Shown piece by piece: positions 1-64,000 of a DNA stretch of 64,000 nt (position 1 is the first letter of the stretch; each line of letters opens with the position of its first letter). This stretch comes from Hydrotalea flava (GTDB taxonomy: Bacteria; Bacteroidota; Bacteroidia; Chitinophagales; Chitinophagaceae). The stretch is from contig NZ_LUHG01000041.1 in the NCBI RefSeq assembly GCF_001623405.1, forward strand, positions 1 through 64,000, read 5' to 3'. The translations under genes were made by a program, and so were the position numbers. The notes beneath the pieces are model-generated. The model was not told where the DNA came from. It did not search any database and saw only the letters and a list, made by a program, of their open reading frames with translations.

Positions 1-371
1 GTCGCCAGTGCCGAACTAATTGAAAAACCCTCTCCGGAGCTTGCCAGCCCAATTTGGTTCGACGCCGTCGAACCAATTACCAAATGGGGTGCATAAGCCT
101 CTGCAAACAGCCTTATCTTTTTGAGGTTTCCCGGCGAAAATCCCTTTAATCCGGGTAGCTCTTTTTGCAGGTCAGCCGAAATTTGGTCAAGCACTTTGGC
201 ACCCCATTTTTGGGCCTTTATCTTCTCTGAAATCATCAAACCAGTTTTAAAATATAGCATCAGTTGCTCCTGGTTGGCCAGCCTGGCTGCCACATACCGG
301 CTTTGCACAATTTGTTTTTTTAGAGAGTGAATAAACTCTACATAATTTTTATCAATTTTCATAACCGTCAT
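1..371 (-). CDS. DUF1016/YhcG-family nuclease, N-terminal part (cut by window edge)
   Basis: The minus-strand frame is open from ATG at 371 (alternative ATG at 362) to the window edge, so only about 123 N-terminal residues are seen. The translation has the hallmark of the YhcG N-terminal domain (DUF1016): a Q-rich helix with AARLANQEQL, then KWGAKVLDQISADLQKELP, then a GFSPGNLKKIRLFAEAY segment. Family members carry a PDDEXK nuclease domain at the C terminus, which lies outside the window. They are common in defence islands and near restriction-modification genes. The gene starts 14 bp after the integrase stop on the same strand, so it is probably island cargo transcribed with the integrase. 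The family call is firm; the biological role is inference. Confidence 0.8.
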   Translation of the reverse strand, partial: MTVMKIDKNYVEFIHSLKKQIVQSRYVAARLANQEQLMLYFKTGLMISEKIKAQKWGAKVLDQISADLQKELPGLKGFSPGNLKKIRLFAEAYAPHLVIGSTASNQIGLASSGEGFSISSALA

Positions 372-385
372 TTTAAGATTAATAA

Positions 386-1750
386 TTATTCCATCAAATC
401 TGCTTGCAGCAATCGTTCTTTTTTAAAGGAAGTAAGCCGTTGTGCAAACTCTTTCTTCACATCTTTATCAAAACTGTCAAGGTAGTTTTCAGTCGTTTTC
501 AAATCAGAATGCCCAAGTGCTTCCTGTATAAATTCAGTACTGGCACCAGAACGTTTCATAACTGTGGAGAAAGTATGCCTTGCTACATAAGTTGTCCATT
601 TTTTATCAATACCTAAATTTTTGAAAATACGTTTCATCCAATCGTTGATAAAGCCAACAAAGTTTTGTACTAGTTCATACTGCCGGAGTGGAGATAATCC
701 ATGTTCCAGTATCGGAAACAGATAATTATTGGGGGCTTTATTTTTATTGCCCCTTCGTTCAATTATTTTTTTCATGTCATCGGTGAGAAAAATAGTAATA
801 GGCTTGGGGTCGCTTCGTAATGACCGTTCCGTTTTTGAACGTTCAAAAGTGAGGTAGTCCCCATCAATATTTTTATGCTTCAGGCTGGCAATATCTTTTG
901 GATTCATGCCATTACCGAAATAACTGAATAGCCAATAGTCCTTTGCCTGTTGCTCACCCATTAATTCAGGGTTGCATTCATAGAAATATATTTTTTCAAC
1001 TTCTGACAGTTCAAGTGCTTTCTTTACATTTTTTGATGTTGGGATTCTATATTTACGTTTGCCAAATGGATAACATTTTTCTCTTTTAATGATACCGTCT
1101 TCTATTGCCTCATTAAAGAGGGCCCTGAGTGGTCGTAGATATATCCCGATAGTAGTTTTCGATATATCTTGGTTTTTCAACCAGTTCTCATACTCTTTGA
1201 GGTATGTAGTTGTAATAACAAAAAACGGCACATCTCCCCTGAATTTCCTTAATGAAACATAACTACAGTGATAATTAATAGCGCTGCTTATTCTGCCTTC
1301 ACGAATTAATTGCTTAATGTATTTTAGATAGGAATAAGAAATTAGCCCAGGCTTACCAGCCGTCTCAATAAATAGCGGAATTTTTTTGTAAAAGGGGGAG
1401 TAATCAAATTCATCACCATTTGGAGTAATTACTTCTGTTTTGAAATTTCTTTGGCGAAAATTTGTATTGCCCCTTATAAAATCCTTTTCAAACTCTGCAA
1501 AATTAAAGGGCGTTAATTCTTTTACGGCATTCTCAGTCTTTCTTTCGATGTCTTTTAACTTATCCCTTATGGGCTGTAATTCGTTACTGATTCTTGAAGC
1601 AGGTAGTTTTTCCCATTCTTCTTTTGCCAGGTCAAATATTGTTTGATAATATTCGGTTACACGTTGAAAAGTTACCCTTAATTTTACAGGGTACTTATCA
1701 GTTTTTTTCATCCTCCGTGTATCAAGGATGATAGAAATTGTAGTTGACAT
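386..1750 (-). CDS. Tyrosine recombinase / integrase of an integrated element
   Basis: 454 residues with the layout of Bacteroidota phage-type integrases: an N-terminal arm-binding domain (about 1-100), a SAM-like core-binding domain (about 120-225) and a C-terminal catalytic domain. Visible catalytic residues are Arg391 in ARHTF, His414 in LGHS and the nucleophile Tyr423 in ENYL. The first catalytic arginine appears replaced: the box I segment reads GNGMNPKDIASLK, with Asn-Pro (about residue 283) where an Arg is usual. Loss of this Arg is known in Bacteroidota recombinases such as IntDOT. The gene lies about 200 bp from a tRNA-Arg 3' fragment that is its likely attachment site, so it probably integrated the element extending leftward out of the window. 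Confidence 0.93.
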   Translation of the reverse strand: MSTTISIILDTRRMKKTDKYPVKLRVTFQRVTEYYQTIFDLAKEEWEKLPASRISNELQPIRDKLKDIERKTENAVKELTPFNFAEFEKDFIRGNTNFRQRNFKTEVITPNGDEFDYSPFYKKIPLFIETAGKPGLISYSYLKYIKQLIREGRISSAINYHCSYVSLRKFRGDVPFFVITTTYLKEYENWLKNQDISKTTIGIYLRPLRALFNEAIEDGIIKREKCYPFGKRKYRIPTSKNVKKALELSEVEKIYFYECNPELMGEQQAKDYWLFSYFGNGMNPKDIASLKHKNIDGDYLTFERSKTERSLRSDPKPITIFLTDDMKKIIERRGNKNKAPNNYLFPILEHGLSPLRQYELVQNFVGFINDWMKRIFKNLGIDKKWTTYVARHTFSTVMKRSGASTEFIQEALGHSDLKTTENYLDSFDKDVKKEFAQRLTSFKKERLLQADLME

Positions 1751-1804
1751 AATTTATGATTTTACATTATCACCATTCATTCTCACATCATAAATCACGA
1801 ATGG

Positions 1805-1826
1805 ATTTGCAAACAATTTGCAAACA
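1805..1826. repeat. Tandem 11-bp repeat next to the integrase (possible arm-type sites)
   Basis: The sequence ATTTGCAAACA occurs twice back to back (1805-1815 and 1816-1826), between the integrase start and the tRNA fragment. Short direct repeats here are often arm-type integrase binding sites. That role is inference. Confidence 0.5.
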
Positions 1827-1953
1827 AACAGGTATTAAAACAGCATTTGCTGTTGTTAAAACAGAAAAGCAAATCTCATGCAATAAACTGAAATCAAATG
1901 ATTTAGAATAAAACCGGTTAAAGCAGATTAAATGAAGAAAAGAATATTTTCCA

Positions 1954-1999
1954 ACTACGGATCAAAAGGTTTCAGGTTTGAATCCTGACGGGGTCACCA
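1954..1999 (+). other. tRNA-Arg(ACG) 3' fragment; probable attachment site of the island
   Basis: The 46 nt match the 3' part of a tRNA-Arg: anticodon loop CTACGGA (anticodon ACG at 1957-1959), 3' anticodon strand, variable loop AGGTT, a full T-arm with stem TCAGG/CCTGA around loop TTTGAAT, acceptor strand CGGGGTC, discriminator A and CCA. The upstream bases do not form the anticodon stem, and no D-arm or 5' acceptor strand is present. It is therefore a fragment, not a gene. A tRNA 3' end beside an integrase is the classic scar of integration into a tRNA gene. The intact tRNA should lie at the other end of the element, left of the window. Confidence 0.85.
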
Positions 2000-2006
2000 A
2001 AAATTT

Positions 2007-2124
2007 AAAGAGGCTGTATCAAAAGTGCTATGCAGCCTCTTTTTACTCGGTAAGAGGGGATTGGAGAAAATTTTCGTTTATGCAAATCTCAGCCCCTTCA
2101 TTTTACTTTTGATACATCCTCTTT
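2007..2124. mobile_element. 118-bp element with 20-bp terminal inverted repeats (MITE-like)
   Basis: The left end AAAGAGGCTGTATCAAAAGT (2007-2026) and the reverse complement of the right end (2105-2124) agree at 19 of 20 positions. The left repeat also pairs internally with CAGCCTCT (2033-2040) followed by a T run, so this part can act as a terminator hairpin on the plus strand. There is no coding capacity. The ends resemble the terminal repeats of some Bacteroidota insertion sequences, which suggests a miniature transposable element or an IS remnant beside the tRNA scar. No clear target-site duplication is visible. It could instead be only a pair of terminators. Confidence 0.45.
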
Positions 2125-2146
2125 TTTTGTATCAATTATTTAGGTT

Positions 2147-2938
2147 TCAGGCTACTTCGACCCAGGTATGATCGGCTAATAACTGCACAGATGCCACAAA
2201 TTGTTTAAAGGGCCCACTGCCCGCCCACTCCCTGGGTGCAACCAATGACAATAAATAATTACCATCTTTTTTCTCATATAAATGATACACCTGTCCAATT
2301 TGTGGTTTGAAGTTGATTTGGGCATCATAAATCATTAAACTTAATTCCCTGCGTTTTCTGATTTCCTGAGCCTGTCTGGCAAGTAATTCAATTTGTTGTT
2401 TAATTTGCTCTAACTGCATATTGGTTTGTTCTTCCATTGCAGTTAATGCTTTATGTTTAATCATTCCTTGTTTGGTTGGTTGAATGGCTACACTGCCCAC
2501 TGATGAAGCATAAGGCAATACACTCATTTGTTTGTGATATACCTCTTTATTCACAAATGCAGCGCCGTTAGTAGTAATGCCCTCATAAACCAATTCAAGA
2601 AACCCATTTGATAAAATGCGATGTAGCACAGATAACACCTGAGCTTCATTTTTATAAAAGGTATGAATTAGCGTGGAGGTATCGGGTATAACTGCTGTTA
2701 CGGTATCTGCTAATTCCTGGTATTCACAGGGTTGCAGGCTACCATCAGGAACTACCGAAAACTGTACATAATAGGCTTCATTTTCAACTGTAATCCAGTT
2801 CATACTAATTTGAAGCGATTTTCCATTTAAAATAGATTCTATTTTGTAATTGCCGCTTTTGGGTACAATTCCGAATTCGTACACACATTTTTCAGGAAAT
2901 AATTGCCAACCGGCTAAAAAATTATACGCTTGTACCAT
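2147..2938 (-). CDS. DUF2452 domain protein
   Basis: 263 residues. The C-terminal portion (about 165-263) matches DUF2452: a helix rich in Q and E ending in LARQAQEIRKRRELSLMIYD, then the beta-rich FKPQIGQVYHLYEKKDG and LSLVAPREW. The N-terminal 130 residues look like a beta-rich domain that I cannot assign. There is no signal peptide or membrane segment, so the protein is probably cytoplasmic. Function is unknown for the family. The gene is the first chromosomal gene after the island scar and lies just after the broken yhcH gene on the same strand. Confidence 0.75.
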   Translation of the reverse strand: MVQAYNFLAGWQLFPEKCVYEFGIVPKSGNYKIESILNGKSLQISMNWITVENEAYYVQFSVVPDGSLQPCEYQELADTVTAVIPDTSTLIHTFYKNEAQVLSVLHRILSNGFLELVYEGITTNGAAFVNKEVYHKQMSVLPYASSVGSVAIQPTKQGMIKHKALTAMEEQTNMQLEQIKQQIELLARQAQEIRKRRELSLMIYDAQINFKPQIGQVYHLYEKKDGNYLLSLVAPREWAGSGPFKQFVASVQLLADHTWVEVA

Positions 2939-2999
2939 TGCTTACGCTATTCATTTTTAAATTGTAATGATTACAATTGCAACTCCAATTTGTTGCGAA

Positions 3000-3449
3000 T
3001 TATAATTTCACTTTGATAACAATTTTTTTTATAAAAGATTTTTCATGTAAGTAAATGCCCGGCATATGTATATCAGCAGGAAAAAAATAGCAAACATACC
3101 CTGCTCTAATATAGAATAAAAAGAAGGAGGTGTTTGATAGGTTATACAATCATTGGCAACATCCAATAATTGCTGCTCGGGCTGTTGGTTTAAAAAACAA
3201 TACCCAATCTGCTCTTTCCCACTAATAATATAATGTATATCGGTATAAACAAGATGCGATTCCAAACACTCCTTTTCTGGCAACACTGTTTCATACGAGT
3301 TGACCAGTGCAAAAATAGTATTGCCACTAATTTCATATTTCCCATTGGGTATATTTTCTAAATGCGGGTTGTTTTAAAAATGCAATAGCATCTAATAAAT
3401 GCTGTTGAAAATTATAATTAGGTATATTGTTTAAATAATCAATAATCAT
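3000..3449 (-). pseudogene. YhcH/YjgK/YiaL (DUF386) family gene with two frameshifts
   Basis: Conceptual reading from ATG at 3449 to the stop at 3000-3002 gives a normal-length DUF386 protein (about 150 residues), but only with two frame changes. The first 28 or so residues (MIIDYLNNIPNYNF...) are in one frame. Near 3364-3380 the match moves to a second frame (HLENIPNGKYEISG through ESHLVYTDIHYIISGKEQIGY to GMFAIFF). At a seven-base A run (3081-3087, T in the gene) it moves again to PADIHMPGIYLHE and ends in IKKIVIKVKL. As written, no single frame gives a complete protein. DUF386 proteins are small beta-barrel proteins linked to sugar metabolism. Both lesions are single-base changes, so sequencing error is possible. 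It follows the Omp85-like gene after 5 bp. Confidence 0.8.
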
Positions 3450-3454
3450 CCACA

Positions 3455-5320
3455 TTAATTTACGGTTACAAAATCGGGTTTTTTAATATACTGACTGTTA
3501 TATTTGAATTGTAAATTAGATTGAATGCCAATATTCCAAGGCGACATGCCGACTGTAGTTCTGGGAAAATACTGAATACGCAATTCAATGGTACCAAAAA
3601 CTAAGTTTTCATTTCTGGTTCGTACACCTCCACCCCAGGCGGTATATACATCACCATAACTAAACCCCTGCCCTATTGGTTTTAAATAAGAAACATTTCC
3701 AAATGCAAAGGGTGCAAAACTAAATCCAAAAAATTTCCAGGTATTGTAAAAAACAGATTCGCAACTGCCGGTTGCACGACTTGAACCATTGTAACCAATA
3801 ATATTATTAAAAGAAGGGATACCAAAAGCACTGTTTACCCGTAATGATTCATTTAAAAAAGTATTAATTTGTTGTGTAAAACTACCATTAATAAAATGCC
3901 GCACTAACCATCTGCTATTACCCAACCTTCGTAACCTTGAAAACGATTCTAAACTCGCTAAAAAACTAATGTCCTGAAAATTTCCATCATTAAAATAACC
4001 ACCAAATTTTAGTTCATAATTGAAAAAGGCCTGTTTGGGTGTAACCACATATTTCTGCAAATCGAAGCCGGCATAAGGACGGGTGTAACCTTGTTTATTA
4101 GTCCATCCGGCCAATGCTGATACATTATATCCGGATGGAATATCTTCATTTCGGCCAAAGCCATAAATAAAGTTAGTTCTGTAATAATCTTGTTTAAACC
4201 GGGTAAATGCCCCCAACACACTTACCAAATTGGCATATTGAAAATTGTATTGGGTTTCATAAATATTGGGTATTTCTAAAAAATCATTTTTCACCAACCG
4301 AAGTGCTACAAAATCTTTGGTTTTTCTGGAAGTAGTTTCATGCAATAATCTTCTTGCAGAAATATTATAGCCGGCCCATAAATCGTATGAGGCATAACGA
4401 TACTTAAAGTTTGCATTATACAATGAATCGTTGATGTATTGATTGGTGGTATAATGCAATGCTGCGTTAAATGAACCCGTCCATAAAGCGTACGGACTCA
4501 CCAATGGCAAATCCAGTGACGAATAAACAGTAGTTTCTTCTCTTCTACCACTGTTAAAGGCAGGTGCATTGCCCTGATAGCCCATTGTAATATTAGCAAA
4601 TGTATGCGCAATATTTCTGCGCACGTATTCCATACCAAATGCGTATCTGTTGCGCCTGTTTAAATCGTACAGGTTTTCTATTTTCACTCGTTGCCCATCA
4701 CCCAGAAAATTTTCATCCTGTACTTCTGCATAAACACTGTTGCCACTGCCCGCATCACCGGAGCCACTAATAGAGAATACATCTTTATAAAATACGGTAA
4801 GATCTACTGAATCATCGTTGGGAGAAATTCCGGTAATCTGAATTCTGGCATCCTGCAAATAAGGCTGGTCGCGCAAAAAACGTTCATTATCAGCAACCAG
4901 ATAAGGAGAAAGCTCCTCTCCCGCCTTAAAGAATAAATTATTGTTGATAAAAGTTTTTCTTGTTTTACGGTGAATGGAATTTCCAATTTCATCAAACAAA
5001 TTCTTTTTTTTAATGGCAGTATCATTCACCGATTCGCCAAAACGCACATTTACAATATTAACACTACGAATGATAGCACCCCGGTACAAAGCAAATGGTG
5101 TAATGTTATTGATGGTAACAATTGCAGTATCTTCCGAAACAGGATTATTGTTGGTAATGCTTTTCACCAATTTTTCAAACAACCCTTTTTTGGGTGTTAA
5201 AAACTGCAAAGTAGTATCCTCAACCGATTTTTTTTCCTGCGCAGAAGATGCTGTACCTATGCAAAGCAGCATACATATACATAGAATATAGGGACTTATA
5301 TGATGCTTGTTAAGCCGCAT
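3455..5320 (-). CDS. Omp85/BamA-like outer membrane barrel protein with POTRA-like domain
   Basis: 621 residues with a signal peptide (about 1-27, ending SSAQ). Residues about 70-190 form a POTRA-like region: IIRSVNIVNVRFGESVND, a long helix, NNLFFKAGEELSPYLVADNE, then RFLRDQPYLQDARIQI, the pattern seen in BamA/TamA relatives. The remaining 430 residues are alternating aromatic beta strands with YF/FY turns, ending in a strand-rich C terminus, as in an outer membrane barrel. It is shorter than BamA, which has five POTRA domains, so it is a paralogue-like protein rather than the essential BamA. Its substrate is unknown. It is followed after 5 bp by the broken yhcH gene. Confidence 0.72.
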   Translation of the reverse strand: MRLNKHHISPYILCICMLLCIGTASSAQEKKSVEDTTLQFLTPKKGLFEKLVKSITNNNPVSEDTAIVTINNITPFALYRGAIIRSVNIVNVRFGESVNDTAIKKKNLFDEIGNSIHRKTRKTFINNNLFFKAGEELSPYLVADNERFLRDQPYLQDARIQITGISPNDDSVDLTVFYKDVFSISGSGDAGSGNSVYAEVQDENFLGDGQRVKIENLYDLNRRNRYAFGMEYVRRNIAHTFANITMGYQGNAPAFNSGRREETTVYSSLDLPLVSPYALWTGSFNAALHYTTNQYINDSLYNANFKYRYASYDLWAGYNISARRLLHETTSRKTKDFVALRLVKNDFLEIPNIYETQYNFQYANLVSVLGAFTRFKQDYYRTNFIYGFGRNEDIPSGYNVSALAGWTNKQGYTRPYAGFDLQKYVVTPKQAFFNYELKFGGYFNDGNFQDISFLASLESFSRLRRLGNSRWLVRHFINGSFTQQINTFLNESLRVNSAFGIPSFNNIIGYNGSSRATGSCESVFYNTWKFFGFSFAPFAFGNVSYLKPIGQGFSYGDVYTAWGGGVRTRNENLVFGTIELRIQYFPRTTVGMSPWNIGIQSNLQFKYNSQYIKKPDFVTVN

Positions 5321-5431
5321 TTGCTGGGTTGGTGATTTGTTTATAGCCGGGCAATATAACCATTAGAAAGTTAAGATAAATAATAAAGTTCATCAAAATT
5401 ATAGGATGGCGTTGCCTACAACAGCTTATAA

Positions 5432-5463
5432 AAAAAACTCCGGATTAATCACCGGAGTTTTAA
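5432..5463 (-). terminator. Rho-independent terminator after the DUF2911 gene
   Basis: AAAACTCCGG (5434-5443), an 8-nt loop and CCGGAGTTTT (5452-5461) form a 10-bp stem with a T run on the minus strand. The hairpin is nearly symmetric, so it may work on both strands. Confidence 0.8.
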
Positions 5464-5480
5464 AAATATGGATATCACAA

Positions 5481-5993
5481 TTATTTAACCATAAATCCGA
5501 CCTGAATATTACCCCATAACAAAGCAACTTCACCTGACTTATTGATTGTAAAAGTCATTCTTTCTGTCAATGCATGCTGCATTGGCTTTACCTGAATGCG
5601 CATTACATCATCCTTTTGATTATAAATGGTTCCCCACTGATTCCAAGATTTATTCAATATAATAGTCCATCCATTTGCTCCTGGAATACTATATAAACTA
5701 TATTTTCCTGCTTTCAGTGCTTTACCATCAATCATAACATCTTTATTTACCTGAAATACAGTGGCTTCGTTTGCGCCGGTGCGCCATATTGCACCAAAAG
5801 GTGCAATATCTATGCCAATGGTTCTTCCTTTTATTGCGGGTTGGCTATAATCAATTTGAATGGTTACTCCAGAATTGGTTGTAGTAGTAACGGTAGCAGG
5901 CGGACTTGGTCGCTTGCTTTTATCCTGAGCACATGCTTGTAAACTAATAAAAACAGTGCTGAATAGTGTCGAAAATAAAATTAATTTTTTAAT
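5481..5993 (-). CDS. DUF2911 lipoprotein, apparently starting at ATT
   Basis: The DUF2911 domain is clear: IQIDYSQPAIKGRTIG, APFGAIWRTGANEATVF, LKAGKYSLYSIPG and ILNKSWNQWG. In-frame upstream sequence encodes a lipoprotein signal (KKLILFSTLFSTVFISLQAC, lipobox LQA-Cys21), so the gene must begin before the first in-frame ATG at 5735. No ATG, GTG or TTG lies in frame between the signal peptide and an upstream stop. The natural start position is occupied by ATT (5991-5993), which gives the typical [M]KKLILF start and 170 residues. It may be a rare ATT start or a mutated ATG. The gene begins 5 bp after the deacetylase stop. DUF2911 proteins are exported proteins of unknown function. Confidence 0.75.
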   Translation of the reverse strand: MKKLILFSTLFSTVFISLQACAQDKSKRPSPPATVTTTTNSGVTIQIDYSQPAIKGRTIGIDIAPFGAIWRTGANEATVFQVNKDVMIDGKALKAGKYSLYSIPGANGWTIILNKSWNQWGTIYNQKDDVMRIQVKPMQHALTERMTFTINKSGEVALLWGNIQVGFMVK

Positions 5994-5998
5994 ATATG

Positions 5999-6835
5999 TT
6001 ATTTTTGTTGAACAATTGGATAATGATCAATGGTTTCAAAAACGTTGCGTGGATCTAGCTTAAGTAGTTGAATAAATGTTTTCAAAGAATCAACGTATTG
6101 TTGTTTGGCAAACATTCTGTCATGTGCCAATATCACCATGGTATTGGGCTGATTGGTGTAACCAATATCAAATTTATCATTAACATCTTTGGCCAAAGCA
6201 GTTGCACTTTGTTTAGGAATATTGCCTTTAATGAATTGCCATTCTATATCCCAACCAATAATTTTGTAGCCCAATGAATCTAATCTACCTGCCACTTTTT
6301 CACTGGTTTTAGGCCCTCTAAATTCGCCATTACCTGCCCAGGTATTTCTACCCGGAAGTCTAACAATTTTTAAAGGAATTTGCATATCCTGCTGTGCTTT
6401 TAAAATATCGTTCACGGCACTATCAATATGCGTATAATAAAAATTATAATTATCTCTGAATGCATGGGTATAACTATGGTTGGCAACTAAAAATTCAGGA
6501 TAGGCTTTTTTCAAACTGTCTAAAATCCTTTTACGCAATGGGTCAATATTATAATGTGCGGCAACAGAAAAAAAAGTTGCTTTTACACCCTGTTCTCTAA
6601 ATGTACGGGCACAGTTTTGTGTGCCGGGTGGTTGTGGGGAATCGTCCCAGGTTAAAAAAATGTATCGCTTGGAACTGTCGTAATGAATAGGTGTTCCCGG
6701 CACCATGGTATTAACTACCGCTTTTTTTTGTGTTGAATCGGCAGATTTGGATTGCTGAGAACCGTTATTACATGAAAATAGGAACAGGCTGCCCAGGCAT
6801 AGAGTGATACTAAATAAAAATTTTCCTGACACCAT
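5999..6835 (-). CDS. Polysaccharide deacetylase (NodB-fold) lipoprotein
   Basis: 278 residues. A lipoprotein signal ends in LFS-Cys22. The NodB homology domain follows: TWDDSP (62-67, equivalent to the TFDDGP metal and catalytic motif), GVKATFF, NHSYTH (119-124, the two metal-binding histidines) and RLPGRN (motif 3). These enzymes remove acetyl groups from N-acetylglucosamine polymers such as peptidoglycan or chitin using a divalent metal. The substrate here cannot be told. The membrane anchor places it in the periplasm or at the cell surface. Transcription probably continues into the DUF2911 gene 5 bp downstream. The gene is divergent from the TIM-barrel protein at 6991. Confidence 0.87.
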   Translation of the reverse strand: MVSGKFLFSITLCLGSLFLFSCNNGSQQSKSADSTQKKAVVNTMVPGTPIHYDSSKRYIFLTWDDSPQPPGTQNCARTFREQGVKATFFSVAAHYNIDPLRKRILDSLKKAYPEFLVANHSYTHAFRDNYNFYYTHIDSAVNDILKAQQDMQIPLKIVRLPGRNTWAGNGEFRGPKTSEKVAGRLDSLGYKIIGWDIEWQFIKGNIPKQSATALAKDVNDKFDIGYTNQPNTMVILAHDRMFAKQQYVDSLKTFIQLLKLDPRNVFETIDHYPIVQQK

Positions 6836-6990
6836 AAAAAGATTTGAGTAATGAAGTGAAATTGTATAATGAAAATGATTGTGTAAAAATATTCAATTCA
6901 AAATATTTATACCTGTTAAAGATAGCATGTGGATAGTTAAAAAAAAATCCATAATTTTAGAACATTACAAATCATTCTAAAAAATTGCTT

Positions 6991-7902
6991 ATGCCAACCT
7001 CAAGAAGAAAGTTTTTATATACCAGTTCAATGGCGGCCATTAGCGCAGCTGTATTACCCAAATACGTAACCGGATTATTGACAGGAAATCCATTTATTAC
7101 CGGACTACAGCTTTATTCGGTTCGTGATGACATGAAACTAAATCCACTTCAAACATTACAACAATTGGCTGCAATGGGCTATACACAAGTGGAGCATGCG
7201 AATTATATAGAAAGAAAATTTTATGGCTATTCGCCAAAAGCATTTAAAAAAATATTGAGTAATCTGGGAATGAATATGCCCAGTGGACATACTGTTTTAC
7301 AGCCCAAACATTGGGATGGGGGGAAAAAAGATTTTACCAAAGAATGGAAACATACCATTGAAGATGCTGCCATTGCAGGCCAGCAATATGTAATCAGTCC
7401 CTGGTTAGATGATTCTATGCGTACCAATATAGATAGCTTAAAAAGTTTTATGGATGTTTTTAATAAATGCGGTATGCTGTGCAACAGATGGGGATTGAAG
7501 TTTGGCTATCACAACCATGATTTTGAATTCAAAGAAATTACACCGGGCACCACCATCTATGATGTAATTCTTCAAAATACAGACCCCAACCTCGTAATTC
7601 AGCAATTAGACATGGGTAACCTGTACAATGGCAATGCCACTGTTATGTCCGTTTTACAAAAATATCCGGGTAGGTTTGCTTCCATGCATGTAAAAAATGA
7701 AATTAAAGCTACAGATGGCAAAGAAATGTATGAAAGTAGTTTGCTTAATAAGGGCATTGTACCGGTAAAAGAAGCCATTGATTATGGTAAAGAAAAAGGT
7801 GGTACCCATTTATTTATTATTGAACAAGAAGCCTATCAGGGTAAAGCACCTTTAGACTGTGCAAAAGAAAATTTAGCCATCATGAAAGGTTGGGGTTATT
7901 AA
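6991..7902 (+). CDS. Xylose isomerase-like TIM-barrel protein (sugar phosphate isomerase/epimerase family), exported
   Basis: 303 residues from ATG at 6991; a TTG two codons upstream is in frame but less likely. The N terminus is a Tat-like signal (TSRRKFLYTSSMAAISAAVLP), so the protein is probably exported folded. The rest matches the AP-endonuclease-2 / sugar isomerase fold: GLQLYSVRDDM near the start, LAAMGYTQVEHA, the metal-site region KFGYHNHDFEF, QLDMGN, and a C-terminal EKGGTHLFIIEQEAY segment. Many Bacteroidota have such Tat-exported isomerase-like proteins with unknown carbohydrate substrates. It is a single gene flanked by convergent cysM. Confidence 0.85.
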   Translation: MPTSRRKFLYTSSMAAISAAVLPKYVTGLLTGNPFITGLQLYSVRDDMKLNPLQTLQQLAAMGYTQVEHANYIERKFYGYSPKAFKKILSNLGMNMPSGHTVLQPKHWDGGKKDFTKEWKHTIEDAAIAGQQYVISPWLDDSMRTNIDSLKSFMDVFNKCGMLCNRWGLKFGYHNHDFEFKEITPGTTIYDVILQNTDPNLVIQQLDMGNLYNGNATVMSVLQKYPGRFASMHVKNEIKATDGKEMYESSLLNKGIVPVKEAIDYGKEKGGTHLFIIEQEAYQGKAPLDCAKENLAIMKGWGY

Positions 7903-7945
7903 AAGTTGAACTCAATTTTAAATACCCCAACAACATATTTTTTAA

Positions 7946-8827
7946 TTAATCGAATAAATCGGAAGAAAGATAACGATCACCACGATCGCAGATAATACAA
8001 ACAATTACCCCCTTATCTAATTCTGCAGATAGCCGGTATGCAGCATGAACCGCACCACCACTGCTCATACCGGCAAAAACTGCTTCCTCTCTTGCCAATC
8101 GCTTCGCCATAATACGGGCATCTTTCTCATCAATATCCATTATTCTATCTACCCGGCTCTTGTCGAATATTTTTGGCAAATAAGCTTCCGGCCATTTACG
8201 AATGCCTGGAATTTTAGACCCATCAGTAGGCTGACAACCTACAATTTGTATGCTTGGATTTTTTTCTTTCAAAAACCGGGAAACACCCATAATCGTTCCG
8301 GTAGTACCCATTGATGATACAAAATGAGTAACTACTCCTTTTGTATCGCGCCATATTTCCGGGCCTGTGGTAGCGTAATGCATTTTATAATTATCCGGAT
8401 TGGCAAATTGATTCAACATTAAATAGCCACCTTTGGCCACCTGAGCATTGGCATAATCAATTGCTGCTTCCATGGAACCGGACTTTGGTGTAAGAACAAC
8501 TTTAGCGCCATATGCCTGCATAGTTAAAACGCGTTCACGTGTAGCATCTTCGGGCATCACTAATTCAATTTCCACATTAAATAATCGTGCAATCATAGCC
8601 AATGCAATTCCGGTATTGCCACTTGTAGCTTCAATCAATTTTATACCCGGCTTTAATTCGCCTCTGTCAACTGCACCTTTTATCATACCATAGGCAGCCC
8701 TGTCTTTCACACTTCCACCGGGATTATTACCTTCTAATTTTCCGAAAATATGTACATTTTTATTTTGGGTAATTGATGTTAGTTCCACCAAAGGAGTATT
8801 ACCAATACAATCTAAAATACCTGCCAT
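7946..8827 (-). CDS. cysM: Cysteine synthase B (CysM type)
   Basis: 293 residues, PLP-dependent fold II. The PLP lysine is Lys41 in GGSVKDR, the substrate loop is EATSGNTGIALA, and the segment SSMGTTGTIMGVSRFLKEK with CQPTDGSKIPGIRKW is typical of CysM rather than CysK. It makes cysteine from O-acetylserine and sulfide, and CysM enzymes can also use thiosulfate. A second paralogue, the CysK type, sits in the sulfate assimilation cluster at 55830-56741. This copy is separate from that cluster, lies after ahcY on the same strand with a terminator between, and has none of the palindromes found near the cys operon. Its position by ahcY hints at a link with sulfur amino acid recycling. Confidence 0.88.
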   Translation of the reverse strand: MAGILDCIGNTPLVELTSITQNKNVHIFGKLEGNNPGGSVKDRAAYGMIKGAVDRGELKPGIKLIEATSGNTGIALAMIARLFNVEIELVMPEDATRERVLTMQAYGAKVVLTPKSGSMEAAIDYANAQVAKGGYLMLNQFANPDNYKMHYATTGPEIWRDTKGVVTHFVSSMGTTGTIMGVSRFLKEKNPSIQIVGCQPTDGSKIPGIRKWPEAYLPKIFDKSRVDRIMDIDEKDARIMAKRLAREEAVFAGMSSGGAVHAAYRLSAELDKGVIVCIICDRGDRYLSSDLFD

Positions 8828-8923
8828 AGTAAAATCATTAAAGGTTGCAAGTTCTGATAAACCGGCGAAAATGCAACCACTTCCATTTGCTAATTAAGAA
8901 AATTTAATATTGAAGTGTGCAAC

Positions 8924-8958
8924 AAAAAAGCCTGCAGGTATATCCCACAGGCTTTTTT
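8924..8958 (-). terminator. Rho-independent terminator downstream of ahcY
   Basis: AAAAAAGCCTG (8924-8934) pairs with CAGGCTTTTTT across a 13-nt loop, with a T run in the minus-strand direction. It separates ahcY from cysM. Confidence 0.85.
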
Positions 8959-8977
8959 CTTTATCAATAAAGCAATT

Positions 8978-10303
8978 TTAATAACGATACATTTCTGTTT
9001 TAAATGGTCCGTTTTTAGGAATACCCAGATAACTGGCCTGCGTATCGGTTAAAGTATCTAAACGAACACCAATTTTGCTTAAGTGCAAGCGTGCCACTTT
9101 TTCATCCAATACTTTGGGCAACACATATACTTTGTTTTCGTATTGATCAGCATGGTTCCAAAGTTCAATTTGTGCCAGTGTTTGGTTAGTGAATGAGGCA
9201 CTCATTACAAATGAGGGGTGCCCTGTTGCACAACCCAGATTTACTAAACGGCCTTCGGCCAAAACAATTACGTCTTTGTTTTCAATGGTATATAAATCAA
9301 CCTGTGGTTTAATGGTGTTTTTGGTATGCCCGTAATTGGCATTTAACCAGGCCATATCAATTTCAATATCAAAGTGACCGATATTGCAAACAATGGCTTT
9401 ATCTTTCATTTTACGAAAATGCGCCTCCGTAATTAAATCGCGACAACCTGAAGCGGTTACAATAATGTCAGCTTCTTCTACTGCTTCAATCATGGGTTTT
9501 ACTTCGTAACCATCCATTGCAGCTTGTAAAGCACAAATAGGATCAATTTCAGTAACAATTACGCGGCACCCGGCACCTCTTAATGAGGCAGCTGAACCTT
9601 TACCCACATCACCATAACCACCTACAACGGCTACTTTACCGGCCATCATTACATCAGTAGCACGACGAATAGCATCTACCAAACTTTCTTTACAACCATA
9701 TTTGTTATCAAACTTCGATTTAGTAACAGAGTCGTTTACATTAATAGCCGGAATAGGCAACGTACCTTTTTCCATTCGTTCATATAAACGATGTACACCT
9801 GTGGTAGTTTCTTCAGATAAGCCACGAATATTTTTAACCAATTCAGGATATTTATCTAACACCATATTGGTTAAATCGCCACCATCGTCTAAAATCATGT
9901 TCAATGGTTTGCCTGCACTACCAAAGAATAATGTTTGTTCTATACACCAGTCAGATTCTTCAACGGTTTGTCCTTTCCAGGCAAATACGCCAATACCTGC
10001 AGCAGCAATGGCAGCAGCAGCATGATCTTGTGTTGAGAAAATATTGCAGGAACTCCATTTTACTTCAGCGCCCAAAGCAACAAGGGTTTCTATGAGTACT
10101 GCTGTTTGAATAGTCATGTGTAAGCAACCGGCAATTCTGGCACCTTTTAATGGTTGTGAGGCTCCATATTCGGCCCTTAAAGCCATTAAACCGGGCATTT
10201 CGGCTTCAGCCAGTTTAATTTCTTTACGACCCCATTCGGCCAAACTTAAATCGGCAACTTTATAAGGCAATTTAAAATCAATTGCGTAAGTGGTATTTGA
10301 CAT
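8978..10303 (-). CDS. ahcY: Adenosylhomocysteinase
   Basis: 441 residues. Hydrolyses S-adenosylhomocysteine to adenosine and homocysteine in the methyl cycle, in the cytoplasm, with bound NAD. Visible motifs: [13 protein letters not shown] near the N terminus, [18 protein letters not shown], the substrate segment [17 protein letters not shown], the NAD-binding [16 protein letters not shown], and the conserved C-terminal tail ending KTEMYRY that closes the neighbouring active site in the tetramer. Length and motifs fit the full enzyme, and start and stop are clear. The gene is divergent from an Lrp/AsnC regulator, which could control it, and has a good -7 box just upstream. Confidence 0.97.
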
Positions 10304-10323
10304 ATTAGCGTATTTTTTCCGTG

Positions 10324-10331
10324 CAAAGATA
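10324..10331 (-). promoter_or_regulatory. Putative -7 box of ahcY
   Basis: TATCTTTG on the minus strand matches the Bacteroidetes -7 consensus TAnnTTTG, about 21 bp before the ahcY start. No TTG was found at the -33 position. Confidence 0.5.
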
Positions 10332-10422
10332 GTTGAGAAGAATAAAAAGCTTCGTTATTGCTATAAAATCAGGAAATTATTATACTTTTAATCATTATAA
10401 CAGTATAAAAAACTGAAACAGT

Positions 10423-10923
10423 ATGCAGGAAGCACAGAAAAAAGAACAAAAGAACATTTTACCAGATGGTTTAGACAAAATTGACTGGCAAATTTTACAA
10501 TTGTTGGAATCCAATGCAAGAATGACGATTAAAGAAATAGCCGACAAAGTGCATTTAAGTACATCACCGGTTCATGACAGAATAAAAAAATTAGAACAAT
10601 CCGGTATTATTCAGCAATATGTTACTTTATTAAATGCCGCCAAGGTCAATAAAGGTTTATGGGTAATTTGTTATGTATCATTAAAACAACACAATAAAAG
10701 TGCAGGATCAAAATTCATAAAAGCCATACAGACCATGCCTGAAGTGAAAGAATGTTATAATATATCAGGTGAATTTGATTTTATGTTGAAGGTGGCAGTA
10801 AAAGACATGGAATCATATTATGATTTTCATGTAAATCAATTAAGCGAAGCTGAAAACATAGGTCATGTACAAAGTGTGTTTGTTATGGGTATTGTGAAAC
10901 AAACCCATACTTTATTATCGTAA
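10423..10923 (+). CDS. Lrp/AsnC-family transcriptional regulator
   Basis: 166 residues. The N-terminal winged helix-turn-helix (about 18-75: LDKIDWQILQLLESNARMTIKEIADKV... STSPVHDRIKKLEQSGIIQ) is followed by the ligand-binding RAM domain (about 85-160: VICYVSLKQH, MPEVKECYNISGEFDFML, DMESYYDFH). Lrp/AsnC proteins form octamers and respond to amino acids. The gene is divergent from ahcY with 119 bp between the starts, so it may regulate ahcY or itself; that is inference. The ligand cannot be predicted. Confidence 0.92.
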   Translation: MQEAQKKEQKNILPDGLDKIDWQILQLLESNARMTIKEIADKVHLSTSPVHDRIKKLEQSGIIQQYVTLLNAAKVNKGLWVICYVSLKQHNKSAGSKFIKAIQTMPEVKECYNISGEFDFMLKVAVKDMESYYDFHVNQLSEAENIGHVQSVFVMGIVKQTHTLLS

Positions 10924-10964
10924 CTGATAAAAGAAATGCAATGAATGTTTCAGGATAAAATAAT

Positions 10965-11459
10965 TTAATTGAGCTCAATTGCCATTACATAATCATTCAT
11001 AAAATACCCATTTCCTATATCATTGTCTTCTTCTTTCAAAATCTGAAAACCCATTTTGGTATAAAACCCAATGGCTTTATTTTGTCGGTTTACATTTAAA
11101 ATTAAGTTGGTAGCACCTGCTGATTTAACCTGATGAATGACTGTTTGTAAAAGCTGTTTGCCAATACCTGTACCTTGTGTTGCAGGCAGCATGTATAATT
11201 TTTGAAGTTTGTATTGAATTGGTGTAATAGCATTATAGGCAGCAAAGCCAATGATTTGCGCATCATTTACGGCCAATAAATAGGTATATCCTTTATTCAT
11301 TTGCTGTATTAATTCATCCTGGCTATACATTAATTGCAGCATATAAGTAATTTGCTCTTTACTTAAAATTGTGCCATAAGCTTTGGGCCAGGTTGTAAAG
11401 GCAATTTGTTGAATCGCGGGAATATCGGCAATAGTCGCTTTTTGAATAACAGTGCTCAT
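10965..11459 (-). CDS. GNAT-family N-acetyltransferase
   Basis: 164 residues in the GNAT fold: an N-terminal helix-rich region with IPAIQQIAFTTWPKAY, then YTYLLAVNDAQIIGFAAY, and the acetyl-CoA pyrophosphate loop LPATQGTGIGKQLLQTV (motif A), followed by LILNVNRQNKAIGFYTKMGF. It transfers an acetyl group from acetyl-CoA to an unknown amine. It starts 6 bp after the stop of the PAP2 gene and is probably the last gene of a valS-PAP2-GNAT transcript. The substrate is unknown. Confidence 0.9.
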   Translation of the reverse strand: MSTVIQKATIADIPAIQQIAFTTWPKAYGTILSKEQITYMLQLMYSQDELIQQMNKGYTYLLAVNDAQIIGFAAYNAITPIQYKLQKLYMLPATQGTGIGKQLLQTVIHQVKSAGATNLILNVNRQNKAIGFYTKMGFQILKEEDNDIGNGYFMNDYVMAIELN

Positions 11460-11465
11460 AACGCA

Positions 11466-12074
11466 TTATTGTTTTGAACGAATCGTTTTTCGTTTTTGAA
11501 AATATTTTTCAGTGAGCCAATGGCTCAACAAAGCACTACCCGAACCTACTACCGCGCCAATTAATACATCGCTGGGATAATGTTCGCCTAAATATAAACG
11601 AGAATAACCCACAGCACTTGCCCATGCAAAAGCCGGTACCGTTATATACCATTTTTTAAAAGACAGTGCCAACCCCGTTGCATTGGAAAATGCTAAGGAT
11701 ACATGCCCTGATGGAAGTGAATATCCTGCTTCAGTAGCATCAAAAGGATGGATTAATTGTGGATAGGTAGTATAGGGTCTTGCTCTGTTTACAGATAATT
11801 TAATCAGTTCTGCAACACCGGCAGAAAGTATAACACCACTGCCCACTGCATAAGCTTTTTGTTGTAAAGAGGAATTACCCTCGATAGTTGCAACCAGCCA
11901 AATACCGGCAGGCACACCAATACTAACCGGATAAGCAGAACTGGTTGCACCCCGCCAAATAATATTATTGGGTTGTTGTGGATTGATGTTTTTCAAAATA
12001 TTGATATCAATATTTTGAGCATTCACCTGGCATATACCGAACAACAAAACAGATAAAGGAAAATACTTTTTCAT
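11466..12074 (-). CDS. PAP2-family phosphatase, exported
   Basis: About 202 residues from the second Met (12074). The upstream Met at 12098 adds eight residues in front of the signal peptide and is less likely. The signal peptide MKKYFPLSVLLFGICQVNAQ is clear. PAP2 motifs are present: KLSVNRARPY (C1), SLPSGHVSLAFS (C2, with the catalytic His) and SRLYLGEHYPSDVLIGAVVG (C3). Such enzymes dephosphorylate lipid phosphates, for example undecaprenyl pyrophosphate or lipid A, at the periplasmic side of the membrane. The exact substrate is unknown. It follows valS after 31 bp on the same strand. Confidence 0.88.
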   Translation of the reverse strand: MKKYFPLSVLLFGICQVNAQNIDINILKNINPQQPNNIIWRGATSSAYPVSIGVPAGIWLVATIEGNSSLQQKAYAVGSGVILSAGVAELIKLSVNRARPYTTYPQLIHPFDATEAGYSLPSGHVSLAFSNATGLALSFKKWYITVPAFAWASAVGYSRLYLGEHYPSDVLIGAVVGSGSALLSHWLTEKYFQKRKTIRSKQ

Positions 12075-12105
12075 ATTTTTTGATTGAGTGCCTGGCAAAA
12101 ATTGT

Positions 12106-14742
12106 TTAGCTTAATGCCTGAAGTGATTCCTCAATGGTTTTAATTCTGGCCAAAGCATCTGTTTTTTTCTTTTGTTCAATAGCAACAACAGCCGGGGCCG
12201 CATTTTGAACAAATTTTTCATTGCTGAGTTTTTTCTCTACACTTTGCAAAAAATTCTTTTGGTATGCCAAATCTTTTAATAATGTGTCTTTTAATGTGTC
12301 ATTATCTAATGCGGCTGTAGAAAGTATATAAAATTTATCTGTTTCAATGGCTACAACAATGGTATTGGGCACAGCACTTTCAACAATTGTAAATGAGGAA
12401 GCATTGATTTGCCTGCATATAATTTGCTGTATACTTCTAAAAACTTTGGGCTGATCTGTTTGTACAAGAACTTCAATCGCATCTTTGGGCTTTATATTGT
12501 TTTTTATCCGTGTTTCACGAATGGCTGTAATCACTTTTTTTAAAAACTCAGCTTCCTGTAAAATAATTGCATCATAATTTTTAGCAGGTGTAATTTGCTT
12601 TACACACAAATCATCTGTCCGATCTGCCAATAAGTGATAAATTTCTTCTGTGATAAAGGGCATAAAAGGATGCAGCAACTGCAATAATTCATCAAAAAAT
12701 GCAATGGTTTTTTGATATACTTTGCTATCTATCGGCTTTTCAAAACCTGGTTTTACCCATTCCAGATACCAACTGCAAAAATCATCCCAAATGAGTGAGT
12801 AGATCACTTTCAATGCTTCACTTAATTTAAATTGAACCATTAATTGTTCTACTTCCAATTGAGCCTGTATCAATCTATTTTCAAACCAATGTAACGCAAA
12901 GGCATTGTCGTTAGATGTGTCTGTATGATCTGCAATTCTGCTTTCCCATAGTTTAATTAATTTGAGAGCATTCCAAATTTTATTATTGAAATTTCTTCCT
13001 TGTTCCAGGCTGCTTTCATCAAATAAAATATCATTGCCTGCAGGGGAAGCAATCATGATACCGAAACGCACTGCATCGGCACCATACATATCAATTAAAC
13101 CCAGCAAATCGGGCGAGTTACCAAGACTCTTACTCATTTTTCTTCCCAGCTTATCTCTTACAATGCCGGTAAAATAAACATTGTTAAAGGGTTTTTTATC
13201 CATGAACTCGAATCCAGCCATTACCATTCTGGCTACCCAAAAGAAAATGATTTCAGGTGCAGTTACCAAAGTGTTGGTGGGATAATAATATTGAACCTCT
13301 TCATTTCCCGGTTTACTGAGCCCTTTAAACACTTCAAAAGGCCATAGCCAAGATGAGAACCAGGTATCTAAACAGTCTTCATCCTGAACAACATCTTCCG
13401 GTGTAAGTTGTGGATTTTTTTGTTGTAATTGTATGAAAGCATCCTGCGCATTTTCTGCAACTGCAAAATTGCCTTGCTGATCATACCAGGCCGGTATGCG
13501 ATGCCCCCACCACAACTGCCGACTGATGCACCAGTCTTTGATATTGGCCATCCAATGATGGTATAAATTTTTAAATTTTACAGGATGAAAACAAATATCA
13601 TCTTCCATTACAGCTTGCAATGCCGGTTCGGCCAGCTCTTTCATTTTTACCCACCACTGCAAACTTAACCTTGGTTCTACTACCACATCTGTTCTTTCTG
13701 AATACCCTACTTCACTGGTATAATCCTCCGTTGAAACAATATGGCCGGCATCAGTTAATTTTTCTACAATCATTTTTCTGGCTTCAAACCTGTCTAAGCC
13801 CACTCCTATTTGCGCAGCTTCGTTTAAAGTACCATCTTCATTCAAGATATCAATAACAGGTAAGTGATGTTTTTGTCCCAACATATAATCGTTGGCATCA
13901 TGCGCCGGTGTAATTTTTAATGCACCTGTACCAAAATCCATTGCCACATAAGCATCTGTTATAATTGGAATTTCGCGATGTATTAAAGGAACAATGGCTT
14001 TTTTGCCATGATAATACCTGTAACGTTCATCATCGGGATGTACACAAATGGCCACATCGCCCATAATGGTTTCCGGCCTTACAGTAGCAATGGTAATATA
14101 TTCCTGCGTAAGCCCATCAGTGTTAGCAAGTGCATACCTGATATAATATAATTTTTGACGGGTTTCTTTTCTGATTACTTCTTCATCACTTAATGCAGTT
14201 TTTGCTTTCACATCCCAGTGTATCATTCTCTGTCCGCGATAGATGAACCCTTTTTGATATAAATCGATAAATACGCGGATAACAGATTTATAATAATCAT
14301 CATCCATTGTAAATGTGGTTCGGTTCCAATCAACACTACAGCCTAATTTTTTAAGTTGCTCCAATATAATACCGCCATATTTTTCCTTCCATTCCCAGGC
14401 ATATTCTAAAAATTTATCGCGAGATAAGGTAGATTTTGCAATACCCCTTTCCCGCAACATAGCCACTACTTTTGCCTCAGTTGCAATTGATGCATGATCA
14501 GTACCCGGCACCCAGCATGCATTTTTACCCTGCATTCTTGCCCTTCGTACCAATATATCTTGAATGGAATTATTTAAACAATGCCCCATGTGCAAAACAC
14601 CGGTAACATTTGGTGGAGGCATCACTACAGTATATGGTTCCCGGTCATCGGGTTTACTATTAAAATAACCTTGCTCCATCCAATGGGTATACCATTTGGT
14701 TTCTATCGCTCCCGGAATAAAATTTTTACTTAATTCAAACAT
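12106..14742 (-). CDS. valS: Valyl-tRNA synthetase
   Basis: 878 residues from ATG at 14742; an upstream in-frame Met at 14892 would add 50 residues unlike the family and overlap the divergent gene. Class I synthetase charging tRNA-Val with valine. Visible: PPPNVTGVLHMGHCLNN (HIGH motif 51-54), the editing domain (about 190-350, with TVRPETIMGDVAICVHP), GRKMSKSLGN (KMSKS motif), WCISRQLWWGHRIPAW, and a C-terminal tRNA-binding coiled coil ending in ARIKTIEESLQ. All conserved parts are present. A good -7 box lies just upstream. It is followed by the PAP2 and GNAT genes. Confidence 0.97.
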   Translation of the reverse strand: MFELSKNFIPGAIETKWYTHWMEQGYFNSKPDDREPYTVVMPPPNVTGVLHMGHCLNNSIQDILVRRARMQGKNACWVPGTDHASIATEAKVVAMLRERGIAKSTLSRDKFLEYAWEWKEKYGGIILEQLKKLGCSVDWNRTTFTMDDDYYKSVIRVFIDLYQKGFIYRGQRMIHWDVKAKTALSDEEVIRKETRQKLYYIRYALANTDGLTQEYITIATVRPETIMGDVAICVHPDDERYRYYHGKKAIVPLIHREIPIITDAYVAMDFGTGALKITPAHDANDYMLGQKHHLPVIDILNEDGTLNEAAQIGVGLDRFEARKMIVEKLTDAGHIVSTEDYTSEVGYSERTDVVVEPRLSLQWWVKMKELAEPALQAVMEDDICFHPVKFKNLYHHWMANIKDWCISRQLWWGHRIPAWYDQQGNFAVAENAQDAFIQLQQKNPQLTPEDVVQDEDCLDTWFSSWLWPFEVFKGLSKPGNEEVQYYYPTNTLVTAPEIIFFWVARMVMAGFEFMDKKPFNNVYFTGIVRDKLGRKMSKSLGNSPDLLGLIDMYGADAVRFGIMIASPAGNDILFDESSLEQGRNFNNKIWNALKLIKLWESRIADHTDTSNDNAFALHWFENRLIQAQLEVEQLMVQFKLSEALKVIYSLIWDDFCSWYLEWVKPGFEKPIDSKVYQKTIAFFDELLQLLHPFMPFITEEIYHLLADRTDDLCVKQITPAKNYDAIILQEAEFLKKVITAIRETRIKNNIKPKDAIEVLVQTDQPKVFRSIQQIICRQINASSFTIVESAVPNTIVVAIETDKFYILSTAALDNDTLKDTLLKDLAYQKNFLQSVEKKLSNEKFVQNAAPAVVAIEQKKKTDALARIKTIEESLQALS

Positions 14743-14765
14743 ACATTTACAACATTGAAATGCTG

Positions 14766-14773
14766 CAAATGTA
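14766..14773 (-). promoter_or_regulatory. Putative -7 box of valS
   Basis: TACATTTG on the minus strand matches TAnnTTTG and ends 23 bp before the valS start at 14742. This also supports that start over the upstream Met at 14892. Confidence 0.5.
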
Positions 14774-14853
14774 AGGAAATGCCTCGGGCATGATAGATTT
14801 AAAAGCACTGAATTTAACCAAGAAAAGAAAAAAAATATTAATTTCACACCAAC

Positions 14854-16179
14854 ATGTTTGCAATTGTAGATATTGAAACAACGGGAGGGCATGCACAGTA
14901 TAGTGGTATTACCGAAATTGCGGTGGTATTATTTGACGGTAAAAAAACCGAAGGCATTTATGAAACATTGGTAAATCCGCAAATGCCCATTCAGCCCTAT
15001 GTGCAATCTTTAACCGGCATTACCCAAAAAATGGTAACCAAAGCGCCGGTATTCCCGGCCATTGCACCACATATCTACCATTTACTAAAAGACCGGATTT
15101 TTGTAGCACACAATGTAAATTTTGATTATGCATTTGTAAAACAACAATTGGCAAATTGCGGATTTGAGTTAAACAACCATAAATTATGTACCATAAGGCT
15201 ATCCAGAAAAATTTTCCCCGGGTTACCTAAATATGGTTTGGGCAGTATTTGCAGTGCCTTACAAATTAAACATACACAACAACACAGAGCAGCAGGTGAT
15301 GCATTGGCTACTACCGAACTATTAAAATTACTGATACAAAATGATACCAGCGGACATCTGCAAAAAATGATGAAGAGTAAGCAATCTGCAGCGTATTTGC
15401 CGCCTCATATCAATGAAGAACAATTTAAAGCCTTACCCGAACAATCCGGCATTTACTATTTTTATAATCAGGAAAAAAAAGTGATATATATAGGCAAAGC
15501 AAAAAACATAAAAAAAAGAGTAACACAGCATTTTGCCAACAATAAAACAACTGCACAAAAACAAGCGTTTTTAAGAGAAATACATGCCATTCAGTTTACC
15601 GTTTGCAGCAGTGAGTTTACTGCATCAATTTTAGAAAGTATTGAAATAAAAAAATGGTGGCCTAAATACAATAAAAGCCAAAAATTTAAGGAACAGAAAT
15701 ATGGCTTATACCATTTTGTTGACAGCAAGGGCTATGAAAGACTGGCCATTGATAAATGGAAGAAACAATTACATCCTTGGGCATCGTTTAGGCATTTGCC
15801 GGAAGCTTACAATCTTTTATGGAATCTGATTCGCCGGTTTGAATTATTACCCGGATTGTGTTTTATCGATAAAACAGCAATTACCCAACCCATCCCCGAT
15901 GCTGAATCATACAATATACGGGTACAGGCAGCAATACAATCATTAGAAGCAGATTCCATTATCTGTTCAATTAAAGATGGCGCACACTATATTCTGATTG
16001 AAAAAGGTGTTTTCTTTGGAATGGGGTATATAGAAGCGGAACAAACTACTTTATCAATAGAAACCCTTAAAAATGCTTTAACACCCTATCCGGAAAATGA
16101 TGTTATTAAACATTTAATTCAGCAATATATCCGCAATCATCCGGAGGATGTGATTCATTTTGATATTGCTTCCCACTAA
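14854..16179 (+). CDS. DnaQ-like 3'-5' exonuclease fused to a GIY-YIG nuclease domain
   Basis: 441 residues. The N-terminal 165 residues are a DEDDh exonuclease like DNA polymerase III epsilon: FAIVDIETTGG (Asp6, Glu8), QSLTGITQKMV, FVAHNVNFDYAF and HRAAGDALATTELL. From about 195 a UvrC-type GIY-YIG domain follows: GIYYFYNQEKKVIYIGKAKN with IKKRVTQHF. The C-terminal 190 residues are not assigned. Fusions of this type occur in several phyla and are annotated as exonuclease/endonuclease proteins. They are presumed to act in DNA repair, but the role is poorly known. The gene is divergent from valS and lies before tex. Confidence 0.88.
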   Translation: MFAIVDIETTGGHAQYSGITEIAVVLFDGKKTEGIYETLVNPQMPIQPYVQSLTGITQKMVTKAPVFPAIAPHIYHLLKDRIFVAHNVNFDYAFVKQQLANCGFELNNHKLCTIRLSRKIFPGLPKYGLGSICSALQIKHTQQHRAAGDALATTELLKLLIQNDTSGHLQKMMKSKQSAAYLPPHINEEQFKALPEQSGIYYFYNQEKKVIYIGKAKNIKKRVTQHFANNKTTAQKQAFLREIHAIQFTVCSSEFTASILESIEIKKWWPKYNKSQKFKEQKYGLYHFVDSKGYERLAIDKWKKQLHPWASFRHLPEAYNLLWNLIRRFELLPGLCFIDKTAITQPIPDAESYNIRVQAAIQSLEADSIICSIKDGAHYILIEKGVFFGMGYIEAEQTTLSIETLKNALTPYPENDVIKHLIQQYIRNHPEDVIHFDIASH

Positions 16180-16259
16180 ACATTCTCCATTTATTTTAAA
16201 AAATTTTTTTTACTGCACAGCCCATATATTCGCTGTCCTAATTGATTTGTATATAAATA

Positions 16260-18521
16260 ATGCATAAAACTATGTCTGAACAAAACATTATTTCGCTGGT
16301 TGCTGCTAACGTTCAAATTTCATTGAAGCAGGTTGAAACTGTTATTCAGTTATTAACCGAAGGTGCCACCATTCCATTCATTGCCCGATACAGAAAAGAC
16401 CGTACCGGTGGTTTAGATGAAGTGCAAATTGAAAAAGTTCAGGAAGAGCATAAACGCTTACAACAATTTTTCCAATTAAAAGCCAGTATTGAAAAAACTA
16501 TTACAGAACAGGGAAAAATGACAACGGCTTTACAGGAACAATTAAACAAAGCCACCACCGTTGCAACTTTAGAAGATATATATCTTCCTTTTAAACCCAA
16601 AAGAAAAACCAAAGCTCAAACGGCCCGTGAAAATGGATTAGAACCTTTAGCCACCTTAATTCTGGAACAAAAAAATATTGACCTCGAAGAGGCTGCTGTT
16701 CAATTTTTGAATGAAACCATCACAGATACCAATGCAGCACTGCAGAGCGCCAGAGATATTATTGCGGAAACGATAAATGAAGATGCTGAAATAAGAGCCA
16801 AACTCAGGTATTTGTTTGAACAAAAAGCGATATTTCAAAGTAAGGTACTCACTGATAAAGAAAATGAGGGAATTAAATTTAAAGATTATTTTGACTTTCA
16901 GGAATCTGTTTCCAAAATTCCTTCACACCGCATTCTGGCAATACTTCGCGGATTTTTAGAAGGGTTTTTACGAATCAGCATTGCCCCCAACGAAGAGGAA
17001 GCCATTACTATTATAGAAGAAAAATATGTTACAACTTTTGGAAACCCATCGGCTGAACAAATCAAAAAAGCCATTAAAGATGCCTATAAAAGACTTTTGC
17101 AGCCTAGTCTTGAATCGGAATTAAGAACCGCCTTAAAACTAAAAGCAGATGAGGAGGCCATTCAGGTATTTGCTGAAAATTTAAAACAACTATTATTGAG
17201 TGCACCATTAGGCAGCAAAAGAATTTTAGCAATTGATCCCGGCTACAGAACCGGATGTAAAGTAGTTTGCTTAGATGAAACCGGAGCTTTATTACACCAC
17301 GATTTGATTTATATACATGAAGCCAACAAAAAACAGCAAAGCGCCACCGTTATTTTACAATTGATTCAACAATACAACATGCAGATATTTGCCATTGGCG
17401 ATGGAACTGCTGGCAGAGAAACAGAACAATTCATTAAACAATTACAAACCGGCTTGCCTGTGTTTTTGGTGAATGAAGATGGTGCATCTATTTACTCTGC
17501 TTCAGAAATTGCCAGAGAAGAATTTGGCAATTATGATGTTACCGTTCGTGGCGCAGTGAGTATTGGCAGAAGATTAATGGATCCATTGGCAGAGTTGGTA
17601 AAAATTGATCCAAAAAGTATTGGAGTTGGTCAATATCAACACGACGTAAACCAATTCAGGTTAAAAGAAAAACTTGACCAAACTGTAGTAAATTGTGTAA
17701 ATGCAGTTGGAGTAAATATTAATACTGCGAGCAAACATTTACTGAGTTACGTAAGTGGTATTGGGCCAACTTTAGCGGCACAAATTATTGAATACAGAAA
17801 CACCATTGGAAAATTTACTGATAGAATGCAATTACTGAATGTACCGCGATTAGGTCAAAAAACTTTTGAACAATGTGCAGGCTTTTTGCGGATACAAGCG
17901 GGTGATAATCCTTTAGATGCCAGTGCCGTGCATCCGGAAGCTTATCCAATTGTTGAACAAATTGCCAAAGACTTACAAACAGATGTGCAACACATTATTG
18001 GTAATGAAACTTTATTGCAATCAATAAAACCTTCAAAATACATTTCTGAAACCATTGGTACTTTAACCATTCAGGATATTTTAAATGAACTGAAAAAACC
18101 CGGCTTAGACCCCAGAAATGAAATAGAGCAATTTGAATTTGCAGGTATTTACAGCATTGATGATGTAAAACCAGGCACTATTTTACCCGGTATGGTTACC
18201 AATATTACCCGCTTCGGTGCTTTTGTGGATATTGGTGTAAAACAGGATGGTTTGGTGCATGTGAGTGAAATTGCCAATCGGTATATTTCAGATCCATCAG
18301 AAGCATTAAAACTAAATGATAAGGTAAAAGTAAAAGTATTAGAAGTAGACGCAACCAGAAAAAGAATTGCCCTATCCATTAAACAGGCCGAGGAAACACC
18401 CCAACAACATAAAAAAACAAATAAACCGATCCACAAAAAACAGCATCAGCAAACTGATGATTTAAGTAATTTAAGCGTTACCGATGCACTTTCATTATTA
18501 AAAAAGAAGTTTGGCAAATAA
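16260..18521 (+). CDS. tex: Tex-family RNA-binding transcription accessory protein
   Basis: 753 residues with the Tex architecture: N-terminal helical region with TEGATIPFIARYRKDRTGGLDE, a YqgF-like RNase H domain (KRILAIDPGYRTGCKVVCLD, about 320-440), helix-hairpin-helix motifs (GIGPTLAAQIIEYR and LLNVPRLGQKTFEQCAGFLRI), and a C-terminal S1 RNA-binding domain (PGMVTNITRFGAFVDIGVKQ, DGLVHVSE). Tex binds nucleic acid and influences transcription in many bacteria. An alternative start is Met5 at 16272. The protein ends in a short Q/K-rich tail. A strong terminator follows. Confidence 0.95.
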   Translation: MHKTMSEQNIISLVAANVQISLKQVETVIQLLTEGATIPFIARYRKDRTGGLDEVQIEKVQEEHKRLQQFFQLKASIEKTITEQGKMTTALQEQLNKATTVATLEDIYLPFKPKRKTKAQTARENGLEPLATLILEQKNIDLEEAAVQFLNETITDTNAALQSARDIIAETINEDAEIRAKLRYLFEQKAIFQSKVLTDKENEGIKFKDYFDFQESVSKIPSHRILAILRGFLEGFLRISIAPNEEEAITIIEEKYVTTFGNPSAEQIKKAIKDAYKRLLQPSLESELRTALKLKADEEAIQVFAENLKQLLLSAPLGSKRILAIDPGYRTGCKVVCLDETGALLHHDLIYIHEANKKQQSATVILQLIQQYNMQIFAIGDGTAGRETEQFIKQLQTGLPVFLVNEDGASIYSASEIAREEFGNYDVTVRGAVSIGRRLMDPLAELVKIDPKSIGVGQYQHDVNQFRLKEKLDQTVVNCVNAVGVNINTASKHLLSYVSGIGPTLAAQIIEYRNTIGKFTDRMQLLNVPRLGQKTFEQCAGFLRIQAGDNPLDASAVHPEAYPIVEQIAKDLQTDVQHIIGNETLLQSIKPSKYISETIGTLTIQDILNELKKPGLDPRNEIEQFEFAGIYSIDDVKPGTILPGMVTNITRFGAFVDIGVKQDGLVHVSEIANRYISDPSEALKLNDKVKVKVLEVDATRKRIALSIKQAEETPQQHKKTNKPIHKKQHQQTDDLSNLSVTDALSLLKKKFGK

Positions 18522-18523
18522 AA

Positions 18524-18555
18524 AACAACCGCAGCAATTCAACTGCGGTTGTTTT
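18524..18555. terminator. Bidirectional terminator between tex and susD
   Basis: AACAACCGCAG pairs with CTGCGGTTGTT across an 8-nt loop, with an A run before and a T run after. It can serve tex on the plus strand and the susD gene on the minus strand. Confidence 0.88.
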
Positions 18556-18573
18556 GTGAAAATATTAGTATAA

Positions 18574-19878
18574 TTAATTTTCTGAGAAAGGCAAAGGAAA
18601 CTCTTTCCAGATATGATCGGTAGGGCGATCTAAAGGTAATGTGTTCAGTAAATTATACCTGCGCACATCAATCCATCTGTATCCTTCATAAAACAATGAG
18701 TACCTTCTTTGCTTTAACATTTCTGTAAGCAAAGCTGTCTGTGTTAAAGGGCCACTGTAATTCGGCAAGTTGTGTCCGTTACGAATGATATTAATAGCAG
18801 TTTGTGCATCGGTCAAAGCATTATTTTGAATTTTTGCTTCAGCATAAATTAATATCAATTCTTCATTACGGATGATTGAAACCGGATCTATATTTGTTTT
18901 GAATACAGCCAAATCGTAATTGCTGGTTAAACCACTTTGTGTAGCAGGTGCTGATCGTAAAGCTACTTTATTAATTCTGTCATCACCAGGCTCAATATCA
19001 GTAACATAGGATGGTTGCGCCAAGCGATTTTCACCAGTATTGTTTAAAGGCAGGTACAGTGGATTTAACTGATCGCCGGATGCAGTAGAAAAAACATGAT
19101 AAATACCTGTATTAAAATTTCCATTCAAATTAAAGAATGATGCATTCAGGTCGGTTAAAGCTGCCGTCCAGTTTTGTTGATAAACATCTACTCTGGCAGC
19201 TAAAGCGCGGTTAAATTGCACCAACCCCGCAGCAGTTGTAAATCCGCTAAAGCCTGATGACAAATTAAATATAACATCACTTCCAGTTAAATCTGTTCGC
19301 CCCTGACTGAGCAAATTGGAGATAGCCGTTAATGCATCACTTAAACCAACAATGGGGCCCATCTTATTATAATCGGCCACATCAACTCTGATACCATTTT
19401 CATAGGTTAAATTTAAATTCAATAACAGTTGATACGCAATAATGGTTTTGGCCCATCCGGTATAAGCCTTTCTTTGTGCATCAGTTAAATAAGATGAATT
19501 CGTTGCTGCCTGAATTAAGATATAGGCATTACGAATGGTATTGTAACGAGAACCCCAGGGATTGGTTAAATAAAATGTATTGTTATCCAAAATTGCACTC
19601 CCTGCGCCCAGTAAGTCGGATGTATAACGCGGTTCAGAACCGGAAAAACGATATCCTTCTCGTCCAATCATGCTTACCACATCCAAATATATAGAAACAT
19701 TATTGCGCAAAGACGATTCAGTACCGGTTACCAGATTATTCAATTCGCTAATCGTAGCATCTGTGGTTATTTGTTGTGAAGTAGGGGCATTCAAATAAGG
19801 GATGGGTTCTTTTTTACAGGCAGTATTCATTAGAATAAATATACTAATGATGCCAATTCTTAGAAGATATTTTTTCAT
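18574..19878 (-). CDS. SusD/RagB-family surface lipoprotein
   Basis: 434 residues. Lipoprotein signal MKKYLLRIGIISIFILMNTA with lipid Cys21. Helical repeat (TPR-like) body typical of SusD: AYILIQAATNSSYLTDAQRKAYTG, AVAARVDVYQ-like helices, and the C-terminal SusD signature RNEELILIYAEAKIQ with RRYSLFYEGYRWIDVRRY. SusD proteins sit on the cell surface as a lid over the SusC pore and bind the substrate. It lies directly after susC on the same strand, so the two are one unit. No glycoside hydrolase or protease gene is adjacent, so the substrate cannot be predicted. Confidence 0.93.
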   Translation of the reverse strand: MKKYLLRIGIISIFILMNTACKKEPIPYLNAPTSQQITTDATISELNNLVTGTESSLRNNVSIYLDVVSMIGREGYRFSGSEPRYTSDLLGAGSAILDNNTFYLTNPWGSRYNTIRNAYILIQAATNSSYLTDAQRKAYTGWAKTIIAYQLLLNLNLTYENGIRVDVADYNKMGPIVGLSDALTAISNLLSQGRTDLTGSDVIFNLSSGFSGFTTAAGLVQFNRALAARVDVYQQNWTAALTDLNASFFNLNGNFNTGIYHVFSTASGDQLNPLYLPLNNTGENRLAQPSYVTDIEPGDDRINKVALRSAPATQSGLTSNYDLAVFKTNIDPVSIIRNEELILIYAEAKIQNNALTDAQTAINIIRNGHNLPNYSGPLTQTALLTEMLKQRRYSLFYEGYRWIDVRRYNLLNTLPLDRPTDHIWKEFPLPFSEN

Positions 19879-19902
19879 ATATAAATATTTTTATTTATAA
19901 AA

Positions 19903-22827
19903 TTAGAATGCAATGGATACATGAAACTGAACACGTTTAGATGTTGGAAATGGTGTTACATCAACTCCGGATGAGAAACCCACTCCAAAATTTGAAACTT
20001 CCGGGTCGTAACCAACATATGGCGTAATTACAATAAGATTATTACCGGATACACCTAACTGAATTCTGTCAATATTTTTTATTTTATATGGTAGCGTATA
20101 ATACAAACCAATTTCTCTAAATTTTACAAAACTTGCATTTTGCACAAATGGTCTGGATGAAACACCTAAAGCTGCAATCCTGTTTTCACCTGCAGTTTTG
20201 CCATTGCTTTGCAGCACATCAAAATCAGGACTGGTACCACCTAAATCTGTTAACAACTGTGTTAAGTTAATCACATCGCCGCCCTGTTTCCAATGTATTA
20301 AAAAGCGCAATGACCAGTTTTTGTGAATGGTAAAATCATTCAGGAAATTCATTTGAAAATTGGGCTCGGCATCGCCAAGTTTACCAACTCCACCATTTCC
20401 ATTCAGCCCTACAATTTGGGTAGCAGTGGCACCTTGCTGGATGAAATAGGTACCCAGAGTAGTTCCAAATGCACCTAACGGAAAGGCAGGTATATTCAAC
20501 TGTGTAATCAATGAACGGTTCATCCAAAAATTAGTAGTTGAACTCCATCTGAAATTTTTATTATCTACCGGTATAGCTTTTATACTTAGTTCAACACCTC
20601 GGTTCCTTAAACTGCCTGCATTCAAATAACGGGTACTAAAACCGGTTGATGCAGGTACCTGACCTTGTAACAGTAAGTCTTTCACTACTTTATTGTAGAA
20701 AGTTGCTTCCAAACTTAGTTTACCTTCTAAAACACTTACATCCACACCAGCCTCTAATTCTGTTTGCCGCTCTGAACCAATGTTGCCATCTCCTAAAACA
20801 GTAGTTACCAACGAGCCTGCATAACCTCCTATATTAGCAGAATTCAGTGGTGTAAATCTGCTGATGTAAGCAGGAAAATTACTTGACTCACCATAAGCAA
20901 CTCTTAATTTCAAATCATTAATGGTATTGCTTTTCCAAAAATTCATTTTAGATAAATTCCAGGCCACATTGGCTTTGGGATAAGTAAAGTATTTTTTATA
21001 ATCCCCATTGTTGGTTGACTGGTCAAACCGCACACCGGCAGTGATGTTCAAATAATTATTCAAAGCAAATTCTTCCTGCACAAATGCGCCATCGTTTTTA
21101 TATTTTATTCTAAACTGCGATACATTGATGGCGCCTGCCTGATCAAGATTTGTTTGTATACCAATTAATTGCGTTGCAACATTCAGAATATTATCATACT
21201 TGCCAAATTCATGCGTAATACCGGCTGTAGTTACAAATGAAAGTTTATCTGAAGGCTTATAAGAATTTACCAAAAAGCCAGCCCAATTGGTATTTACATT
21301 ATTGGTATTTCCCTGAATACTATGTCCCTTTGTAGTATTCACCTCAAATTGTAATGAAGAGGGAAATAAAGCTGTTGTTTTTAAATTATAGTAATCTAAG
21401 CCGCCACGTGCAATGAGCTTTGTTGTCATTTTTGCTGACTCCTGCAAAATGGCTTCTACATTTACTCCACCAATATACCGATTGGTTAATTCATTATTCG
21501 TCATCAAATCTCTTGTTTGCAAAGGATTGGAAGCCGCAAAAGGATTATTGGGATAAATACCATTGGCATCTGGAAACAATTGCGCAAAAGAAGGGGTAGA
21601 AGATAATGCCACTCCAAATGAAACACCGGCATTATCATTATTGGTTAGCCCACGGTTAGCAGATGAGTTGATGTAAGTTGAACTATAACTTAGTTTAATT
21701 TTATCACTAATACGATGATCAATATTTACCCGCAATGAATTATTAGCATATCCGGTACCTTTAATAATTCCATCTTCATTTCGTAAACCACCAGCCATAT
21801 AAAAAGTGGTTTTATCATTTCCTCCACTAATAGATAAGCGGGAGTCGCGAATAAAGCCTTTTTGTCCATACATTTCTTTTTCATAATCATATAATTTTCC
21901 TGCTGCTTTGGCTGCATCATAAGCTGCAACATCCCAACCCTGATCCTGCACTATTTTATCGGTTAATGGTCGCTGACCTAAGTATTTAATAATTGAGTTG
22001 AATCCAACATCCTGTGATAGATTAAAACGCGTTTTACCTGCACGACCTCTTTTTGTGGTGATAATGACCACACCGGCAGCAGCCTGTGCACCATAAATAC
22101 TGGCAGCAGAAGCACCTTTTAATACCTCCACAGTTTGTATGTCTTCAGGATTTAAATCAGCAATTCGATTCGATGCATTATCCTGATTGGATGAATTCCC
22201 GGCAGCAGCAGCAGCAGTTACTGCATTCAAACCGGCAGAAGTGGCTGAATTGTTCACAATTACTCCATCTACCACGAACAAGGGCTGCGAATTTCCAAAA
22301 ATAGTAGTAACACCACGTAATTTAATGGATGTACCTCCACCAGGTGCACCCGAATTGGCAATAATATTTGCCCCCACTACTTTACCGTTCAATGCAGCAT
22401 CAAAAGTTTGAGCCGGTGCCGTACCAGCTAACTCACGGGCACCAATTACAGCAACTGCATTGGCAGCATTGCTTCTTTTAACTGTAGTTGCCAAACCCGT
22501 AACCACTACTTCATCTAAACGAGCATAGTCTTCCTTTAAAGCAATATTAAAGGAATTGGTTTCATTCGTAATTTTTAAAGTTTGTGTTCTAAAACCAGTA
22601 AAACTAATTTCAATGGTTGCACCAACAGATACTTTCAATGAAAAATTACCCTGCGCGTCACTCATAGTACCACCTGTACTGCCTTTTACTGCAATGTTGG
22701 CGCCTGCTACAGGACTTCCGTTTTGGTCTGTAATTTTTCCGCTAATGTTTTTTTGTTGTGCAAATGCTATTGCGGGCAAAAGCAACAATAGCCAACACAA
22801 TAGCAACATACTTGATTTGTTTTGCAT
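19903..22827 (-). CDS. SusC/RagA-family TonB-linked outer membrane transporter
   Basis: 974 residues from ATG at 22827; the longer open frame to 22962 adds 45 residues before the signal peptide. Signal peptide 1-24 ends AFAQ. A carboxypeptidase-like regulatory domain follows (about 27-105: ISGKITDQNGSPVAGANIAV, SDAQGNFSLKV), then DEVVVTGLATTVKRS, the plug domain (LRGVTTIFGNSQPLFVVDG, VEVLKGASAASIYG, GVVIITTKRG) and a 22-strand-type barrel ending RVQFHVSIAF. It imports a nutrient across the outer membrane using TonB energy, with SusD as lid. The gene order susC-susD is standard. Confidence 0.94.
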   Translation of the reverse strand: MQNKSSMLLLCWLLLLLPAIAFAQQKNISGKITDQNGSPVAGANIAVKGSTGGTMSDAQGNFSLKVSVGATIEISFTGFRTQTLKITNETNSFNIALKEDYARLDEVVVTGLATTVKRSNAANAVAVIGARELAGTAPAQTFDAALNGKVVGANIIANSGAPGGGTSIKLRGVTTIFGNSQPLFVVDGVIVNNSATSAGLNAVTAAAAAGNSSNQDNASNRIADLNPEDIQTVEVLKGASAASIYGAQAAAGVVIITTKRGRAGKTRFNLSQDVGFNSIIKYLGQRPLTDKIVQDQGWDVAAYDAAKAAGKLYDYEKEMYGQKGFIRDSRLSISGGNDKTTFYMAGGLRNEDGIIKGTGYANNSLRVNIDHRISDKIKLSYSSTYINSSANRGLTNNDNAGVSFGVALSSTPSFAQLFPDANGIYPNNPFAASNPLQTRDLMTNNELTNRYIGGVNVEAILQESAKMTTKLIARGGLDYYNLKTTALFPSSLQFEVNTTKGHSIQGNTNNVNTNWAGFLVNSYKPSDKLSFVTTAGITHEFGKYDNILNVATQLIGIQTNLDQAGAINVSQFRIKYKNDGAFVQEEFALNNYLNITAGVRFDQSTNNGDYKKYFTYPKANVAWNLSKMNFWKSNTINDLKLRVAYGESSNFPAYISRFTPLNSANIGGYAGSLVTTVLGDGNIGSERQTELEAGVDVSVLEGKLSLEATFYNKVVKDLLLQGQVPASTGFSTRYLNAGSLRNRGVELSIKAIPVDNKNFRWSSTTNFWMNRSLITQLNIPAFPLGAFGTTLGTYFIQQGATATQIVGLNGNGGVGKLGDAEPNFQMNFLNDFTIHKNWSLRFLIHWKQGGDVINLTQLLTDLGGTSPDFDVLQSNGKTAGENRIAALGVSSRPFVQNASFVKFREIGLYYTLPYKIKNIDRIQLGVSGNNLIVITPYVGYDPEVSNFGVGFSSGVDVTPFPTSKRVQFHVSIAF

Positions 22828-23039
22828 AAGTGTAGTTTTGGTGAAAAATTTGAATCTTAAAAATAGCTTATTATTATTGAATTTAAAACCGTTTTTAAAT
22901 ATTTTTATCATAATTAAATAATTTAGCAATTCATATAAAATATCATCCATATTTACGATCACTGGCAGCTAAAAAACATTGTAAAAATGTATTCAAAACA
23001 GAATTTGCAGACTACATACAATATCCCCAATTTTGCGCC

Positions 23040-24194
23040 ATGCATTTACAAAAGAAAGATGTGGTTTTAATGGCCATTTGCACCGGATTAATTGTTGCCA
23101 ATATTTATTACATACAACCCCTGATTGTTTTAATTGCACAAAGTTTTCATGTGCCGGAAAATATAGCCGGAAGCACAACCTATTTAACACAGGCCGGCTA
23201 CGCAACAAGGCTCCTGATTTTGGTACCCTTAGGTGATATGATGGAGCGTCGTAAACAAATTATTGCCACCACAGTATTGGCAATAGTTGCTTTGATTGGT
23301 GTAGCCATATCGCCCAATTTTTTAACCTTGCAGATTTGCTGTTTTTTTGTTGGCGCAGGCTCTATTGTACCACAACTCATTCTGCCATTGGCGGCCACCC
23401 TCTCCGATCCCACTCAAAGAGGTAAAGTAGTGGGAACCGTTATGAGTGGGCTTTTGGTGGGCATTTTACTTTCCCGAACATTAAGTGGAGCTGTTGCAGA
23501 ATGGCTGGGTTGGCGAAGTATGTTTTGGATAGCAGCCATACTGTGCATTTTTTTAGCCTTTTTCATGCAAAAAAGATTTCCTCAAAATCAGATTGTTTTT
23601 GAAGGCCACTATGGCCACCTGATGCAATCTTTAATTCATCTGATTAAAGAGCAACCTATTTTAAGAGAAGCTACTGCCATTAATATGTGTTGTTTTGCCG
23701 TGTTTGGCAGTTTTTGGACAACCATGGTTTTACTGCTTTCCAAAGCTCCCTTTCATTTTGCTACCCATCAAATTGGTTTGTTTGGCATTGCCGGTGCGGC
23801 CGGTGCCATAACCGCACCTTTTGTTGGTAAATTAAGCGATAAGGGCACACCACGTAACACTTTAAAAGTAGGGTTATTGCTGTTTCTCATAAGTTTATCG
23901 GTTTTATATTTTGGCCGAAGCAGTGTTATACTGATGATTATTGGCACCATTTTGATTGATATTGCACAGCAATCCGTTCACGTTACCAACCAAACAAGGG
24001 TTTATGCATTGATGCCCGAAGCCCGAAATAGATTAAATACTATTTTCATGAGTCTTAGTTTTGCAGGTACCACATTTGGTTCTGCAATGGGGCTGTTGCT
24101 TTGGAAATGGGCATTGTGGCCTGGTGTAATAGCCGGCTCCGTTAGTTTAATTATTTTAGGTTGGATTATATTTTTGCTAACAGGCAAAAAATAA
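23040..24194 (+). CDS. MFS transporter
   Basis: 384 residues with about 12 hydrophobic segments and the MFS loop 2-3 signature LVPLGDMMERRKQ. Other features: AGSIVPQLILPLAATLSDPTQRGKVVGTVMSG, GRTL-like LLSRTLSGAVAEWLGWRSMFWIAA, and GKLSDKGTPRN between the halves. The length and motifs fit a major facilitator drug/metabolite exporter of the YgaY/YdhP-like group. The transported compound is unknown. The gene stands alone, divergent from susC. Confidence 0.88.
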   Translation: MHLQKKDVVLMAICTGLIVANIYYIQPLIVLIAQSFHVPENIAGSTTYLTQAGYATRLLILVPLGDMMERRKQIIATTVLAIVALIGVAISPNFLTLQICCFFVGAGSIVPQLILPLAATLSDPTQRGKVVGTVMSGLLVGILLSRTLSGAVAEWLGWRSMFWIAAILCIFLAFFMQKRFPQNQIVFEGHYGHLMQSLIHLIKEQPILREATAINMCCFAVFGSFWTTMVLLLSKAPFHFATHQIGLFGIAGAAGAITAPFVGKLSDKGTPRNTLKVGLLLFLISLSVLYFGRSSVILMIIGTILIDIAQQSVHVTNQTRVYALMPEARNRLNTIFMSLSFAGTTFGSAMGLLLWKWALWPGVIAGSVSLIILGWIIFLLTGKK

Positions 24195-24486
24195 TCATCG
24201 GTTTTTATATAGTATATAAATTGGCTTCTCCATTTTCTTGCATCAATGCCAGATCAATAAAATAATAATACCGGCATTTGTTTTATATGGCATCGCCTGT
24301 TGCGTCGCAATCACTTCATCGTTCCGAAAATTTGGCAGCAGGCATACGTGTATACATGTTCATCACATGCAAAATTTATGATTACGCGTTTCCCGTTCAT
24401 CCAGTTACCTGTTGTATATAAAAAACCCTCTTCAAACAAAGTTTAAAAAGGGTTTGCAATACCAAAGGAATAGAAATGGTTAGTAA
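24195..24486. other. Intergenic region with no assigned gene
   Basis: About 290 bases between two convergent genes. Apart from the terminator at its right end (24423-24456), I see only a short open frame of 44 codons (24287-24421) with more GC-rich codons than its surroundings and no recognisable product or ribosome binding site. Confidence 0.5.
24423..24456 (-). terminator. Probable terminator downstream of the PD40-OmpA gene
   Basis: AAACCCTCTT pairs with AAAAAGGGTTT across a loop of about 14 nt. With one mismatch it forms an A/T-flanked hairpin ending the minus-strand transcript. Confidence 0.6.
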
Positions 24487-27255
24487 TTATTGCTTCTTCA
24501 ATTTTACAAAGTAAATAATAGTATTATGCATTAAATCGTTCGAAATACTCACTTCAGTGCGTTTTCCCTGATCATCTGTAATTACCATCAATGCAGAGTT
24601 AGGTGGTATATCGCCTAAATTTTCAGCAAAGAATATCATCTCATTCTTTTTCTCATTCGGCTCTACCGGCACTTTAAAAGTAATGGCTTTATCAGTTTTC
24701 AATTCCTGTTTGTACGCCACTATTTCTGAATTGTAAATTACAGATACACTATCGTGATCAAAAGTCCCATTGTCATACAAATCAACATGTACAGAATCGG
24801 AGGTAGTATAAACCGTAAACACCTGATTGATGGATCTGTGATTAATGGCGGTTAACAACAATCTGCTCTTGATTTGTGAAATAGAATCGAGTGTGGCAAT
24901 TTTTTTGTCTTTTTGTAACAACTCGTTTTCAATATGCGGTGGTATATTATTTTTAGTAATAGCCGCATTATTGTTAACTTTTGATGGTATTGCAGTTACA
25001 TACGGATTATTGTTCGCAGCAGTTTGCTGTTCTTTTTGTTTACGCGCTGCTGCCTGTCTGGCTTCTCTTTCTGCCTGTAATCTGGCTTTGCGTTCGGCTG
25101 CTGCCCTTGCTTTTTTTTCTCTTCTTAAGCGTGCAGCGTCTTCCTGCTGTTGTTGTTTTAATTTTCTTTCTGCTCTCACCTCAGCTAAATGTTCTGCTCT
25201 GGCTCGTGCTTTTTCTTCCCGTAGTAATTGTCTTTCTGCTTTTAAATTATTGTTAGATTTAATTGTGGGTTCATCCGGCTCAAATCTGTACGGACGCCTT
25301 CCATTTCTAATATCATCTAAAATTTGATCAATATCCAACTCCTTACCTGATGGAACCCATTTGGGATTTTTAGATCTGGTTACAATTACATCCGATCTGC
25401 GATTTACAATTTGTTGTGCAGTATCGTAAGTATCATCATCTTTACAAGGCAATATTAAATGCTGTTCACCATAAAAATCAACATTAATTCTGGATGCATT
25501 AATATGATGTTTAATCAGGTACATTTTCACTGCCAATGAACGGGCTTTCGATAAACGCAGGTTCAATTCAAATTTGCCTTTACAATCGGTAAACGAACCA
25601 ATTACTACATTTAATTCCGGATTTTCTTTCAATAATTGTATAATGGTATCTAAACTATTCCTGTCTTCCGAACGTACTTTCGCTTTGTAGAAATCAAAAT
25701 TAACAGATACTCTTTTTACAGTTGCGCTGTTTAATGAATCGAGTATATGCCTGCGCATTTGTTCTTCATCACTTAACTTATTTACCGGCACTGTAATAAC
25801 AGGGGGCGCATTTTGTACAGTGGTATCTGTTTGATTAGCTTTTGATGTATCAATAGCCAACACTTTTGAAGTATTTGGTAATGGTGGTAATTTAATAGAC
25901 TGAAAAACTTCTAAACAACAGGGTGATTCACGATCGGAAGTAAAATAAGCAGTATCGGCATCGCCAATGCTGTTGTAATAAATATCATCTTTTACAGAGT
26001 TAATGGGTAATCCCAAATTTTGAGCAGTATTCCACTGGTTGGTAACGATGTTGCCTTTACTTTTATAAATATCCATACCACCTAAACCAACTCTTCCATT
26101 CGAACTAAAATACAAAAGGGCACTATCCGCAATAAAAACTGGCGCAACATCATCTTCACTGGTATTAATGGCGGCACCTAAATTATCGGGTGTACCGGTT
26201 GGCAAACCATCTTCTAAAGCAATTTTCCAGATATCATATTTTCCCATTCCGCCGGGTCTGTCTGAAGCAAAAAATAAAAATTTACCATCTTTTGTAACAA
26301 ATGGATGGCGTGCATTGTAGCCTTTTGCATTCACCAAAGTATCTAAAGGATAAGGCGCATCCCACGGAGCATCCAAACCTGAACGTGTTGCGGTATATAT
26401 GATGTATTTATTGGCTTTGTTTTGCTGATCTTCATTCCATCCGGTAAAATAAATATGCAATCCATCTGCCGAAAACTGTGCTGCGGCAGCATCATAAGCT
26501 AAACCTTGCGGAAAAGCTTTACTAATATTGTTTTGATTGGTATTAAACTGATACAGTGTTGATCGGTAGACTACCTGTTTATTTTTTCCAACAGTATCTG
26601 GTCTGGAACTGCTAAAAACAAAAATGCTGTCATTTAATTTAGTATACGCATAATTAGACCCTAATGCATTCACAGGTGCAGGCATTTTTTGTATTGAAAA
26701 ACGTTGCAGGTTTTGTTGTTCTTCAATATTAAAACGACAATCTGCCATTTCTTTTAAAGCCAAAGCTGAATAAGCATCTTCCTGTGTATGTTCTGCCGTA
26801 AATTTCGATAATGCTTCAATCGCTTTATCCGGTTCGTTCATGGCACGCAGTGATACTCCATACCATAAATAGGCCATGATATCCGGTTTTTTTTCAAGAC
26901 TTAAGTATCGTTCATAGTTTGGCAAAGCATCCTGATAATCGTGGTATAACCGGTATGATTCAGCTAATTGATGGGTAATATAAATTTCTTTTGCCCCTTT
27001 TGGCTTTCTGCCGCGTTTATGCACTCCAGGTATATAAGGCAATACTCCATTCCCATTATCAATGTTACCATTAAGTGCTTTATGATACAACTGTGCAGCT
27101 CCATAATAATTTTTTTCCTTGAACAACTGGTCTGCTCTTTTCGTGTAAGCTCTGACAGATTGAGCATTTACAACAGATACGCAAAAAAACATCACTAAAA
27201 ATATAGTAATGCGTTTAAATAAAAAACAGGTTAGTAATGTAACTCTATACAGCAT
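24487..27255 (-). CDS. PD40 beta-propeller / OmpA-family envelope protein (PorE-like, T9SS-linked)
   Basis: 922 residues from ATG at 27255; the open frame to 27300 adds 15 residues before the signal peptide. Order: signal peptide (about 1-32, ending VVNAQ), TPR-like helices (about 35-150), a WD40-like PD40 propeller (about 190-480: IFVFSSSRPDT, LHIYFTGW, FLFFASDRPGGMGKYDIWK, LLYFSSNGRVG), an OmpA peptidoglycan-binding domain (about 540-650: VNFDFYKAKV, LNVVIGSFTDCKG, LRLSKARSLAVKM), a highly charged Ala/Arg/Glu/Lys helical stretch (about 680-750) and a C-terminal beta domain. This TPR-PD40-OmpA layout is found in PorE-like proteins tied to type IX secretion. PorP/SprF lies upstream. The charged helix and last domain are extra. 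Confidence 0.85.
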   Translation of the reverse strand: MLYRVTLLTCFLFKRITIFLVMFFCVSVVNAQSVRAYTKRADQLFKEKNYYGAAQLYHKALNGNIDNGNGVLPYIPGVHKRGRKPKGAKEIYITHQLAESYRLYHDYQDALPNYERYLSLEKKPDIMAYLWYGVSLRAMNEPDKAIEALSKFTAEHTQEDAYSALALKEMADCRFNIEEQQNLQRFSIQKMPAPVNALGSNYAYTKLNDSIFVFSSSRPDTVGKNKQVVYRSTLYQFNTNQNNISKAFPQGLAYDAAAAQFSADGLHIYFTGWNEDQQNKANKYIIYTATRSGLDAPWDAPYPLDTLVNAKGYNARHPFVTKDGKFLFFASDRPGGMGKYDIWKIALEDGLPTGTPDNLGAAINTSEDDVAPVFIADSALLYFSSNGRVGLGGMDIYKSKGNIVTNQWNTAQNLGLPINSVKDDIYYNSIGDADTAYFTSDRESPCCLEVFQSIKLPPLPNTSKVLAIDTSKANQTDTTVQNAPPVITVPVNKLSDEEQMRRHILDSLNSATVKRVSVNFDFYKAKVRSEDRNSLDTIIQLLKENPELNVVIGSFTDCKGKFELNLRLSKARSLAVKMYLIKHHINASRINVDFYGEQHLILPCKDDDTYDTAQQIVNRRSDVIVTRSKNPKWVPSGKELDIDQILDDIRNGRRPYRFEPDEPTIKSNNNLKAERQLLREEKARARAEHLAEVRAERKLKQQQQEDAARLRREKKARAAAERKARLQAEREARQAAARKQKEQQTAANNNPYVTAIPSKVNNNAAITKNNIPPHIENELLQKDKKIATLDSISQIKSRLLLTAINHRSINQVFTVYTTSDSVHVDLYDNGTFDHDSVSVIYNSEIVAYKQELKTDKAITFKVPVEPNEKKNEMIFFAENLGDIPPNSALMVITDDQGKRTEVSISNDLMHNTIIYFVKLKKQ

Positions 27256-27484
27256 GCTAATGTTATAAAAGAGATTTTCTATGTGTGAATATAGGCACAC
27301 TTTACAGGAAGGATGTAAAAACAGCCCAATAAGTTTTTAACATTATGTGGGTAACATTTATTGCATATTTGAAAATTTATTAGAAATTATACCGACGAAG
27401 CATGCAAAGTGTGCAGTATTAAAATAAAAAAGTTATTCTGTAATGCAACAGAATAACAATTCACTAACCTGAATAGCAGTTGGA

Positions 27485-28468
27485 TTAAAGACGGGGACAA
27501 ATAAACTTAGTAGCCGGTATTTTTTTGCGATGTACATAACTGATTGAAATTTCATAACCGCCCCGGTAAGCCGACGCACTGTTTAGGGTTGAAATATTGA
27601 TATCATAACTAAGCCCCACAATAAAACCATTTAAATTAATTCCAATATTAGGCGCAATGGCATCATTATTTCTGTACATAACCCCTGCAATAAGATCTTT
27701 GGTATAATCAAGTGTATAATTTAGATATAATCCACCGGCAATTTCAGATGCAGCTCCCTGTCTTTCATAAATAACATGTGGCGTTAATTGCAATAAATCG
27801 TTCACTGCAATTCTGGTACCTGCATGAATGGAATAACGTACCGGTATAAAACTATTACTGGCTTGTAAAAATTTATCAGTTGGTTGTGTGGGATGGTATA
27901 AACTTACTCCAATAAATGGATTTACTTTTTTATTAGGATCACCATCATAATACATTACGCCAACGCTTCCATCCAAAGTATATGCTGATGTTTTTGAAAA
28001 AATTTCATTCGACGGCAAGGTGGGATCGTAACCTACCAATGGATTAAACTGGTTGCCAAATTTTAGTTTGGAAGGATCAACACCTCGATAAATAAATCCA
28101 AATTGAAATCCACCACTTAATCTTTTATATTCACTTAAATGAACTTGATAAGAAAGTGATAAATAACTATTGGTGTAATTATAACCACCATCGCCCGCTG
28201 ATTGATTTAAAACCATTAAACCAACTCCAAAATTATTCGGTAATGCTGCATCTAAACTAATCCCTTTCGTTAATAATGGTGTAGCAACAGATGCCCATTG
28301 ATTACGAATATTAGCTGTAGTTCGATAATCTCCGTCTATTACCCCTGTCATTGCAGGATTTAACCACATAGGGCTTGCATAATACTGTGTAAAATGAGGG
28401 TCTATTTGCGCTTCTGCAATAGAAACGCAAAATAATAAACCAATCATTAAGTATCTCATTTTAATCAT
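27485..28468 (-). CDS. PorP/SprF-family type IX secretion membrane protein
   Basis: 327 residues with a signal peptide (ending AEAQ) and the family start DPHFTQYYASPMWLNPAMTG. Further signature segments: RTTANIRNQW, GVGLMVLNQSAGDGGY, SLSYQVHLSEYKRLSGGFQFGF, and YRGGYEISISYVH at the end. These proteins are 14-strand-type outer membrane barrels that help secrete and attach partner adhesins with type B sorting domains. The partner here is the neighbouring gene at 28484-30961, which has exactly such a domain; the pair starts 15 bp apart. The PD40-OmpA gene follows downstream. Confidence 0.92.
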   Translation of the reverse strand: MIKMRYLMIGLLFCVSIAEAQIDPHFTQYYASPMWLNPAMTGVIDGDYRTTANIRNQWASVATPLLTKGISLDAALPNNFGVGLMVLNQSAGDGGYNYTNSYLSLSYQVHLSEYKRLSGGFQFGFIYRGVDPSKLKFGNQFNPLVGYDPTLPSNEIFSKTSAYTLDGSVGVMYYDGDPNKKVNPFIGVSLYHPTQPTDKFLQASNSFIPVRYSIHAGTRIAVNDLLQLTPHVIYERQGAASEIAGGLYLNYTLDYTKDLIAGVMYRNNDAIAPNIGINLNGFIVGLSYDINISTLNSASAYRGGYEISISYVHRKKIPATKFICPRL

Positions 28469-28483
28469 ACAATCCTGATTTCC

Positions 28484-30961
28484 TTAACGAATAAGTGTTA
28501 TTGAACCCCTTCGTTTTACTTTTTCATTACTCTGTAATGTTGCTTCGAAGGAATAATAATATACACCTACCGGCATTTTTGTACCATTATAACTTCCATT
28601 CCATCCTTGAGATTGTGTGGAAGTATAAAAAATTAATTGCCCCCACTGATTGTATATAGACAATTTCATTGTCTTTATAGTATTCCCATAAACAAAGAAT
28701 AAATCATTATTACCATCTCCATTGGGCGTAAATGAATTAGGAATAAAAATGGCATCACCAATAGGGTTTAAAGTTGTAACTGTAATACTGCCCGGTGCAC
28801 TTTCCTGACAAGCCAACTTACCTAAGGCTTTTACTTTAAAATTGATAGTTTGGTTGGGTCCTAATCCGGTTACCAATTCTTCTAAGGCAGTGAGGCCGGC
28901 AGCGGGTAACTGAAAGGTGGCACCGTTGTCTAAACTGATTAAGTAACTCACTGCTCCGGGAACCGGTAACCAACTAAACAAAACACTGTTTGCGGTTATG
29001 GTGTCTGCCTGAACAACGGGTGTGCTTAATGCAGAAGCTGCCTGAATGCCAATAGATGCATTTGTAGCTGCACAAATAGGTGGATTTGTGTTGGCTAATA
29101 CAACATAATTGGTAGCCTGACTAATGGGTTGTGTTGTATATGAAGTACCAGTAAATAAAAGTGTATTGTTACCCACTTTATACCAATTATAATTTACGCC
29201 TGTTTCAGGATTCACTATGGATAATGTATCGGCTGTACCCGGGCAAACTGTATCTGAAGTTGCCTGAATGGTAAAAGGTTTTGGACTTGTTGCAAATTGA
29301 ACTTTTGTACTATCGGTAACCGTACAAATACTATCTGTTACTTTAACTTTATATACTCCATTTGAATCAACAGTAGTAGATGCCGTTGTATCGCCGGTTG
29401 ACCATAAGTAACTGGTAAAGCCTGTACCGGCATTCAATACTTTAGAAGTGTCATTACAAACAGTTGTGGTAGCAGCTAACAAAGTTTTTAGCGCATCCAC
29501 CTTTATTGTAACCTGATCTTTACAAACATAAGGACTGTCGGTATAGGTAACAGAATATGTGGTAGTTTGTGAAGGATAAACTTTGATGGTAGTAGTAGTA
29601 TCACCGGTAGACCATACTAATGTTGGTTTGGGTTGTTTTATAAGAGAAGAATCAGGATAATATGCCCAAATTCCATCAATTCTAGCCCATATCACTCTTT
29701 TATCAACCGGATCATAATATGCATAACCGTTGGATGCATTTAAAGGAGCAGCAGGTGGTACTGCACCTGTTCCTACAAACTCACTGAATCCATTATCAGT
29801 TCCCCAGTTAAACCGAAAGGTTTTTTTGGTATTCACTAAATATTGATTCAATGGGTAATCGCCTGTTGGTTGAAATCCACCGAATAAATAAAATCTATTC
29901 TTGTCATAATCGTAAGTCATAGCACCTTCATATTGAATAGTGCTGTTATTAGTGGGCAAAATATTGGTAAAGGTGTACGTATTTAAATCCAATGCATATA
30001 AATCTTTCAACCAGCAAAACATACCATTGGCTGTAGCCCAAGGGCTTCCTAAAGAACAGGTGCCGCTTAATTCATTCCCATCGCAACTACCCTGCCCCGA
30101 AAATAAAAACAAAGTTTTCCCATCAGCAGATGTGCCCATTAAATTTCCACCTTTTGGTGGATTACAATCACTTAAATTGGGGCGTTTTTGTATCCAGGAT
30201 AAATTATTTTCATAAATCCAGTTCTTAACAGTAAACCCACCATAACCTCCATAAAAACCGGGACTATTTGTGATGGGATTCCAGTATGAGCTGGCGTTAT
30301 AGTCAGCATTATCAAAAGCACCGTTGCCTATTTGTGTCCATGCACCACCGGTAGCCGGTACTGCATAAACATTGTCTGTTCCTGCACGCCATAAAATCAG
30401 CCTGTTGTTGGTATAGTCATACGTAAATTCGGTATAGTTACCCGGCCATCCCGGCCAGTTATTGGCAAAAATTTCGGTACTGGTTTTGTTCTTTAAATCG
30501 TACCGAATAATTCTTTTGTTAATGATTGAATACAAATACTGATTTACCTTATCATAACCATATGCCTTGAGGTTAAAAGCAGTTTGGTCAATATTATTTC
30601 CACTAATTAATAATACCCAAACCCCGGGTGGTTCACTGTCAACATGCACCGGTTTAATGGCAGTAAGGGTAACGGTATCTCCTTTACAAATTGTGGTATC
30701 TTTTTGTACAATTAACTTAGCCGGACAAGAAAAAGGAGCAATTGCACTATCAAATGAAAAGGATATAGGATTATGTTCGTTTGAAAATGCAGGTTTGATT
30801 TTGACAGATGTATTCCTTTCAAAGGAAGGGAATGTTATTTCCCCTAATGAACTGCTTGCATTATGTAAAGAATGTACATGAAAAAAACCACTAGGTGCAA
30901 AACCCAGTAAAACAGTGCTAAAAACTACCAATAAAAACGATAAAGTAAAATACTTATTCAT
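28484..30961 (-). CDS. Secreted kelch/Ig-like protein with type B T9SS sorting domain
   Basis: 825 residues from ATG at 30961; the open frame to 31048 adds 29 residues before the signal peptide. After the signal (about 1-25) comes a region with kelch/galactose-oxidase-like repeats (about 135-430: FTYDYTNNRLILWRAGTDNVY, AMTYDYDKNRFYLFGGFQP, YAYYDPVDKRVIWA), then Ig/PKD-like and fibronectin-like domains with TTTYSVTYTDS and WSTGDTTAS. The last 90 residues are the type B sorting domain (gliding motility-associated C terminus): IFIPNSFTPNGDGNNDLFFV, LSIYNQWGQLIFY, WNGSYNGTKMPVGVYYYSFEA. It is secreted by T9SS and probably displayed with the PorP/SprF protein encoded next. Confidence 0.92.
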   Translation of the reverse strand: MNKYFTLSFLLVVFSTVLLGFAPSGFFHVHSLHNASSSLGEITFPSFERNTSVKIKPAFSNEHNPISFSFDSAIAPFSCPAKLIVQKDTTICKGDTVTLTAIKPVHVDSEPPGVWVLLISGNNIDQTAFNLKAYGYDKVNQYLYSIINKRIIRYDLKNKTSTEIFANNWPGWPGNYTEFTYDYTNNRLILWRAGTDNVYAVPATGGAWTQIGNGAFDNADYNASSYWNPITNSPGFYGGYGGFTVKNWIYENNLSWIQKRPNLSDCNPPKGGNLMGTSADGKTLFLFSGQGSCDGNELSGTCSLGSPWATANGMFCWLKDLYALDLNTYTFTNILPTNNSTIQYEGAMTYDYDKNRFYLFGGFQPTGDYPLNQYLVNTKKTFRFNWGTDNGFSEFVGTGAVPPAAPLNASNGYAYYDPVDKRVIWARIDGIWAYYPDSSLIKQPKPTLVWSTGDTTTTIKVYPSQTTTYSVTYTDSPYVCKDQVTIKVDALKTLLAATTTVCNDTSKVLNAGTGFTSYLWSTGDTTASTTVDSNGVYKVKVTDSICTVTDSTKVQFATSPKPFTIQATSDTVCPGTADTLSIVNPETGVNYNWYKVGNNTLLFTGTSYTTQPISQATNYVVLANTNPPICAATNASIGIQAASALSTPVVQADTITANSVLFSWLPVPGAVSYLISLDNGATFQLPAAGLTALEELVTGLGPNQTINFKVKALGKLACQESAPGSITVTTLNPIGDAIFIPNSFTPNGDGNNDLFFVYGNTIKTMKLSIYNQWGQLIFYTSTQSQGWNGSYNGTKMPVGVYYYSFEATLQSNEKVKRRGSITLIR

Positions 30962-31476
30962 GCGTTCAAAATAAAAGTGATACTCCCGTTTTATATTCAA
31001 AAAAATTATTCTGAAACCGGGAGTCGTAATTGGTTTTTTATTTTTCATGAATTATCACCCAGATAAGCATCAATGAAAAACCATTATATAATTACTTAAT
31101 TTCATTAAACGGCAGAGGGAATAAAATATTGTATAAGCATGTTAAAATACACATTATTTTCAATAAAACCGGTATTCTATTGATAAATTCTAAGCAAATA
31201 ACTATTTTTTCTAATTATATCTTATTTTAAATACTTGCATTACAGCCGGTAATAATAACTTCCTTCCACATTTTACAATTGTAATAAAGAAGATTCAATT
31301 TTTGCAAAACATGCTGCTTTTTTATAAACTTTTGGCGAAAAAGTGTAAATTCAGACATTATAAAACAATTAAAATAGCATAGTGTTGGTTAAAAGAAAAA
31401 AATCAATTTTAAATTTATATATTAGTATTCTGGAAATATTTTTTCCGATTTTAATCATATTTACAAGACTAACACT
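30962..31476. other. Intergenic region between divergent genes
   Basis: About 515 bases, very AT-rich, containing the upstream regions of the sorting-domain protein and the BNR-repeat protein. I found no RNA gene, clear operator or convincing -7 box. Confidence 0.5.
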
Positions 31477-34400
31477 ATGCTTCCATTCAAATGCTTTTCT
31501 AAAAAAATCTGTTTAGGTATTTTATTGATAGGCACATTGCTGCAAGTATCTGCTCAGTATCAAAGCACTTCAAAAAACAAACCCGTCTATGACCTTCATT
31601 TATACAACGGGATGCATTGGCGTAATATTGGCCCATGGCGTTCAGGCCGGTGTTTGGCGGTAATGGGTATACCCAATGATCCACACACCTACTATGCCGG
31701 ACAAACCGGAGGCGGCGTATGGAAAACAACAGATGGGGGTAATTCCTGGAAATGTGTATCTGATTCTTTTTTTACCTCAAGTTCAGTGGGTGCCATTGCT
31801 GTAGCACATATCAATCAAAATATAGTTTATGCCGGTACCGGTGAGGTAGAAATGCGTAACAATATTTCTTTTGGAGATGGTATCTACAAATCTACCGATG
31901 CCGGTAAAAGCTGGAAGCATATTGGCTTAGAAAAAACTTATGCCATTGGAACCATTGCCATTAATCCTGAAAATGATAATCAGGTTTATGCGGCTGCCAT
32001 GGGTAAAGTATATGGAGCCAATAAAGAACGCGGATTATATCGTTCCAATGATGGGGGCAATACCTGGCAACAAATTTTGTATGTGAATGATAGTACCGGT
32101 TGTGTGGATGTGAAAATAGATCCGGTAAACCCATTCATCGTTTATGCTTCCATGTGGCAGGCTTATCGAACTCCTTATTCATTAAGCAGCGGTGGCAGGG
32201 GCTCGGGTTTATATAAGTCGCTGGATGGGGGCAATACCTGGCAGTTGCTTTCCGAAAATCCGGGTATGCCCAAGGGATTAAAAGGAAAAATGATTTGCAC
32301 CATCTCTCCGGTGCAGCATGAAAGAATTTGGGCCATTGTTGAAAATGAACACAGTGGTGTATTTCGTTCAGAGGATGGTGGTGCTACTTGGCAATTGGTA
32401 AGTACCAAAAACGATTTAACCCAACGCCCATGGTACTTTAGCCAGATTTTTGCCGATACCAAAAACCCCAATACGGTTTATGTGTTGAATGTAGAATTTT
32501 GGAAATCGATTGACGATGGCTGTAACTGGGAAAAAATTACCAATAGGCATGGCGATAACCATGATATGTGGATAAATCCTCAAAACCCATCTAACTGGAT
32601 AATGGGCGATGATGGCGGCCCGCAAATTACTTTTGATGGTGGTAAAAAATTTACTGCACCTGATTTACCTACTGCTCAGTTTTACCATGTAAACTTAGAT
32701 AATGAATTTCCATATCATGTATATGGTGCACAACAAGACAATACAAGTGTTAGAATTGCCAGCCGAACTGCCAATGAAGGAATTGGTATACGTGACTGGT
32801 ACCCGGTGGCAGGTGGAGAAGCCGGTTATATTGTACCTGACCCCCTGAATGCACAAATCACTTATGGAGGAGAATATGACGGACAACTTAGTACCTACAA
32901 TAAATTAACCGATCAAAACAGAAATATATCCGTTTATTCCGAACAGCACAGCGGAGAAGGGGCTATTGTAATGAAATATCGCTTTAATTGGACCTATCCC
33001 ATCGCTTTTTCGCCGCACAATAATAAAATGATGTATGTTACTTCTAACCATGTGCACCGAACAACCGATGGCGGACAAACCTGGGAAACCATCAGCCCGG
33101 ATTTAACCAGAAATGATCCGGCAACCCTTCAGCCCAGTGGCGGACCCATTACTTTAGATAACAGTTTAGCCGAAGTATACGGAACCATTTTTGCATTTGC
33201 AGAATCGCCTGTACAATCAGGTGTTTTATGGGCCGGTTCAGATGATGGGTTGGTGCATCTAAGTAAAGATGATGGCAAAACATGGCAAAACGTTACACCA
33301 TCAGCCATCCCAAAATGGGCACTCATTAATTATGTGGAACCCTCTCATTTTGATGCAGCTACCTGTTATGTTGCTGCTACACGCTATCAAAGTGATGATA
33401 CCAAACCCTATTTATTTAAAACACATGATTATGGCAAAACCTGGACATCTATTTCTGAAGGTGTTCAAAGCTATAACCGCTGTATTCGACAAGACCCAAC
33501 CCACCAAAACATTTTGTATTGCGGCACAGAAACCGGTATTCTTGTTTCGTTTGATGAAGGAGAACATTGGCAAAGCCTGCAACTCAATCTACCCAATACA
33601 CCGATAAGAGACATACAGGTTCAAACCCGCGATAATGATTTGGTGGTTGCAACACATGGCCGGTCATTTTGGGTATTAGATGACATTACACCGCTTTACC
33701 AGTTAAATGAGCAGATGGCAATGAGTAAAGCTTTTTTATTCAAACCAAAAAATACATACAGAACTCCTTTAGGAAATAATAACCCTACCCCACCGGTACA
33801 CGAAGGGCAAAATGCCCCCGCTGGTGCTATTGTGCATTATTATTTCAAAAATAAACCATCCGGTGAGGTACGTTTAGCCATTCAAACTGAAAAGGGCGAC
33901 AGTATTATTACCTATTCTTCTCAAAAAAATTATTTTGGAGAATCCATTACGCACAATCAAAATTTTATTGAAAATCACAAGAAAAAACAATCCGGTATTT
34001 TAACAGCAGATAGCGGAATGAATACATTTATCTGGGATTTGCGCTACCCGGATGCAAAAGCTGATACTTCTGCCACTTTTGAAGGTGCTTTAACCGGCCC
34101 AATGGCAGTGCCCGGAAATTATACCATTGCATTGTATGTTGGTGATAAATTGATTCAGAAACAACCCCTCACCATTGTAAACGACCCAAGAAATACATTT
34201 GGAACAAATGATCTGGCAAAGCAATTTGAATTAGCCCAACAAATTCACAATACCCTCAATGTAATTGGAACTACAACAAAAAACATACGGAAGATCAGGA
34301 AAAAAATTCAGGATTTTGCCGGCACACTTTCCCATTCAGATTCTATTCAACAATTCAATGCACTTACAAAACCATTATTAGATAGTTTAACGATAGTTGA

Positions 34401-34662
34401 AATAACTTTAATGAATCCTAAAATTTTAGCAAGTGAGGATGATTTACGTTTTCCGGTTCGGTTAGAAGAAAAATTGTCGGCACTCAATGTAGCCGTTCAG
34501 CAAGCAGATGCCCCTCCCACTGCTTCTATGTACAGCAGCTATCAAAATCTAAAAGAGCAAATTGACATACAATTCAACAATTTTAGAAACCTGCTGCAAA
34601 AAAATGTTCCTGCCATTAATCAATGGATTGCGAATCAGAAACAACCATTTATTGCCTTATAA
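31477..34662 (+). CDS. Large exported BNR/sortilin-type beta-propeller protein
   Basis: 1061 residues with a signal peptide (about 1-27, ending VSAQ). The body holds many BNR/Asp-box repeats: GGVWKTTDGGNSWKCV, GIYKSTDAGKSWKHI, GLYRSNDGGNTWQQI, GLYKSLDGGNTWQLL, GVFRSEDGGATWQLV, DGGQTWETISPDL, DDGKTWQNV, YGKTWTSI. These form VPS10/sortilin-like propellers. The C-terminal 300 residues contain a FlgD-Ig-like segment (FIWDLRYPDAKADTS, GNYTIALYVGDK) and a helical tail. Similar proteins are often labelled glycosyl hydrolase, but sialidase catalytic residues are not apparent, so enzymatic activity is doubtful. No T9SS sorting domain is seen. Confidence 0.85.
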   Translation: MLPFKCFSKKICLGILLIGTLLQVSAQYQSTSKNKPVYDLHLYNGMHWRNIGPWRSGRCLAVMGIPNDPHTYYAGQTGGGVWKTTDGGNSWKCVSDSFFTSSSVGAIAVAHINQNIVYAGTGEVEMRNNISFGDGIYKSTDAGKSWKHIGLEKTYAIGTIAINPENDNQVYAAAMGKVYGANKERGLYRSNDGGNTWQQILYVNDSTGCVDVKIDPVNPFIVYASMWQAYRTPYSLSSGGRGSGLYKSLDGGNTWQLLSENPGMPKGLKGKMICTISPVQHERIWAIVENEHSGVFRSEDGGATWQLVSTKNDLTQRPWYFSQIFADTKNPNTVYVLNVEFWKSIDDGCNWEKITNRHGDNHDMWINPQNPSNWIMGDDGGPQITFDGGKKFTAPDLPTAQFYHVNLDNEFPYHVYGAQQDNTSVRIASRTANEGIGIRDWYPVAGGEAGYIVPDPLNAQITYGGEYDGQLSTYNKLTDQNRNISVYSEQHSGEGAIVMKYRFNWTYPIAFSPHNNKMMYVTSNHVHRTTDGGQTWETISPDLTRNDPATLQPSGGPITLDNSLAEVYGTIFAFAESPVQSGVLWAGSDDGLVHLSKDDGKTWQNVTPSAIPKWALINYVEPSHFDAATCYVAATRYQSDDTKPYLFKTHDYGKTWTSISEGVQSYNRCIRQDPTHQNILYCGTETGILVSFDEGEHWQSLQLNLPNTPIRDIQVQTRDNDLVVATHGRSFWVLDDITPLYQLNEQMAMSKAFLFKPKNTYRTPLGNNNPTPPVHEGQNAPAGAIVHYYFKNKPSGEVRLAIQTEKGDSIITYSSQKNYFGESITHNQNFIENHKKKQSGILTADSGMNTFIWDLRYPDAKADTSATFEGALTGPMAVPGNYTIALYVGDKLIQKQPLTIVNDPRNTFGTNDLAKQFELAQQIHNTLNVIGTTTKNIRKIRKKIQDFAGTLSHSDSIQQFNALTKPLLDSLTIVEITLMNPKILASEDDLRFPVRLEEKLSALNVAVQQADAPPTASMYSSYQNLKEQIDIQFNNFRNLLQKNVPAINQWIANQKQPFIAL

Positions 34663-34696
34663 AACTAAAATTGAGTAAAAACCAGATGAAACTCAC

Positions 34697-34767
34697 AGCC
34701 AGATCAGTGATAGGTAGATTGTTACCATCATGCTTTGAAAATGTTTATTATACAGTCTGATCTGGCT
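34697..34767. repeat. Perfect 11-bp inverted repeat upstream of rpmI
   Basis: AGCCAGATCAG (34697-34707) and CTGATCTGGCT (34757-34767) are exact inverted copies with 49 bases between. There is no T run after the second arm, so it is not a standard terminator. It may be an RNA structure at the end of the BNR gene transcript or a protein site. Confidence 0.5.
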
Positions 34768-34804
34768 ATAATAAAATGATTGCAAAAAATATTATGGACT
34801 AATC

Positions 34805-34836
34805 TTGCTAAATATGTTTATTTATACCTACTTTTG
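34805..34836 (+). promoter_or_regulatory. Promoter of rpmI-rplT
   Basis: TTG at 34805-34807 and TACTTTTG at 34829-34836 match the Bacteroidetes -33 TTG and -7 TAnnTTTG boxes with a 21-bp gap. Transcription would start near 34843, leaving a leader of about 78 nt. Confidence 0.65.
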
Positions 34837-34869
34837 CACTCCAAAATTTTCCCGTAAGGTTCAACAAGT

Positions 34870-34916
34870 GTATCCCCGTGGATACCACCAGCAGGGTGTA
34901 ATCTGAATAAAAGATT
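34870..34916 (+). promoter_or_regulatory. Structured leader of the rpmI-rplT mRNA
   Basis: Two small hairpins lie in the leader: GTATCC-CCGT-GGATAC (34870-34885), and AATCT-GAATAAA-AGATT (34900-34916), which ends 4 nt before the rpmI ATG. The second could mask the start region. L20 is known to repress its own operon through leader structure in other bacteria; that this leader does so is inference. Confidence 0.4.
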
Positions 34917-34920
34917 ATTT

Positions 34921-35118
34921 ATGCCAAAAGTTAAAACAAACTCAAGCGCAAAAAAACGCTTTAAAGTTACCGGAACAGGTGAAATAACCTTCCAAAAAGC
35001 TTTTAAACGACACATTCTTACCAAGAAAACCAAGAAAAGAAAAAGAACACTCAACAAAAAAGGTCTTGTTGGTTCTACCAACAAAGATTTTGTAATGCGC
35101 TTATTACGTTTAAAATAA
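34921..35118 (+). CDS. rpmI: Ribosomal protein L35
   Basis: 65 residues, normal length for L35. Sequence features: [20 protein letters not shown] at the start, [12 protein letters not shown], and the C-terminal VMRLLRLK-type end. A component of the large ribosomal subunit. It is followed after 43 bp by rplT. In most bacteria infC, and often thrS, lie directly upstream; here the gene upstream is the unrelated BNR-repeat protein. A strong promoter and a short structured leader are present. Confidence 0.97.
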
Positions 35119-35161
35119 AATTATTACACCATCTCTTTTAAAAGAGTTAAAATATTAAAAT

Positions 35162-35506
35162 ATGCCACGTTCCGTTAATGCAGTTGCTTCAAGAGCAAGA
35201 AGAAAAAAAATATTAGATCAGGCTAAAGGCTACTATGGTAAACGTAAAAACGTTTATACCGTAGCTAAAAACATTGTTGAGAAAGGGATGACCTACAGTT
35301 ATGTTGGTCGTAAACTGAAAAAAAGAGAATATCGCCAATTGTGGATTGCACGTATTAATGCTGCCGTAAGAGAAGAAGGATTAACGTATAGCCAGTTTAT
35401 TCACAAATTGTCTGTGAAAGGCATAGATTTAGACAGAAAAGTATTGGCTGACTTAGCCATGAATAATCCTGAAAGTTTTAAATCTTTAGTAGCTTCTGTG
35501 AAGTAA
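35162..35506 (+). CDS. rplT: Ribosomal protein L20
   Basis: 114 residues, normal length. [20 protein letters not shown] at the start, [21 protein letters not shown], and a globular C-terminal part with [21 protein letters not shown]20 binds 23S rRNA early in 50S assembly and in several bacteria represses its own operon. It is the second gene after rpmI, with a 14-bp palindrome CTCTTTTAAAAGAG (35133-35146) between them. A terminator follows. Confidence 0.97.
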
Positions 35507-35530
35507 GAAAAATAGACAGAATGAATCATT

Positions 35531-35553
35531 ACCGGGCTTGTCCCGGTTTTTTT
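35531..35553 (+). terminator. Terminator of rpmI-rplT
   Basis: ACCGGG, a 5-nt loop and CCCGGT followed by a run of seven or more T form a classic hairpin. Confidence 0.88.
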
Positions 35554-35646
35554 GTTTTAACACCCTCCGTACAAAGCAACCCATCAAAATTTTCACAAGC
35601 GTTCATTCAAAATTATTATATATAAATTTTTAACATGTACAACCAT

Positions 35647-35684
35647 AAAAAAAGTTCAGTGTTTCAATTGGCACTGAACTTTTT
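35647..35684 (-). terminator. Terminator of lpdA
   Basis: AAAAGTTCAGTG pairs with CACTGAACTTTT around a 10-nt loop, flanked by A and T runs, just after the lpdA stop on the minus strand. Confidence 0.85.
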
Positions 35685-35706
35685 CTATAAGCAATTTACT
35701 TTACAA

Positions 35707-37113
35707 CTAAATATCAATTGCTTCACCATAAGCAGCAGCAGTAGCTTCTTTCAAACCTTCACTCATGGTTGGATGCGGATGTATAGCATTTAAAATTTCA
35801 TGGGCAGTTGTTTCTAATTTTCTGGCAACAACGGCTTCTGCTATCATTTCTGTTACATTGGCACCAATCATGTGGCAACCCAGAAACTCACCATATTTTG
35901 CATCGAAAATTACTTTTACAAAACCTTCTGTAGCACCTGCAGCGCTGGCTTTACCGCTGGCAATAAAAGGGAATTTACCAACCTTAATATCATACCCTGC
36001 TTCTTTTGCTGCTTTTTCAGTATAACCAACACTGGCAATTTCGGGTGTACAATAGGTACAACCTGGAACATTGTTATAATCAATTACATCGGGCAAATGT
36101 GCTATTTTCTTTTCTAAATAAGCCATATGCTCTGCTGCATTAATTCCTTCTTTTGAGGCAACATGTGCCAAAGCCTGACCGGGCGTACAGTCGCCTATTG
36201 CATAAATACCGGGTATGGTAGTTTGCTGATATTTATCAACAATAATTTTACCTTTTTCGGTTTTAATGCCATTTTCTTCCAGCCCTATATTTTCTATATT
36301 GGCTACAACACCTACGGCACTTAAAACAATATCTGCTTCTAAAGTCATCATACTGCCATCCTGTTTCTTCACCTGTGCTTTAACGCCATTATCTGAAGTA
36401 TCTACACTTTCAACCGATGCATTGGTAAAAATTTCAATACCTTGTTTTTTGTATTGTTTTTCCAATTCTTTTGAAATTTCTTCATCTTCTACCGGCACAA
36501 TTCGAGACAAAAATTCAACAATGGTAACTTTTGTACCCATGCTGTTGTATACATAAGCAAACTCTACTCCTATTGCACCACTGCCTACAATAATCATGCT
36601 TTTGGGCTGAACCGGTAATACCATTGCTTCACGATAACCAATTACTTTTTTACCGTCCTGTTTTAAATTCGGCAATTCGCGGCTTCTGCCACCGGTTGCA
36701 ATCACAATATATTTTGATTCGATGATTTTTTTGGTACCTTCCGCAGCAGTTACTTCAACTTTACCTTTGCCTTTTACTTTACCGGTACCCATAATCACGT
36801 CAATTTTATTTTTCTTCATCAAAAATTGAACGCCTTTACTCATTTTATCTGCCACACCCCTGCTTCGCTGAATTACGGCCGGAAAATCCTGCGTACCGGT
36901 TGCATTAATACCATAGTTAGCACTATGTTTTATGTAATCGTACACATTCGCACTTTTAATTAATGCCTTGGTGGGTATACAGCCCCAGTTTAAACAAATA
37001 CCACCTAAACTTTCTTTTTCTATAATCGCTACTTTAAAACCTAATTGTGAAGCTCTGATTGCAGCGGGATACCCTCCTGGTCCGCTTCCAATTACAATAA
37101 CATCGTATGCCAT
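35707..37113 (-). CDS. lpdA: Dihydrolipoyl dehydrogenase (E3)
   Basis: 468 residues. FAD-dependent pyridine nucleotide-disulfide oxidoreductase that reoxidises lipoamide in the pyruvate and 2-oxoglutarate dehydrogenase complexes. Visible: FAD-binding VIGSGPGGYPAAIRASQLGF, redox disulfide GGICLNWGCIPTKAL, NAD-binding MIIVGSGAIGVEFAYVY, GIYAIGDCTPGQALAHVASKEG, and the C-terminal catalytic HPHPTMSEGLKEA (His-Glu pair). Length is normal. No E1 or E2 gene lies nearby, so it is probably a shared E3. A -7 box lies upstream. Confidence 0.96.
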   Translation of the reverse strand: MAYDVIVIGSGPGGYPAAIRASQLGFKVAIIEKESLGGICLNWGCIPTKALIKSANVYDYIKHSANYGINATGTQDFPAVIQRSRGVADKMSKGVQFLMKKNKIDVIMGTGKVKGKGKVEVTAAEGTKKIIESKYIVIATGGRSRELPNLKQDGKKVIGYREAMVLPVQPKSMIIVGSGAIGVEFAYVYNSMGTKVTIVEFLSRIVPVEDEEISKELEKQYKKQGIEIFTNASVESVDTSDNGVKAQVKKQDGSMMTLEADIVLSAVGVVANIENIGLEENGIKTEKGKIIVDKYQQTTIPGIYAIGDCTPGQALAHVASKEGINAAEHMAYLEKKIAHLPDVIDYNNVPGCTYCTPEIASVGYTEKAAKEAGYDIKVGKFPFIASGKASAAGATEGFVKVIFDAKYGEFLGCHMIGANVTEMIAEAVVARKLETTAHEILNAIHPHPTMSEGLKEATAAAYGEAIDI

Positions 37114-37174
37114 AATTTAAATAATTAAGATGAGTGGTTGAAAACAATATTGTACAACCAAAAAATAACAGATG

Positions 37175-37182
37175 CAAAAATA
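37175..37182 (-). promoter_or_regulatory. Putative -7 box of lpdA
   Basis: TATTTTTG on the minus strand matches TAnnTTTG. It predicts a leader of about 55 nt before lpdA. Confidence 0.45.
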
Positions 37183-37262
37183 CTGGCTAATCTGCAAATG
37201 GAAAAAAGAGAGTTCAAAAAGGAATAAGATTTCATTGCAAAAAATTCTTTATACTAATTTAA

Positions 37263-38093
37263 TCATGATATTTTAAGAAAATAAATTCTTATAGTTTGAT
37301 AAAATAAGGCATTGGCATGCAGACTGCCCGGTGCATTTTTATTGGATGCAAAACTGCGTAGACCAAATAATGCAGCCATTTTACCATTATTAACAGCCAG
37401 TTCTAAATATCCTGCAGCATTAAACATAGCCAGCACCTCGCCCCTGGGTACATCAGCATAACTTTTACTGATTTTATTGATGGAAACATTATTTGGGATG
37501 CTAATTTCAAATGGCCGGTTGACTGCTGCTTCCTGAAATTGCTGATTTGAAATATTGATAATTACATTATCAAATTTATCAATAAATAATACCTGACCTT
37601 CTATCCAATCATTACCCATAGAGGGTTGTAAAGAAATTTTTTGTTGAAAAGTAATAGCTGTATCAGCAAGCCGGATTAAGGGCTCTCCCTGCAATAATCT
37701 TCCAATAATGCCTGCCAATATTTGTGTAATTTCTAAAATAGTAGCAGCTGAATGAACTGAAATAGAAAATGGCTGAATATGTTGCTTTTCAGCAATCATG
37801 GTTAGGAGGCCATTGTCAGGACATATAATAATTTGTCCATTTACTTCAGCTAAAATAAATTGTTCGTTATTTCCTTCAAAACAATCTACCAAAATTAAGT
37901 GAATGGTGCCTTTTGGAAAATATTTGAATGCATGATTACATATATATGCCACATGCGGATAATTATTAGCATTTAAATCGTGATTGATATCTACAATATT
38001 GGCTTGTGCAAATTGCGTAATTATTTGACCCTTAATAGCCCCTAAAATATAATCCTGAACACCAATATCGGATGATAAAGTAACAATTGACAT
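37263..38093 (-). CDS. SAM hydrolase / SAM-dependent halogenase family (DUF62)
   Basis: 276 residues. N-terminal IVTLSSDIGVQDYILGAIKG carries the conserved Asp-containing SAM-binding start; other family segments are ANIVDINHDL, AYICNHAFKYFPKGTIHLILVD, ICPDNGLLTMI and, in the C-terminal barrel domain, GQVLFIDKFDNVIINIS. Members hydrolyse S-adenosylmethionine to adenosine and methionine; a few halogenate it. The common type, and the likely one here, is the hydroxide adenosyltransferase. It lies 27 bp after the SDR gene on the same strand, probably cotranscribed. Confidence 0.88.
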   Translation of the reverse strand: MSIVTLSSDIGVQDYILGAIKGQIITQFAQANIVDINHDLNANNYPHVAYICNHAFKYFPKGTIHLILVDCFEGNNEQFILAEVNGQIIICPDNGLLTMIAEKQHIQPFSISVHSAATILEITQILAGIIGRLLQGEPLIRLADTAITFQQKISLQPSMGNDWIEGQVLFIDKFDNVIINISNQQFQEAAVNRPFEISIPNNVSINKISKSYADVPRGEVLAMFNAAGYLELAVNNGKMAALFGLRSFASNKNAPGSLHANALFYQTIRIYFLKIS

Positions 38094-38120
38094 GCTTGTG
38101 GAACGTTGGATGCAATAATA

Positions 38121-38924
38121 TTATTTTACCAACTCACCTTGTTTATAAAAAAACTTTTTGATAAGTCGATCTGCCAGTGCTGGAAAAAATTTATTCAGCC
38201 ATACGGTTTGTTTTCCCTGCGAAGTAAGCACCAATGTACGTTTTCGTTTTTCAATTGCTTTCATGATATATATGGCACAGGTTTCTGCCGTCATTAATTT
38301 CGATTCATCCATCGGACTTTCACCTTGTGGTTGCGCATCTTTGTTTAATGCTGCATTGCGAATATTAGATGCAGTAAAGCCAGGGCAAACCCACATTACA
38401 TTCACACCCTCATCCATTAATTCTGTTCTTAATGCTTCCAGCCAGCCATTCATGGCAAATTTTGACGCAGAATAACCGCTTCGTCCCGGTAAACCCCTGT
38501 ATCCTGCAATGGACGAAACACCCATAACAGTTCCCTTGTTTTGAATAATGTAGGGTAATGCATATTTTGTACAATAAACAGCACCCCAAAAATTTACGTC
38601 CATTAAACGTTTCAGCGTTTCTAAATTGGTTTCTTTAAAAAGCGAACGCATGGAAATGCCCGCATTATTAATTAAAATATCGATGGTGCCATACAATTTA
38701 ATTACCGCATTTATAAAATTTTTACAATCAGTTTCATTGCTAACATCTGCAGCCTGAACCATTAAAGGTTTGCCTGCATGGATGGATTGTAAAAAATATA
38801 ATTTATCGTAATTACGGCCACAGGTAGCCACTTTAGCACCCTGCACCATAAAAGCCTCTACCAGTGCCTTTCCAATTCCTTCAGAGCCACCGGTAATTAC
38901 AACAACTTTATTATTAAATACCAT
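38121..38924 (-). CDS. Short-chain dehydrogenase/reductase (SDR)
   Basis: 267 residues, classical SDR: cofactor loop VVITGGSEGIGKALVEAF, NNAGIS, the catalytic Ser in VMGVSSIAGYRG, and YSASKFAMNGW (Tyr and Lys). The C-terminal RKRTLVLTSQGKQTVWLNKF with a basic end resembles the acyl/sphingolipid reductase-like subgroup (DltE/YqjQ-like), which suggests a lipid substrate; this is inference. It is followed by the SAM hydrolase gene. A -7 box lies at 38943-38950. Confidence 0.88.
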   Translation of the reverse strand: MVFNNKVVVITGGSEGIGKALVEAFMVQGAKVATCGRNYDKLYFLQSIHAGKPLMVQAADVSNETDCKNFINAVIKLYGTIDILINNAGISMRSLFKETNLETLKRLMDVNFWGAVYCTKYALPYIIQNKGTVMGVSSIAGYRGLPGRSGYSASKFAMNGWLEALRTELMDEGVNVMWVCPGFTASNIRNAALNKDAQPQGESPMDESKLMTAETCAIYIMKAIEKRKRTLVLTSQGKQTVWLNKFFPALADRLIKKFFYKQGELVK

Positions 38925-38942
38925 GATTCAAATTATTATTTG

Positions 38943-38950
38943 CAAAAATA
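38943..38950 (-). promoter_or_regulatory. Putative -7 box of the SDR gene
   Basis: TATTTTTG on the minus strand matches TAnnTTTG and ends 19 bp before the start codon. Confidence 0.45.
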
Positions 38951-39006
38951 AGGTTCTGTTGTTGTAGGTTGTGAATAAATATCTTTACAATAGATTTGAA
39001 AAAAAT

Positions 39007-39036
39007 TTGGACAGAAAAACTTTTCGCCTATTTTTG
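39007..39036 (+). promoter_or_regulatory. Promoter of tRNA-Lys
   Basis: TTG (39007-39009) and TATTTTTG (39029-39036) match the Bacteroidetes -33 and -7 boxes with a 19-bp gap, about 22 bp before the mature tRNA. Confidence 0.7.
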
Positions 39037-39058
39037 CACTCCCAAAAACAAACGGGAT

Positions 39059-39131
39059 GATTCCGTAGCTCAGTTGGTAGAGCAATACACTTTTAATGTA
39101 TGGGCCCTGGGTTCGAGTCCCAGCGGGATCA
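39059..39131 (+). tRNA. tRNA-Lys (anticodon TTT)
   Basis: 73 nt fold as a full cloverleaf: acceptor GATTCCG/CGGGATC with one T-G pair, D-arm with AGCTCAGTTGGTAGAGC, anticodon loop CTTTTAA with anticodon TTT, T-arm TGGGTTCGAGTCCCA, discriminator A. The CCA end is not encoded. Its own promoter and terminator flank it. Confidence 0.96.
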
Positions 39132-39140
39132 CAAACAACA

Positions 39141-39177
39141 AAAAAAGCCTTATCAAAAAAATTGATGAGGCTTTTTT
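39141..39177 (+). terminator. Terminator of tRNA-Lys
   Basis: AAAAAAGCC with TATCAA pairs with TTGATGAGGCTTTTTT around an A-rich loop, directly downstream of the tRNA, ending in a T run. Confidence 0.85.
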
Positions 39178-39354
39178 AATTTTGAATTATTGCCAGAAAG
39201 TATTGAATCACTCATCTGTAAAGTTTAAATGGTAATACCTTAGTTTGTGCCTTAACATGCTTTCTTATAACCTTTTCAGTAATTCAGTAATTTTTAATAA
39301 AGCCTTCTTAAAACGGAACGTCAATGACGAAAAAAGCAAATAAGCGCTACAAAA

Positions 39355-39376
39355 AAAAGAGGCTAAAGCCTCTTTT
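39355..39376 (-). terminator. Terminator downstream of the ferredoxin gene
   Basis: AAAAGAGGC, loop TAAA and GCCTCTTTT form a perfect 9-bp stem. It marks the end of the oxidase/NO module transcript on the minus strand. Confidence 0.85.
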
Positions 39377-39410
39377 AGTAGATATTGGAACTTGGGGGTA
39401 ATAAGCACTT

Positions 39411-39740
39411 TCATTGCCATTCATAAATTTTCTGAACCGCATCCTGCAAACTATCATTGATGAATATCTGACAGGATAATTGAATATTTTTTTTCAACAT
39501 AGCTGCTTTTTTCAATGTAGTCATTTCATTTCGTTGCAAGCCCTCCAACAAATTGGGTGCAGTTATTACTTCAATCATACAGATAACGCATTTACCCATT
39601 CCCCGGCATTCTCCAAAATCTTCTACATTAAATTGATCTTCTAACAAATGCATCAGGTTTCTGTAAGCATTGGTATAGGTATGCACCTGCTTTGTTTCAT
39701 TACCAAAAATTATATGAAAAGAAATGATATTATTATGCAT
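39411..39740 (-). CDS. [2Fe-2S] ferredoxin
   Basis: 109 residues with cysteines Cys45, Cys51, Cys54 and Cys90 (CX5CX2C...C), the spacing of adrenodoxin-type [2Fe-2S] ferredoxins. The cluster loop reads GECRGMGKCVICM. The protein is a soluble one-electron carrier. It lies 8 bp after the SufT-like gene, and its place at the end of the oxidase/NO repair gene run suggests it supplies electrons for Fe-S or haem protein repair, which is inference. The partner reductase is not in the window. Confidence 0.82.
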   Translation of the reverse strand: MHNNIISFHIIFGNETKQVHTYTNAYRNLMHLLEDQFNVEDFGECRGMGKCVICMIEVITAPNLLEGLQRNEMTTLKKAAMLKKNIQLSCQIFINDSLQDAVQKIYEWQ

Positions 39741-39748
39741 GAAAAGGT

Positions 39749-40078
39749 TTAAGCAATCCCTAATAATTTTTTACCCGTGTCTGTCATCATTTCAAAAGTC
39801 CACTTGGGTTCCCACACTAATTGAACAGTTATTTCATGATTCGGATAGTACACAGATAAAGCATTTTTAACTCCGAAAGTAATGGCATCACCCAAAGGAC
39901 AATGTGGGGTAGATAAAGTCATTTCAATGGTAATATTGTTTTCAGAAAATACAATATCATATACCAAACCCAAATCAACTATATTAATGAATAGTTCAGG
40001 ATCAATTACCTGATACAACGCCTGCAATATTTTTGATTTTTCGGTATAAAACTGATCATTTTTCGAAATTATAATCAT
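39749..40078 (-). CDS. SufT/PaaD-like metal-sulfur cluster assembly factor (DUF59/MIP18 family)
   Basis: 109 residues matching DUF59: ALYQVIDPELFINIVDLGLVYDI near the start, and TPHCPLGDAITFGVKNAL with the conserved Cys60. Family members help mature Fe-S proteins. The ATG overlaps the stop of the preceding gene by 4 bp (ATGA), so the two are translationally coupled. Neighbours include an RIC Fe-S repair protein and a ferredoxin, which supports a role in Fe-S cluster maintenance under oxidative or nitrosative stress. Confidence 0.85.
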   Translation of the reverse strand: MIIISKNDQFYTEKSKILQALYQVIDPELFINIVDLGLVYDIVFSENNITIEMTLSTPHCPLGDAITFGVKNALSVYYPNHEITVQLVWEPKWTFEMMTDTGKKLLGIA

Positions 40079-41337
40079 AATTTTCTTGTTTTATGTAATA
40101 AAATCGTGAAAACATTCCACACAAAAAAAATAGCCAACAACAACCAAAGAATACTACCCGCCAACATCAAAATATTTTCACTGAACAATAGTCCGGCGCA
40201 TAGCATTACCAGTGCAGCGATAAAAAAATAAAAATTCAGTTTTACAAAATTTTCATGATACAAATGCTTTGGCAACGGAACCTTTACTTTCCCATTCAAA
40301 GCTTTATAATGATCGTTCCATACAATAAACGGTAATGTTTTAAATGTTTGGCCTAAAATAATACCCGATAACCAACCCATTAAAATAAGTAACCCATATA
40401 ATTGAATGTATGGCATACCCCAACCATGCATCAAAAAAGGGAGCAGAATTAACGCTAGAAAAAGAAATAGAAATGAAAGTAAAGTAAACCGCATTTGAAA
40501 ATCGAGTGGCTTTCGCACCCTACTTTTATAAGTAGCTACAATATAAAATAACCAGCATAAAATGCCTGCAACAACCAATATGTAACTTATCCAAATGAAA
40601 CCATTCCATAAACCCAATAGGGCTGCAATAATCAAAATAAGCAATCCGGCATTTTGAAACCAAAATGCACCTTGCAAAAAACCATTGGGCTTATTTCTGC
40701 TCAATAAAAACATGGGTACCAGTTTAGAAGATACACCGGTAATTAATTGTAAAAACCAGCCTGCAAATCCAATATGCGCATGCATGGCAATCAATTTCAA
40801 CTGACTAGAATTAAAAATTGGAAATACTAAATGGATGGCCAATAATAATCCGAAAATAGTGGTAACCAATAGCCAAAAAGCAGCACTTAGAACAAAACAT
40901 TTTTGAATGGAATGCTTATTGCATGTTTGAGCAGTGCCCGTTGCGTTAATTGCATATAAAATTGCAACTATTACAACCAATGAGCCGCCGGTAATCATCC
41001 AAAAACCGGTTAAAAAAAACCAAAAGGAAATGATGAGAATGATAACGCCGGGTAATAAAATAAAAAATGACAACAATGCCAGTACGTTACTAAATAAATT
41101 TCTTTCGCAAATTACAGGCAGTAACTGATACGAAGCGCCAAAAATTACCATAGTAACCCAACCCAAAGTTGTGGCATGAACAATTGCCAGAATATGCGGA
41201 TGTAAAAATTGTACAATAACAATTTGATGAGAAAAAAAAAGCAGGGCTGATAAGGTTAAGAAAAACAAACTGCCTACAGCATAAAATGGCAATACTGCAT
41301 AACCTTTGGGTGCTTTAGCAATATTAATATCGGCCAT
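40075..41337 (-). CDS. Multispan membrane protein related to haem-copper oxidase subunit I (CcoN-like)
   Basis: 420 residues with about 12 hydrophobic segments. Histidine-bearing helices resemble those of oxidase subunit I: HPHILAIVHATTLGWV (about 45-60) and MHAHIGFAGWFLQLITGVSSKLVP (about 190-213), but the CuB HH motif of true oxidases is absent. Such short CcoN-like proteins occur in Bacteroidota gene runs with RIC and DUF2249 proteins. A haem-binding or NO-related role (NnrS/NorB-like) is likely but not proven. The gene lies 4 bp after the DUF2249 gene and overlaps the SufT-like gene by 4 bp, so it is part of the operon. Confidence 0.65.
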   Translation of the reverse strand: MADINIAKAPKGYAVLPFYAVGSLFFLTLSALLFFSHQIVIVQFLHPHILAIVHATTLGWVTMVIFGASYQLLPVICERNLFSNVLALLSFFILLPGVIILIISFWFFLTGFWMITGGSLVVIVAILYAINATGTAQTCNKHSIQKCFVLSAAFWLLVTTIFGLLLAIHLVFPIFNSSQLKLIAMHAHIGFAGWFLQLITGVSSKLVPMFLLSRNKPNGFLQGAFWFQNAGLLILIIAALLGLWNGFIWISYILVVAGILCWLFYIVATYKSRVRKPLDFQMRFTLLSFLFLFLALILLPFLMHGWGMPYIQLYGLLILMGWLSGIILGQTFKTLPFIVWNDHYKALNGKVKVPLPKHLYHENFVKLNFYFFIAALVMLCAGLLFSENILMLAGSILWLLLAIFFVWNVFTILLHKTRKL

Positions 41338-41341
41338 AATT

Positions 41342-42172
41342 TTATTTTTTATGAATCAACATATTTACCGCAGTATCACTAATGCTGTGAATATGCACTA
41401 TCCAGGATTGATCGGCCAGCGACTCCAGCAAATACACAGGAATTCGCTTGTGATGTACCAATAAAATTTCATCATTCTTTAATTGTTCTAATTGAGAAAG
41501 TATTGCTTCCATAGGGCCGGGCATAGGTATTGAACGCACATCAATGGTAACAATTTTATGGGCAGTGTATTTATTGATGATTTGTTGAAAAGAATCAGTA
41601 TCTTCCATAATAACAAAATCTTGTTGAGCTGCTGCAACGTCTTTTTGCTTATCTACCTTCAGAAAATAAGTACGATACTCTGTATCAGATATAGTTTCGG
41701 TAAAAGACAATGCCTGATCTTTTTCTAATAAACGAATGAGTGGTACCGGAATAAATGAATTAATAATACAGAGAATGCCTTGCGGTGCCATACCTTTTAA
41801 ACGTTGTATAATTTCTTTTAAAGGGTCGTTACCTGATTGTAGCATTGGCCGTACATCAAAAAAATGAATCTGCTCAATGGGTGTATGGATCAACCACTGG
41901 GGTTTTTCAACAACGCTATTATTTGCAAGCGCATCGGTTGTTGATTCTTCAAAAACAAATCCGAGTGGTTGCAATGCTTTTTTAAAATCGTCAATGGTAC
42001 AACCGCCCATTTTAGCAGCCTCAGCAATAGTAACTCTGGATGCCATTATTTTTCGCATCAATGGATTTCTTAATTTTTCCAAAGGCTTTGCCAAACAGAC
42101 AATGGCTTCAATTGCTGCTTTATTTTCTTGCAGAATCTTTGAAATTTTTGTATGTGAATCAATGGTATTCAT
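41342..42172 (-). CDS. DUF1858-like / double DUF2249 protein
   Basis: 276 residues. An N-terminal helical domain (about 1-75, SKILQENKAAIEAIV..., TIAEAAKMGGCTIDDFKKAL) resembles the DUF1858/ScdA-N domain. Two DUF2249 domains follow: about 100-170 (IHFFDVRPMLQSGNDPLKEI, GILCIINSFIPVPLIRLL) and about 195-270 (VTIDVRSIPMPGPMEAILSQLE, ILLVHHKRIPVYLLESL). DUF2249 is a TusA-like fold found with RIC proteins and NO-responsive genes, with unknown biochemical role. It follows the hemerythrin pseudogene on the same strand and precedes the CcoN-like gene. Confidence 0.75.
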   Translation of the reverse strand: MNTIDSHTKISKILQENKAAIEAIVCLAKPLEKLRNPLMRKIMASRVTIAEAAKMGGCTIDDFKKALQPLGFVFEESTTDALANNSVVEKPQWLIHTPIEQIHFFDVRPMLQSGNDPLKEIIQRLKGMAPQGILCIINSFIPVPLIRLLEKDQALSFTETISDTEYRTYFLKVDKQKDVAAAQQDFVIMEDTDSFQQIINKYTAHKIVTIDVRSIPMPGPMEAILSQLEQLKNDEILLVHHKRIPVYLLESLADQSWIVHIHSISDTAVNMLIHKK

Positions 42173-42208
42173 AAATAATTTATTTTATACGATGCTTGTT
42201 AGCAACTA

Positions 42209-42692
42209 TCATTTTTGCTTCAGCCAGAAAACATCTGCATAACCATCTTCTGAATGCGCATTAAGGAACGAAGCCAATTTAATGCCTGCATTTGCCCAAT
42301 CAGTTTCATTCATTTGTTGTTCAATTAAAGGAAATAAAATTCTTTCTTCAAATCGGGTATGTTGTTCAATCATTTCAACAAGACTTTTGATGTGTTGAAA
42401 TGATGTTTTCGTTGGACTTAAACATTGTTCAATTTGCATTTCAATATTTTTATGGTGCTGATAAGCAAACTTAATTTCAGGCATTGAAATATGACTAAAC
42501 AATGTAATTTCCTCTTCACTAAAATGAAGTTTAAGATGGGTTTCCAGAAATAATCAATATACTTTGCAAGACGTTCAACTGAAGTATGGTTCTTTATGCC
42601 CTCTTTTAATTTTCAGCAAAACAAAAGAACAAAGTGATGCTCTTTAGACAATGGCACTAAATACTTTTTCGTTGAATAGGTTTATTTGTCAT
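42209..42692 (-). pseudogene. Hemerythrin-domain gene with two frameshifts and an in-frame stop
   Basis: Conceptual reading from ATG at 42692 gives MTNKPIQRK, then (after one base lost in the T run 42665-42669) KYLVPLSKEHHFVLLFC, a TGA stop (42613-42615) where a Trp codon TGG is expected, KLKEGIKNHTSVERLAKYID, and a second single-base loss in 42538-42545 before HLKLHFSEEEITLFSHIS. The rest (42209-42502) is open for 97 residues with HHKNIE and TRFEERILFP. Together they make a full hemerythrin-like protein of about 160 residues with diiron His/Glu ligands, but three lesions break it. The remaining 97-residue frame lacks the first helix. It sits between the RIC and DUF2249 genes. The role would have been O2/NO sensing or storage. 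Confidence 0.8.
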
Positions 42693-42720
42693 ATAGCATC
42701 ACTTTAAATGGTTAAATAAA

Positions 42721-43662
42721 TTAAGCTTGTTCTAATGCCAATGCTTTTGGAAAAAGAATATTATTTTCTAAATGAATGTGTAATAGCAGATCAGATTCAA
42801 ATTCCTTCATTTTATCAAACAAATAAGCATAGCTGTTGCAGGCATCTGCGGGAAGTGAATACTCATTGGTTAATTTTCTGAAAAACTTTAAATCTTTACC
42901 GGACACTTCATGTTCTGTAATCATCATTTTTATGGCTGCAGAAATTAAACCATCGGAAACGGTTACATTTTGATGATCTCTTTTTTTCTGAACCAATAAT
43001 TTAATTTGAGGGAATAAAATTTTTTCTTCCTTTAACATGTGGCTATTCATATCACTTAAAAAAGCATGTGTTTTTTGAGAAAGTTCAAACAGCTCAGGAT
43101 GATTAGTACCATGCTGTTGGGCAACTTTATCGGCTAACTGGTCTATAATAGCGGATGCATCTTTTACATAACGGTGATGCGTTTGTACAATATAATCGGT
43201 CAAAAAATCAATTTCCCAACTATTAAAATCCTGCGATGCTTTTTGGGTTTGATTTTCAACGGCCTCTAAAGCAGCTTTTACATCTGCTTCAGCTACACCG
43301 GCCTCGGCAGCAGCTTCATGAATTGTTTTATTCCCACCACAACAAAAATCAATTCCCATTTTTTTAAATACTTCTGCTTTACGCAGGTCTTTTGCTGCAA
43401 TGGCGCCTACGGTATCTGATGGTGCAGCAGCAGGCTTTTTGGCTATTTTAACCTGCCACCATTGCGGGCCGGCTTCCAAATAATCCCAGGTAAAAATATT
43501 ACCTCTTTCGCCTAATAACTGATAATAGAGCGGTTTGGGATCATGATCATTTAAAATTAAAAACGCCTCTCCTGCATTGAGTGCATCAAAATTCTGAAAA
43601 ATGGTGGGATGTTTTAACTTGGGTGGTATTTGTGTTACATCTAAAGTTTGAATAGTACTCAT
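42721..43662 (-). CDS. RIC-family iron-sulfur cluster repair di-iron protein with N-terminal DUF2249
   Basis: 313 residues. N-terminal DUF2249 domain (about 5-75, LDVTQIPPKLKHPTIFQNFD). Then the ScdA-N domain with FCCGGNKTIHEAAAEAG (Cys107-Cys108), and a C-terminal hemerythrin-like domain with di-iron ligands (HHRYVKDASAII, HAFLSDMNSHMLKEEKILFP, MITEHEVSGKD, HIHLENNILFPKAL). RIC proteins (YtfE/ScdA) repair Fe-S clusters damaged by NO or oxidants. Length and motifs are complete, so this gene is intact, in contrast to the hemerythrin gene just downstream. Confidence 0.92.
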   Translation of the reverse strand: MSTIQTLDVTQIPPKLKHPTIFQNFDALNAGEAFLILNDHDPKPLYYQLLGERGNIFTWDYLEAGPQWWQVKIAKKPAAAPSDTVGAIAAKDLRKAEVFKKMGIDFCCGGNKTIHEAAAEAGVAEADVKAALEAVENQTQKASQDFNSWEIDFLTDYIVQTHHRYVKDASAIIDQLADKVAQQHGTNHPELFELSQKTHAFLSDMNSHMLKEEKILFPQIKLLVQKKRDHQNVTVSDGLISAAIKMMITEHEVSGKDLKFFRKLTNEYSLPADACNSYAYLFDKMKEFESDLLLHIHLENNILFPKALALEQA

Positions 43663-43687
43663 AGTTGTGTTTTTTAAAAATGAATAA

Positions 43688-44149
43688 TTATGGATGTTTA
43701 AAAAGAAAAACCTGAATGGAGAAATAAATCAACAAACCAATTTTAATGCATTCGGCACCAATGAAATAAATATGAAGTGATGAAGCGGGTAAACTATTGC
43801 TGGCAATAATAGCAGAAGCCCTTTTATCTAATTTTGGCAATAACCAAAAAGTTTCTAAAACTAAAATAACCAGTACAATAACAAAAGTGAAACACAGGTC
43901 GATTATAGCATGTAAATTGTTTTCGTTTACTGCAACGAACTGATAAATGAATACAACGGCAATAATGAAAGCCAGCGCCCATTCCACTTTATTAAGTGCG
44001 CTAAAAACCAATCGTCCAATCCCTAAACCAATAGGAAGTGTTACCCCCGGCGCCTTAAATTTAATCCAGGCCTCCATAAAACTGATGGCTCCGGTAAAAC
44101 CAATCCAAATCAGTGCAGCAGATACCATCATATCGTTTAACTTAGTCAT
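43688..44149 (-). CDS. Four-helix membrane protein of unknown function
   Basis: 153 residues from ATG at 44149; the frame is open up to 44197 but that start lies in front of the first helix. Four predicted membrane helices, with the segment FMEAWIKFKAPGVTLPIGLGIGRLVFSALNKVEW between the first two, which resembles a small group of Bacteroidota membrane proteins found with RIC and globin genes. I cannot give it a function. It lies between the broken globin gene and ric, 25 bp before ric, so it is part of the module. Confidence 0.6.
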   Translation of the reverse strand: MTKLNDMMVSAALIWIGFTGAISFMEAWIKFKAPGVTLPIGLGIGRLVFSALNKVEWALAFIIAVVFIYQFVAVNENNLHAIIDLCFTFVIVLVILVLETFWLLPKLDKRASAIIASNSLPASSLHIYFIGAECIKIGLLIYFSIQVFLFKHP

Positions 44150-44207
44150 TTTAAATATTTTAACTGTTTCAATCTCGAATTTGCGTAATGCATACACTTC
44201 TGAAACA

Positions 44208-44608
44208 TTACATTAAAGGCTTTAATGTGTTTTTAGATAGATAATTGATCTTGCTTTCAAACATAACAGCCATTTTACCTGCCCGCCACTTAGCTTCGTC
44301 TGCTTTTATTCCTTCAAAATGAGTATCAATAGTTTCCATAAATAATGCTATCCAATGCTCAAAATGTTCGTGCTGCACCGCACCGGCAGGTTGGCATGCG
44401 GTAAAAATGGTGCACCGAAATAAGTATTTGCATCCAACAGAACTGTTTCCCAAAAGCGATACATCTTTTCTAAATGTTCGGACCAATGGTTTTGAATAAC
44501 GTTGTTAAAAATGGGTGCCAATAGTTCATCTTTTTGAACCTTATCGTAAAAACTATTTACTAAAACTTGAATATCCTGAAATGTTACTATGTCTTTTTTG
44601 GTGTGCAT
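44208..44608 (-). pseudogene. Group III truncated haemoglobin gene broken by a 5-bp tandem duplication
   Basis: From ATG at 44608 the first frame gives a normal truncated globin start (DIQVLVNSFYDKVQKDELLA, PIFNNVIQNHWSEHLEKMYR, FWETVLLDANTYFGAPF, LPHANLPV) and then stops at 44348. The remaining globin sequence continues in another frame (QHEHFEHWIALFMETIDTHF, ADEAKWRAGKMAVMFESK), ending at 44208. The break is exactly at GCACC repeated twice (44376-44380 and 44381-44385). Removing one copy joins LPV to QHEHFEHW and gives a normal globin of about 131 residues. The truncated product would lack the proximal-histidine region, so it could not bind haem normally. Loss here removes an O2/NO-binding protein of the module. 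Confidence 0.88.
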
Positions 44609-44666
44609 TGTGTAGTTATTAAAATACCTTTTTGCCTTTTATTATTGTAATTTTTTTTAATGTGGT

Positions 44667-45074
44667 TTATTGCCGAATTGTTAAGTAACGTGCCAAATAA
44701 AATATTGCCCAGGCAATAAATGAGATGGTGATTACCCATACCCATGATGGTATACTTTTGGGAGATTCGCTGCCCACAATTAAAAATTCTTTTTGATTTC
44801 CTTTTCCATAGGCATTAATCATTAAGGGTAAAATACCATCTACTACCGCATTTTCCTTAATTCCTTCTACTTCAATGGCGGGGCCATTCCGTACAACAAA
44901 GGGAATAATTCGTATACCCTCCTTACCTGTAGGATCTTTACTTACAATACGAAGTACGTGATCCCCATCTACCAGTTTTCTGGTATCCAGTTCAAACCGT
45001 ACAGGCGATTCAAAAGTTGAAATGGGCTGCACTTCATCATCAAGGAATACCGTAATAGTGCTTTTATCTTTCAT
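44667..45074 (-). CDS. Ig-like protein with C-terminal membrane anchor
   Basis: 135 residues: a beta-rich N-terminal region (about 1-100, ITVFLDDEVQPISTFESP, HVLRIVSKDPTGKEGIRIIP) that looks like an Ig-like or cadherin-like fold, and a single C-terminal membrane helix (about 112-131, WVWVITISFIAWAIFYLARY). There is no signal peptide, so the topology is a tail-anchored protein with the N-terminal part facing in or out uncertain. It is unrecognised as a named family. It lies at the end of the oxidase genes and may be an accessory protein for the oxidase. Confidence 0.6.
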   Translation of the reverse strand: MKDKSTITVFLDDEVQPISTFESPVRFELDTRKLVDGDHVLRIVSKDPTGKEGIRIIPFVVRNGPAIEVEGIKENAVVDGILPLMINAYGKGNQKEFLIVGSESPKSIPSWVWVITISFIAWAIFYLARYLTIRQ

Positions 45075-45150
45075 GAATCATGCGTTTAAAATAATATAAA
45101 TTGGTTGCAATAGATACTAAACATTTTTAATTTCAACAATAACAAATGTT

Positions 45151-45423
45151 TCAAAATCCATCTTTCTTAAATATCGTTTGTTTAATATGATTGGCATTGG
45201 TTTCTCCCGGTTTAATTAACCATTTTACCGAGTAATACAATGTAGCCAACACAATTATCATAGCAATGCTTACAATGAAATAATCCCAATTACCATCCGG
45301 GCCCGGGCCATGGGTAATTCCTTTTAAAAATGCGGGCTGCTGTTCCTCACAGGCAGCGCATGCCCATACCTTACCGGTAAAATTGAGGAGAAGCAGAATT
45401 GCGAAAAATATTTTTTTTATCAT
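45151..45423 (-). CDS. Small membrane protein with CAACE motif, oxidase-linked
   Basis: 90 residues: a signal-like helix (1-20), the motif WACAACEEQQPAFLKG just after it, a second membrane helix (about 50-68, FIVSIAMIIVLATLYYSVKW) and a short cytoplasmic tail. The cysteine pair in CAAC could bind a metal. The gene starts 19 bp after the CcoO-CcoP-like gene and is probably in the same operon, so it may be a small assembly or accessory subunit of the oxidase. Function not established. Confidence 0.6.
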   Translation of the reverse strand: MIKKIFFAILLLLNFTGKVWACAACEEQQPAFLKGITHGPGPDGNWDYFIVSIAMIIVLATLYYSVKWLIKPGETNANHIKQTIFKKDGF

Positions 45424-45442
45424 AACAAATAAATTTTTATTA

Positions 45443-46471
45443 TTATTTATTTTCAGTAGCAGAATCTTTTACCAAATCCATTAATTTTTTCACCTCGTCG
45501 GCAGTTACGGTTTTGGCATTATTACCCCAGCTTGTTTTTTCATGATTCATGATGGCAGCTATTTCATCTGCAGAAAGATTATTATTGGTACCCACTGCAG
45601 GCATTGGGCCAAATCCCTCTTTTTCCCTTCCTGTGTAACCATTCATAATAATATTGACCATTAAGGCAGCATTATCATCCAGCACTACTTTACTTCCCTT
45701 CAATGCAGGAAAAGCGCCGAGCAATCCCTCACCGTTAGCCTGATGGCAACTTTGGCAATTGGCTGTATACAAGGCTTCTCCATTCAATACGGTAGCGCCG
45801 GTACTGGTACCTGTTTTTGCTTCAGATGCAGCCACTTGTTGCTTGTATAAAAAATCGGGAGAAGGGCTTCCATCGGGTAATTTAGTCTGTTTTAATGATT
45901 CGAGATAAGCCACCAATTGTAAAGCTTTGGGCATAGCTACCACCTTCCCTTTTTGGCCATATAAAAAAGCATCCGGAACATTAACCACTACATCATTTTT
46001 AGCGGGTTGTTCTTTTATTTCAAATAACCAGGAATAAGCAGGCATTACAGATTCTTTTACTACAATTCTTGGATTATACAAATGCACCAGATTCCATTCT
46101 TTGCTGGGCTGGCGTAAGCCAATATTGGTTAAATCGGGCCCGGTTCGTTCAGTACCCATTAAAGTAGCAGTATTTACCCAAATACTCTGGCGATGTATTC
46201 CTGCATAATCAGCAGCAATACTGGGGCGTTCACCCCAAACTTTATCCATAGCAATGTTTCGTACCTGTTGTGTATGGCAGGCAACACATCCGTTTGAAAT
46301 AAATACTTCTTTGCCTTTAATGGCATCTTCAGACATCGGCGTGGCATTAGGCAATGGGGCATTGTTGTATTGATTGCGCCAGGCCGGCAAAATAGCAACC
46401 AATATTGTAAGGCCAATAAAGAATAAAGCCGCAGCTGAAAATAACTTCTTATGATTATCAAACAGTTCCAT
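45443..46471 (-). CDS. cbb3-type oxidase: fused CcoO-like and CcoP-like cytochrome c subunit
   Basis: 342 residues. One N-terminal membrane anchor (about 12-30), then a CcoO-like monohaem domain with CVACH (62-66) in GCVACHTQQVRNIAMDK, and the typical RTGPDLTNIGLR and MPAYSWLF. After a linker of about 70 residues a second cytochrome c domain follows with CQSCH (239-243), ALYTANCQSCHQANGEGL, and GFGPMPAVG (axial Met region). CcoO and CcoP are usually separate, so this is a two-haem fusion. It delivers electrons to CcoN, whose gene lies 14 bp upstream in transcription. Confidence 0.88.
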   Translation of the reverse strand: MELFDNHKKLFSAAALFFIGLTILVAILPAWRNQYNNAPLPNATPMSEDAIKGKEVFISNGCVACHTQQVRNIAMDKVWGERPSIAADYAGIHRQSIWVNTATLMGTERTGPDLTNIGLRQPSKEWNLVHLYNPRIVVKESVMPAYSWLFEIKEQPAKNDVVVNVPDAFLYGQKGKVVAMPKALQLVAYLESLKQTKLPDGSPSPDFLYKQQVAASEAKTGTSTGATVLNGEALYTANCQSCHQANGEGLLGAFPALKGSKVVLDDNAALMVNIIMNGYTGREKEGFGPMPAVGTNNNLSADEIAAIMNHEKTSWGNNAKTVTADEVKKLMDLVKDSATENK

Positions 46472-46485
46472 AATTGTTAAATAAA

Positions 46486-48666
46486 TTAAATAATTGCTTG
46501 TGCTCCACTTTCACTTGAATTGTTTACAACTAACTTTTCCAAGGCCACCTCCGTTACATTCAATTCAACATTTCCTGAAAACATTTTATATAAGTTGTAC
46601 GCAAACAGCAGATGTGAAAACCACATTAAACTTCCGCCAATAGCCCTCCACAACCAATAAGGCGCCATCATGACTACCGAATCAATAAATGGTTTCCCTT
46701 CTATCCACATATTCCCTTTTAATGTAGCCCCAATCATTAATGGTATGGTATAAAATAATAACCCCACCAAAGCAAACCAGAAATGTGCACCAATGGTAAG
46801 CTGTGGCGCCTCTTTTCCTGTTAGTCGCGGTACAACTGCATAAATACCTGCCCAAAGAAAAAAAGAAATGATACCATACATGGTTAAATGTGAATGTGCA
46901 ACAGTAAAATCGGTAAAATGCCAGATTAGGTTAGAAGAACGAAAAGCCTCGGCCGTTCCCTGCATAGAACCCGAAAAATAAAAGATGATGCCTACCAGAA
47001 AGAAAGGCAAAGTATAACTATCAGATACCTTATACCATGCTCCTTTAAATGTCATTAGAAAGTTGGTGGTACCTGCAATTACCGGAATGGCCATACCTGC
47101 ACTACCCACTATAGCAACAGTTTGCAACCACCAGGGTATAGCACTGAAAACAAAATGGTGTGTGCCAATTAACGTATAAAATAAAATCTGAGTCCAAAAA
47201 GCCAATATACCAAGGCTATAAGAATAGATGGGTCTATTCAGTTGTTGTGGCAAAAAATAATACACAATACCTAAAGTAAACAGCATAAACCACATACCCA
47301 CGCCCTGGTGCATATAATAACCTTGTATGATGGTTTCGCCTAATGCATCCTGCCAAAAAGGAAGATAGGCAACCAATGCAATGACCAACCCAAACATAAT
47401 ACCGGAAACAATGTACCAGTTAGAAATATAAATTTCTTTGGTGGTGCGCCTGGCAATAGTTTGTAAAAAATTAATGAGGGTTAACACCAATCCTATTCCG
47501 AACAATGCCATTACCGGCCAAATATATTCACGATACTCGCCACCGGCATTATTAATGCCAGCCATTAAACAGACTGAACCTAAAATAACTGCAGCATTAA
47601 TGAAATAGAGCGTATACCATCCTTTTTTAAAACTGGCTAATGGTGCATTACTCACTTTTGGAACAATATAGTATCCTAAACCCAACATACCTAAAGAAGC
47701 CCATCCCCAAAATACCGAATTGGTGTGAACAGGTCTTAAACGCCCGAAACTTAACCAACTGATATGATCTGCATCTGGTGCTACAAATTTTATTCCGATG
47801 TACTCCCCTATTGTTGTTCCAAAAATTAGCCAAAAAGCGGCACAACCAATATACCATAATACCAATTTAGATAAAGCAGGGTCAATATTGGGGCGTTTCA
47901 AAGCACGTTTCTTTGCTGCGGCAATCGGCAATTCAGTCTGATCAGGATCAGTTTGTATCAATCCACGTTTATCGAACGGCGGGGCATTGCCTGATAATTC
48001 ATTATTATGAAGTGAAAAATCTAAAGCAGCTTTTCTTTGCATCAATGCTGCATCTAAATTCACATCATCTTTTTGCTGCAGATACTCCGCCAGTTTTTCA
48101 GCTTCTTTAATTTTTAAATTATTTCGATATCGCTTTAAAACATTCATCACTTTTACAATCATAATAATAATCCCCAATAAAATGGGTGTTAAAATTAGAA
48201 TTGTGGTGATGACAATTCCGGCCTCTCCGGTTACAGTTTGAGCCGGGCCCTGCGCCAATAATTGCTGTGCAAAAAACAGGAACACTAAGAACAAGAACGT
48301 CTTTCCTGCAGTACCCACCCCACTATTTTCATTTTGATGATTGTTACGCTTTCTTTTTTGCTTCCATAAAAAATATTGATCAATTTGCTCAGCTGTAAAC
48401 CGACTGATATAAGTGGATATGTTTTGTTCAATATTTTCCTGATCAGACTGAAGTTGTTCTTTATTCATTTCCTTTACTTTTAACTGAAGTACAAAGGCTG
48501 CCAGTAATACCAGAATTAATAATGTAATAATGATGAGCATGATTCCTGTAATGGATTGAAAACTAAATGAACTGGGTATACCATCCTGTGCAAATACATG
48601 GTTCAAAGGAAAAGCAACCAACAGCAATATTGCACCAATTAGAAATAGTCTAAATTTTTTCAACAT
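46486..48666 (-). CDS. ccoN: cbb3-type cytochrome c oxidase subunit I with long N-terminal extension
   Basis: 726 residues. The catalytic core (about 265-715) has LRPVHTNSVFWGW (haem ligand His, about 311), YYMHQGVGMWF (CuB His, about 451), GTHHF (CuB His pair, about 504) with a Tyr six residues before it, as in the redox-active Tyr of cbb3 oxidases, and HFTDFTVAHSHLTMYG (haem ligands, about 592). This supports oxygen reduction rather than NO reduction. The first 250 residues are unusual: two signal-like/membrane modules (ending FAQDG and LAQGP), each followed by a helix pair and a charged stretch. It reduces O2 to water in the membrane. The gene follows rrf2 after 44 bp. Confidence 0.9.
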   Translation of the reverse strand: MLKKFRLFLIGAILLLVAFPLNHVFAQDGIPSSFSFQSITGIMLIIITLLILVLLAAFVLQLKVKEMNKEQLQSDQENIEQNISTYISRFTAEQIDQYFLWKQKRKRNNHQNENSGVGTAGKTFLFLVFLFFAQQLLAQGPAQTVTGEAGIVITTILILTPILLGIIIMIVKVMNVLKRYRNNLKIKEAEKLAEYLQQKDDVNLDAALMQRKAALDFSLHNNELSGNAPPFDKRGLIQTDPDQTELPIAAAKKRALKRPNIDPALSKLVLWYIGCAAFWLIFGTTIGEYIGIKFVAPDADHISWLSFGRLRPVHTNSVFWGWASLGMLGLGYYIVPKVSNAPLASFKKGWYTLYFINAAVILGSVCLMAGINNAGGEYREYIWPVMALFGIGLVLTLINFLQTIARRTTKEIYISNWYIVSGIMFGLVIALVAYLPFWQDALGETIIQGYYMHQGVGMWFMLFTLGIVYYFLPQQLNRPIYSYSLGILAFWTQILFYTLIGTHHFVFSAIPWWLQTVAIVGSAGMAIPVIAGTTNFLMTFKGAWYKVSDSYTLPFFLVGIIFYFSGSMQGTAEAFRSSNLIWHFTDFTVAHSHLTMYGIISFFLWAGIYAVVPRLTGKEAPQLTIGAHFWFALVGLLFYTIPLMIGATLKGNMWIEGKPFIDSVVMMAPYWLWRAIGGSLMWFSHLLFAYNLYKMFSGNVELNVTEVALEKLVVNNSSESGAQAII

Positions 48667-48683
48667 AAAAATATATTAAGAGG

Positions 48684-48700
48684 TTTTTATCTTTTATTAA
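48684..48700. promoter_or_regulatory. Copy 1 of a 17-bp repeat between rrf2 and ccoN
   Basis: TTTTTATCTTTTATTAA, identical to 49193-49209. It lies directly before ccoN on the minus strand and may be an operator for the adjacent Rrf2 regulator. Confidence 0.5.
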
Positions 48701-48710
48701 AGCAAAAAAA

Positions 48711-49148
48711 TTATCTTTTTAAAACGGCCAGCTTTTTTTCCAACAATTCATTAAACTCACCCAGTCTGGCACGTTGCAATAACTCAAAAATTTCAGCGCG
48801 TATTTTCTTAAAATCGTTATGAATGGGACATGGCAATTTTTCAGAACATTGTTTTAAGCCTAATCCGCATCCGTTAAAAATTTTATCGCCATCTATTGCT
48901 TTCACAACATCGGCCAGTGTATATTGTAAATTACTTTCATCTAAATAAAACCCGCCAGTTGGGCCTTTTAAAGATTGTATTAAACCCTTTCTGCTTAAGT
49001 CTTGTAATATTTTCCCTAAAAAATATTCCGGAGAGCCAATGCCTTTAGCAATATCTTTAATACTAACCTTTATGCCGTGTTTAGACTTTTGTGCAATATA
49101 TAAAATTGCCCGGATAGCGTATTCACATGTTTTTGAAAACATATTCAT
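48711..49148 (-). CDS. Rrf2-family transcriptional regulator, likely Fe-S-sensing
   Basis: 145 residues from ATG at 49148; an upstream ATG at 49163 lies inside the -7 box and is unlikely. Winged helix-turn-helix N-terminal part (CEYAIRAILYIAQ, IAKGIGSPEYFLGKILQDL, GLIQSLKGPTGGFYL), then three cysteines Cys94, Cys101 and Cys107 (CGLGLKQCSEKLPC), as in Fe-S-binding Rrf2 proteins such as NsrR and IscR. NsrR responds to NO. Its position before a cbb3 oxidase and a RIC/globin run fits NO or oxygen control; that is inference. The same 17-bp sequence lies before it and before ccoN. Confidence 0.9.
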   Translation of the reverse strand: MNMFSKTCEYAIRAILYIAQKSKHGIKVSIKDIAKGIGSPEYFLGKILQDLSRKGLIQSLKGPTGGFYLDESNLQYTLADVVKAIDGDKIFNGCGLGLKQCSEKLPCPIHNDFKKIRAEIFELLQRARLGEFNELLEKKLAVLKR

Positions 49149-49160
49149 GGTTTGTGGGCA

Positions 49161-49168
49161 CAAAAATA
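49161..49168 (-). promoter_or_regulatory. Putative -7 box of rrf2
   Basis: TATTTTTG on the minus strand matches TAnnTTTG. It lies 12 bp before the rrf2 start at 49148, so the message would have a very short leader. Confidence 0.45.
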
Positions 49169-49192
49169 ATATAAAATTAGAAACAAAGGAGT

Positions 49193-49209
49193 TTTTTATC
49201 TTTTATTAA
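49193..49209. promoter_or_regulatory. Copy 2 of the 17-bp repeat, upstream of rrf2
   Basis: TTTTTATCTTTTATTAA, exactly as at 48684-48700. It lies around the -33 position relative to the rrf2 -7 box, where a repressor could block transcription. Confidence 0.5.
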
Positions 49210-49251
49210 TAAAAATTTCTTTTTTTAACAATCAGATGTTTTTAAAAAAAG

Positions 49252-50814
49252 CTAAATAAAAAAGAAATGTAATGCCTTCCATAGTGTGATAATACTGGTT
49301 ATCATGACCATTATACCAACCGCTACATACATTTTTTTGACAGGCAACCTCCCTGCTAATTTTGCGGCTATAGGCGCTGCCAAAACACCCCCAATAATTA
49401 AACCGGCTACATCAAACAATGGAATATGTTTTAATACAATAAAAAAAGTAAGTGCGCTGGCAAATACAACAAAAAATTCAGCCAAACAAACCGAACCAAT
49501 TACATAACGCGGATTTTTACGTTTTGAAATTAATGTACTGGTTACCAAAGTTCCCCAACCACCGCCGGCAAAAGCATCGGTAAATCCGCCAATACCCGCC
49601 AGCCAACCGGCACGCTTTACTTTATTGCCATTACGTTGTGCAGCAAATGCCTTGCATATTATATGATATCCCAGAAATAAAGTGTAAAATGATAATGGAA
49701 TTTTGATATAAAAAGCATATTGCTGCACCATACTTGCCAATGTGGCTCCCAATACAGCACCAAGCATGCCCGGCACCACTAAACTTTTAAACAATTTTTT
49801 ATTAATGTTACCAAACCGATGGTGCTGATAACCTGATACACCACTTGAAAAAACTCTGGCAGCATGCACCCTGCTACTTACAATAGCAGGATTAACACCA
49901 TTAGCCAAAAGAAAAGTAGTAGAAATGGTGCCATACCCCATGCCTAATGAACCATCCACCAGTTGAGCAATAAACCCGGTTAATAACATGATTGCAAAAA
50001 CCTGCCAATCAATTAAATGTACCAGATGGTGCAAGCCCACACGCCAGCTAAATTCAGGAATCAATGAAAGAATTGTATGCCCCAGTATCATAAACACAAA
50101 AGCAAACAAACACCATTTTACAATTTGTTGCCATTTTTTTTCCTTGGGGGTCTGTAATTTTATATCGTTCAATTGCATATTTTTTGCAACCAATGTTTGT
50201 GTAAGCTGATTGAGGTGCTTTACCTTATCAGCAAAATTTCCAGCTAATTGATTTCTAATGTGTTGCATATTATACAGCAAGGCATCTACGTCATCCGGTA
50301 TTATTTCATACAATAGTTCTTTTAATCGTTTTGCAATGGTAGGCGATTTACCATTGGTTGAAATGGCAATTTTTAAATTACCTTTTTGCACCACTGAACC
50401 CAGATAAAAATCACATAGTGCAGGTTTATCAGCTACATTCACCAATAAATTCATTGCATGCGCATCTGCCCGAATGGTTGCAGCCAACTCAATATTATTT
50501 ACTGCCACAAACACCAATTGTTGATTTTTTAAGAAAGAAGGTTCATATTTCTGTTGTACAATAGTAATATGCGTATTGACTGCAGCAATTGCATAAATTG
50601 CCGGTTTAATTTCGGTAGCTACAATTGTAATAGGTGTAGCAGGGGCATTTTGTACAATACTTTGCAGTTTTTCCATGGCAATATTTCCACCACCTACTAT
50701 CAATACAGCCATTGTTTCTAATTTGAAAAATACGGGAAACAAATTGTTCTGCTCAGTACTGTTTGCATTTGCAGGAGCTACCTCTAAATATGGTTGAATA
50801 ATATCGACATTCAT
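49252..50814 (-). CDS. Fusion: precorrin-2 dehydrogenase (SirC/CysG-N) with TauE/SafE sulfite exporter
   Basis: 520 residues. The N-terminal half (about 25-225) is a Met8p/CysG-N domain: LFPVFFKLETMAVLIVGGGN (NAD loop), MNLLVNVADKPALCDFYLGS, LKIAISTNGKSPTIAKRLKE. It oxidises precorrin-2 and may insert iron to give sirohaem. The C-terminal half (about 235-520) is a TSUP/TauE/SafE permease with about 8 membrane helices: GFIAQLVDGSLGMGYGTIST, VSSRVHAARVFSSGVSG, GGFTDAFAGGGWGTLV. Both parts fit the sulfate assimilation cluster: sirohaem is the cofactor of CysI and the exporter may remove excess sulfite. The gene starts 4 bp inside the DUF2490 gene. Confidence 0.87.
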   Translation of the reverse strand: MNVDIIQPYLEVAPANANSTEQNNLFPVFFKLETMAVLIVGGGNIAMEKLQSIVQNAPATPITIVATEIKPAIYAIAAVNTHITIVQQKYEPSFLKNQQLVFVAVNNIELAATIRADAHAMNLLVNVADKPALCDFYLGSVVQKGNLKIAISTNGKSPTIAKRLKELLYEIIPDDVDALLYNMQHIRNQLAGNFADKVKHLNQLTQTLVAKNMQLNDIKLQTPKEKKWQQIVKWCLFAFVFMILGHTILSLIPEFSWRVGLHHLVHLIDWQVFAIMLLTGFIAQLVDGSLGMGYGTISTTFLLANGVNPAIVSSRVHAARVFSSGVSGYQHHRFGNINKKLFKSLVVPGMLGAVLGATLASMVQQYAFYIKIPLSFYTLFLGYHIICKAFAAQRNGNKVKRAGWLAGIGGFTDAFAGGGWGTLVTSTLISKRKNPRYVIGSVCLAEFFVVFASALTFFIVLKHIPLFDVAGLIIGGVLAAPIAAKLAGRLPVKKMYVAVGIMVMITSIITLWKALHFFFI

Positions 50815-51521
50815 GGCTTTGAATGGAATTCGTGATAAATATTGAATCGAATGATATGTTGGTTATCTCTATAATCCAACGCACCGACAGACTTATATTG
50901 GCATTGGTACATATATTGCAATTGACAGCTCAATGTTTTATGATGCATATAATAAATACCTGAAAAAATTCTCAACACATCCACAACATTGGTTTTATTG
51001 GCAACCAACATACATTCAGTACCGATTTCTCCAACATAAATTGGTGAAACAGGAAATGTAACTGCCATTTTATTTCGCCATCTGTTGGCATAAGCAAAAG
51101 ATTGTGTGCCATCTACAGCTTTTTTTTGTAACCATCTTTCTTCCCAACGGGTTCTGTTCGTGAGGGTGAAGTGATTGATTGGAATTTGAAAAGCATTTTC
51201 CTGCCATAATCTATATTCATCTAAATAAATATTTTCAAGATGTAACTGACCGGCAGATTTAAAATAGGCAGTCCCGGCTGTAATTGTCCATGTCGGTGTG
51301 ATTGAATACGCAATCCCAGATCGTATGAGCATTTGCGATAATTGCGAAAATCCGTATTTGGAGCGCAACTGCATATCGCCGGAAATTTTCCATTTTTCAG
51401 AAACGGGTGCTGAAAAAAAATAACCGGCCCAAACAGCGGAAGTACTTGTATTCACAGATTGTGCTGCAACACTACAAAAAAGCCCTGAAAATGAAATAGT
51501 ATATATGATTTGCCTGATCAA
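50811..51521 (-). CDS. DUF2490 domain exported protein
   Basis: 236 residues with a signal peptide (about 1-20, ending VAAQ). The rest is beta-rich with the DUF2490 pattern: AVWAGYFFSAPVSEKWKISG, LRSKYGFSQLSQMLIRSGIA, DEYRLWQENAF, FTLTNRTRWEERWL and LRIFSGIYYMHH. DUF2490 proteins are predicted outer membrane barrels of unknown function. It lies 11 bp after cysI and overlaps the next gene by 4 bp, so it is transcribed with the sulfite reduction genes; why an outer membrane protein is here is unclear. Confidence 0.8.
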   Translation of the reverse strand: MIRQIIYTISFSGLFCSVAAQSVNTSTSAVWAGYFFSAPVSEKWKISGDMQLRSKYGFSQLSQMLIRSGIAYSITPTWTITAGTAYFKSAGQLHLENIYLDEYRLWQENAFQIPINHFTLTNRTRWEERWLQKKAVDGTQSFAYANRWRNKMAVTFPVSPIYVGEIGTECMLVANKTNVVDVLRIFSGIYYMHHKTLSCQLQYMYQCQYKSVGALDYRDNQHIIRFNIYHEFHSKP

Positions 51522-51532
51522 AGCAAAAAATT

Positions 51533-53203
51533 TTAGGTATTAAAAAAATAATTATTCGCAAAATCACCAAAACGTTCACCTGATTTTCGGTTCAATTTAA
51601 ATTGCCGGAAGCAGTTATCTAAAGTTACAAGAATGGTTGCTTCTTCTAAATTTTCACGATATAGTTTATTGAGTCTGTATCCTTCATAATCGCCACCAAG
51701 ATATAAGTTGTATTTACCGTATGCAGTGCCTATCAAGCCTATTTCAGCTGCATAAGAACGGGCACAACCATTGGGGCAACCGGTCATTCTAATAATAATC
51801 GCTTCTTGCTCTAATTCGTATTTTTTTAACAGCAATTCAATTTTAGTTAACAAATCGGGTAAATAGCGTTGTGCTTCTGCCAGAGCTAAAGGGCAGGTAG
51901 GAAATGCTACACAAGCCATTGACCGTTGCCTAACAGATGAAGTAGACTCATTTTGAGTGATAATACCATATTCAGTTAAGATAGATGCAACTCTTGACTG
52001 ATGTTGCGGTGCAATATCGCTGATAATTACATTTTGATTACAGGTAAACCGAAAATTTGCAATGCCTGCCTGTGCAATTTTTAATAAAGCAGTTTTTAAT
52101 TGAACGTGGGGGGTATCTGTAATTCTGCCATTTTCAACAAAAACAGTATAATACCATTTACCAACGTGGTTTTGATGCCATCCTAACTGATCTGCTCTTT
52201 CTACAAATTGATAGGGTTTTTCGGTTTCAAATGTATATCCGCTCCTGGCCTCAATTTCCTTTTTAAACCAATCTATACCATATTTATCAACGGTATATTT
52301 TAAACGTGCAAATTTTCTGTCAGCTCTGTTACCATAATCGCGTTGTATGGTTGCCACAGCATAAACTGTTTTTAAAACATTTTCCTCGCCCTGCACAAAT
52401 CCAATCACCGTTGCTAATCGCGGATAAGTATCTGAATTACCATGTGTAGATGCCAGACCGCCTCCAATGGCTATATTAAATCCTATAAGCACATTATTTT
52501 CAATAATCGCAATTAAACCAATATCATTTGCAAAAACATCCACATCATTATTCGGTGGAATTGCAATGGCAATTTTAAACTTACGGGGCAAGTATCTGTC
52601 TTGGTACAAATCATCCTTTTCTGCTTCCGGTTCATATATTATTTGATCATCCAGCCATATCTCTGCATATCCTTTGGTTTTAGGAAGCAACCTGGCGCAG
52701 ATTTTATCTGCAATGGCAAATACTTGTTCATGCACAGGTGAATAAGCAGGATGTGCACTGCACAATACATTCCTGTTAATATCTCCACAAGTGGCAATGG
52801 TTGTTAAGTCAGCATGATGAAATGCCTGCAATGTTGGTTTAATATTGGCTTTAATAATACCGTGCAATTGTATGGTTTGCCTGCTGGTTATTTTTATAAC
52901 ACCGGTAGTATACGTACCGGCGGCATGATGTATGGCCACCCATTGCTGTGGCAACATAAAACCACCCGTTAATCGCAAACGAACCATGAATGTATACAAA
53001 CGTTCCAATTTTTTTTCGGCGCGTTCTTCTCTTCTGTCCCGATCATCCTGTTGATACATTCCATGAAATTTGATGAGGGCCTGATCATCTTCCCGAATGG
53101 CACCCGTATGTTCATCCTGCAAGCTTTCAGCAAGGGTACCACGTAATCCGCGACTTGCCATTTTAATTTTTTCGATATTGGAAAGTTTAATATTATCTGA
53201 CAT
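51533..53203 (-). CDS. cysI: Assimilatory sulfite reductase, haemoprotein subunit
   Basis: 556 residues. Two-fold repeated nitrite/sulfite reductase domains (LRLTGGFMLPQQWVAIHHAA near the start; the second half GRITDTPHVQLKTALLKIAQ). The [4Fe-4S]-sirohaem cysteines are present: CVAFPTC and, about 38 residues on, CPNGC (in MTGCPNGCARSYAAEIG). It reduces sulfite to sulfide with six electrons from CysJ. CysI and CysJ form the NADPH-dependent complex. It follows cysJ after 24 bp. The sirohaem needed is made by the CobA and SirC-TauE proteins of the same cluster. Confidence 0.94.
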   Translation of the reverse strand: MSDNIKLSNIEKIKMASRGLRGTLAESLQDEHTGAIREDDQALIKFHGMYQQDDRDRREERAEKKLERLYTFMVRLRLTGGFMLPQQWVAIHHAAGTYTTGVIKITSRQTIQLHGIIKANIKPTLQAFHHADLTTIATCGDINRNVLCSAHPAYSPVHEQVFAIADKICARLLPKTKGYAEIWLDDQIIYEPEAEKDDLYQDRYLPRKFKIAIAIPPNNDVDVFANDIGLIAIIENNVLIGFNIAIGGGLASTHGNSDTYPRLATVIGFVQGEENVLKTVYAVATIQRDYGNRADRKFARLKYTVDKYGIDWFKKEIEARSGYTFETEKPYQFVERADQLGWHQNHVGKWYYTVFVENGRITDTPHVQLKTALLKIAQAGIANFRFTCNQNVIISDIAPQHQSRVASILTEYGIITQNESTSSVRQRSMACVAFPTCPLALAEAQRYLPDLLTKIELLLKKYELEQEAIIIRMTGCPNGCARSYAAEIGLIGTAYGKYNLYLGGDYEGYRLNKLYRENLEEATILVTLDNCFRQFKLNRKSGERFGDFANNYFFNT

Positions 53204-53227
53204 ACAAACAATTTTGTTTTTTAAAAA

Positions 53228-54922
53228 TTAGTATACTTCCTTTACAAACCTGCCTTCATTTTTTAGCTGTTGAAAAAAAGCAACTGCATTTGAATATTTT
53301 CCTGAAGTTGCAATCATGTCAATAATTGCCTGATCTAGTTTTGCACCTGTAAAATCTTTTTCTCCACTTACAAAAACATAGGCACCCTGTTCTATCCATT
53401 GTATAAAAGTGGCTGCATGATGCTGTAACTTTTCTACTAATGTTGCAGGTTGCATTACATTATGTTGGAAGCAAAGATGTAACTGATGTATATGCCCTGT
53501 TGCATACCAATCTTGAATTTCGGTTTGATATAAAAAGTCAGTAGTGAAATTATCTTCTTCAAAAATTAACCAGTTTTTCCCTTCTGCACCTGCATTATCG
53601 CGTTGCAAAAGAAAAGAACGAAAAGGTGCAATGCCTGTTCCATGCGCTATCATTATTATGGGCACATCATCCTGTGGCAATTTGAAGCGTTTGTTTTTTT
53701 GCACAAAAAAATGAATGGGTGATTGGAGGGGCATTTCAGATAAATAATGTGAGCACAAACCATTTTTTTCAGCCTCATTTATATAAAATCTTTCCAGATT
53801 TATGGTTAAATGAATGGCATTTTCATTTGCAATAGGTGAAGAAGCAATGGTATACAATCTGGGCGATTGCGCCTGCAATAATGCTATGAATGGTTCTAAT
53901 TGAGATTGAGTTTTTAATGGATAAATTTTTAATAGATCCAATAAATCCATTCTGGTTCCAGGAATATCCTGCTCCGTTAATGCTGCATATTTTTTTATTA
54001 TCTTTTCAGATAAGTTCAAAATATTTAATTTTTTGCTCAACAATGTATCGATAGCATAGGACTCATCTTTATATAAAAATTTTTTTTCTGGATGTACCTG
54101 AAGTAAGTGTAAAATTTCATCCACAACATGAGCAGGATTTTCAGGATAAACACCAATGGAATCTCCCGGCTGATAATCAACTGAATCTGCCGCAATTTCA
54201 ATATGAAATGTTTGTTTACAAGAACCTTTATCGTTCAATACTATTTTTTTATCAATCAGTCCGCTATAAGTTTGTTTTGCTGTTTTGGATACAATTGCAA
54301 CGTTTTTAGATGCTGCATTATTTGATGCTGGAAAATTGTTGGTTAGCAATTTTTCAATGAGCCCATTAAACCAGTTATTGGCATCCACTTCATAATCCAC
54401 ATCACATTTGGCCAGTTCATGAATTCTTTTTGCGCCTAACCTATTCAATTGCATATCCACATCTTCACCCGTTTTACAAAACAAAGGATAGCTGCTATCA
54501 CCCAAACCAAGCACTGCATATTGCAAATGATTTAAGTTAATTTGTGTTTGATGCAAATATTCATAAAATGAAAGTGCAGCAGCAGGTGGCTCTCCATCGC
54601 CCTGAGTGCTAATAACTACTACCAATAGAGATTCTTTTTCAAGATCTTTAGGTGTATATTGATCTAATCCAATTAATTTAACCAAACATTTCTTTTGTTT
54701 AGCCAGCGAAGCAAACTGTGTGGCCAATTGTTTGGCATTACCGGTTTCGGTTCCATACACAATGGTTAATTTAGGCTTAACGTTTGTAGCAGGTAAAGTA
54801 ACCACTTCTGTTGTATCCTGTTGAATAATTCCGGCAATATATCCGTTTATCCATATAAGCTCTTCTTTACTGGAGCTTTGAACCAGATCAATGATTGTTT
54901 TGAGTTTAGGTGCGGCTAACAT
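53228..54922 (-). CDS. cysJ: Sulfite reductase flavoprotein subunit
   Basis: 564 residues. Flavodoxin-like FMN domain (about 50-190: LTIVYGTETGNAKQLATQFA, LLVVVISTQGDGEPPAAAL, VLGLGDSSYPLFCKTGEDVD), then FAD-binding domain with RLYTIASSPIA, a connection domain, and NADPH-binding domain with IIMIAHGTGIAPFRSFLLQR and GAYVFVSGEKDFTGAKLDQA. It passes electrons from NADPH to CysI. The gene overlaps cobA by 17 bp and precedes cysI by 24 bp. All parts and length fit. Confidence 0.94.
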   Translation of the reverse strand: MLAAPKLKTIIDLVQSSSKEELIWINGYIAGIIQQDTTEVVTLPATNVKPKLTIVYGTETGNAKQLATQFASLAKQKKCLVKLIGLDQYTPKDLEKESLLVVVISTQGDGEPPAAALSFYEYLHQTQINLNHLQYAVLGLGDSSYPLFCKTGEDVDMQLNRLGAKRIHELAKCDVDYEVDANNWFNGLIEKLLTNNFPASNNAASKNVAIVSKTAKQTYSGLIDKKIVLNDKGSCKQTFHIEIAADSVDYQPGDSIGVYPENPAHVVDEILHLLQVHPEKKFLYKDESYAIDTLLSKKLNILNLSEKIIKKYAALTEQDIPGTRMDLLDLLKIYPLKTQSQLEPFIALLQAQSPRLYTIASSPIANENAIHLTINLERFYINEAEKNGLCSHYLSEMPLQSPIHFFVQKNKRFKLPQDDVPIIMIAHGTGIAPFRSFLLQRDNAGAEGKNWLIFEEDNFTTDFLYQTEIQDWYATGHIHQLHLCFQHNVMQPATLVEKLQHHAATFIQWIEQGAYVFVSGEKDFTGAKLDQAIIDMIATSGKYSNAVAFFQQLKNEGRFVKEVY

Positions 54923-55760
54923 AAGGTTGCATTAATTCATGATGTAAATAAGGTTCGGCAGTGCCGGTAACGGATGGAAAATAAAGCGCATGTTGTGGAT
55001 TACTACTTTTAAACCAATTGAATTGATGGCTTAATGATGCCACTTTCCCAATAATTACCAATGAAGGAGAAAGAAATTGCATGGAACCAAATTGCAATAA
55101 AAAATTACGAACAGGAGCACCATACACCTGCTGCATAGAGGTAGTTGCCTGTTCAATAACGGATATCCATTTATGTTCATCAATACCAGACTGCCGTAAA
55201 TGTTCAATTAAAGGTTCTAAAGTTTCAGATGACATATACCAAACCAAAGTATCATCTGTTTTGGCCAAATCGTGCCAATAGGAATCAGGAATTAAATTTG
55301 TTTTATAGTAAGTCAAAAAGCGGACTGCCGTGGCATAATTACGAGCTGTTAATGGAATACCTGCATAAGCTGCAGCACCCGAAGCGGCTGTAATACCGGG
55401 AACAATTTCAAAAGGGATGGAATATTTTTTCAAAATTTCCAATTCATCTAGTACATTCGAAAAGAAAGACACATCTCCTCCTTTTAATCGCACCACCAAT
55501 GGTTGTGAAGTTGCATACTGCACTAGCAAAGTATTGATGGTTTCCTGCGAAGTGGACAAGCCATATCGGCATTGCTTACCTACCGGAATGATGGTTGCAT
55601 GTGGATTTACATAACGTTCCAGTATGGCTTCACTTACCAACCTGTCTACCAATACCACATTGGCCTGTTGTAAATATTGAACCGCTTTTATAGTAATTAA
55701 GTCTGGATCTCCCGGTCCTGCACCAATGATGATTACTTTTCCTTTGTATGTAGTTTTCAT
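54906..55760 (-). CDS. cobA: Uroporphyrinogen-III C-methyltransferase
   Basis: 284 residues. SAM-dependent tetrapyrrole methylase: VIIIGAGPGDPDLITIKAVQ at the start, VVLVDRLVSEAILERY, VVRLKGGDVSFFSN, and EIVPGITAASGAAAYAGIPL (SAM pocket). It makes precorrin-2 from uroporphyrinogen III, the precursor of sirohaem for CysI; the dehydrogenase is supplied by the fusion gene at 49252-50814. The stop overlaps cysJ by 17 bp. The ATG is directly preceded by a palindromic operator (55761-55780), and a terminator separates it from cysK. Confidence 0.93.
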   Translation of the reverse strand: MKTTYKGKVIIIGAGPGDPDLITIKAVQYLQQANVVLVDRLVSEAILERYVNPHATIIPVGKQCRYGLSTSQETINTLLVQYATSQPLVVRLKGGDVSFFSNVLDELEILKKYSIPFEIVPGITAASGAAAYAGIPLTARNYATAVRFLTYYKTNLIPDSYWHDLAKTDDTLVWYMSSETLEPLIEHLRQSGIDEHKWISVIEQATTSMQQVYGAPVRNFLLQFGSMQFLSPSLVIIGKVASLSHQFNWFKSSNPQHALYFPSVTGTAEPYLHHELMQPYVSRT

Positions 55761-55780
55761 TAGTCTACTTTTTTAGTAGG
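55761..55780. promoter_or_regulatory. Palindromic operator-like site at the cobA start
   Basis: TAGTCTACTTTTTTAGTAGG contains CTACT and AGTAG as inverted arms (55765-55769 and 55775-55779). It shares TAGTCTACT and TTTAGTAGG with the cysH upstream site. It abuts the ATG, so binding would cover the start region. Confidence 0.6.
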
Positions 55781-55796
55781 ATAAAATATCAAAAAA

Positions 55797-55821
55797 TTAT
55801 CTCTAATCTTATTAGAGATAA
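55797..55821 (-). terminator. Terminator of cysK (perfect 11-bp stem)
   Basis: TTATCTCTAAT, a 3-nt loop and ATTAGAGATAA, followed on the minus strand by a run of six T. AT-rich but perfect; it could also be a protein site, since cobA starts 37 bp further on. Confidence 0.65.
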
Positions 55822-55829
55822 AAATGTTT

Positions 55830-56741
55830 TTAAAACAATCCCTCAACAGATAAATAACGTTCGCCTGTATCGTAATTAAAAGTAAGGATTGCATTATTTT
55901 CCGGAATGTCAGATAGTTGTTGTGCAATGGCTGCTAATGATGCACCTGTAGAAATACCTGCCAATATGCCTTCTTTCTTTGCCAATTGTTGCGTATAATG
56001 AAAAGCATCATCTTTACTTACTTTAATGGCACCATCTAGTAATTTAACATTGAGAATAGATGGAATAAAACCTGCGCCAAGCCCTTGTAAAGGATGTGGC
56101 CCCGGTGCACCACCACTGATGACAGGTGATAATTCAGGTTCAACAGCAAAAATTTTGATGGATGGCCATTTTTCTTTCAAAACTTCTGCAACACCGGTAA
56201 TATGTCCACCAGTACCTACACCCGTTATCAAATAATCAATTCCATCCGGAAAATCAGCCACAATTTCATGTGCAGTAGTTTGATGGTGAATTTTTGTATT
56301 CGCCTGATTATCGAATTGCTGGGGCATCCAGGCTCTATGATTATCATATACCATTTCGTTCGCTTTTTCTATAGCCCCCTTCATGCCTTTTTCACGAGGC
56401 GTCAACACAAATTCGGCTCCGTATAATGCCATTAATTTCCGGCGCTCAACACTCATGCTTTCCGGCATTACTAAAATAACTTTGTATCCTTTTACAGCAG
56501 CAACCATAGCAAGACCAATACCTGTATTGCCGGAAGTAGGTTCCACGATAATACTATCTGGATGCAGTAATCCTTTTTTTTCTGCGTCTTCAATCATCGC
56601 TAATGCAATCCGGTCTTTAATACTTCCACCCGGATTCATTCTTTCCAATTTCATCCATACCTGATGTCGGGTTCCAAAAATTTTTTTTAACTGAACATGT
56701 GGTGTATTTCCAATAGTTGCTAATATATTGCCTGCCTTCAT
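55830..56741 (-). CDS. cysK: Cysteine synthase A
   Basis: 303 residues. PLP-dependent fold II with Lys42 in [53 protein letters not shown] and the C-terminal STGASLAA. It makes cysteine from O-acetylserine and sulfide. The substrate is supplied by CysE, whose gene lies 16 bp upstream on the same strand; the two enzymes form a complex in many bacteria. A second enzyme of this family, the CysM type, is encoded at 7946-8827. The hairpin after the stop suggests a transcript end here. Confidence 0.94.
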
Positions 56742-56757
56742 GATATGATGTATTAAT

Positions 56758-57591
56758 TTAAATTACAAAATTGAGTGGTTCGGGAAATGGATTATTATCT
56801 CTTACTTTAATTTCACTTTTGTGATACACTACCGAATATGGCTCTACACTATAGGTTAACCAAACATTGCCACCTATAATACTATCATGGCCAATGATGG
56901 TATCACCACCTAAAATGGTTGCACCAGAATATATCACAACATTATCTTCAATAGTAGGATGCCTTTTGGTGGCAGCATCTTTTTTATCAACACTTAACGC
57001 ACCAAGCGTAACCCCTTGATATAATTTAACATGATTACCCAGCACACTGGTTTCGCCAATTACCACACCGGTACCATGATCAATAGAAAAAGCATGGCCA
57101 ATTTGTGCACCGGGATGAATATCAATCCCGGTTTTACTATGGGCGTACTCTGTAAACATTCTTCCTAAAATCTTTAAATTCAAATGCCATAACACATGCG
57201 AAAAACGGTAAACTGCTGTAGCAAAAAAACCGGGATAGGCTACTAATACTTCTTCCAATGTTTGTGCAGCGGGATCCGATTGTAAAATGGCATGCGCATC
57301 TTCTAATAATGCATCATACACATTCGGCAATTGTTCAAAAAAGCGGCGAATAATTGCGTCTGCAGGCAATTCTTCCTGAATAAATCCTTTAATCATACTT
57401 TGAAAGCGTACCCTTAAATCTGCATAATCGCGTTGTATCGCCAACAACCCACCCTCTCCATTATTTTTTGGAATGAACAATAATTGAAATAAATCAGATA
57501 CAAAACTTTCGGTTGCTGCTTTATCGGGAAAAACCTGAAAACATTTGTCGTTGCGCAGATATAACTTTTCTAAAAATAATGTTTCATCCAT
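56758..57591 (-). CDS. cysE: Serine O-acetyltransferase
   Basis: 277 residues from ATG at 57591, with an in-frame Met at 57606 as an alternative. N-terminal helical domain, then a left-handed hexapeptide helix: [78 protein letters not shown]. Serine and acetyl-CoA form O-acetylserine. The catalytic His-Asp pair lies in [17 protein letters not shown]. Longer N-terminal region (about 150 residues) than the short EpsC type. Part of the cys cluster between cysN and cysK. Confidence 0.92.
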
Positions 57592-57666
57592 AATTGTATA
57601 CAACATCTGGTTTTCAATAAAGTTTCCTACAACATTTTTGTAATAGATTCATCTATATCTTTCTTT

Positions 57667-58908
57667 TTACTGTAACATACAGGCACCTACTGTAACATTG
57701 GTTGCTTCATCAATTAATATAGCACCTCCATTTGCGCTAAGTGTGTTATAACTATCAAAAGCCAGTGGTGATGCTGTTTTCAAAACAATTTTAGCAATTT
57801 CGTTCAGTCCAATGTATGATACATTGTTTTTTTGTTCCAATGTATTTACATCTAAAGCATACTGTATTTCGCTAACCATACATTTTACCATTGTACTGTT
57901 TATCTGAAGCCAATAACGGTTTCCTTTTTGCAATGGTTTTGCATCCATCCAGCAAATTAAAGTTGTAATTTCTTTAGAAACAGTTGGTAACTGATGTGAA
58001 GGAACAATTAAATTTCCTCTGCTTACATCAATATCGTCTTTCAAATGTAACACAATACTTTGTGGTGCAAAAGCTTCGTTCACTTTTTTACCATTGTGTT
58101 CAATATAATCGATGGTGGTGGTGAGTCCTTCCGGAAGCACCGTTACGGCATCACCCTGCTTGAGTATTCCACTAATTAATTTGCCTGCATAACCGCGATA
58201 GTCGTGCCATTCAGGGCTTTGTGGCCGTATAACATATTGAACAGGAAAGCGGGTTATGTTCAAATTTACATCCTGATGGATGGAGATATTTTCTAAAAGT
58301 GATAATAAAGACGGTCCATCATACCAGCTTAATAATTCTGATTTTTCAACAATATTGTCGCCATTCAAGGCACTGATAGGTAAATAAGTAATATTGTTTA
58401 ATCCTAATGACTCAGCTACTGCGGCATAATCTATTACAATGTTATTGAAGGTATCTTCTGAATAATCCACCATATCCATTTTATTAATGGCAATAATGAC
58501 ATGCGGAATTTTTAACAATGCAGCAATGATGGAATGACGTTTGGTTTGCTCTACTACCCCATTACGAGCATCAATGAGAATGATAATCAAATTCGCATTC
58601 GATGCGCCGGTAACCATGTTGCGGGTATACTGTACGTGGCCGGGTGCATCTGCAATAATGAACTTTCTTTTAGGGGTTGAAAAATATTTATACGCCACAT
58701 CAATGGTAATACCTTGCTCTCTTTCTGCTCTTAAGCCATCTGTCAATAATGCCAAATCAATCTCACCCAATGCTTTGTGTTTGGTTTGTTGCTGAATGGC
58801 TGTTAACTGATCAATCATAATAGATTTACTATCATACAACAATCGACCAATTAATGTACTTTTGCCATCATCCACACTACCTGCAGTAATAAATCTCAAA
58901 ATATCCAT
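57667..58908 (-). CDS. cysN: Sulfate adenylyltransferase subunit 1 (GTPase)
   Basis: 413 residues. EF-Tu-like GTPase: G1 GSVDDGKSTLIGRLL, switch II DAPGHVQYTRNMVTGAS, G4 NKMDMVDY. The C-terminal barrel domains follow. It is not fused to a CysC APS kinase domain, and no separate cysC is in the cluster. With CysD it makes APS from sulfate and ATP. It follows cysD after 23 bp. Confidence 0.94.
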   Translation of the reverse strand: MDILRFITAGSVDDGKSTLIGRLLYDSKSIMIDQLTAIQQQTKHKALGEIDLALLTDGLRAEREQGITIDVAYKYFSTPKRKFIIADAPGHVQYTRNMVTGASNANLIIILIDARNGVVEQTKRHSIIAALLKIPHVIIAINKMDMVDYSEDTFNNIVIDYAAVAESLGLNNITYLPISALNGDNIVEKSELLSWYDGPSLLSLLENISIHQDVNLNITRFPVQYVIRPQSPEWHDYRGYAGKLISGILKQGDAVTVLPEGLTTTIDYIEHNGKKVNEAFAPQSIVLHLKDDIDVSRGNLIVPSHQLPTVSKEITTLICWMDAKPLQKGNRYWLQINSTMVKCMVSEIQYALDVNTLEQKNNVSYIGLNEIAKIVLKTASPLAFDSYNTLSANGGAILIDEATNVTVGACMLQ

Positions 58909-58931
58909 AAATTATTTTTTTGGTTATATTA

Positions 58932-59849
58932 TTAAAAATATCCATTTTTTTTACGGTCTTCCATTGCAGCTTCAGAAACCTTGTCATCAATTCTGGTTTC
59001 ACCACGTTCACTGGTTTTGGTGGCAATAATTTCTGCAATAATATCATCAATATTGGTGGCAGTTGATTCTATTGCGGCAGTACATGACATATCCCCAACT
59101 GTTCTATAACGTACTTGCTTTGTTGTAATACAATCATCTTCTGCAATTTGAATAAAGGGCGAAACAGCAACCAATTGTCCTTCATACTCAATTACTTCAC
59201 GCTGATGTGCAAAATAGATAGAAGGCAGTGCTATCTGATGCCGCTTTATATAATTCCAGATATCTAACTCTGTCCAATTGCTAATGGGAAATACCCGAAC
59301 ATTTTCACCTTTATGAATTTTACCATTATAGATATTCCATAACTCGGGACGTTGCAGTTTGGGATCCCACTGCCCAAATTCATCCCGCACAGAAAAAATT
59401 CTTTCTTTGGCACGTGCTTTTTCTTCATCGCGGCGTGCACCGCCAATACATGCATCAAACTTAAATTCTTCAATAGCATCTAAAAGTGTAAAGGTTTGCA
59501 ATGCATTTCTGCTGGCAAATTTGCCTTTAGGTTCAGGTAAATTTTTAGAACGCATGGTATCTTCCACTTTTCTAACAATTAATTGCTCACCTATTTCATG
59601 CACCAATGCATCTCTAAATTGTAATACTTCCGGAAAATTATGTCCGGTATCAATATGTAATAAAGGAAAGGGAAAATTGCCCGGCCTGAATGCTCTTAAA
59701 GCCAAGTGAACTAAAGTAATGGAATCCTTTCCCCCACTAAATAATAATACCGGTTTCTCGAACTGACCGGCAACTTCCCTAAAAATGTGAATAGCTTCCG
59801 ATTCTAATTGGTCTAAATGATCTAAATGATATAAATGATATTTTTCCAT
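58932..59849 (-). CDS. cysD: Sulfate adenylyltransferase subunit 2
   Basis: 305 residues. PP-loop ATP pyrophosphatase: VLLFSGGKDSITLVHLALRAF, LLHIDTGHNFPEVLQFRD, GGARRDEEKARAKERIFSVR and the C-terminal RTVGDMSCTAAIESTA. It adenylates sulfate, with CysN providing GTP energy. The N terminus has a repeated YHLYHLDHLDQL stretch. It lies 20 bp after cysH and 23 bp before cysN. Confidence 0.94.
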   Translation of the reverse strand: MEKYHLYHLDHLDQLESEAIHIFREVAGQFEKPVLLFSGGKDSITLVHLALRAFRPGNFPFPLLHIDTGHNFPEVLQFRDALVHEIGEQLIVRKVEDTMRSKNLPEPKGKFASRNALQTFTLLDAIEEFKFDACIGGARRDEEKARAKERIFSVRDEFGQWDPKLQRPELWNIYNGKIHKGENVRVFPISNWTELDIWNYIKRHQIALPSIYFAHQREVIEYEGQLVAVSPFIQIAEDDCITTKQVRYRTVGDMSCTAAIESTATNIDDIIAEIIATKTSERGETRIDDKVSEAAMEDRKKNGYF

Positions 59850-59869
59850 AACAACTACTTTAAAATTTT

Positions 59870-60616
59870 TTAACGATGAACAGTATTGTCAGCATGTACG
59901 TGCAAACCGCATTCTTTTTTTGTGGCATCCTCCCACCACCATCTTCCGGCTCTAAAATCTTCACCAGGTTGTACAGCTCTGGTACAAGGTGCACAACCAA
60001 TACTTACAAAGCCCCTGTCATGCAAAGGATTATAAGGAACATCGTGTTGCTGAATGAAAGTTTTGACTGTTTCAGTTGTCCAATGTAAAATGGGATGAAA
60101 TTTAATTATTGCATGACTACTGTCCCATTCCAACATGGGTAAATCTTTTCTATCGGGCGAATGTTCGGCACGCAAACCGGTAATCCATACTGCATTACCC
60201 AGCAATGCCTTTTGTAAGGGTTCCACTTTGCGGATGAAACAACATAGTTTTCGGTTTTCGACCGAAGCATAAAAAGCATTGGGACCATTTTGGGTTACAA
60301 AGTTTTGCAATGTGTTTGCCTCAGGATAATAAGCGGTTATTTGCGCATTGTACTTTTCTTTTGTTCTTTCCCATACGGAATAGGTTTCAGGAAAAAGCCT
60401 TCCTGTATCTAAGGTAAATATTTTAATATCCAGTTGATGTTTTAGAATCCAATAAGTAATGGCCTGATCTTCTATACTAAAACTGGTTGAAAAAACAACT
60501 TTACCCGGAAATTGAGCTGCCAAAAATTGCAGTGCTTCCAATTCTGATAATCCCTGAAGTTGCGTTTGAAAATGTTGAAGGTTGGGTGATATTTTTACTG
60601 ATTCCATGATTTGCAA
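59870..60616 (-). CDS. cysH: APS-type (adenylyl-sulfate) reductase
   Basis: 248 residues (Met4 at 60607 is an alternative start). PAPS-reductase fold: VVFSTSFSIEDQAITYW, TLDTGRLFPETY, RAEHSPDRKDLP. It has Cys125-Cys126 in KLCCFIRK and Cys208-Cys211 in GCAPCTR, the [4Fe-4S] ligands of APS reductases, plus catalytic Cys236 in KKECGLHV. This fits direct APS reduction to sulfite, which explains the absence of an APS kinase. First gene of the cys run; an operator-like palindrome lies upstream. Confidence 0.93.
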   Translation of the reverse strand: MQIMESVKISPNLQHFQTQLQGLSELEALQFLAAQFPGKVVFSTSFSIEDQAITYWILKHQLDIKIFTLDTGRLFPETYSVWERTKEKYNAQITAYYPEANTLQNFVTQNGPNAFYASVENRKLCCFIRKVEPLQKALLGNAVWITGLRAEHSPDRKDLPMLEWDSSHAIIKFHPILHWTTETVKTFIQQHDVPYNPLHDRGFVSIGCAPCTRAVQPGEDFRAGRWWWEDATKKECGLHVHADNTVHR

Positions 60617-60883
60617 TTGTTTGAATGAATTGAAATAAAATGCGGCTACGGCTTCTGCTTCAACAACAACAATTGCACATATTGAAAGGGTATTTATTCA
60701 TGAATTGAAATTATTAGTCTACTAATTTAGTAGGCAAATATAGTCTACCATTTTTATAGATTATTAAATTGAAGATTAAAAATTTATTAACCAAGCTTTC
60801 AGTAGGTTGAAACTCAATAAAAACAAGTGTTATGCAATAATAAAATATTTGAAACATTGTAGTAAAAACTTAAAAATGCAGTA
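60617..60883. other. Upstream region of the cys run
   Basis: About 270 bases with no gene. It contains the palindromic site at 60715-60749; the rest is AT-rich and holds nothing else I can name. Confidence 0.5.
60715..60749. promoter_or_regulatory. Palindromic operator-like site upstream of cysH
   Basis: CTACTAATTTAGTAG (60719-60733) is a perfect palindrome with 7-bp arms. The half-site TAGTCTAC occurs at 60715-60722 and again at 60741-60748. The same elements stand at the cobA start, so one regulator may control both. Confidence 0.65.
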
Positions 60884-62134
60884 TTAATCGAACCGATTTA
60901 CCCGGAATGCATCCAGCGCAATGGATGATTTTTGTTCATTGATGATTTCAGTTACCAATTTACCGGTTCCGGCACCCAAACTGAGCCCCAACATAGAATG
61001 ACCGGTTGCAACCACCAAATTTTTCCATTGTTTGGGCCTGCCTATATAAGGCAACCCATCGGCAGAACAAGGCCTGAAACCATACCAAATCTGCTCAACG
61101 GGTGGCACAGGAATCTTAAAATAAGGATAAAAGCGTTGTACTGCCTGTAACAAACCGGCAACACGTTTTATTTTAGGTGGTGTTGAGGTTGTGGTAATTT
61201 CCATGGTACCACCAAAACGAATTTTATTGCCGTCCATTGGTGTTAATGCCGCCCTGCCTTCTAATAGAATTGCGGGATAATTAATATGGTAAGGCGAATT
61301 TTCAAGCGTTACAGAATATCCCCTACCCGGCATCAATGGAATTGAAAAACGCAATTGTGCCGCCAATTCACGGCTCCAGGAACCGGTTGCCAAAACATAT
61401 GCATCGGCTTCATAAGTTGCTTTTGCAGTTACAATAGATTTTATTTGTTGATGTTCCGTATGAAAACCCTTTACTGCTTCATTTGTCAACAATGCTACTC
61501 CGCTATTTTTTAAATATTGCAGTAATTGCGCCATAAGTTTATTGGGATACAGATGTGCATCGCACTTAAAATAAATAGCGCCGAGTGCATTGATTTTTGT
61601 TTGTGGCTCTTTGGCCTGTAATGCACTATAATCCAACAATTCCGTATCCATTAAGCCCAATTGATGTGCTTTCTCAACGGTATGTTTTGCGTGGTCAGCT
61701 CCTTTTTCGGTTTGAAAAATTTCTAACAGACCTTTGTGTTCATAAGAGAAATGAAAATTGGGTTGTGCTGCTAAGGTTTCGTAGATATGCTGGCTGAATA
61801 AAGCAATATCACGCAATGGAACGGCAGCTTTTTCAACCTTCTCCGGTGTAGCGCTTCGCATAAATTGCCAACCCCATTCAATGAGCGATTTACTGAAACG
61901 GGGTTGAACATAAAACGGACTGGTATCATTCAACATCCACTGCAACCCTTGTTTTACAATACCCGGAGTTGCCAGCGGAATAAAATGACTGGGACATACA
62001 TATCCTGCATTGCCGTAAGAACAGTTATTCAGCATATCTGTTTGGTCTATTACCGTTACTTCATGCCCGGCCTGATGCAGAAAATAAGCACTACTTAAAC
62101 CAATAATGCCACCGCCAATTACAATTATTTTCAT
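60884..62134 (-). CDS. FAD-dependent D-amino acid dehydrogenase (DadA-type), likely D-hydroxyproline dehydrogenase
   Basis: 416 residues. FAD-binding start KIIVIGGGIIGLSSAYFLHQ, then DAO-family segments YGNAGYVCPSHFIPLATPG, ATGSWSRELAAQL, MPGRGYSVTL, and the C-terminal ATGHSMLGLSLGAGTGKLV. It oxidises D-amino acids to imino acids. The neighbours are a 4-hydroxyproline epimerase (27 bp upstream on the same strand) and an aldehyde dehydrogenase, so oxidation of cis-4-hydroxy-D-proline is the likely role; this is inference from context. Confidence 0.86.
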   Translation of the reverse strand: MKIIVIGGGIIGLSSAYFLHQAGHEVTVIDQTDMLNNCSYGNAGYVCPSHFIPLATPGIVKQGLQWMLNDTSPFYVQPRFSKSLIEWGWQFMRSATPEKVEKAAVPLRDIALFSQHIYETLAAQPNFHFSYEHKGLLEIFQTEKGADHAKHTVEKAHQLGLMDTELLDYSALQAKEPQTKINALGAIYFKCDAHLYPNKLMAQLLQYLKNSGVALLTNEAVKGFHTEHQQIKSIVTAKATYEADAYVLATGSWSRELAAQLRFSIPLMPGRGYSVTLENSPYHINYPAILLEGRAALTPMDGNKIRFGGTMEITTTSTPPKIKRVAGLLQAVQRFYPYFKIPVPPVEQIWYGFRPCSADGLPYIGRPKQWKNLVVATGHSMLGLSLGAGTGKLVTEIINEQKSSIALDAFRVNRFD

Positions 62135-62161
62135 GGTTGCTTTTATTTAATTTATTTAAAA

Positions 62162-63163
62162 TTACAAAACCTGAAAACCCAATGCATAAGAATCATCATC
62201 CGTATCAATTTGAATGGTATTATAGCCGTATACTTTTGCCCAGCCTTCAATACCCGGCCTGATAGCAGGTTTGCCCCCTATCATCAGCTCTTCTTCAATA
62301 GTACCCTTAAATATGGAGCCGATTATACTTTCATGCACAAAAATATCACCCTTTTTTAATAACCCTTTGGTGTACCATTGTGCCATTCTTGCAGAAGTAC
62401 CGGTACCACAAGGGCTGCGGTCAATGGCCTTTTCGCCATATACAACTGCATTACGGGCTGTTGAATCATGATTCAATACTGCACCTGTAAATAACACATG
62501 GCTGCAGCCTTTAATGGTTTCATTTTCCGGATGTACAAAATGGTGTTGCGCATTCACCGCTTTTTTGATGGAACGGGCAAAATAAATTAATTGATCAGCA
62601 GTATAATTTTCTAACCCTTTGAAGTTTTGCTGCACATCAATAATTGCATAGAAATTTCCTCCATAGGCTACATCTACCCATAAACTTCCCAACCCATCAC
62701 ATTCAATTGCAATGGCTTCCGCTGCCAAAAATGAGGATACGTTAGTTAATTTAACGCTGGTAACTTTTTTGTTTTCTTCTGTATATTCAATTGGCACAAT
62801 TCCTGCCGGCGTTTCCAAACGCAAATGCCCAGGATGTTTGGGAACAATTAATCCCTCCTGAATGGCAATGGTAACAGTGCCAATGGTACCATGGCCGCAC
62901 ATGGGCAAACAGCCACTGGTTTCAATAAACAGCACAGCCATATCATTTTCGGGATGATGGGGTGGATATAAAATGCTACCGCTCATCATATCATGTCCAC
63001 GGGGCTCAAACATCAAACCCTTTCTAATCCAATCAAATTCCTGCAAAAAATGCTGTCGTTTTTCGCTCATATTTTTTCCCTGTAAAACAGGGCCACCTCC
63101 GGCTATTAACCGTACCGGATTGCCGCAAGTATGCGCATCAATACAAAAAAATGTTTTTTTCAT
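62162..63163 (-). CDS. 4-hydroxyproline 2-epimerase (proline racemase family)
   Basis: 333 residues. Proline racemase fold with both catalytic cysteines: Cys89 in MCGHGTIGTV and Cys252 in DRSPCGTGTSARMAQW. Both Cys present means racemase/epimerase, not the Thr-containing dehydratase. IDAHTCGNPVRLIAGGGP and FEPRGHDMMSGSILYPP are typical of hydroxyproline epimerases. It converts trans-4-hydroxy-L-proline to cis-4-hydroxy-D-proline, the first step of degradation. It precedes the dehydrogenase gene in transcription and follows the aldehyde dehydrogenase. Confidence 0.92.
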   Translation of the reverse strand: MKKTFFCIDAHTCGNPVRLIAGGGPVLQGKNMSEKRQHFLQEFDWIRKGLMFEPRGHDMMSGSILYPPHHPENDMAVLFIETSGCLPMCGHGTIGTVTIAIQEGLIVPKHPGHLRLETPAGIVPIEYTEENKKVTSVKLTNVSSFLAAEAIAIECDGLGSLWVDVAYGGNFYAIIDVQQNFKGLENYTADQLIYFARSIKKAVNAQHHFVHPENETIKGCSHVLFTGAVLNHDSTARNAVVYGEKAIDRSPCGTGTSARMAQWYTKGLLKKGDIFVHESIIGSIFKGTIEEELMIGGKPAIRPGIEGWAKVYGYNTIQIDTDDDSYALGFQVL

Positions 63164-63272
63164 ATATAGAAGGAGCTCCTGTTATGAATATTAAATACCG
63201 AAAAGGAAAATTTTTGCAAATTCCATGTATCCAAATCAATAAAAAAATAACACCATGAATATAAGCACACAG

Positions 63273-64000
63273 TTAAGAAACTATAGCCTCTTTGGTAAGC
63301 TGATTATTGACCATGCGCCAAATTTTGTATGGATTACTGTTCTTTAATTCAGCCGGTAATAATGATTCCGGCGCATTTTGAAAAGCCACTGGCCTTACCC
63401 ATCGTTTTACAGCATGAATACCAACAGCAGTGAAACGACTGTCGGTACAGGCAGGATATGGCCCCCCATGTACCATTGCCGGACATACTTCAACACCGGT
63501 AGGTACACCATTGAAAACAATTCTTCCTGCAATTTCTGTAGCAAACCATGTTATCTCCGGCAAATTTTCAAAATCAGTTTCGGTACCCATAATAGAAGTG
63601 GTAAGCTGCCCGCTAACAGTTTTCCAAACAGCCAATAATTCCTGCATGTCGGCACATTGCACTACCAATGAATAAGGCCCAAATACTTCTTCTTTTAATA
63701 ATGGGTTGTTTAAAAAAACGGTAGCAGTAACTGTTGCCACAGTTGGCAATGCATCCATTTCATGTAACACAGCTTTACTCTGCTGTACCAGCGTTACTCC
63801 TTTTTGTGCCAATGCGTGTTCCATTTTGGTAAAATAAGCCTGATGAATACCCTGGTGCAACATGGCTGCAGGTATAGAGGCTTCAATTTGACGGCTTAAT
63901 TCCTGTAAAAAAATATTAAGCTGTTCATTTTTAATACAAAGTATTAAACCGGGATTGGTACAAAACTGCCCCATACCCAAAACAATAGAAGCTGCATATT
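63273..64000 (-). CDS. Aldehyde dehydrogenase, C-terminal part (2,5-dioxovalerate dehydrogenase-like)
   Basis: The frame is open to the window edge, so the N-terminal half, with most of the NAD domain, is outside. Visible: catalytic Cys in GQFCTNPGLI, EEVFGPYSLVVQC, a C-terminal GGPYPACTDSRFTAVG segment and KRWVRPVAFQN. These match alpha-ketoglutarate semialdehyde (2,5-dioxovalerate) dehydrogenases, the last enzyme of hydroxyproline breakdown. Two of the other steps are encoded by the neighbouring genes; a deaminase (dihydrodipicolinate synthase-like) would be expected just outside the window. Confidence 0.88.
   Translation of the reverse strand, partial: YAASIVLGMGQFCTNPGLILCIKNEQLNIFLQELSRQIEASIPAAMLHQGIHQAYFTKMEHALAQKGVTLVQQSKAVLHEMDALPTVATVTATVFLNNPLLKEEVFGPYSLVVQCADMQELLAVWKTVSGQLTTSIMGTETDFENLPEITWFATEIAGRIVFNGVPTGVEVCPAMVHGGPYPACTDSRFTAVGIHAVKRWVRPVAFQNAPESLLPAELKNSNPYKIWRMVNNQLTKEAIVS

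Follow-up and report, generated by a model that had tools for sequence, protein, structure and literature searches.

We analysed a 64,000-nucleotide stretch of Hydrotalea flava DNA (hereafter the window), in which ten genes lie in a run on the minus strand in the order cysH, cysD, cysN, cysE, cysK, cobA, cysJ, cysI, a DUF2490 gene and, in last position, a gene that joins a sirohaem-synthesis enzyme to a membrane permease (Table 1). The run covers the pathway between sulfate activation and cysteine, along with the first enzyme of sirohaem synthesis. Its genes are separated by gaps of -17 to 69 bases, and we infer that they are co-transcribed from cysH through the fusion. No second recognised inner-membrane transporter was found in the ten-gene run. 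An Rrf2-family regulator gene lies downstream of the fusion; its membership of the cys unit is uncertain, and a gene of this kind was found with 4 of the best 80 of at least 589 relatives recovered from named genomes (see below).

Table 1 Genes of the cys run and segments of the fusion protein, with positions in the window
Feature	Position	Strand	Basis
cysH, (P)APS reductase	59870-60616	-	NF002537, TIGR02055 and TIGR00434, above cut-off
cysD, ATP sulfurylase small subunit	58932-59849	-	TIGR02039, above cut-off
cysN, ATP sulfurylase large subunit	57667-58908	-	TIGR02034, above cut-off
cysE-like serine O-acetyltransferase	56758-57606	-	TIGR01172 and EpsC, under cut-off
cysK, cysteine synthase	55830-56741	-	above cut-off
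cobA/SUMT, uroporphyrinogen-III methyltransferase, first sirohaem step	54906-55760	-	above cut-off
cysJ-like flavoprotein	53228-54922	-	best family TIGR01931 (cysJ), under cut-off
cysI, sulfite reductase haemoprotein, sirohaem user	51533-53203	-	above NF010029 cut-off; slightly under TIGR02041 cut-off
DUF2490 protein (PF10677), overlapping the fusion gene by 4 bases	50811-51521	-	profile match
Fusion gene, sirohaem-synthase (PC2DH/ferrochelatase) domain and TSUP permease, 520 aa	49252-50814	-	ORF, domains, relatives
NAD_binding_7 Rossmann domain, residues 28-140, containing D129	50395-50733	-	Pfam, E 1.2e-21
Sirohm_synth_M central segment, residues 145-168	50311-50382	-	Pfam, E 3.2e-9
Hydrophobic helix, residues 227-251, after a charged linker	50062-50136	-	AlphaFold2 model and hydropathy
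TSUP (Pfam TauE, PF01925) permease domain, residues 277-508	49291-49986	-	Pfam, E 3.3e-31
Rrf2-family regulator, 88 bases downstream of the fusion	48711-49163	-	profile match

The fusion ORF runs unbroken from ATG to TAG over 520 codons. Matches of its product to NAD_binding_7, Sirohm_synth_M and TauE each exceed the Pfam gathering cut-off. The PF01925 match scores 109.2 bits against a cut-off of 32.6 and covers profile positions 2-235 of 237, and the NCBIfam model of the CysG N-terminal domain, TIGR01470, matches at 112.5 bits against a cut-off of 62.3. These data bear out the original prediction that a single protein carries a precorrin-2 dehydrogenase (PC2DH) together with a TauE/SafE domain. 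A frameshift or an internal start yielding two separate proteins would have spoken against it. However, uninterrupted single-ORF fusions are present in many genomes, which rules out a local frameshift or assembly artefact as the source of the fusion. Furthermore, M213, the methionine closest to the junction, is common to just 1 of 18 relatives, which gives no indication of a conserved internal start. Each half comes from a known family, and their fusion appears to be undescribed: we found no report of it by title or abstract in the openly accessible literature.

Across 70 of 70 aligned fusions the enzyme half shows no variation at D129 or at the residues that make up the CDFYL and STNG.SP motifs. 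This alignment contains 70 of 76 prepared rows (L034, L042, L101, L108, L110 and L111 were left out); L055, L062, L074, L082 and L095, each cut or a duplicate of the protein in another row, were not included. D129 aligns with D104 of CysG, which we take to be the catalytic aspartate, in agreement with the D104 mutant structure entries among the fold matches, and T153 of the fusion aligns with S128 of CysG. An AlphaFold2 model of the fusion based on 70 sequences had a mean pLDDT of 86 and a pTM of 0.66. The solved folds nearest to its enzyme half are CysG, SirC and Met8p (Z 15.6-19.2; Foldseek E 8e-9), the best of which aligns over 198 residues with a Z of 19.2 and an rmsd of 3.4. A CbiX/SirB-type chelatase was absent from all 12 fusion-bearing genomes searched and present in 10 of 14 controls, suggesting that the enzyme half probably inserts iron as well. 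The half is a putative PC2DH and probably also a ferrochelatase. It shares the NAD_binding_7 and Sirohm_synth_M domains, the D104-aligned aspartate and the predicted fold with the N-terminal module of CysG (CysGB), Met8p and SirC. In CysG, however, this module is joined to the SUMT methyltransferase, whereas in the H. flava run SUMT has a gene of its own and the module is instead coupled to a membrane permease.

The window genome encodes a second copy of the enzyme, a stand-alone protein of 206 aa that is 45% identical and lies on another contig. Its locus (L125:1112-15077, G000:C3), which also holds a second SUMT (above cut-off) and a molybdopterin oxidoreductase, places it roughly 10 kb away from a nitrite reductase of the NirB type, the enzyme that it presumably serves. 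A general need for sirohaem is disfavoured as the reason for the fusion, since this copy, near a nitrite reductase in the same genome, is unfused.

The TSUP half is predicted to be a multi-helix membrane domain, with helices in the model from residue 227 onward and several hydrophobic stretches. The helix at residues 227-251 is likely the first transmembrane helix and would join the two halves. Neither sequence comparison nor the fold search with the model matched a solved TSUP structure. The best solved fold for residues 267-515 was the undecaprenyl-pyrophosphate phosphatase BacA (Foldseek E 0.011, TM 0.29/0.50), which aligned over 234 residues with a Z of 11.8 and an rmsd of 4.0 when the whole-protein model was used.

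A survey of the fusion in other Bacteroidota, as the original prediction had proposed, revealed that it is widespread. At least 23 of 395 phylum genomes (the window genome and loci L004-L025) have one ORF spanning both halves, a lower bound in that up to three candidates were scored per genome; 189 of the 395 match the fusion protein of the window at all. Among 88 family genomes, a draw that overlaps with that of the phylum, 42 have a full-length fusion and 61 have any match. Finally, a scan of named genomes yielded at least 589 confirmed relatives, of which we kept the best 80. In each of them a single ORF encodes both halves, although these loci were chosen by score and do not estimate prevalence. 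A contig end truncates three of the 80 (L055, L062 and L074), and seven have a protein identical to that of a locus in the other draws. Their hosts include Chitinophagaceae, Hymenobacteraceae, Saprospiraceae and others. One fusion, on a contig labelled Thermoanaerobaculia (Acidobacteriota; L098), groups with Bacteroidota sequences and may reflect a mis-binned contig or a transfer.

The loci of the best 80 of at least 589 relatives, many of them on short contigs, contain cysI in 58 cases, cobA in 44, cysN in 43, cysD in 34 and cysH in 28. Of the 47 loci that offered more than 9 kb of upstream sequence, 44 carried at least one cys or cobA gene in the same orientation as the fusion; the exceptions are L041, L051 and L086.

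We then compared the presence of each half with that of pathway genes across the 88 family genomes. Counting fused and free forms alike, the enzyme half was present in 57 of 58 genomes that have a sirohaem reductase domain (NIR_SIR, PF01077) and in 0 of 30 without. The TSUP half was present in 50 of 59 genomes with CysD and in 0 of 29 without. The cross-associations were strong too (TSUP in 46 of 58 genomes with NIR_SIR versus 4 of 30 without; PC2DH in 53 of 59 with CysD versus 4 of 29 without) because the functions co-occur, and the weight therefore falls on the 11 discordant genomes. Among six genomes with CysD and no NIR_SIR, four had TSUP (G410, G453, G425 and G458) and none had an intact PC2DH. 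Among five with NIR_SIR and no CysD, none had TSUP and four had PC2DH (G126, G400, G443 and G448). Fisher tests on these 11 genomes, which ignore kinship among them, gave p = 0.015 for PC2DH and p = 0.061 for TSUP. In the four genomes of the latter group the enzyme gene lies in an operon of the order cobA-cysJ-cysI-PC2DH, without CysD and without a permease (L160, L161, L219 and L220). Conversely, five genomes that lack a sirohaem reductase have kept TSUP beside cysH, cysD and cysN and have no intact enzyme half. Beyond the four family genomes named above, G331, from another family, likewise has no reductase, and its enzyme half is degenerate. The presence of TSUP fits CysD, and with it sulfate activation, better than it fits the sirohaem reductase.

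The presence lists were compiled by hand from the fusion, CysD and NIR_SIR searches, CysD meaning the ATP sulfurylase type that was searched. PC2DH was scored as present on a match across most of that half with E <=1e-43, a call on the match rather than on residues checked genome by genome. In G434 the PC2DH is cut by a contig end and its fusion state is not judgeable. The CysD match of G400 (E 2e-5) was counted as absent and those of G444 and G463, under cut-off, as present; a partial NIR_SIR match in G433 was counted as present, and the sole match in G461 is NirB-like, judging from its length. A TSUP of a distant clade did not prevent G091 and G399 from being scored as TSUP-positive. The one genome with NIR_SIR and no PC2DH, G428, is 83% complete. 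Nine of the 59 CysD-positive genomes lack TSUP. In five of them (G449, G405, G440, G411 and G463) cysC accompanies cysD and cysN, and in G418 cysD-cysN lies amid apparent sugar-metabolism genes (by eye); such sets would serve sulfation. The nine also include G434, G447, which has a Pst-like ABC transporter (see below), and G450, whose context offers no explanation for the absence. The cysC-cysD-cysN sets at L205, L207 and L211, which lack TSUP, include a CysQ-like gene (by eye) and are close to sugar genes, look more like sulfation loci than cysteine loci.

The original prediction held that both halves concern the CysI step and that the fusion may couple cofactor supply to sulfite removal or bring the enzyme to the membrane. 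The tie of both halves to assimilatory sulfate reduction stands; the placement of the transporter half at the CysI step is not supported. If the TSUP half were an exporter, it would release CysH-made sulfite when CysI lags, and the fusion would match cofactor supply to sulfite relief. The Pfam name of the family, like the name TSUP, derives from exporters. Moreover, the association with CysD, without which the TSUP half never occurs in the 88 genomes, is compatible with sulfite export because CysD usually comes with CysH, the sulfite maker. Indeed, cysH is one of the recurrent neighbours noted above (28 of the best 80 of at least 589 loci, many short) and adjoins TSUP in the five genomes that lack a sirohaem reductase and in which sulfite would have to leave by some other route. 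However, the permease is missing from four genomes (G126, G443, G400 and G448) that have a sulfite-handling operon but no CysD, and export would deprive the gene run of any recognised importer. Furthermore, a TauE homologue from Pseudomonas, TK06_RS10770, is reported to restore growth of Escherichia coli lacking cysA, which its authors interpret as sulfate uptake (PMC11535334). The lack of another recognised importer in the run, the tracking of CysD by TSUP and this published uptake, together with the absence of the permease from the four CysD-negative cysI operons and its retention in the five reductase-less genomes, favour sulfate import over sulfite export. We consider export unlikely, and in this respect depart from the original prediction.

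Two published cases bear on import by this family. The same study describes Ac3H11_578, a TSUP gene among sulfate-assimilation genes (PMC11535334), and in a second study CysZ of C. glutamicum is taken as a characterised sulfate transporter within TSUP (PMC5840216). The fusion shares PF01925 with TK06_RS10770 and Ac3H11_578 and, like the latter, is encoded among sulfate-assimilation genes; unlike TK06_RS10770, it has an N-terminal sirohaem enzyme. The likeness seen here is one of family and gene context.

It is similarly doubtful that the TSUP half transports another sulfur or oxyanion substrate (such as thiosulfate, a sulfonate, molybdate or chromate) that supplies the pathway or interferes with it. 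In favour of this idea, sequence is said to be no guide to the function of a TSUP protein (PMC5840216), and the loci of the best 80 of at least 589 relatives, many on short contigs, include TonB-receptor-like genes in 40 cases and DUF2490 in 24, which suggests a larger envelope uptake route. Against it, none of the 88 family genomes has the TSUP half without CysD, in the proportions given above (50 of 59 versus 0 of 29).

We also searched for other carriers that could bring in sulfate. SulP proteins are able to carry sulfate, and matches above cut-off were found in 78 of the 88 family genomes, among them the window genome with two. SulP as a mutually exclusive substitute for TSUP is unsupported: it occurs with and without the fusion. 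Two of the 42 fusion genomes have no SulP match at all and one further genome has only a 49-residue fragment. CysT-type sulfate permeases above cut-off were found in 0 of the 88 genomes and DASS carriers in 0 of 12 genomes searched; PiT proteins were found in 12 of 12. The frequency of SulP and PiT weighs against TSUP as the sulfate importer, and the lack of CysT-type and DASS carriers in its favour. Matches to TIGR00969 (142-170 bits, 13 of 88 genomes) were rejected as a replacement for TSUP: the eight loci examined (L176-L183) adjoin an ABC ATPase gene, with no cys-pathway gene labelled, and from the gene lengths our guess is that these genes function in molybdate transport. Another candidate came from G447, whose operon has the enzyme and no permease, and which has no SulP match. 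Here, a Pst-like ABC transporter, with PstC above cut-off and a binding protein under the PstS cut-offs, is encoded directly upstream of the cys genes (L209:1931-5461) and is a candidate alternative oxyanion importer. The case is suggestive only, because a similar set lies next to a fusion in G391 (L184:4610-8047). A Pst-like ABC transporter labelled by BLAST only is also encoded directly upstream at L074. Also counting against the import reading, some TSUP genes of the same or sister clades occur away from cys genes, at L151, L152, L157, L190 and L199. The families found do not settle how sulfate enters these Bacteroidota, with CysT-type and DASS carriers absent from the 88 and 12 genomes, respectively, and SulP common but of uncertain substrate. 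A TSUP protein tied to sulfate-assimilation genes and joined to a cofactor enzyme is a strong candidate for the importer.

The enzyme half has degenerated in six fused proteins (L152-L155, L026 and L202), where it scores 27-78 bits compared to 190-307 in the other 120 fused ORFs. The catalytic aspartate is missing in all six, and the glycine motif of the nucleotide site is kept in three (L154, L026 and L202) and lost in three. Five of these loci have the order cysH-cysD-fusion-cysN (with extra genes between in G410) or cysH-cysD-cysN-fusion; the sixth, L152, lies away from cys genes. Among the hosts, G453, G410 and G331 have no reductase, and G407 and G269 have another, intact copy of the enzyme.

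For phylogenetic analysis we reduced the fused rows to 37 by thinning at ~64% identity, a set that contains all six with a degenerate enzyme half. In the TSUP tree, which has a midpoint root only, the sampled fused halves form one clade (100/99) with unfused or eroded ones nested at several places, amounting to 6 changes between fused and unfused and at least 10 between an intact enzyme half and one that is not; in a second tree the long-branched L172 was dropped and the TSUP of G458 added. In the enzyme tree, from which the six degenerate rows were left out and whose bootstrap had not settled, fused and unfused rows are intermingled, with at least 11 changes, so gain, loss and transfer are not separable. 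The simplest story suggested by these trees is a single fused TSUP lineage in which the enzyme half was lost repeatedly, with a number of origins that the weak enzyme tree does not fix.

The two functions also occur side by side without being joined. PC2DH and TSUP are adjacent, unfused genes, in that order, in G444 and G091. Similarly, an operon in G206 (family f5, L159) has TSUP and PC2DH family genes in one run with cysH, cysD, cysN, a gene for a weakly CysI-like protein of ~718 aa and cobA, as around the fusion, but here TSUP and PC2DH are separate, lie at opposite ends, and the TSUP is from a different clade than that of the fusion. The fusion is therefore dispensable. In G091, the stand-alone enzyme (L165) is sister to the fused L086 (100/92) and the adjoining TSUP is from a distant clade, an apparent replacement of the permease partner.

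The fusion gives both halves a fixed stoichiometry, and this could be its sole consequence. We see an even chance that neighbouring operon genes were joined harmlessly, the product ratio being fixed and each half working alone, a view compatible with either transport reading. The unfused neighbours in G444 and G091, the separate genes of the G206 operon, the six degenerate enzyme halves and the unfused members nested in the fused TSUP clade are all consistent with it. On the other hand, the persistence of the fusion across Chitinophagaceae, Hymenobacteraceae, Saprospiraceae and other groups hints at some benefit, and with fused and unfused rows mixed in the enzyme tree the roles of gain, loss and transfer cannot be told apart.

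The reading that we prefer, and to which we give slightly better than an even chance, is that of a dual-role protein that supplies sirohaem for CysI and imports sulfate, with the cofactor enzyme held at the membrane. The N-terminal half would lie on the cytoplasmic side, where it would oxidise precorrin-2 and probably insert iron to yield sirohaem for CysI. The C-terminal TSUP half would most likely be the sulfate importer of the pathway. The fusion would place both sulfate entry and the making of the cofactor for sulfate assimilation under one gene at the end of the cys run, and would position the cofactor enzyme at the membrane. Such tethering of the enzyme half is plausible; we infer the dehydrogenase and chelatase activities, the cytoplasmic orientation, the substrate and direction of transport, and any benefit that a physical link may bring. 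If this model is correct, proteins annotated by family as sulfite exporters would be importers in many genomes, and the fusion would lend itself naturally to the question of whether a cell couples the supply of a cofactor to the entry of the substrate.

A tighter form of coupling, in which the enzyme half gates the permease, seems to us quite improbable. The NAD(H)- or tetrapyrrole-bound state of the enzyme half would control sulfate entry, such that uptake would occur only when the cofactor can be made. In potassium channels and Kef exchangers, comparable control is exerted by cytoplasmic Rossmann (RCK/KTN) domains. The predicted fold of the enzyme half resembles the RCK domains of KefC, TrkA and MthK (Z 10.8-12.2), as it does many Rossmann folds. 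The loss of the catalytic aspartate in L154, L026 and L202, in which the glycine motif has been kept, would be in keeping with such a role. Against gating, the other three degenerate halves have lost the motif, and there are permeases of the same clade that have no such half.

Three further observations concern the wider gene context. DUF2490 accompanies TSUP in the window, in G410 (L216:10804-11844) and on a plasmid of Legionella adelaidensis (L175:5814-6503); in G410, which has no sirohaem reductase, a large TonB-receptor-like gene (by eye) is found with the two. DUF2490 may be an envelope partner of this type of transporter. In five plasmid records examined, 0 of 5 TSUP genes lay in a sulfate-assimilation operon. 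Finally, genes for 5-aminolevulinate synthase (419 aa, TIGR01821 above cut-off), porphobilinogen deaminase and ALAD lie between cysI and the fusion at L057:6285-9956. This set is a Shemin-type start of tetrapyrrole synthesis among Chitinophagaceae cys genes; models were run on L057 alone, and genes of similar lengths are present at L082, L093, L094, L099 and L105.
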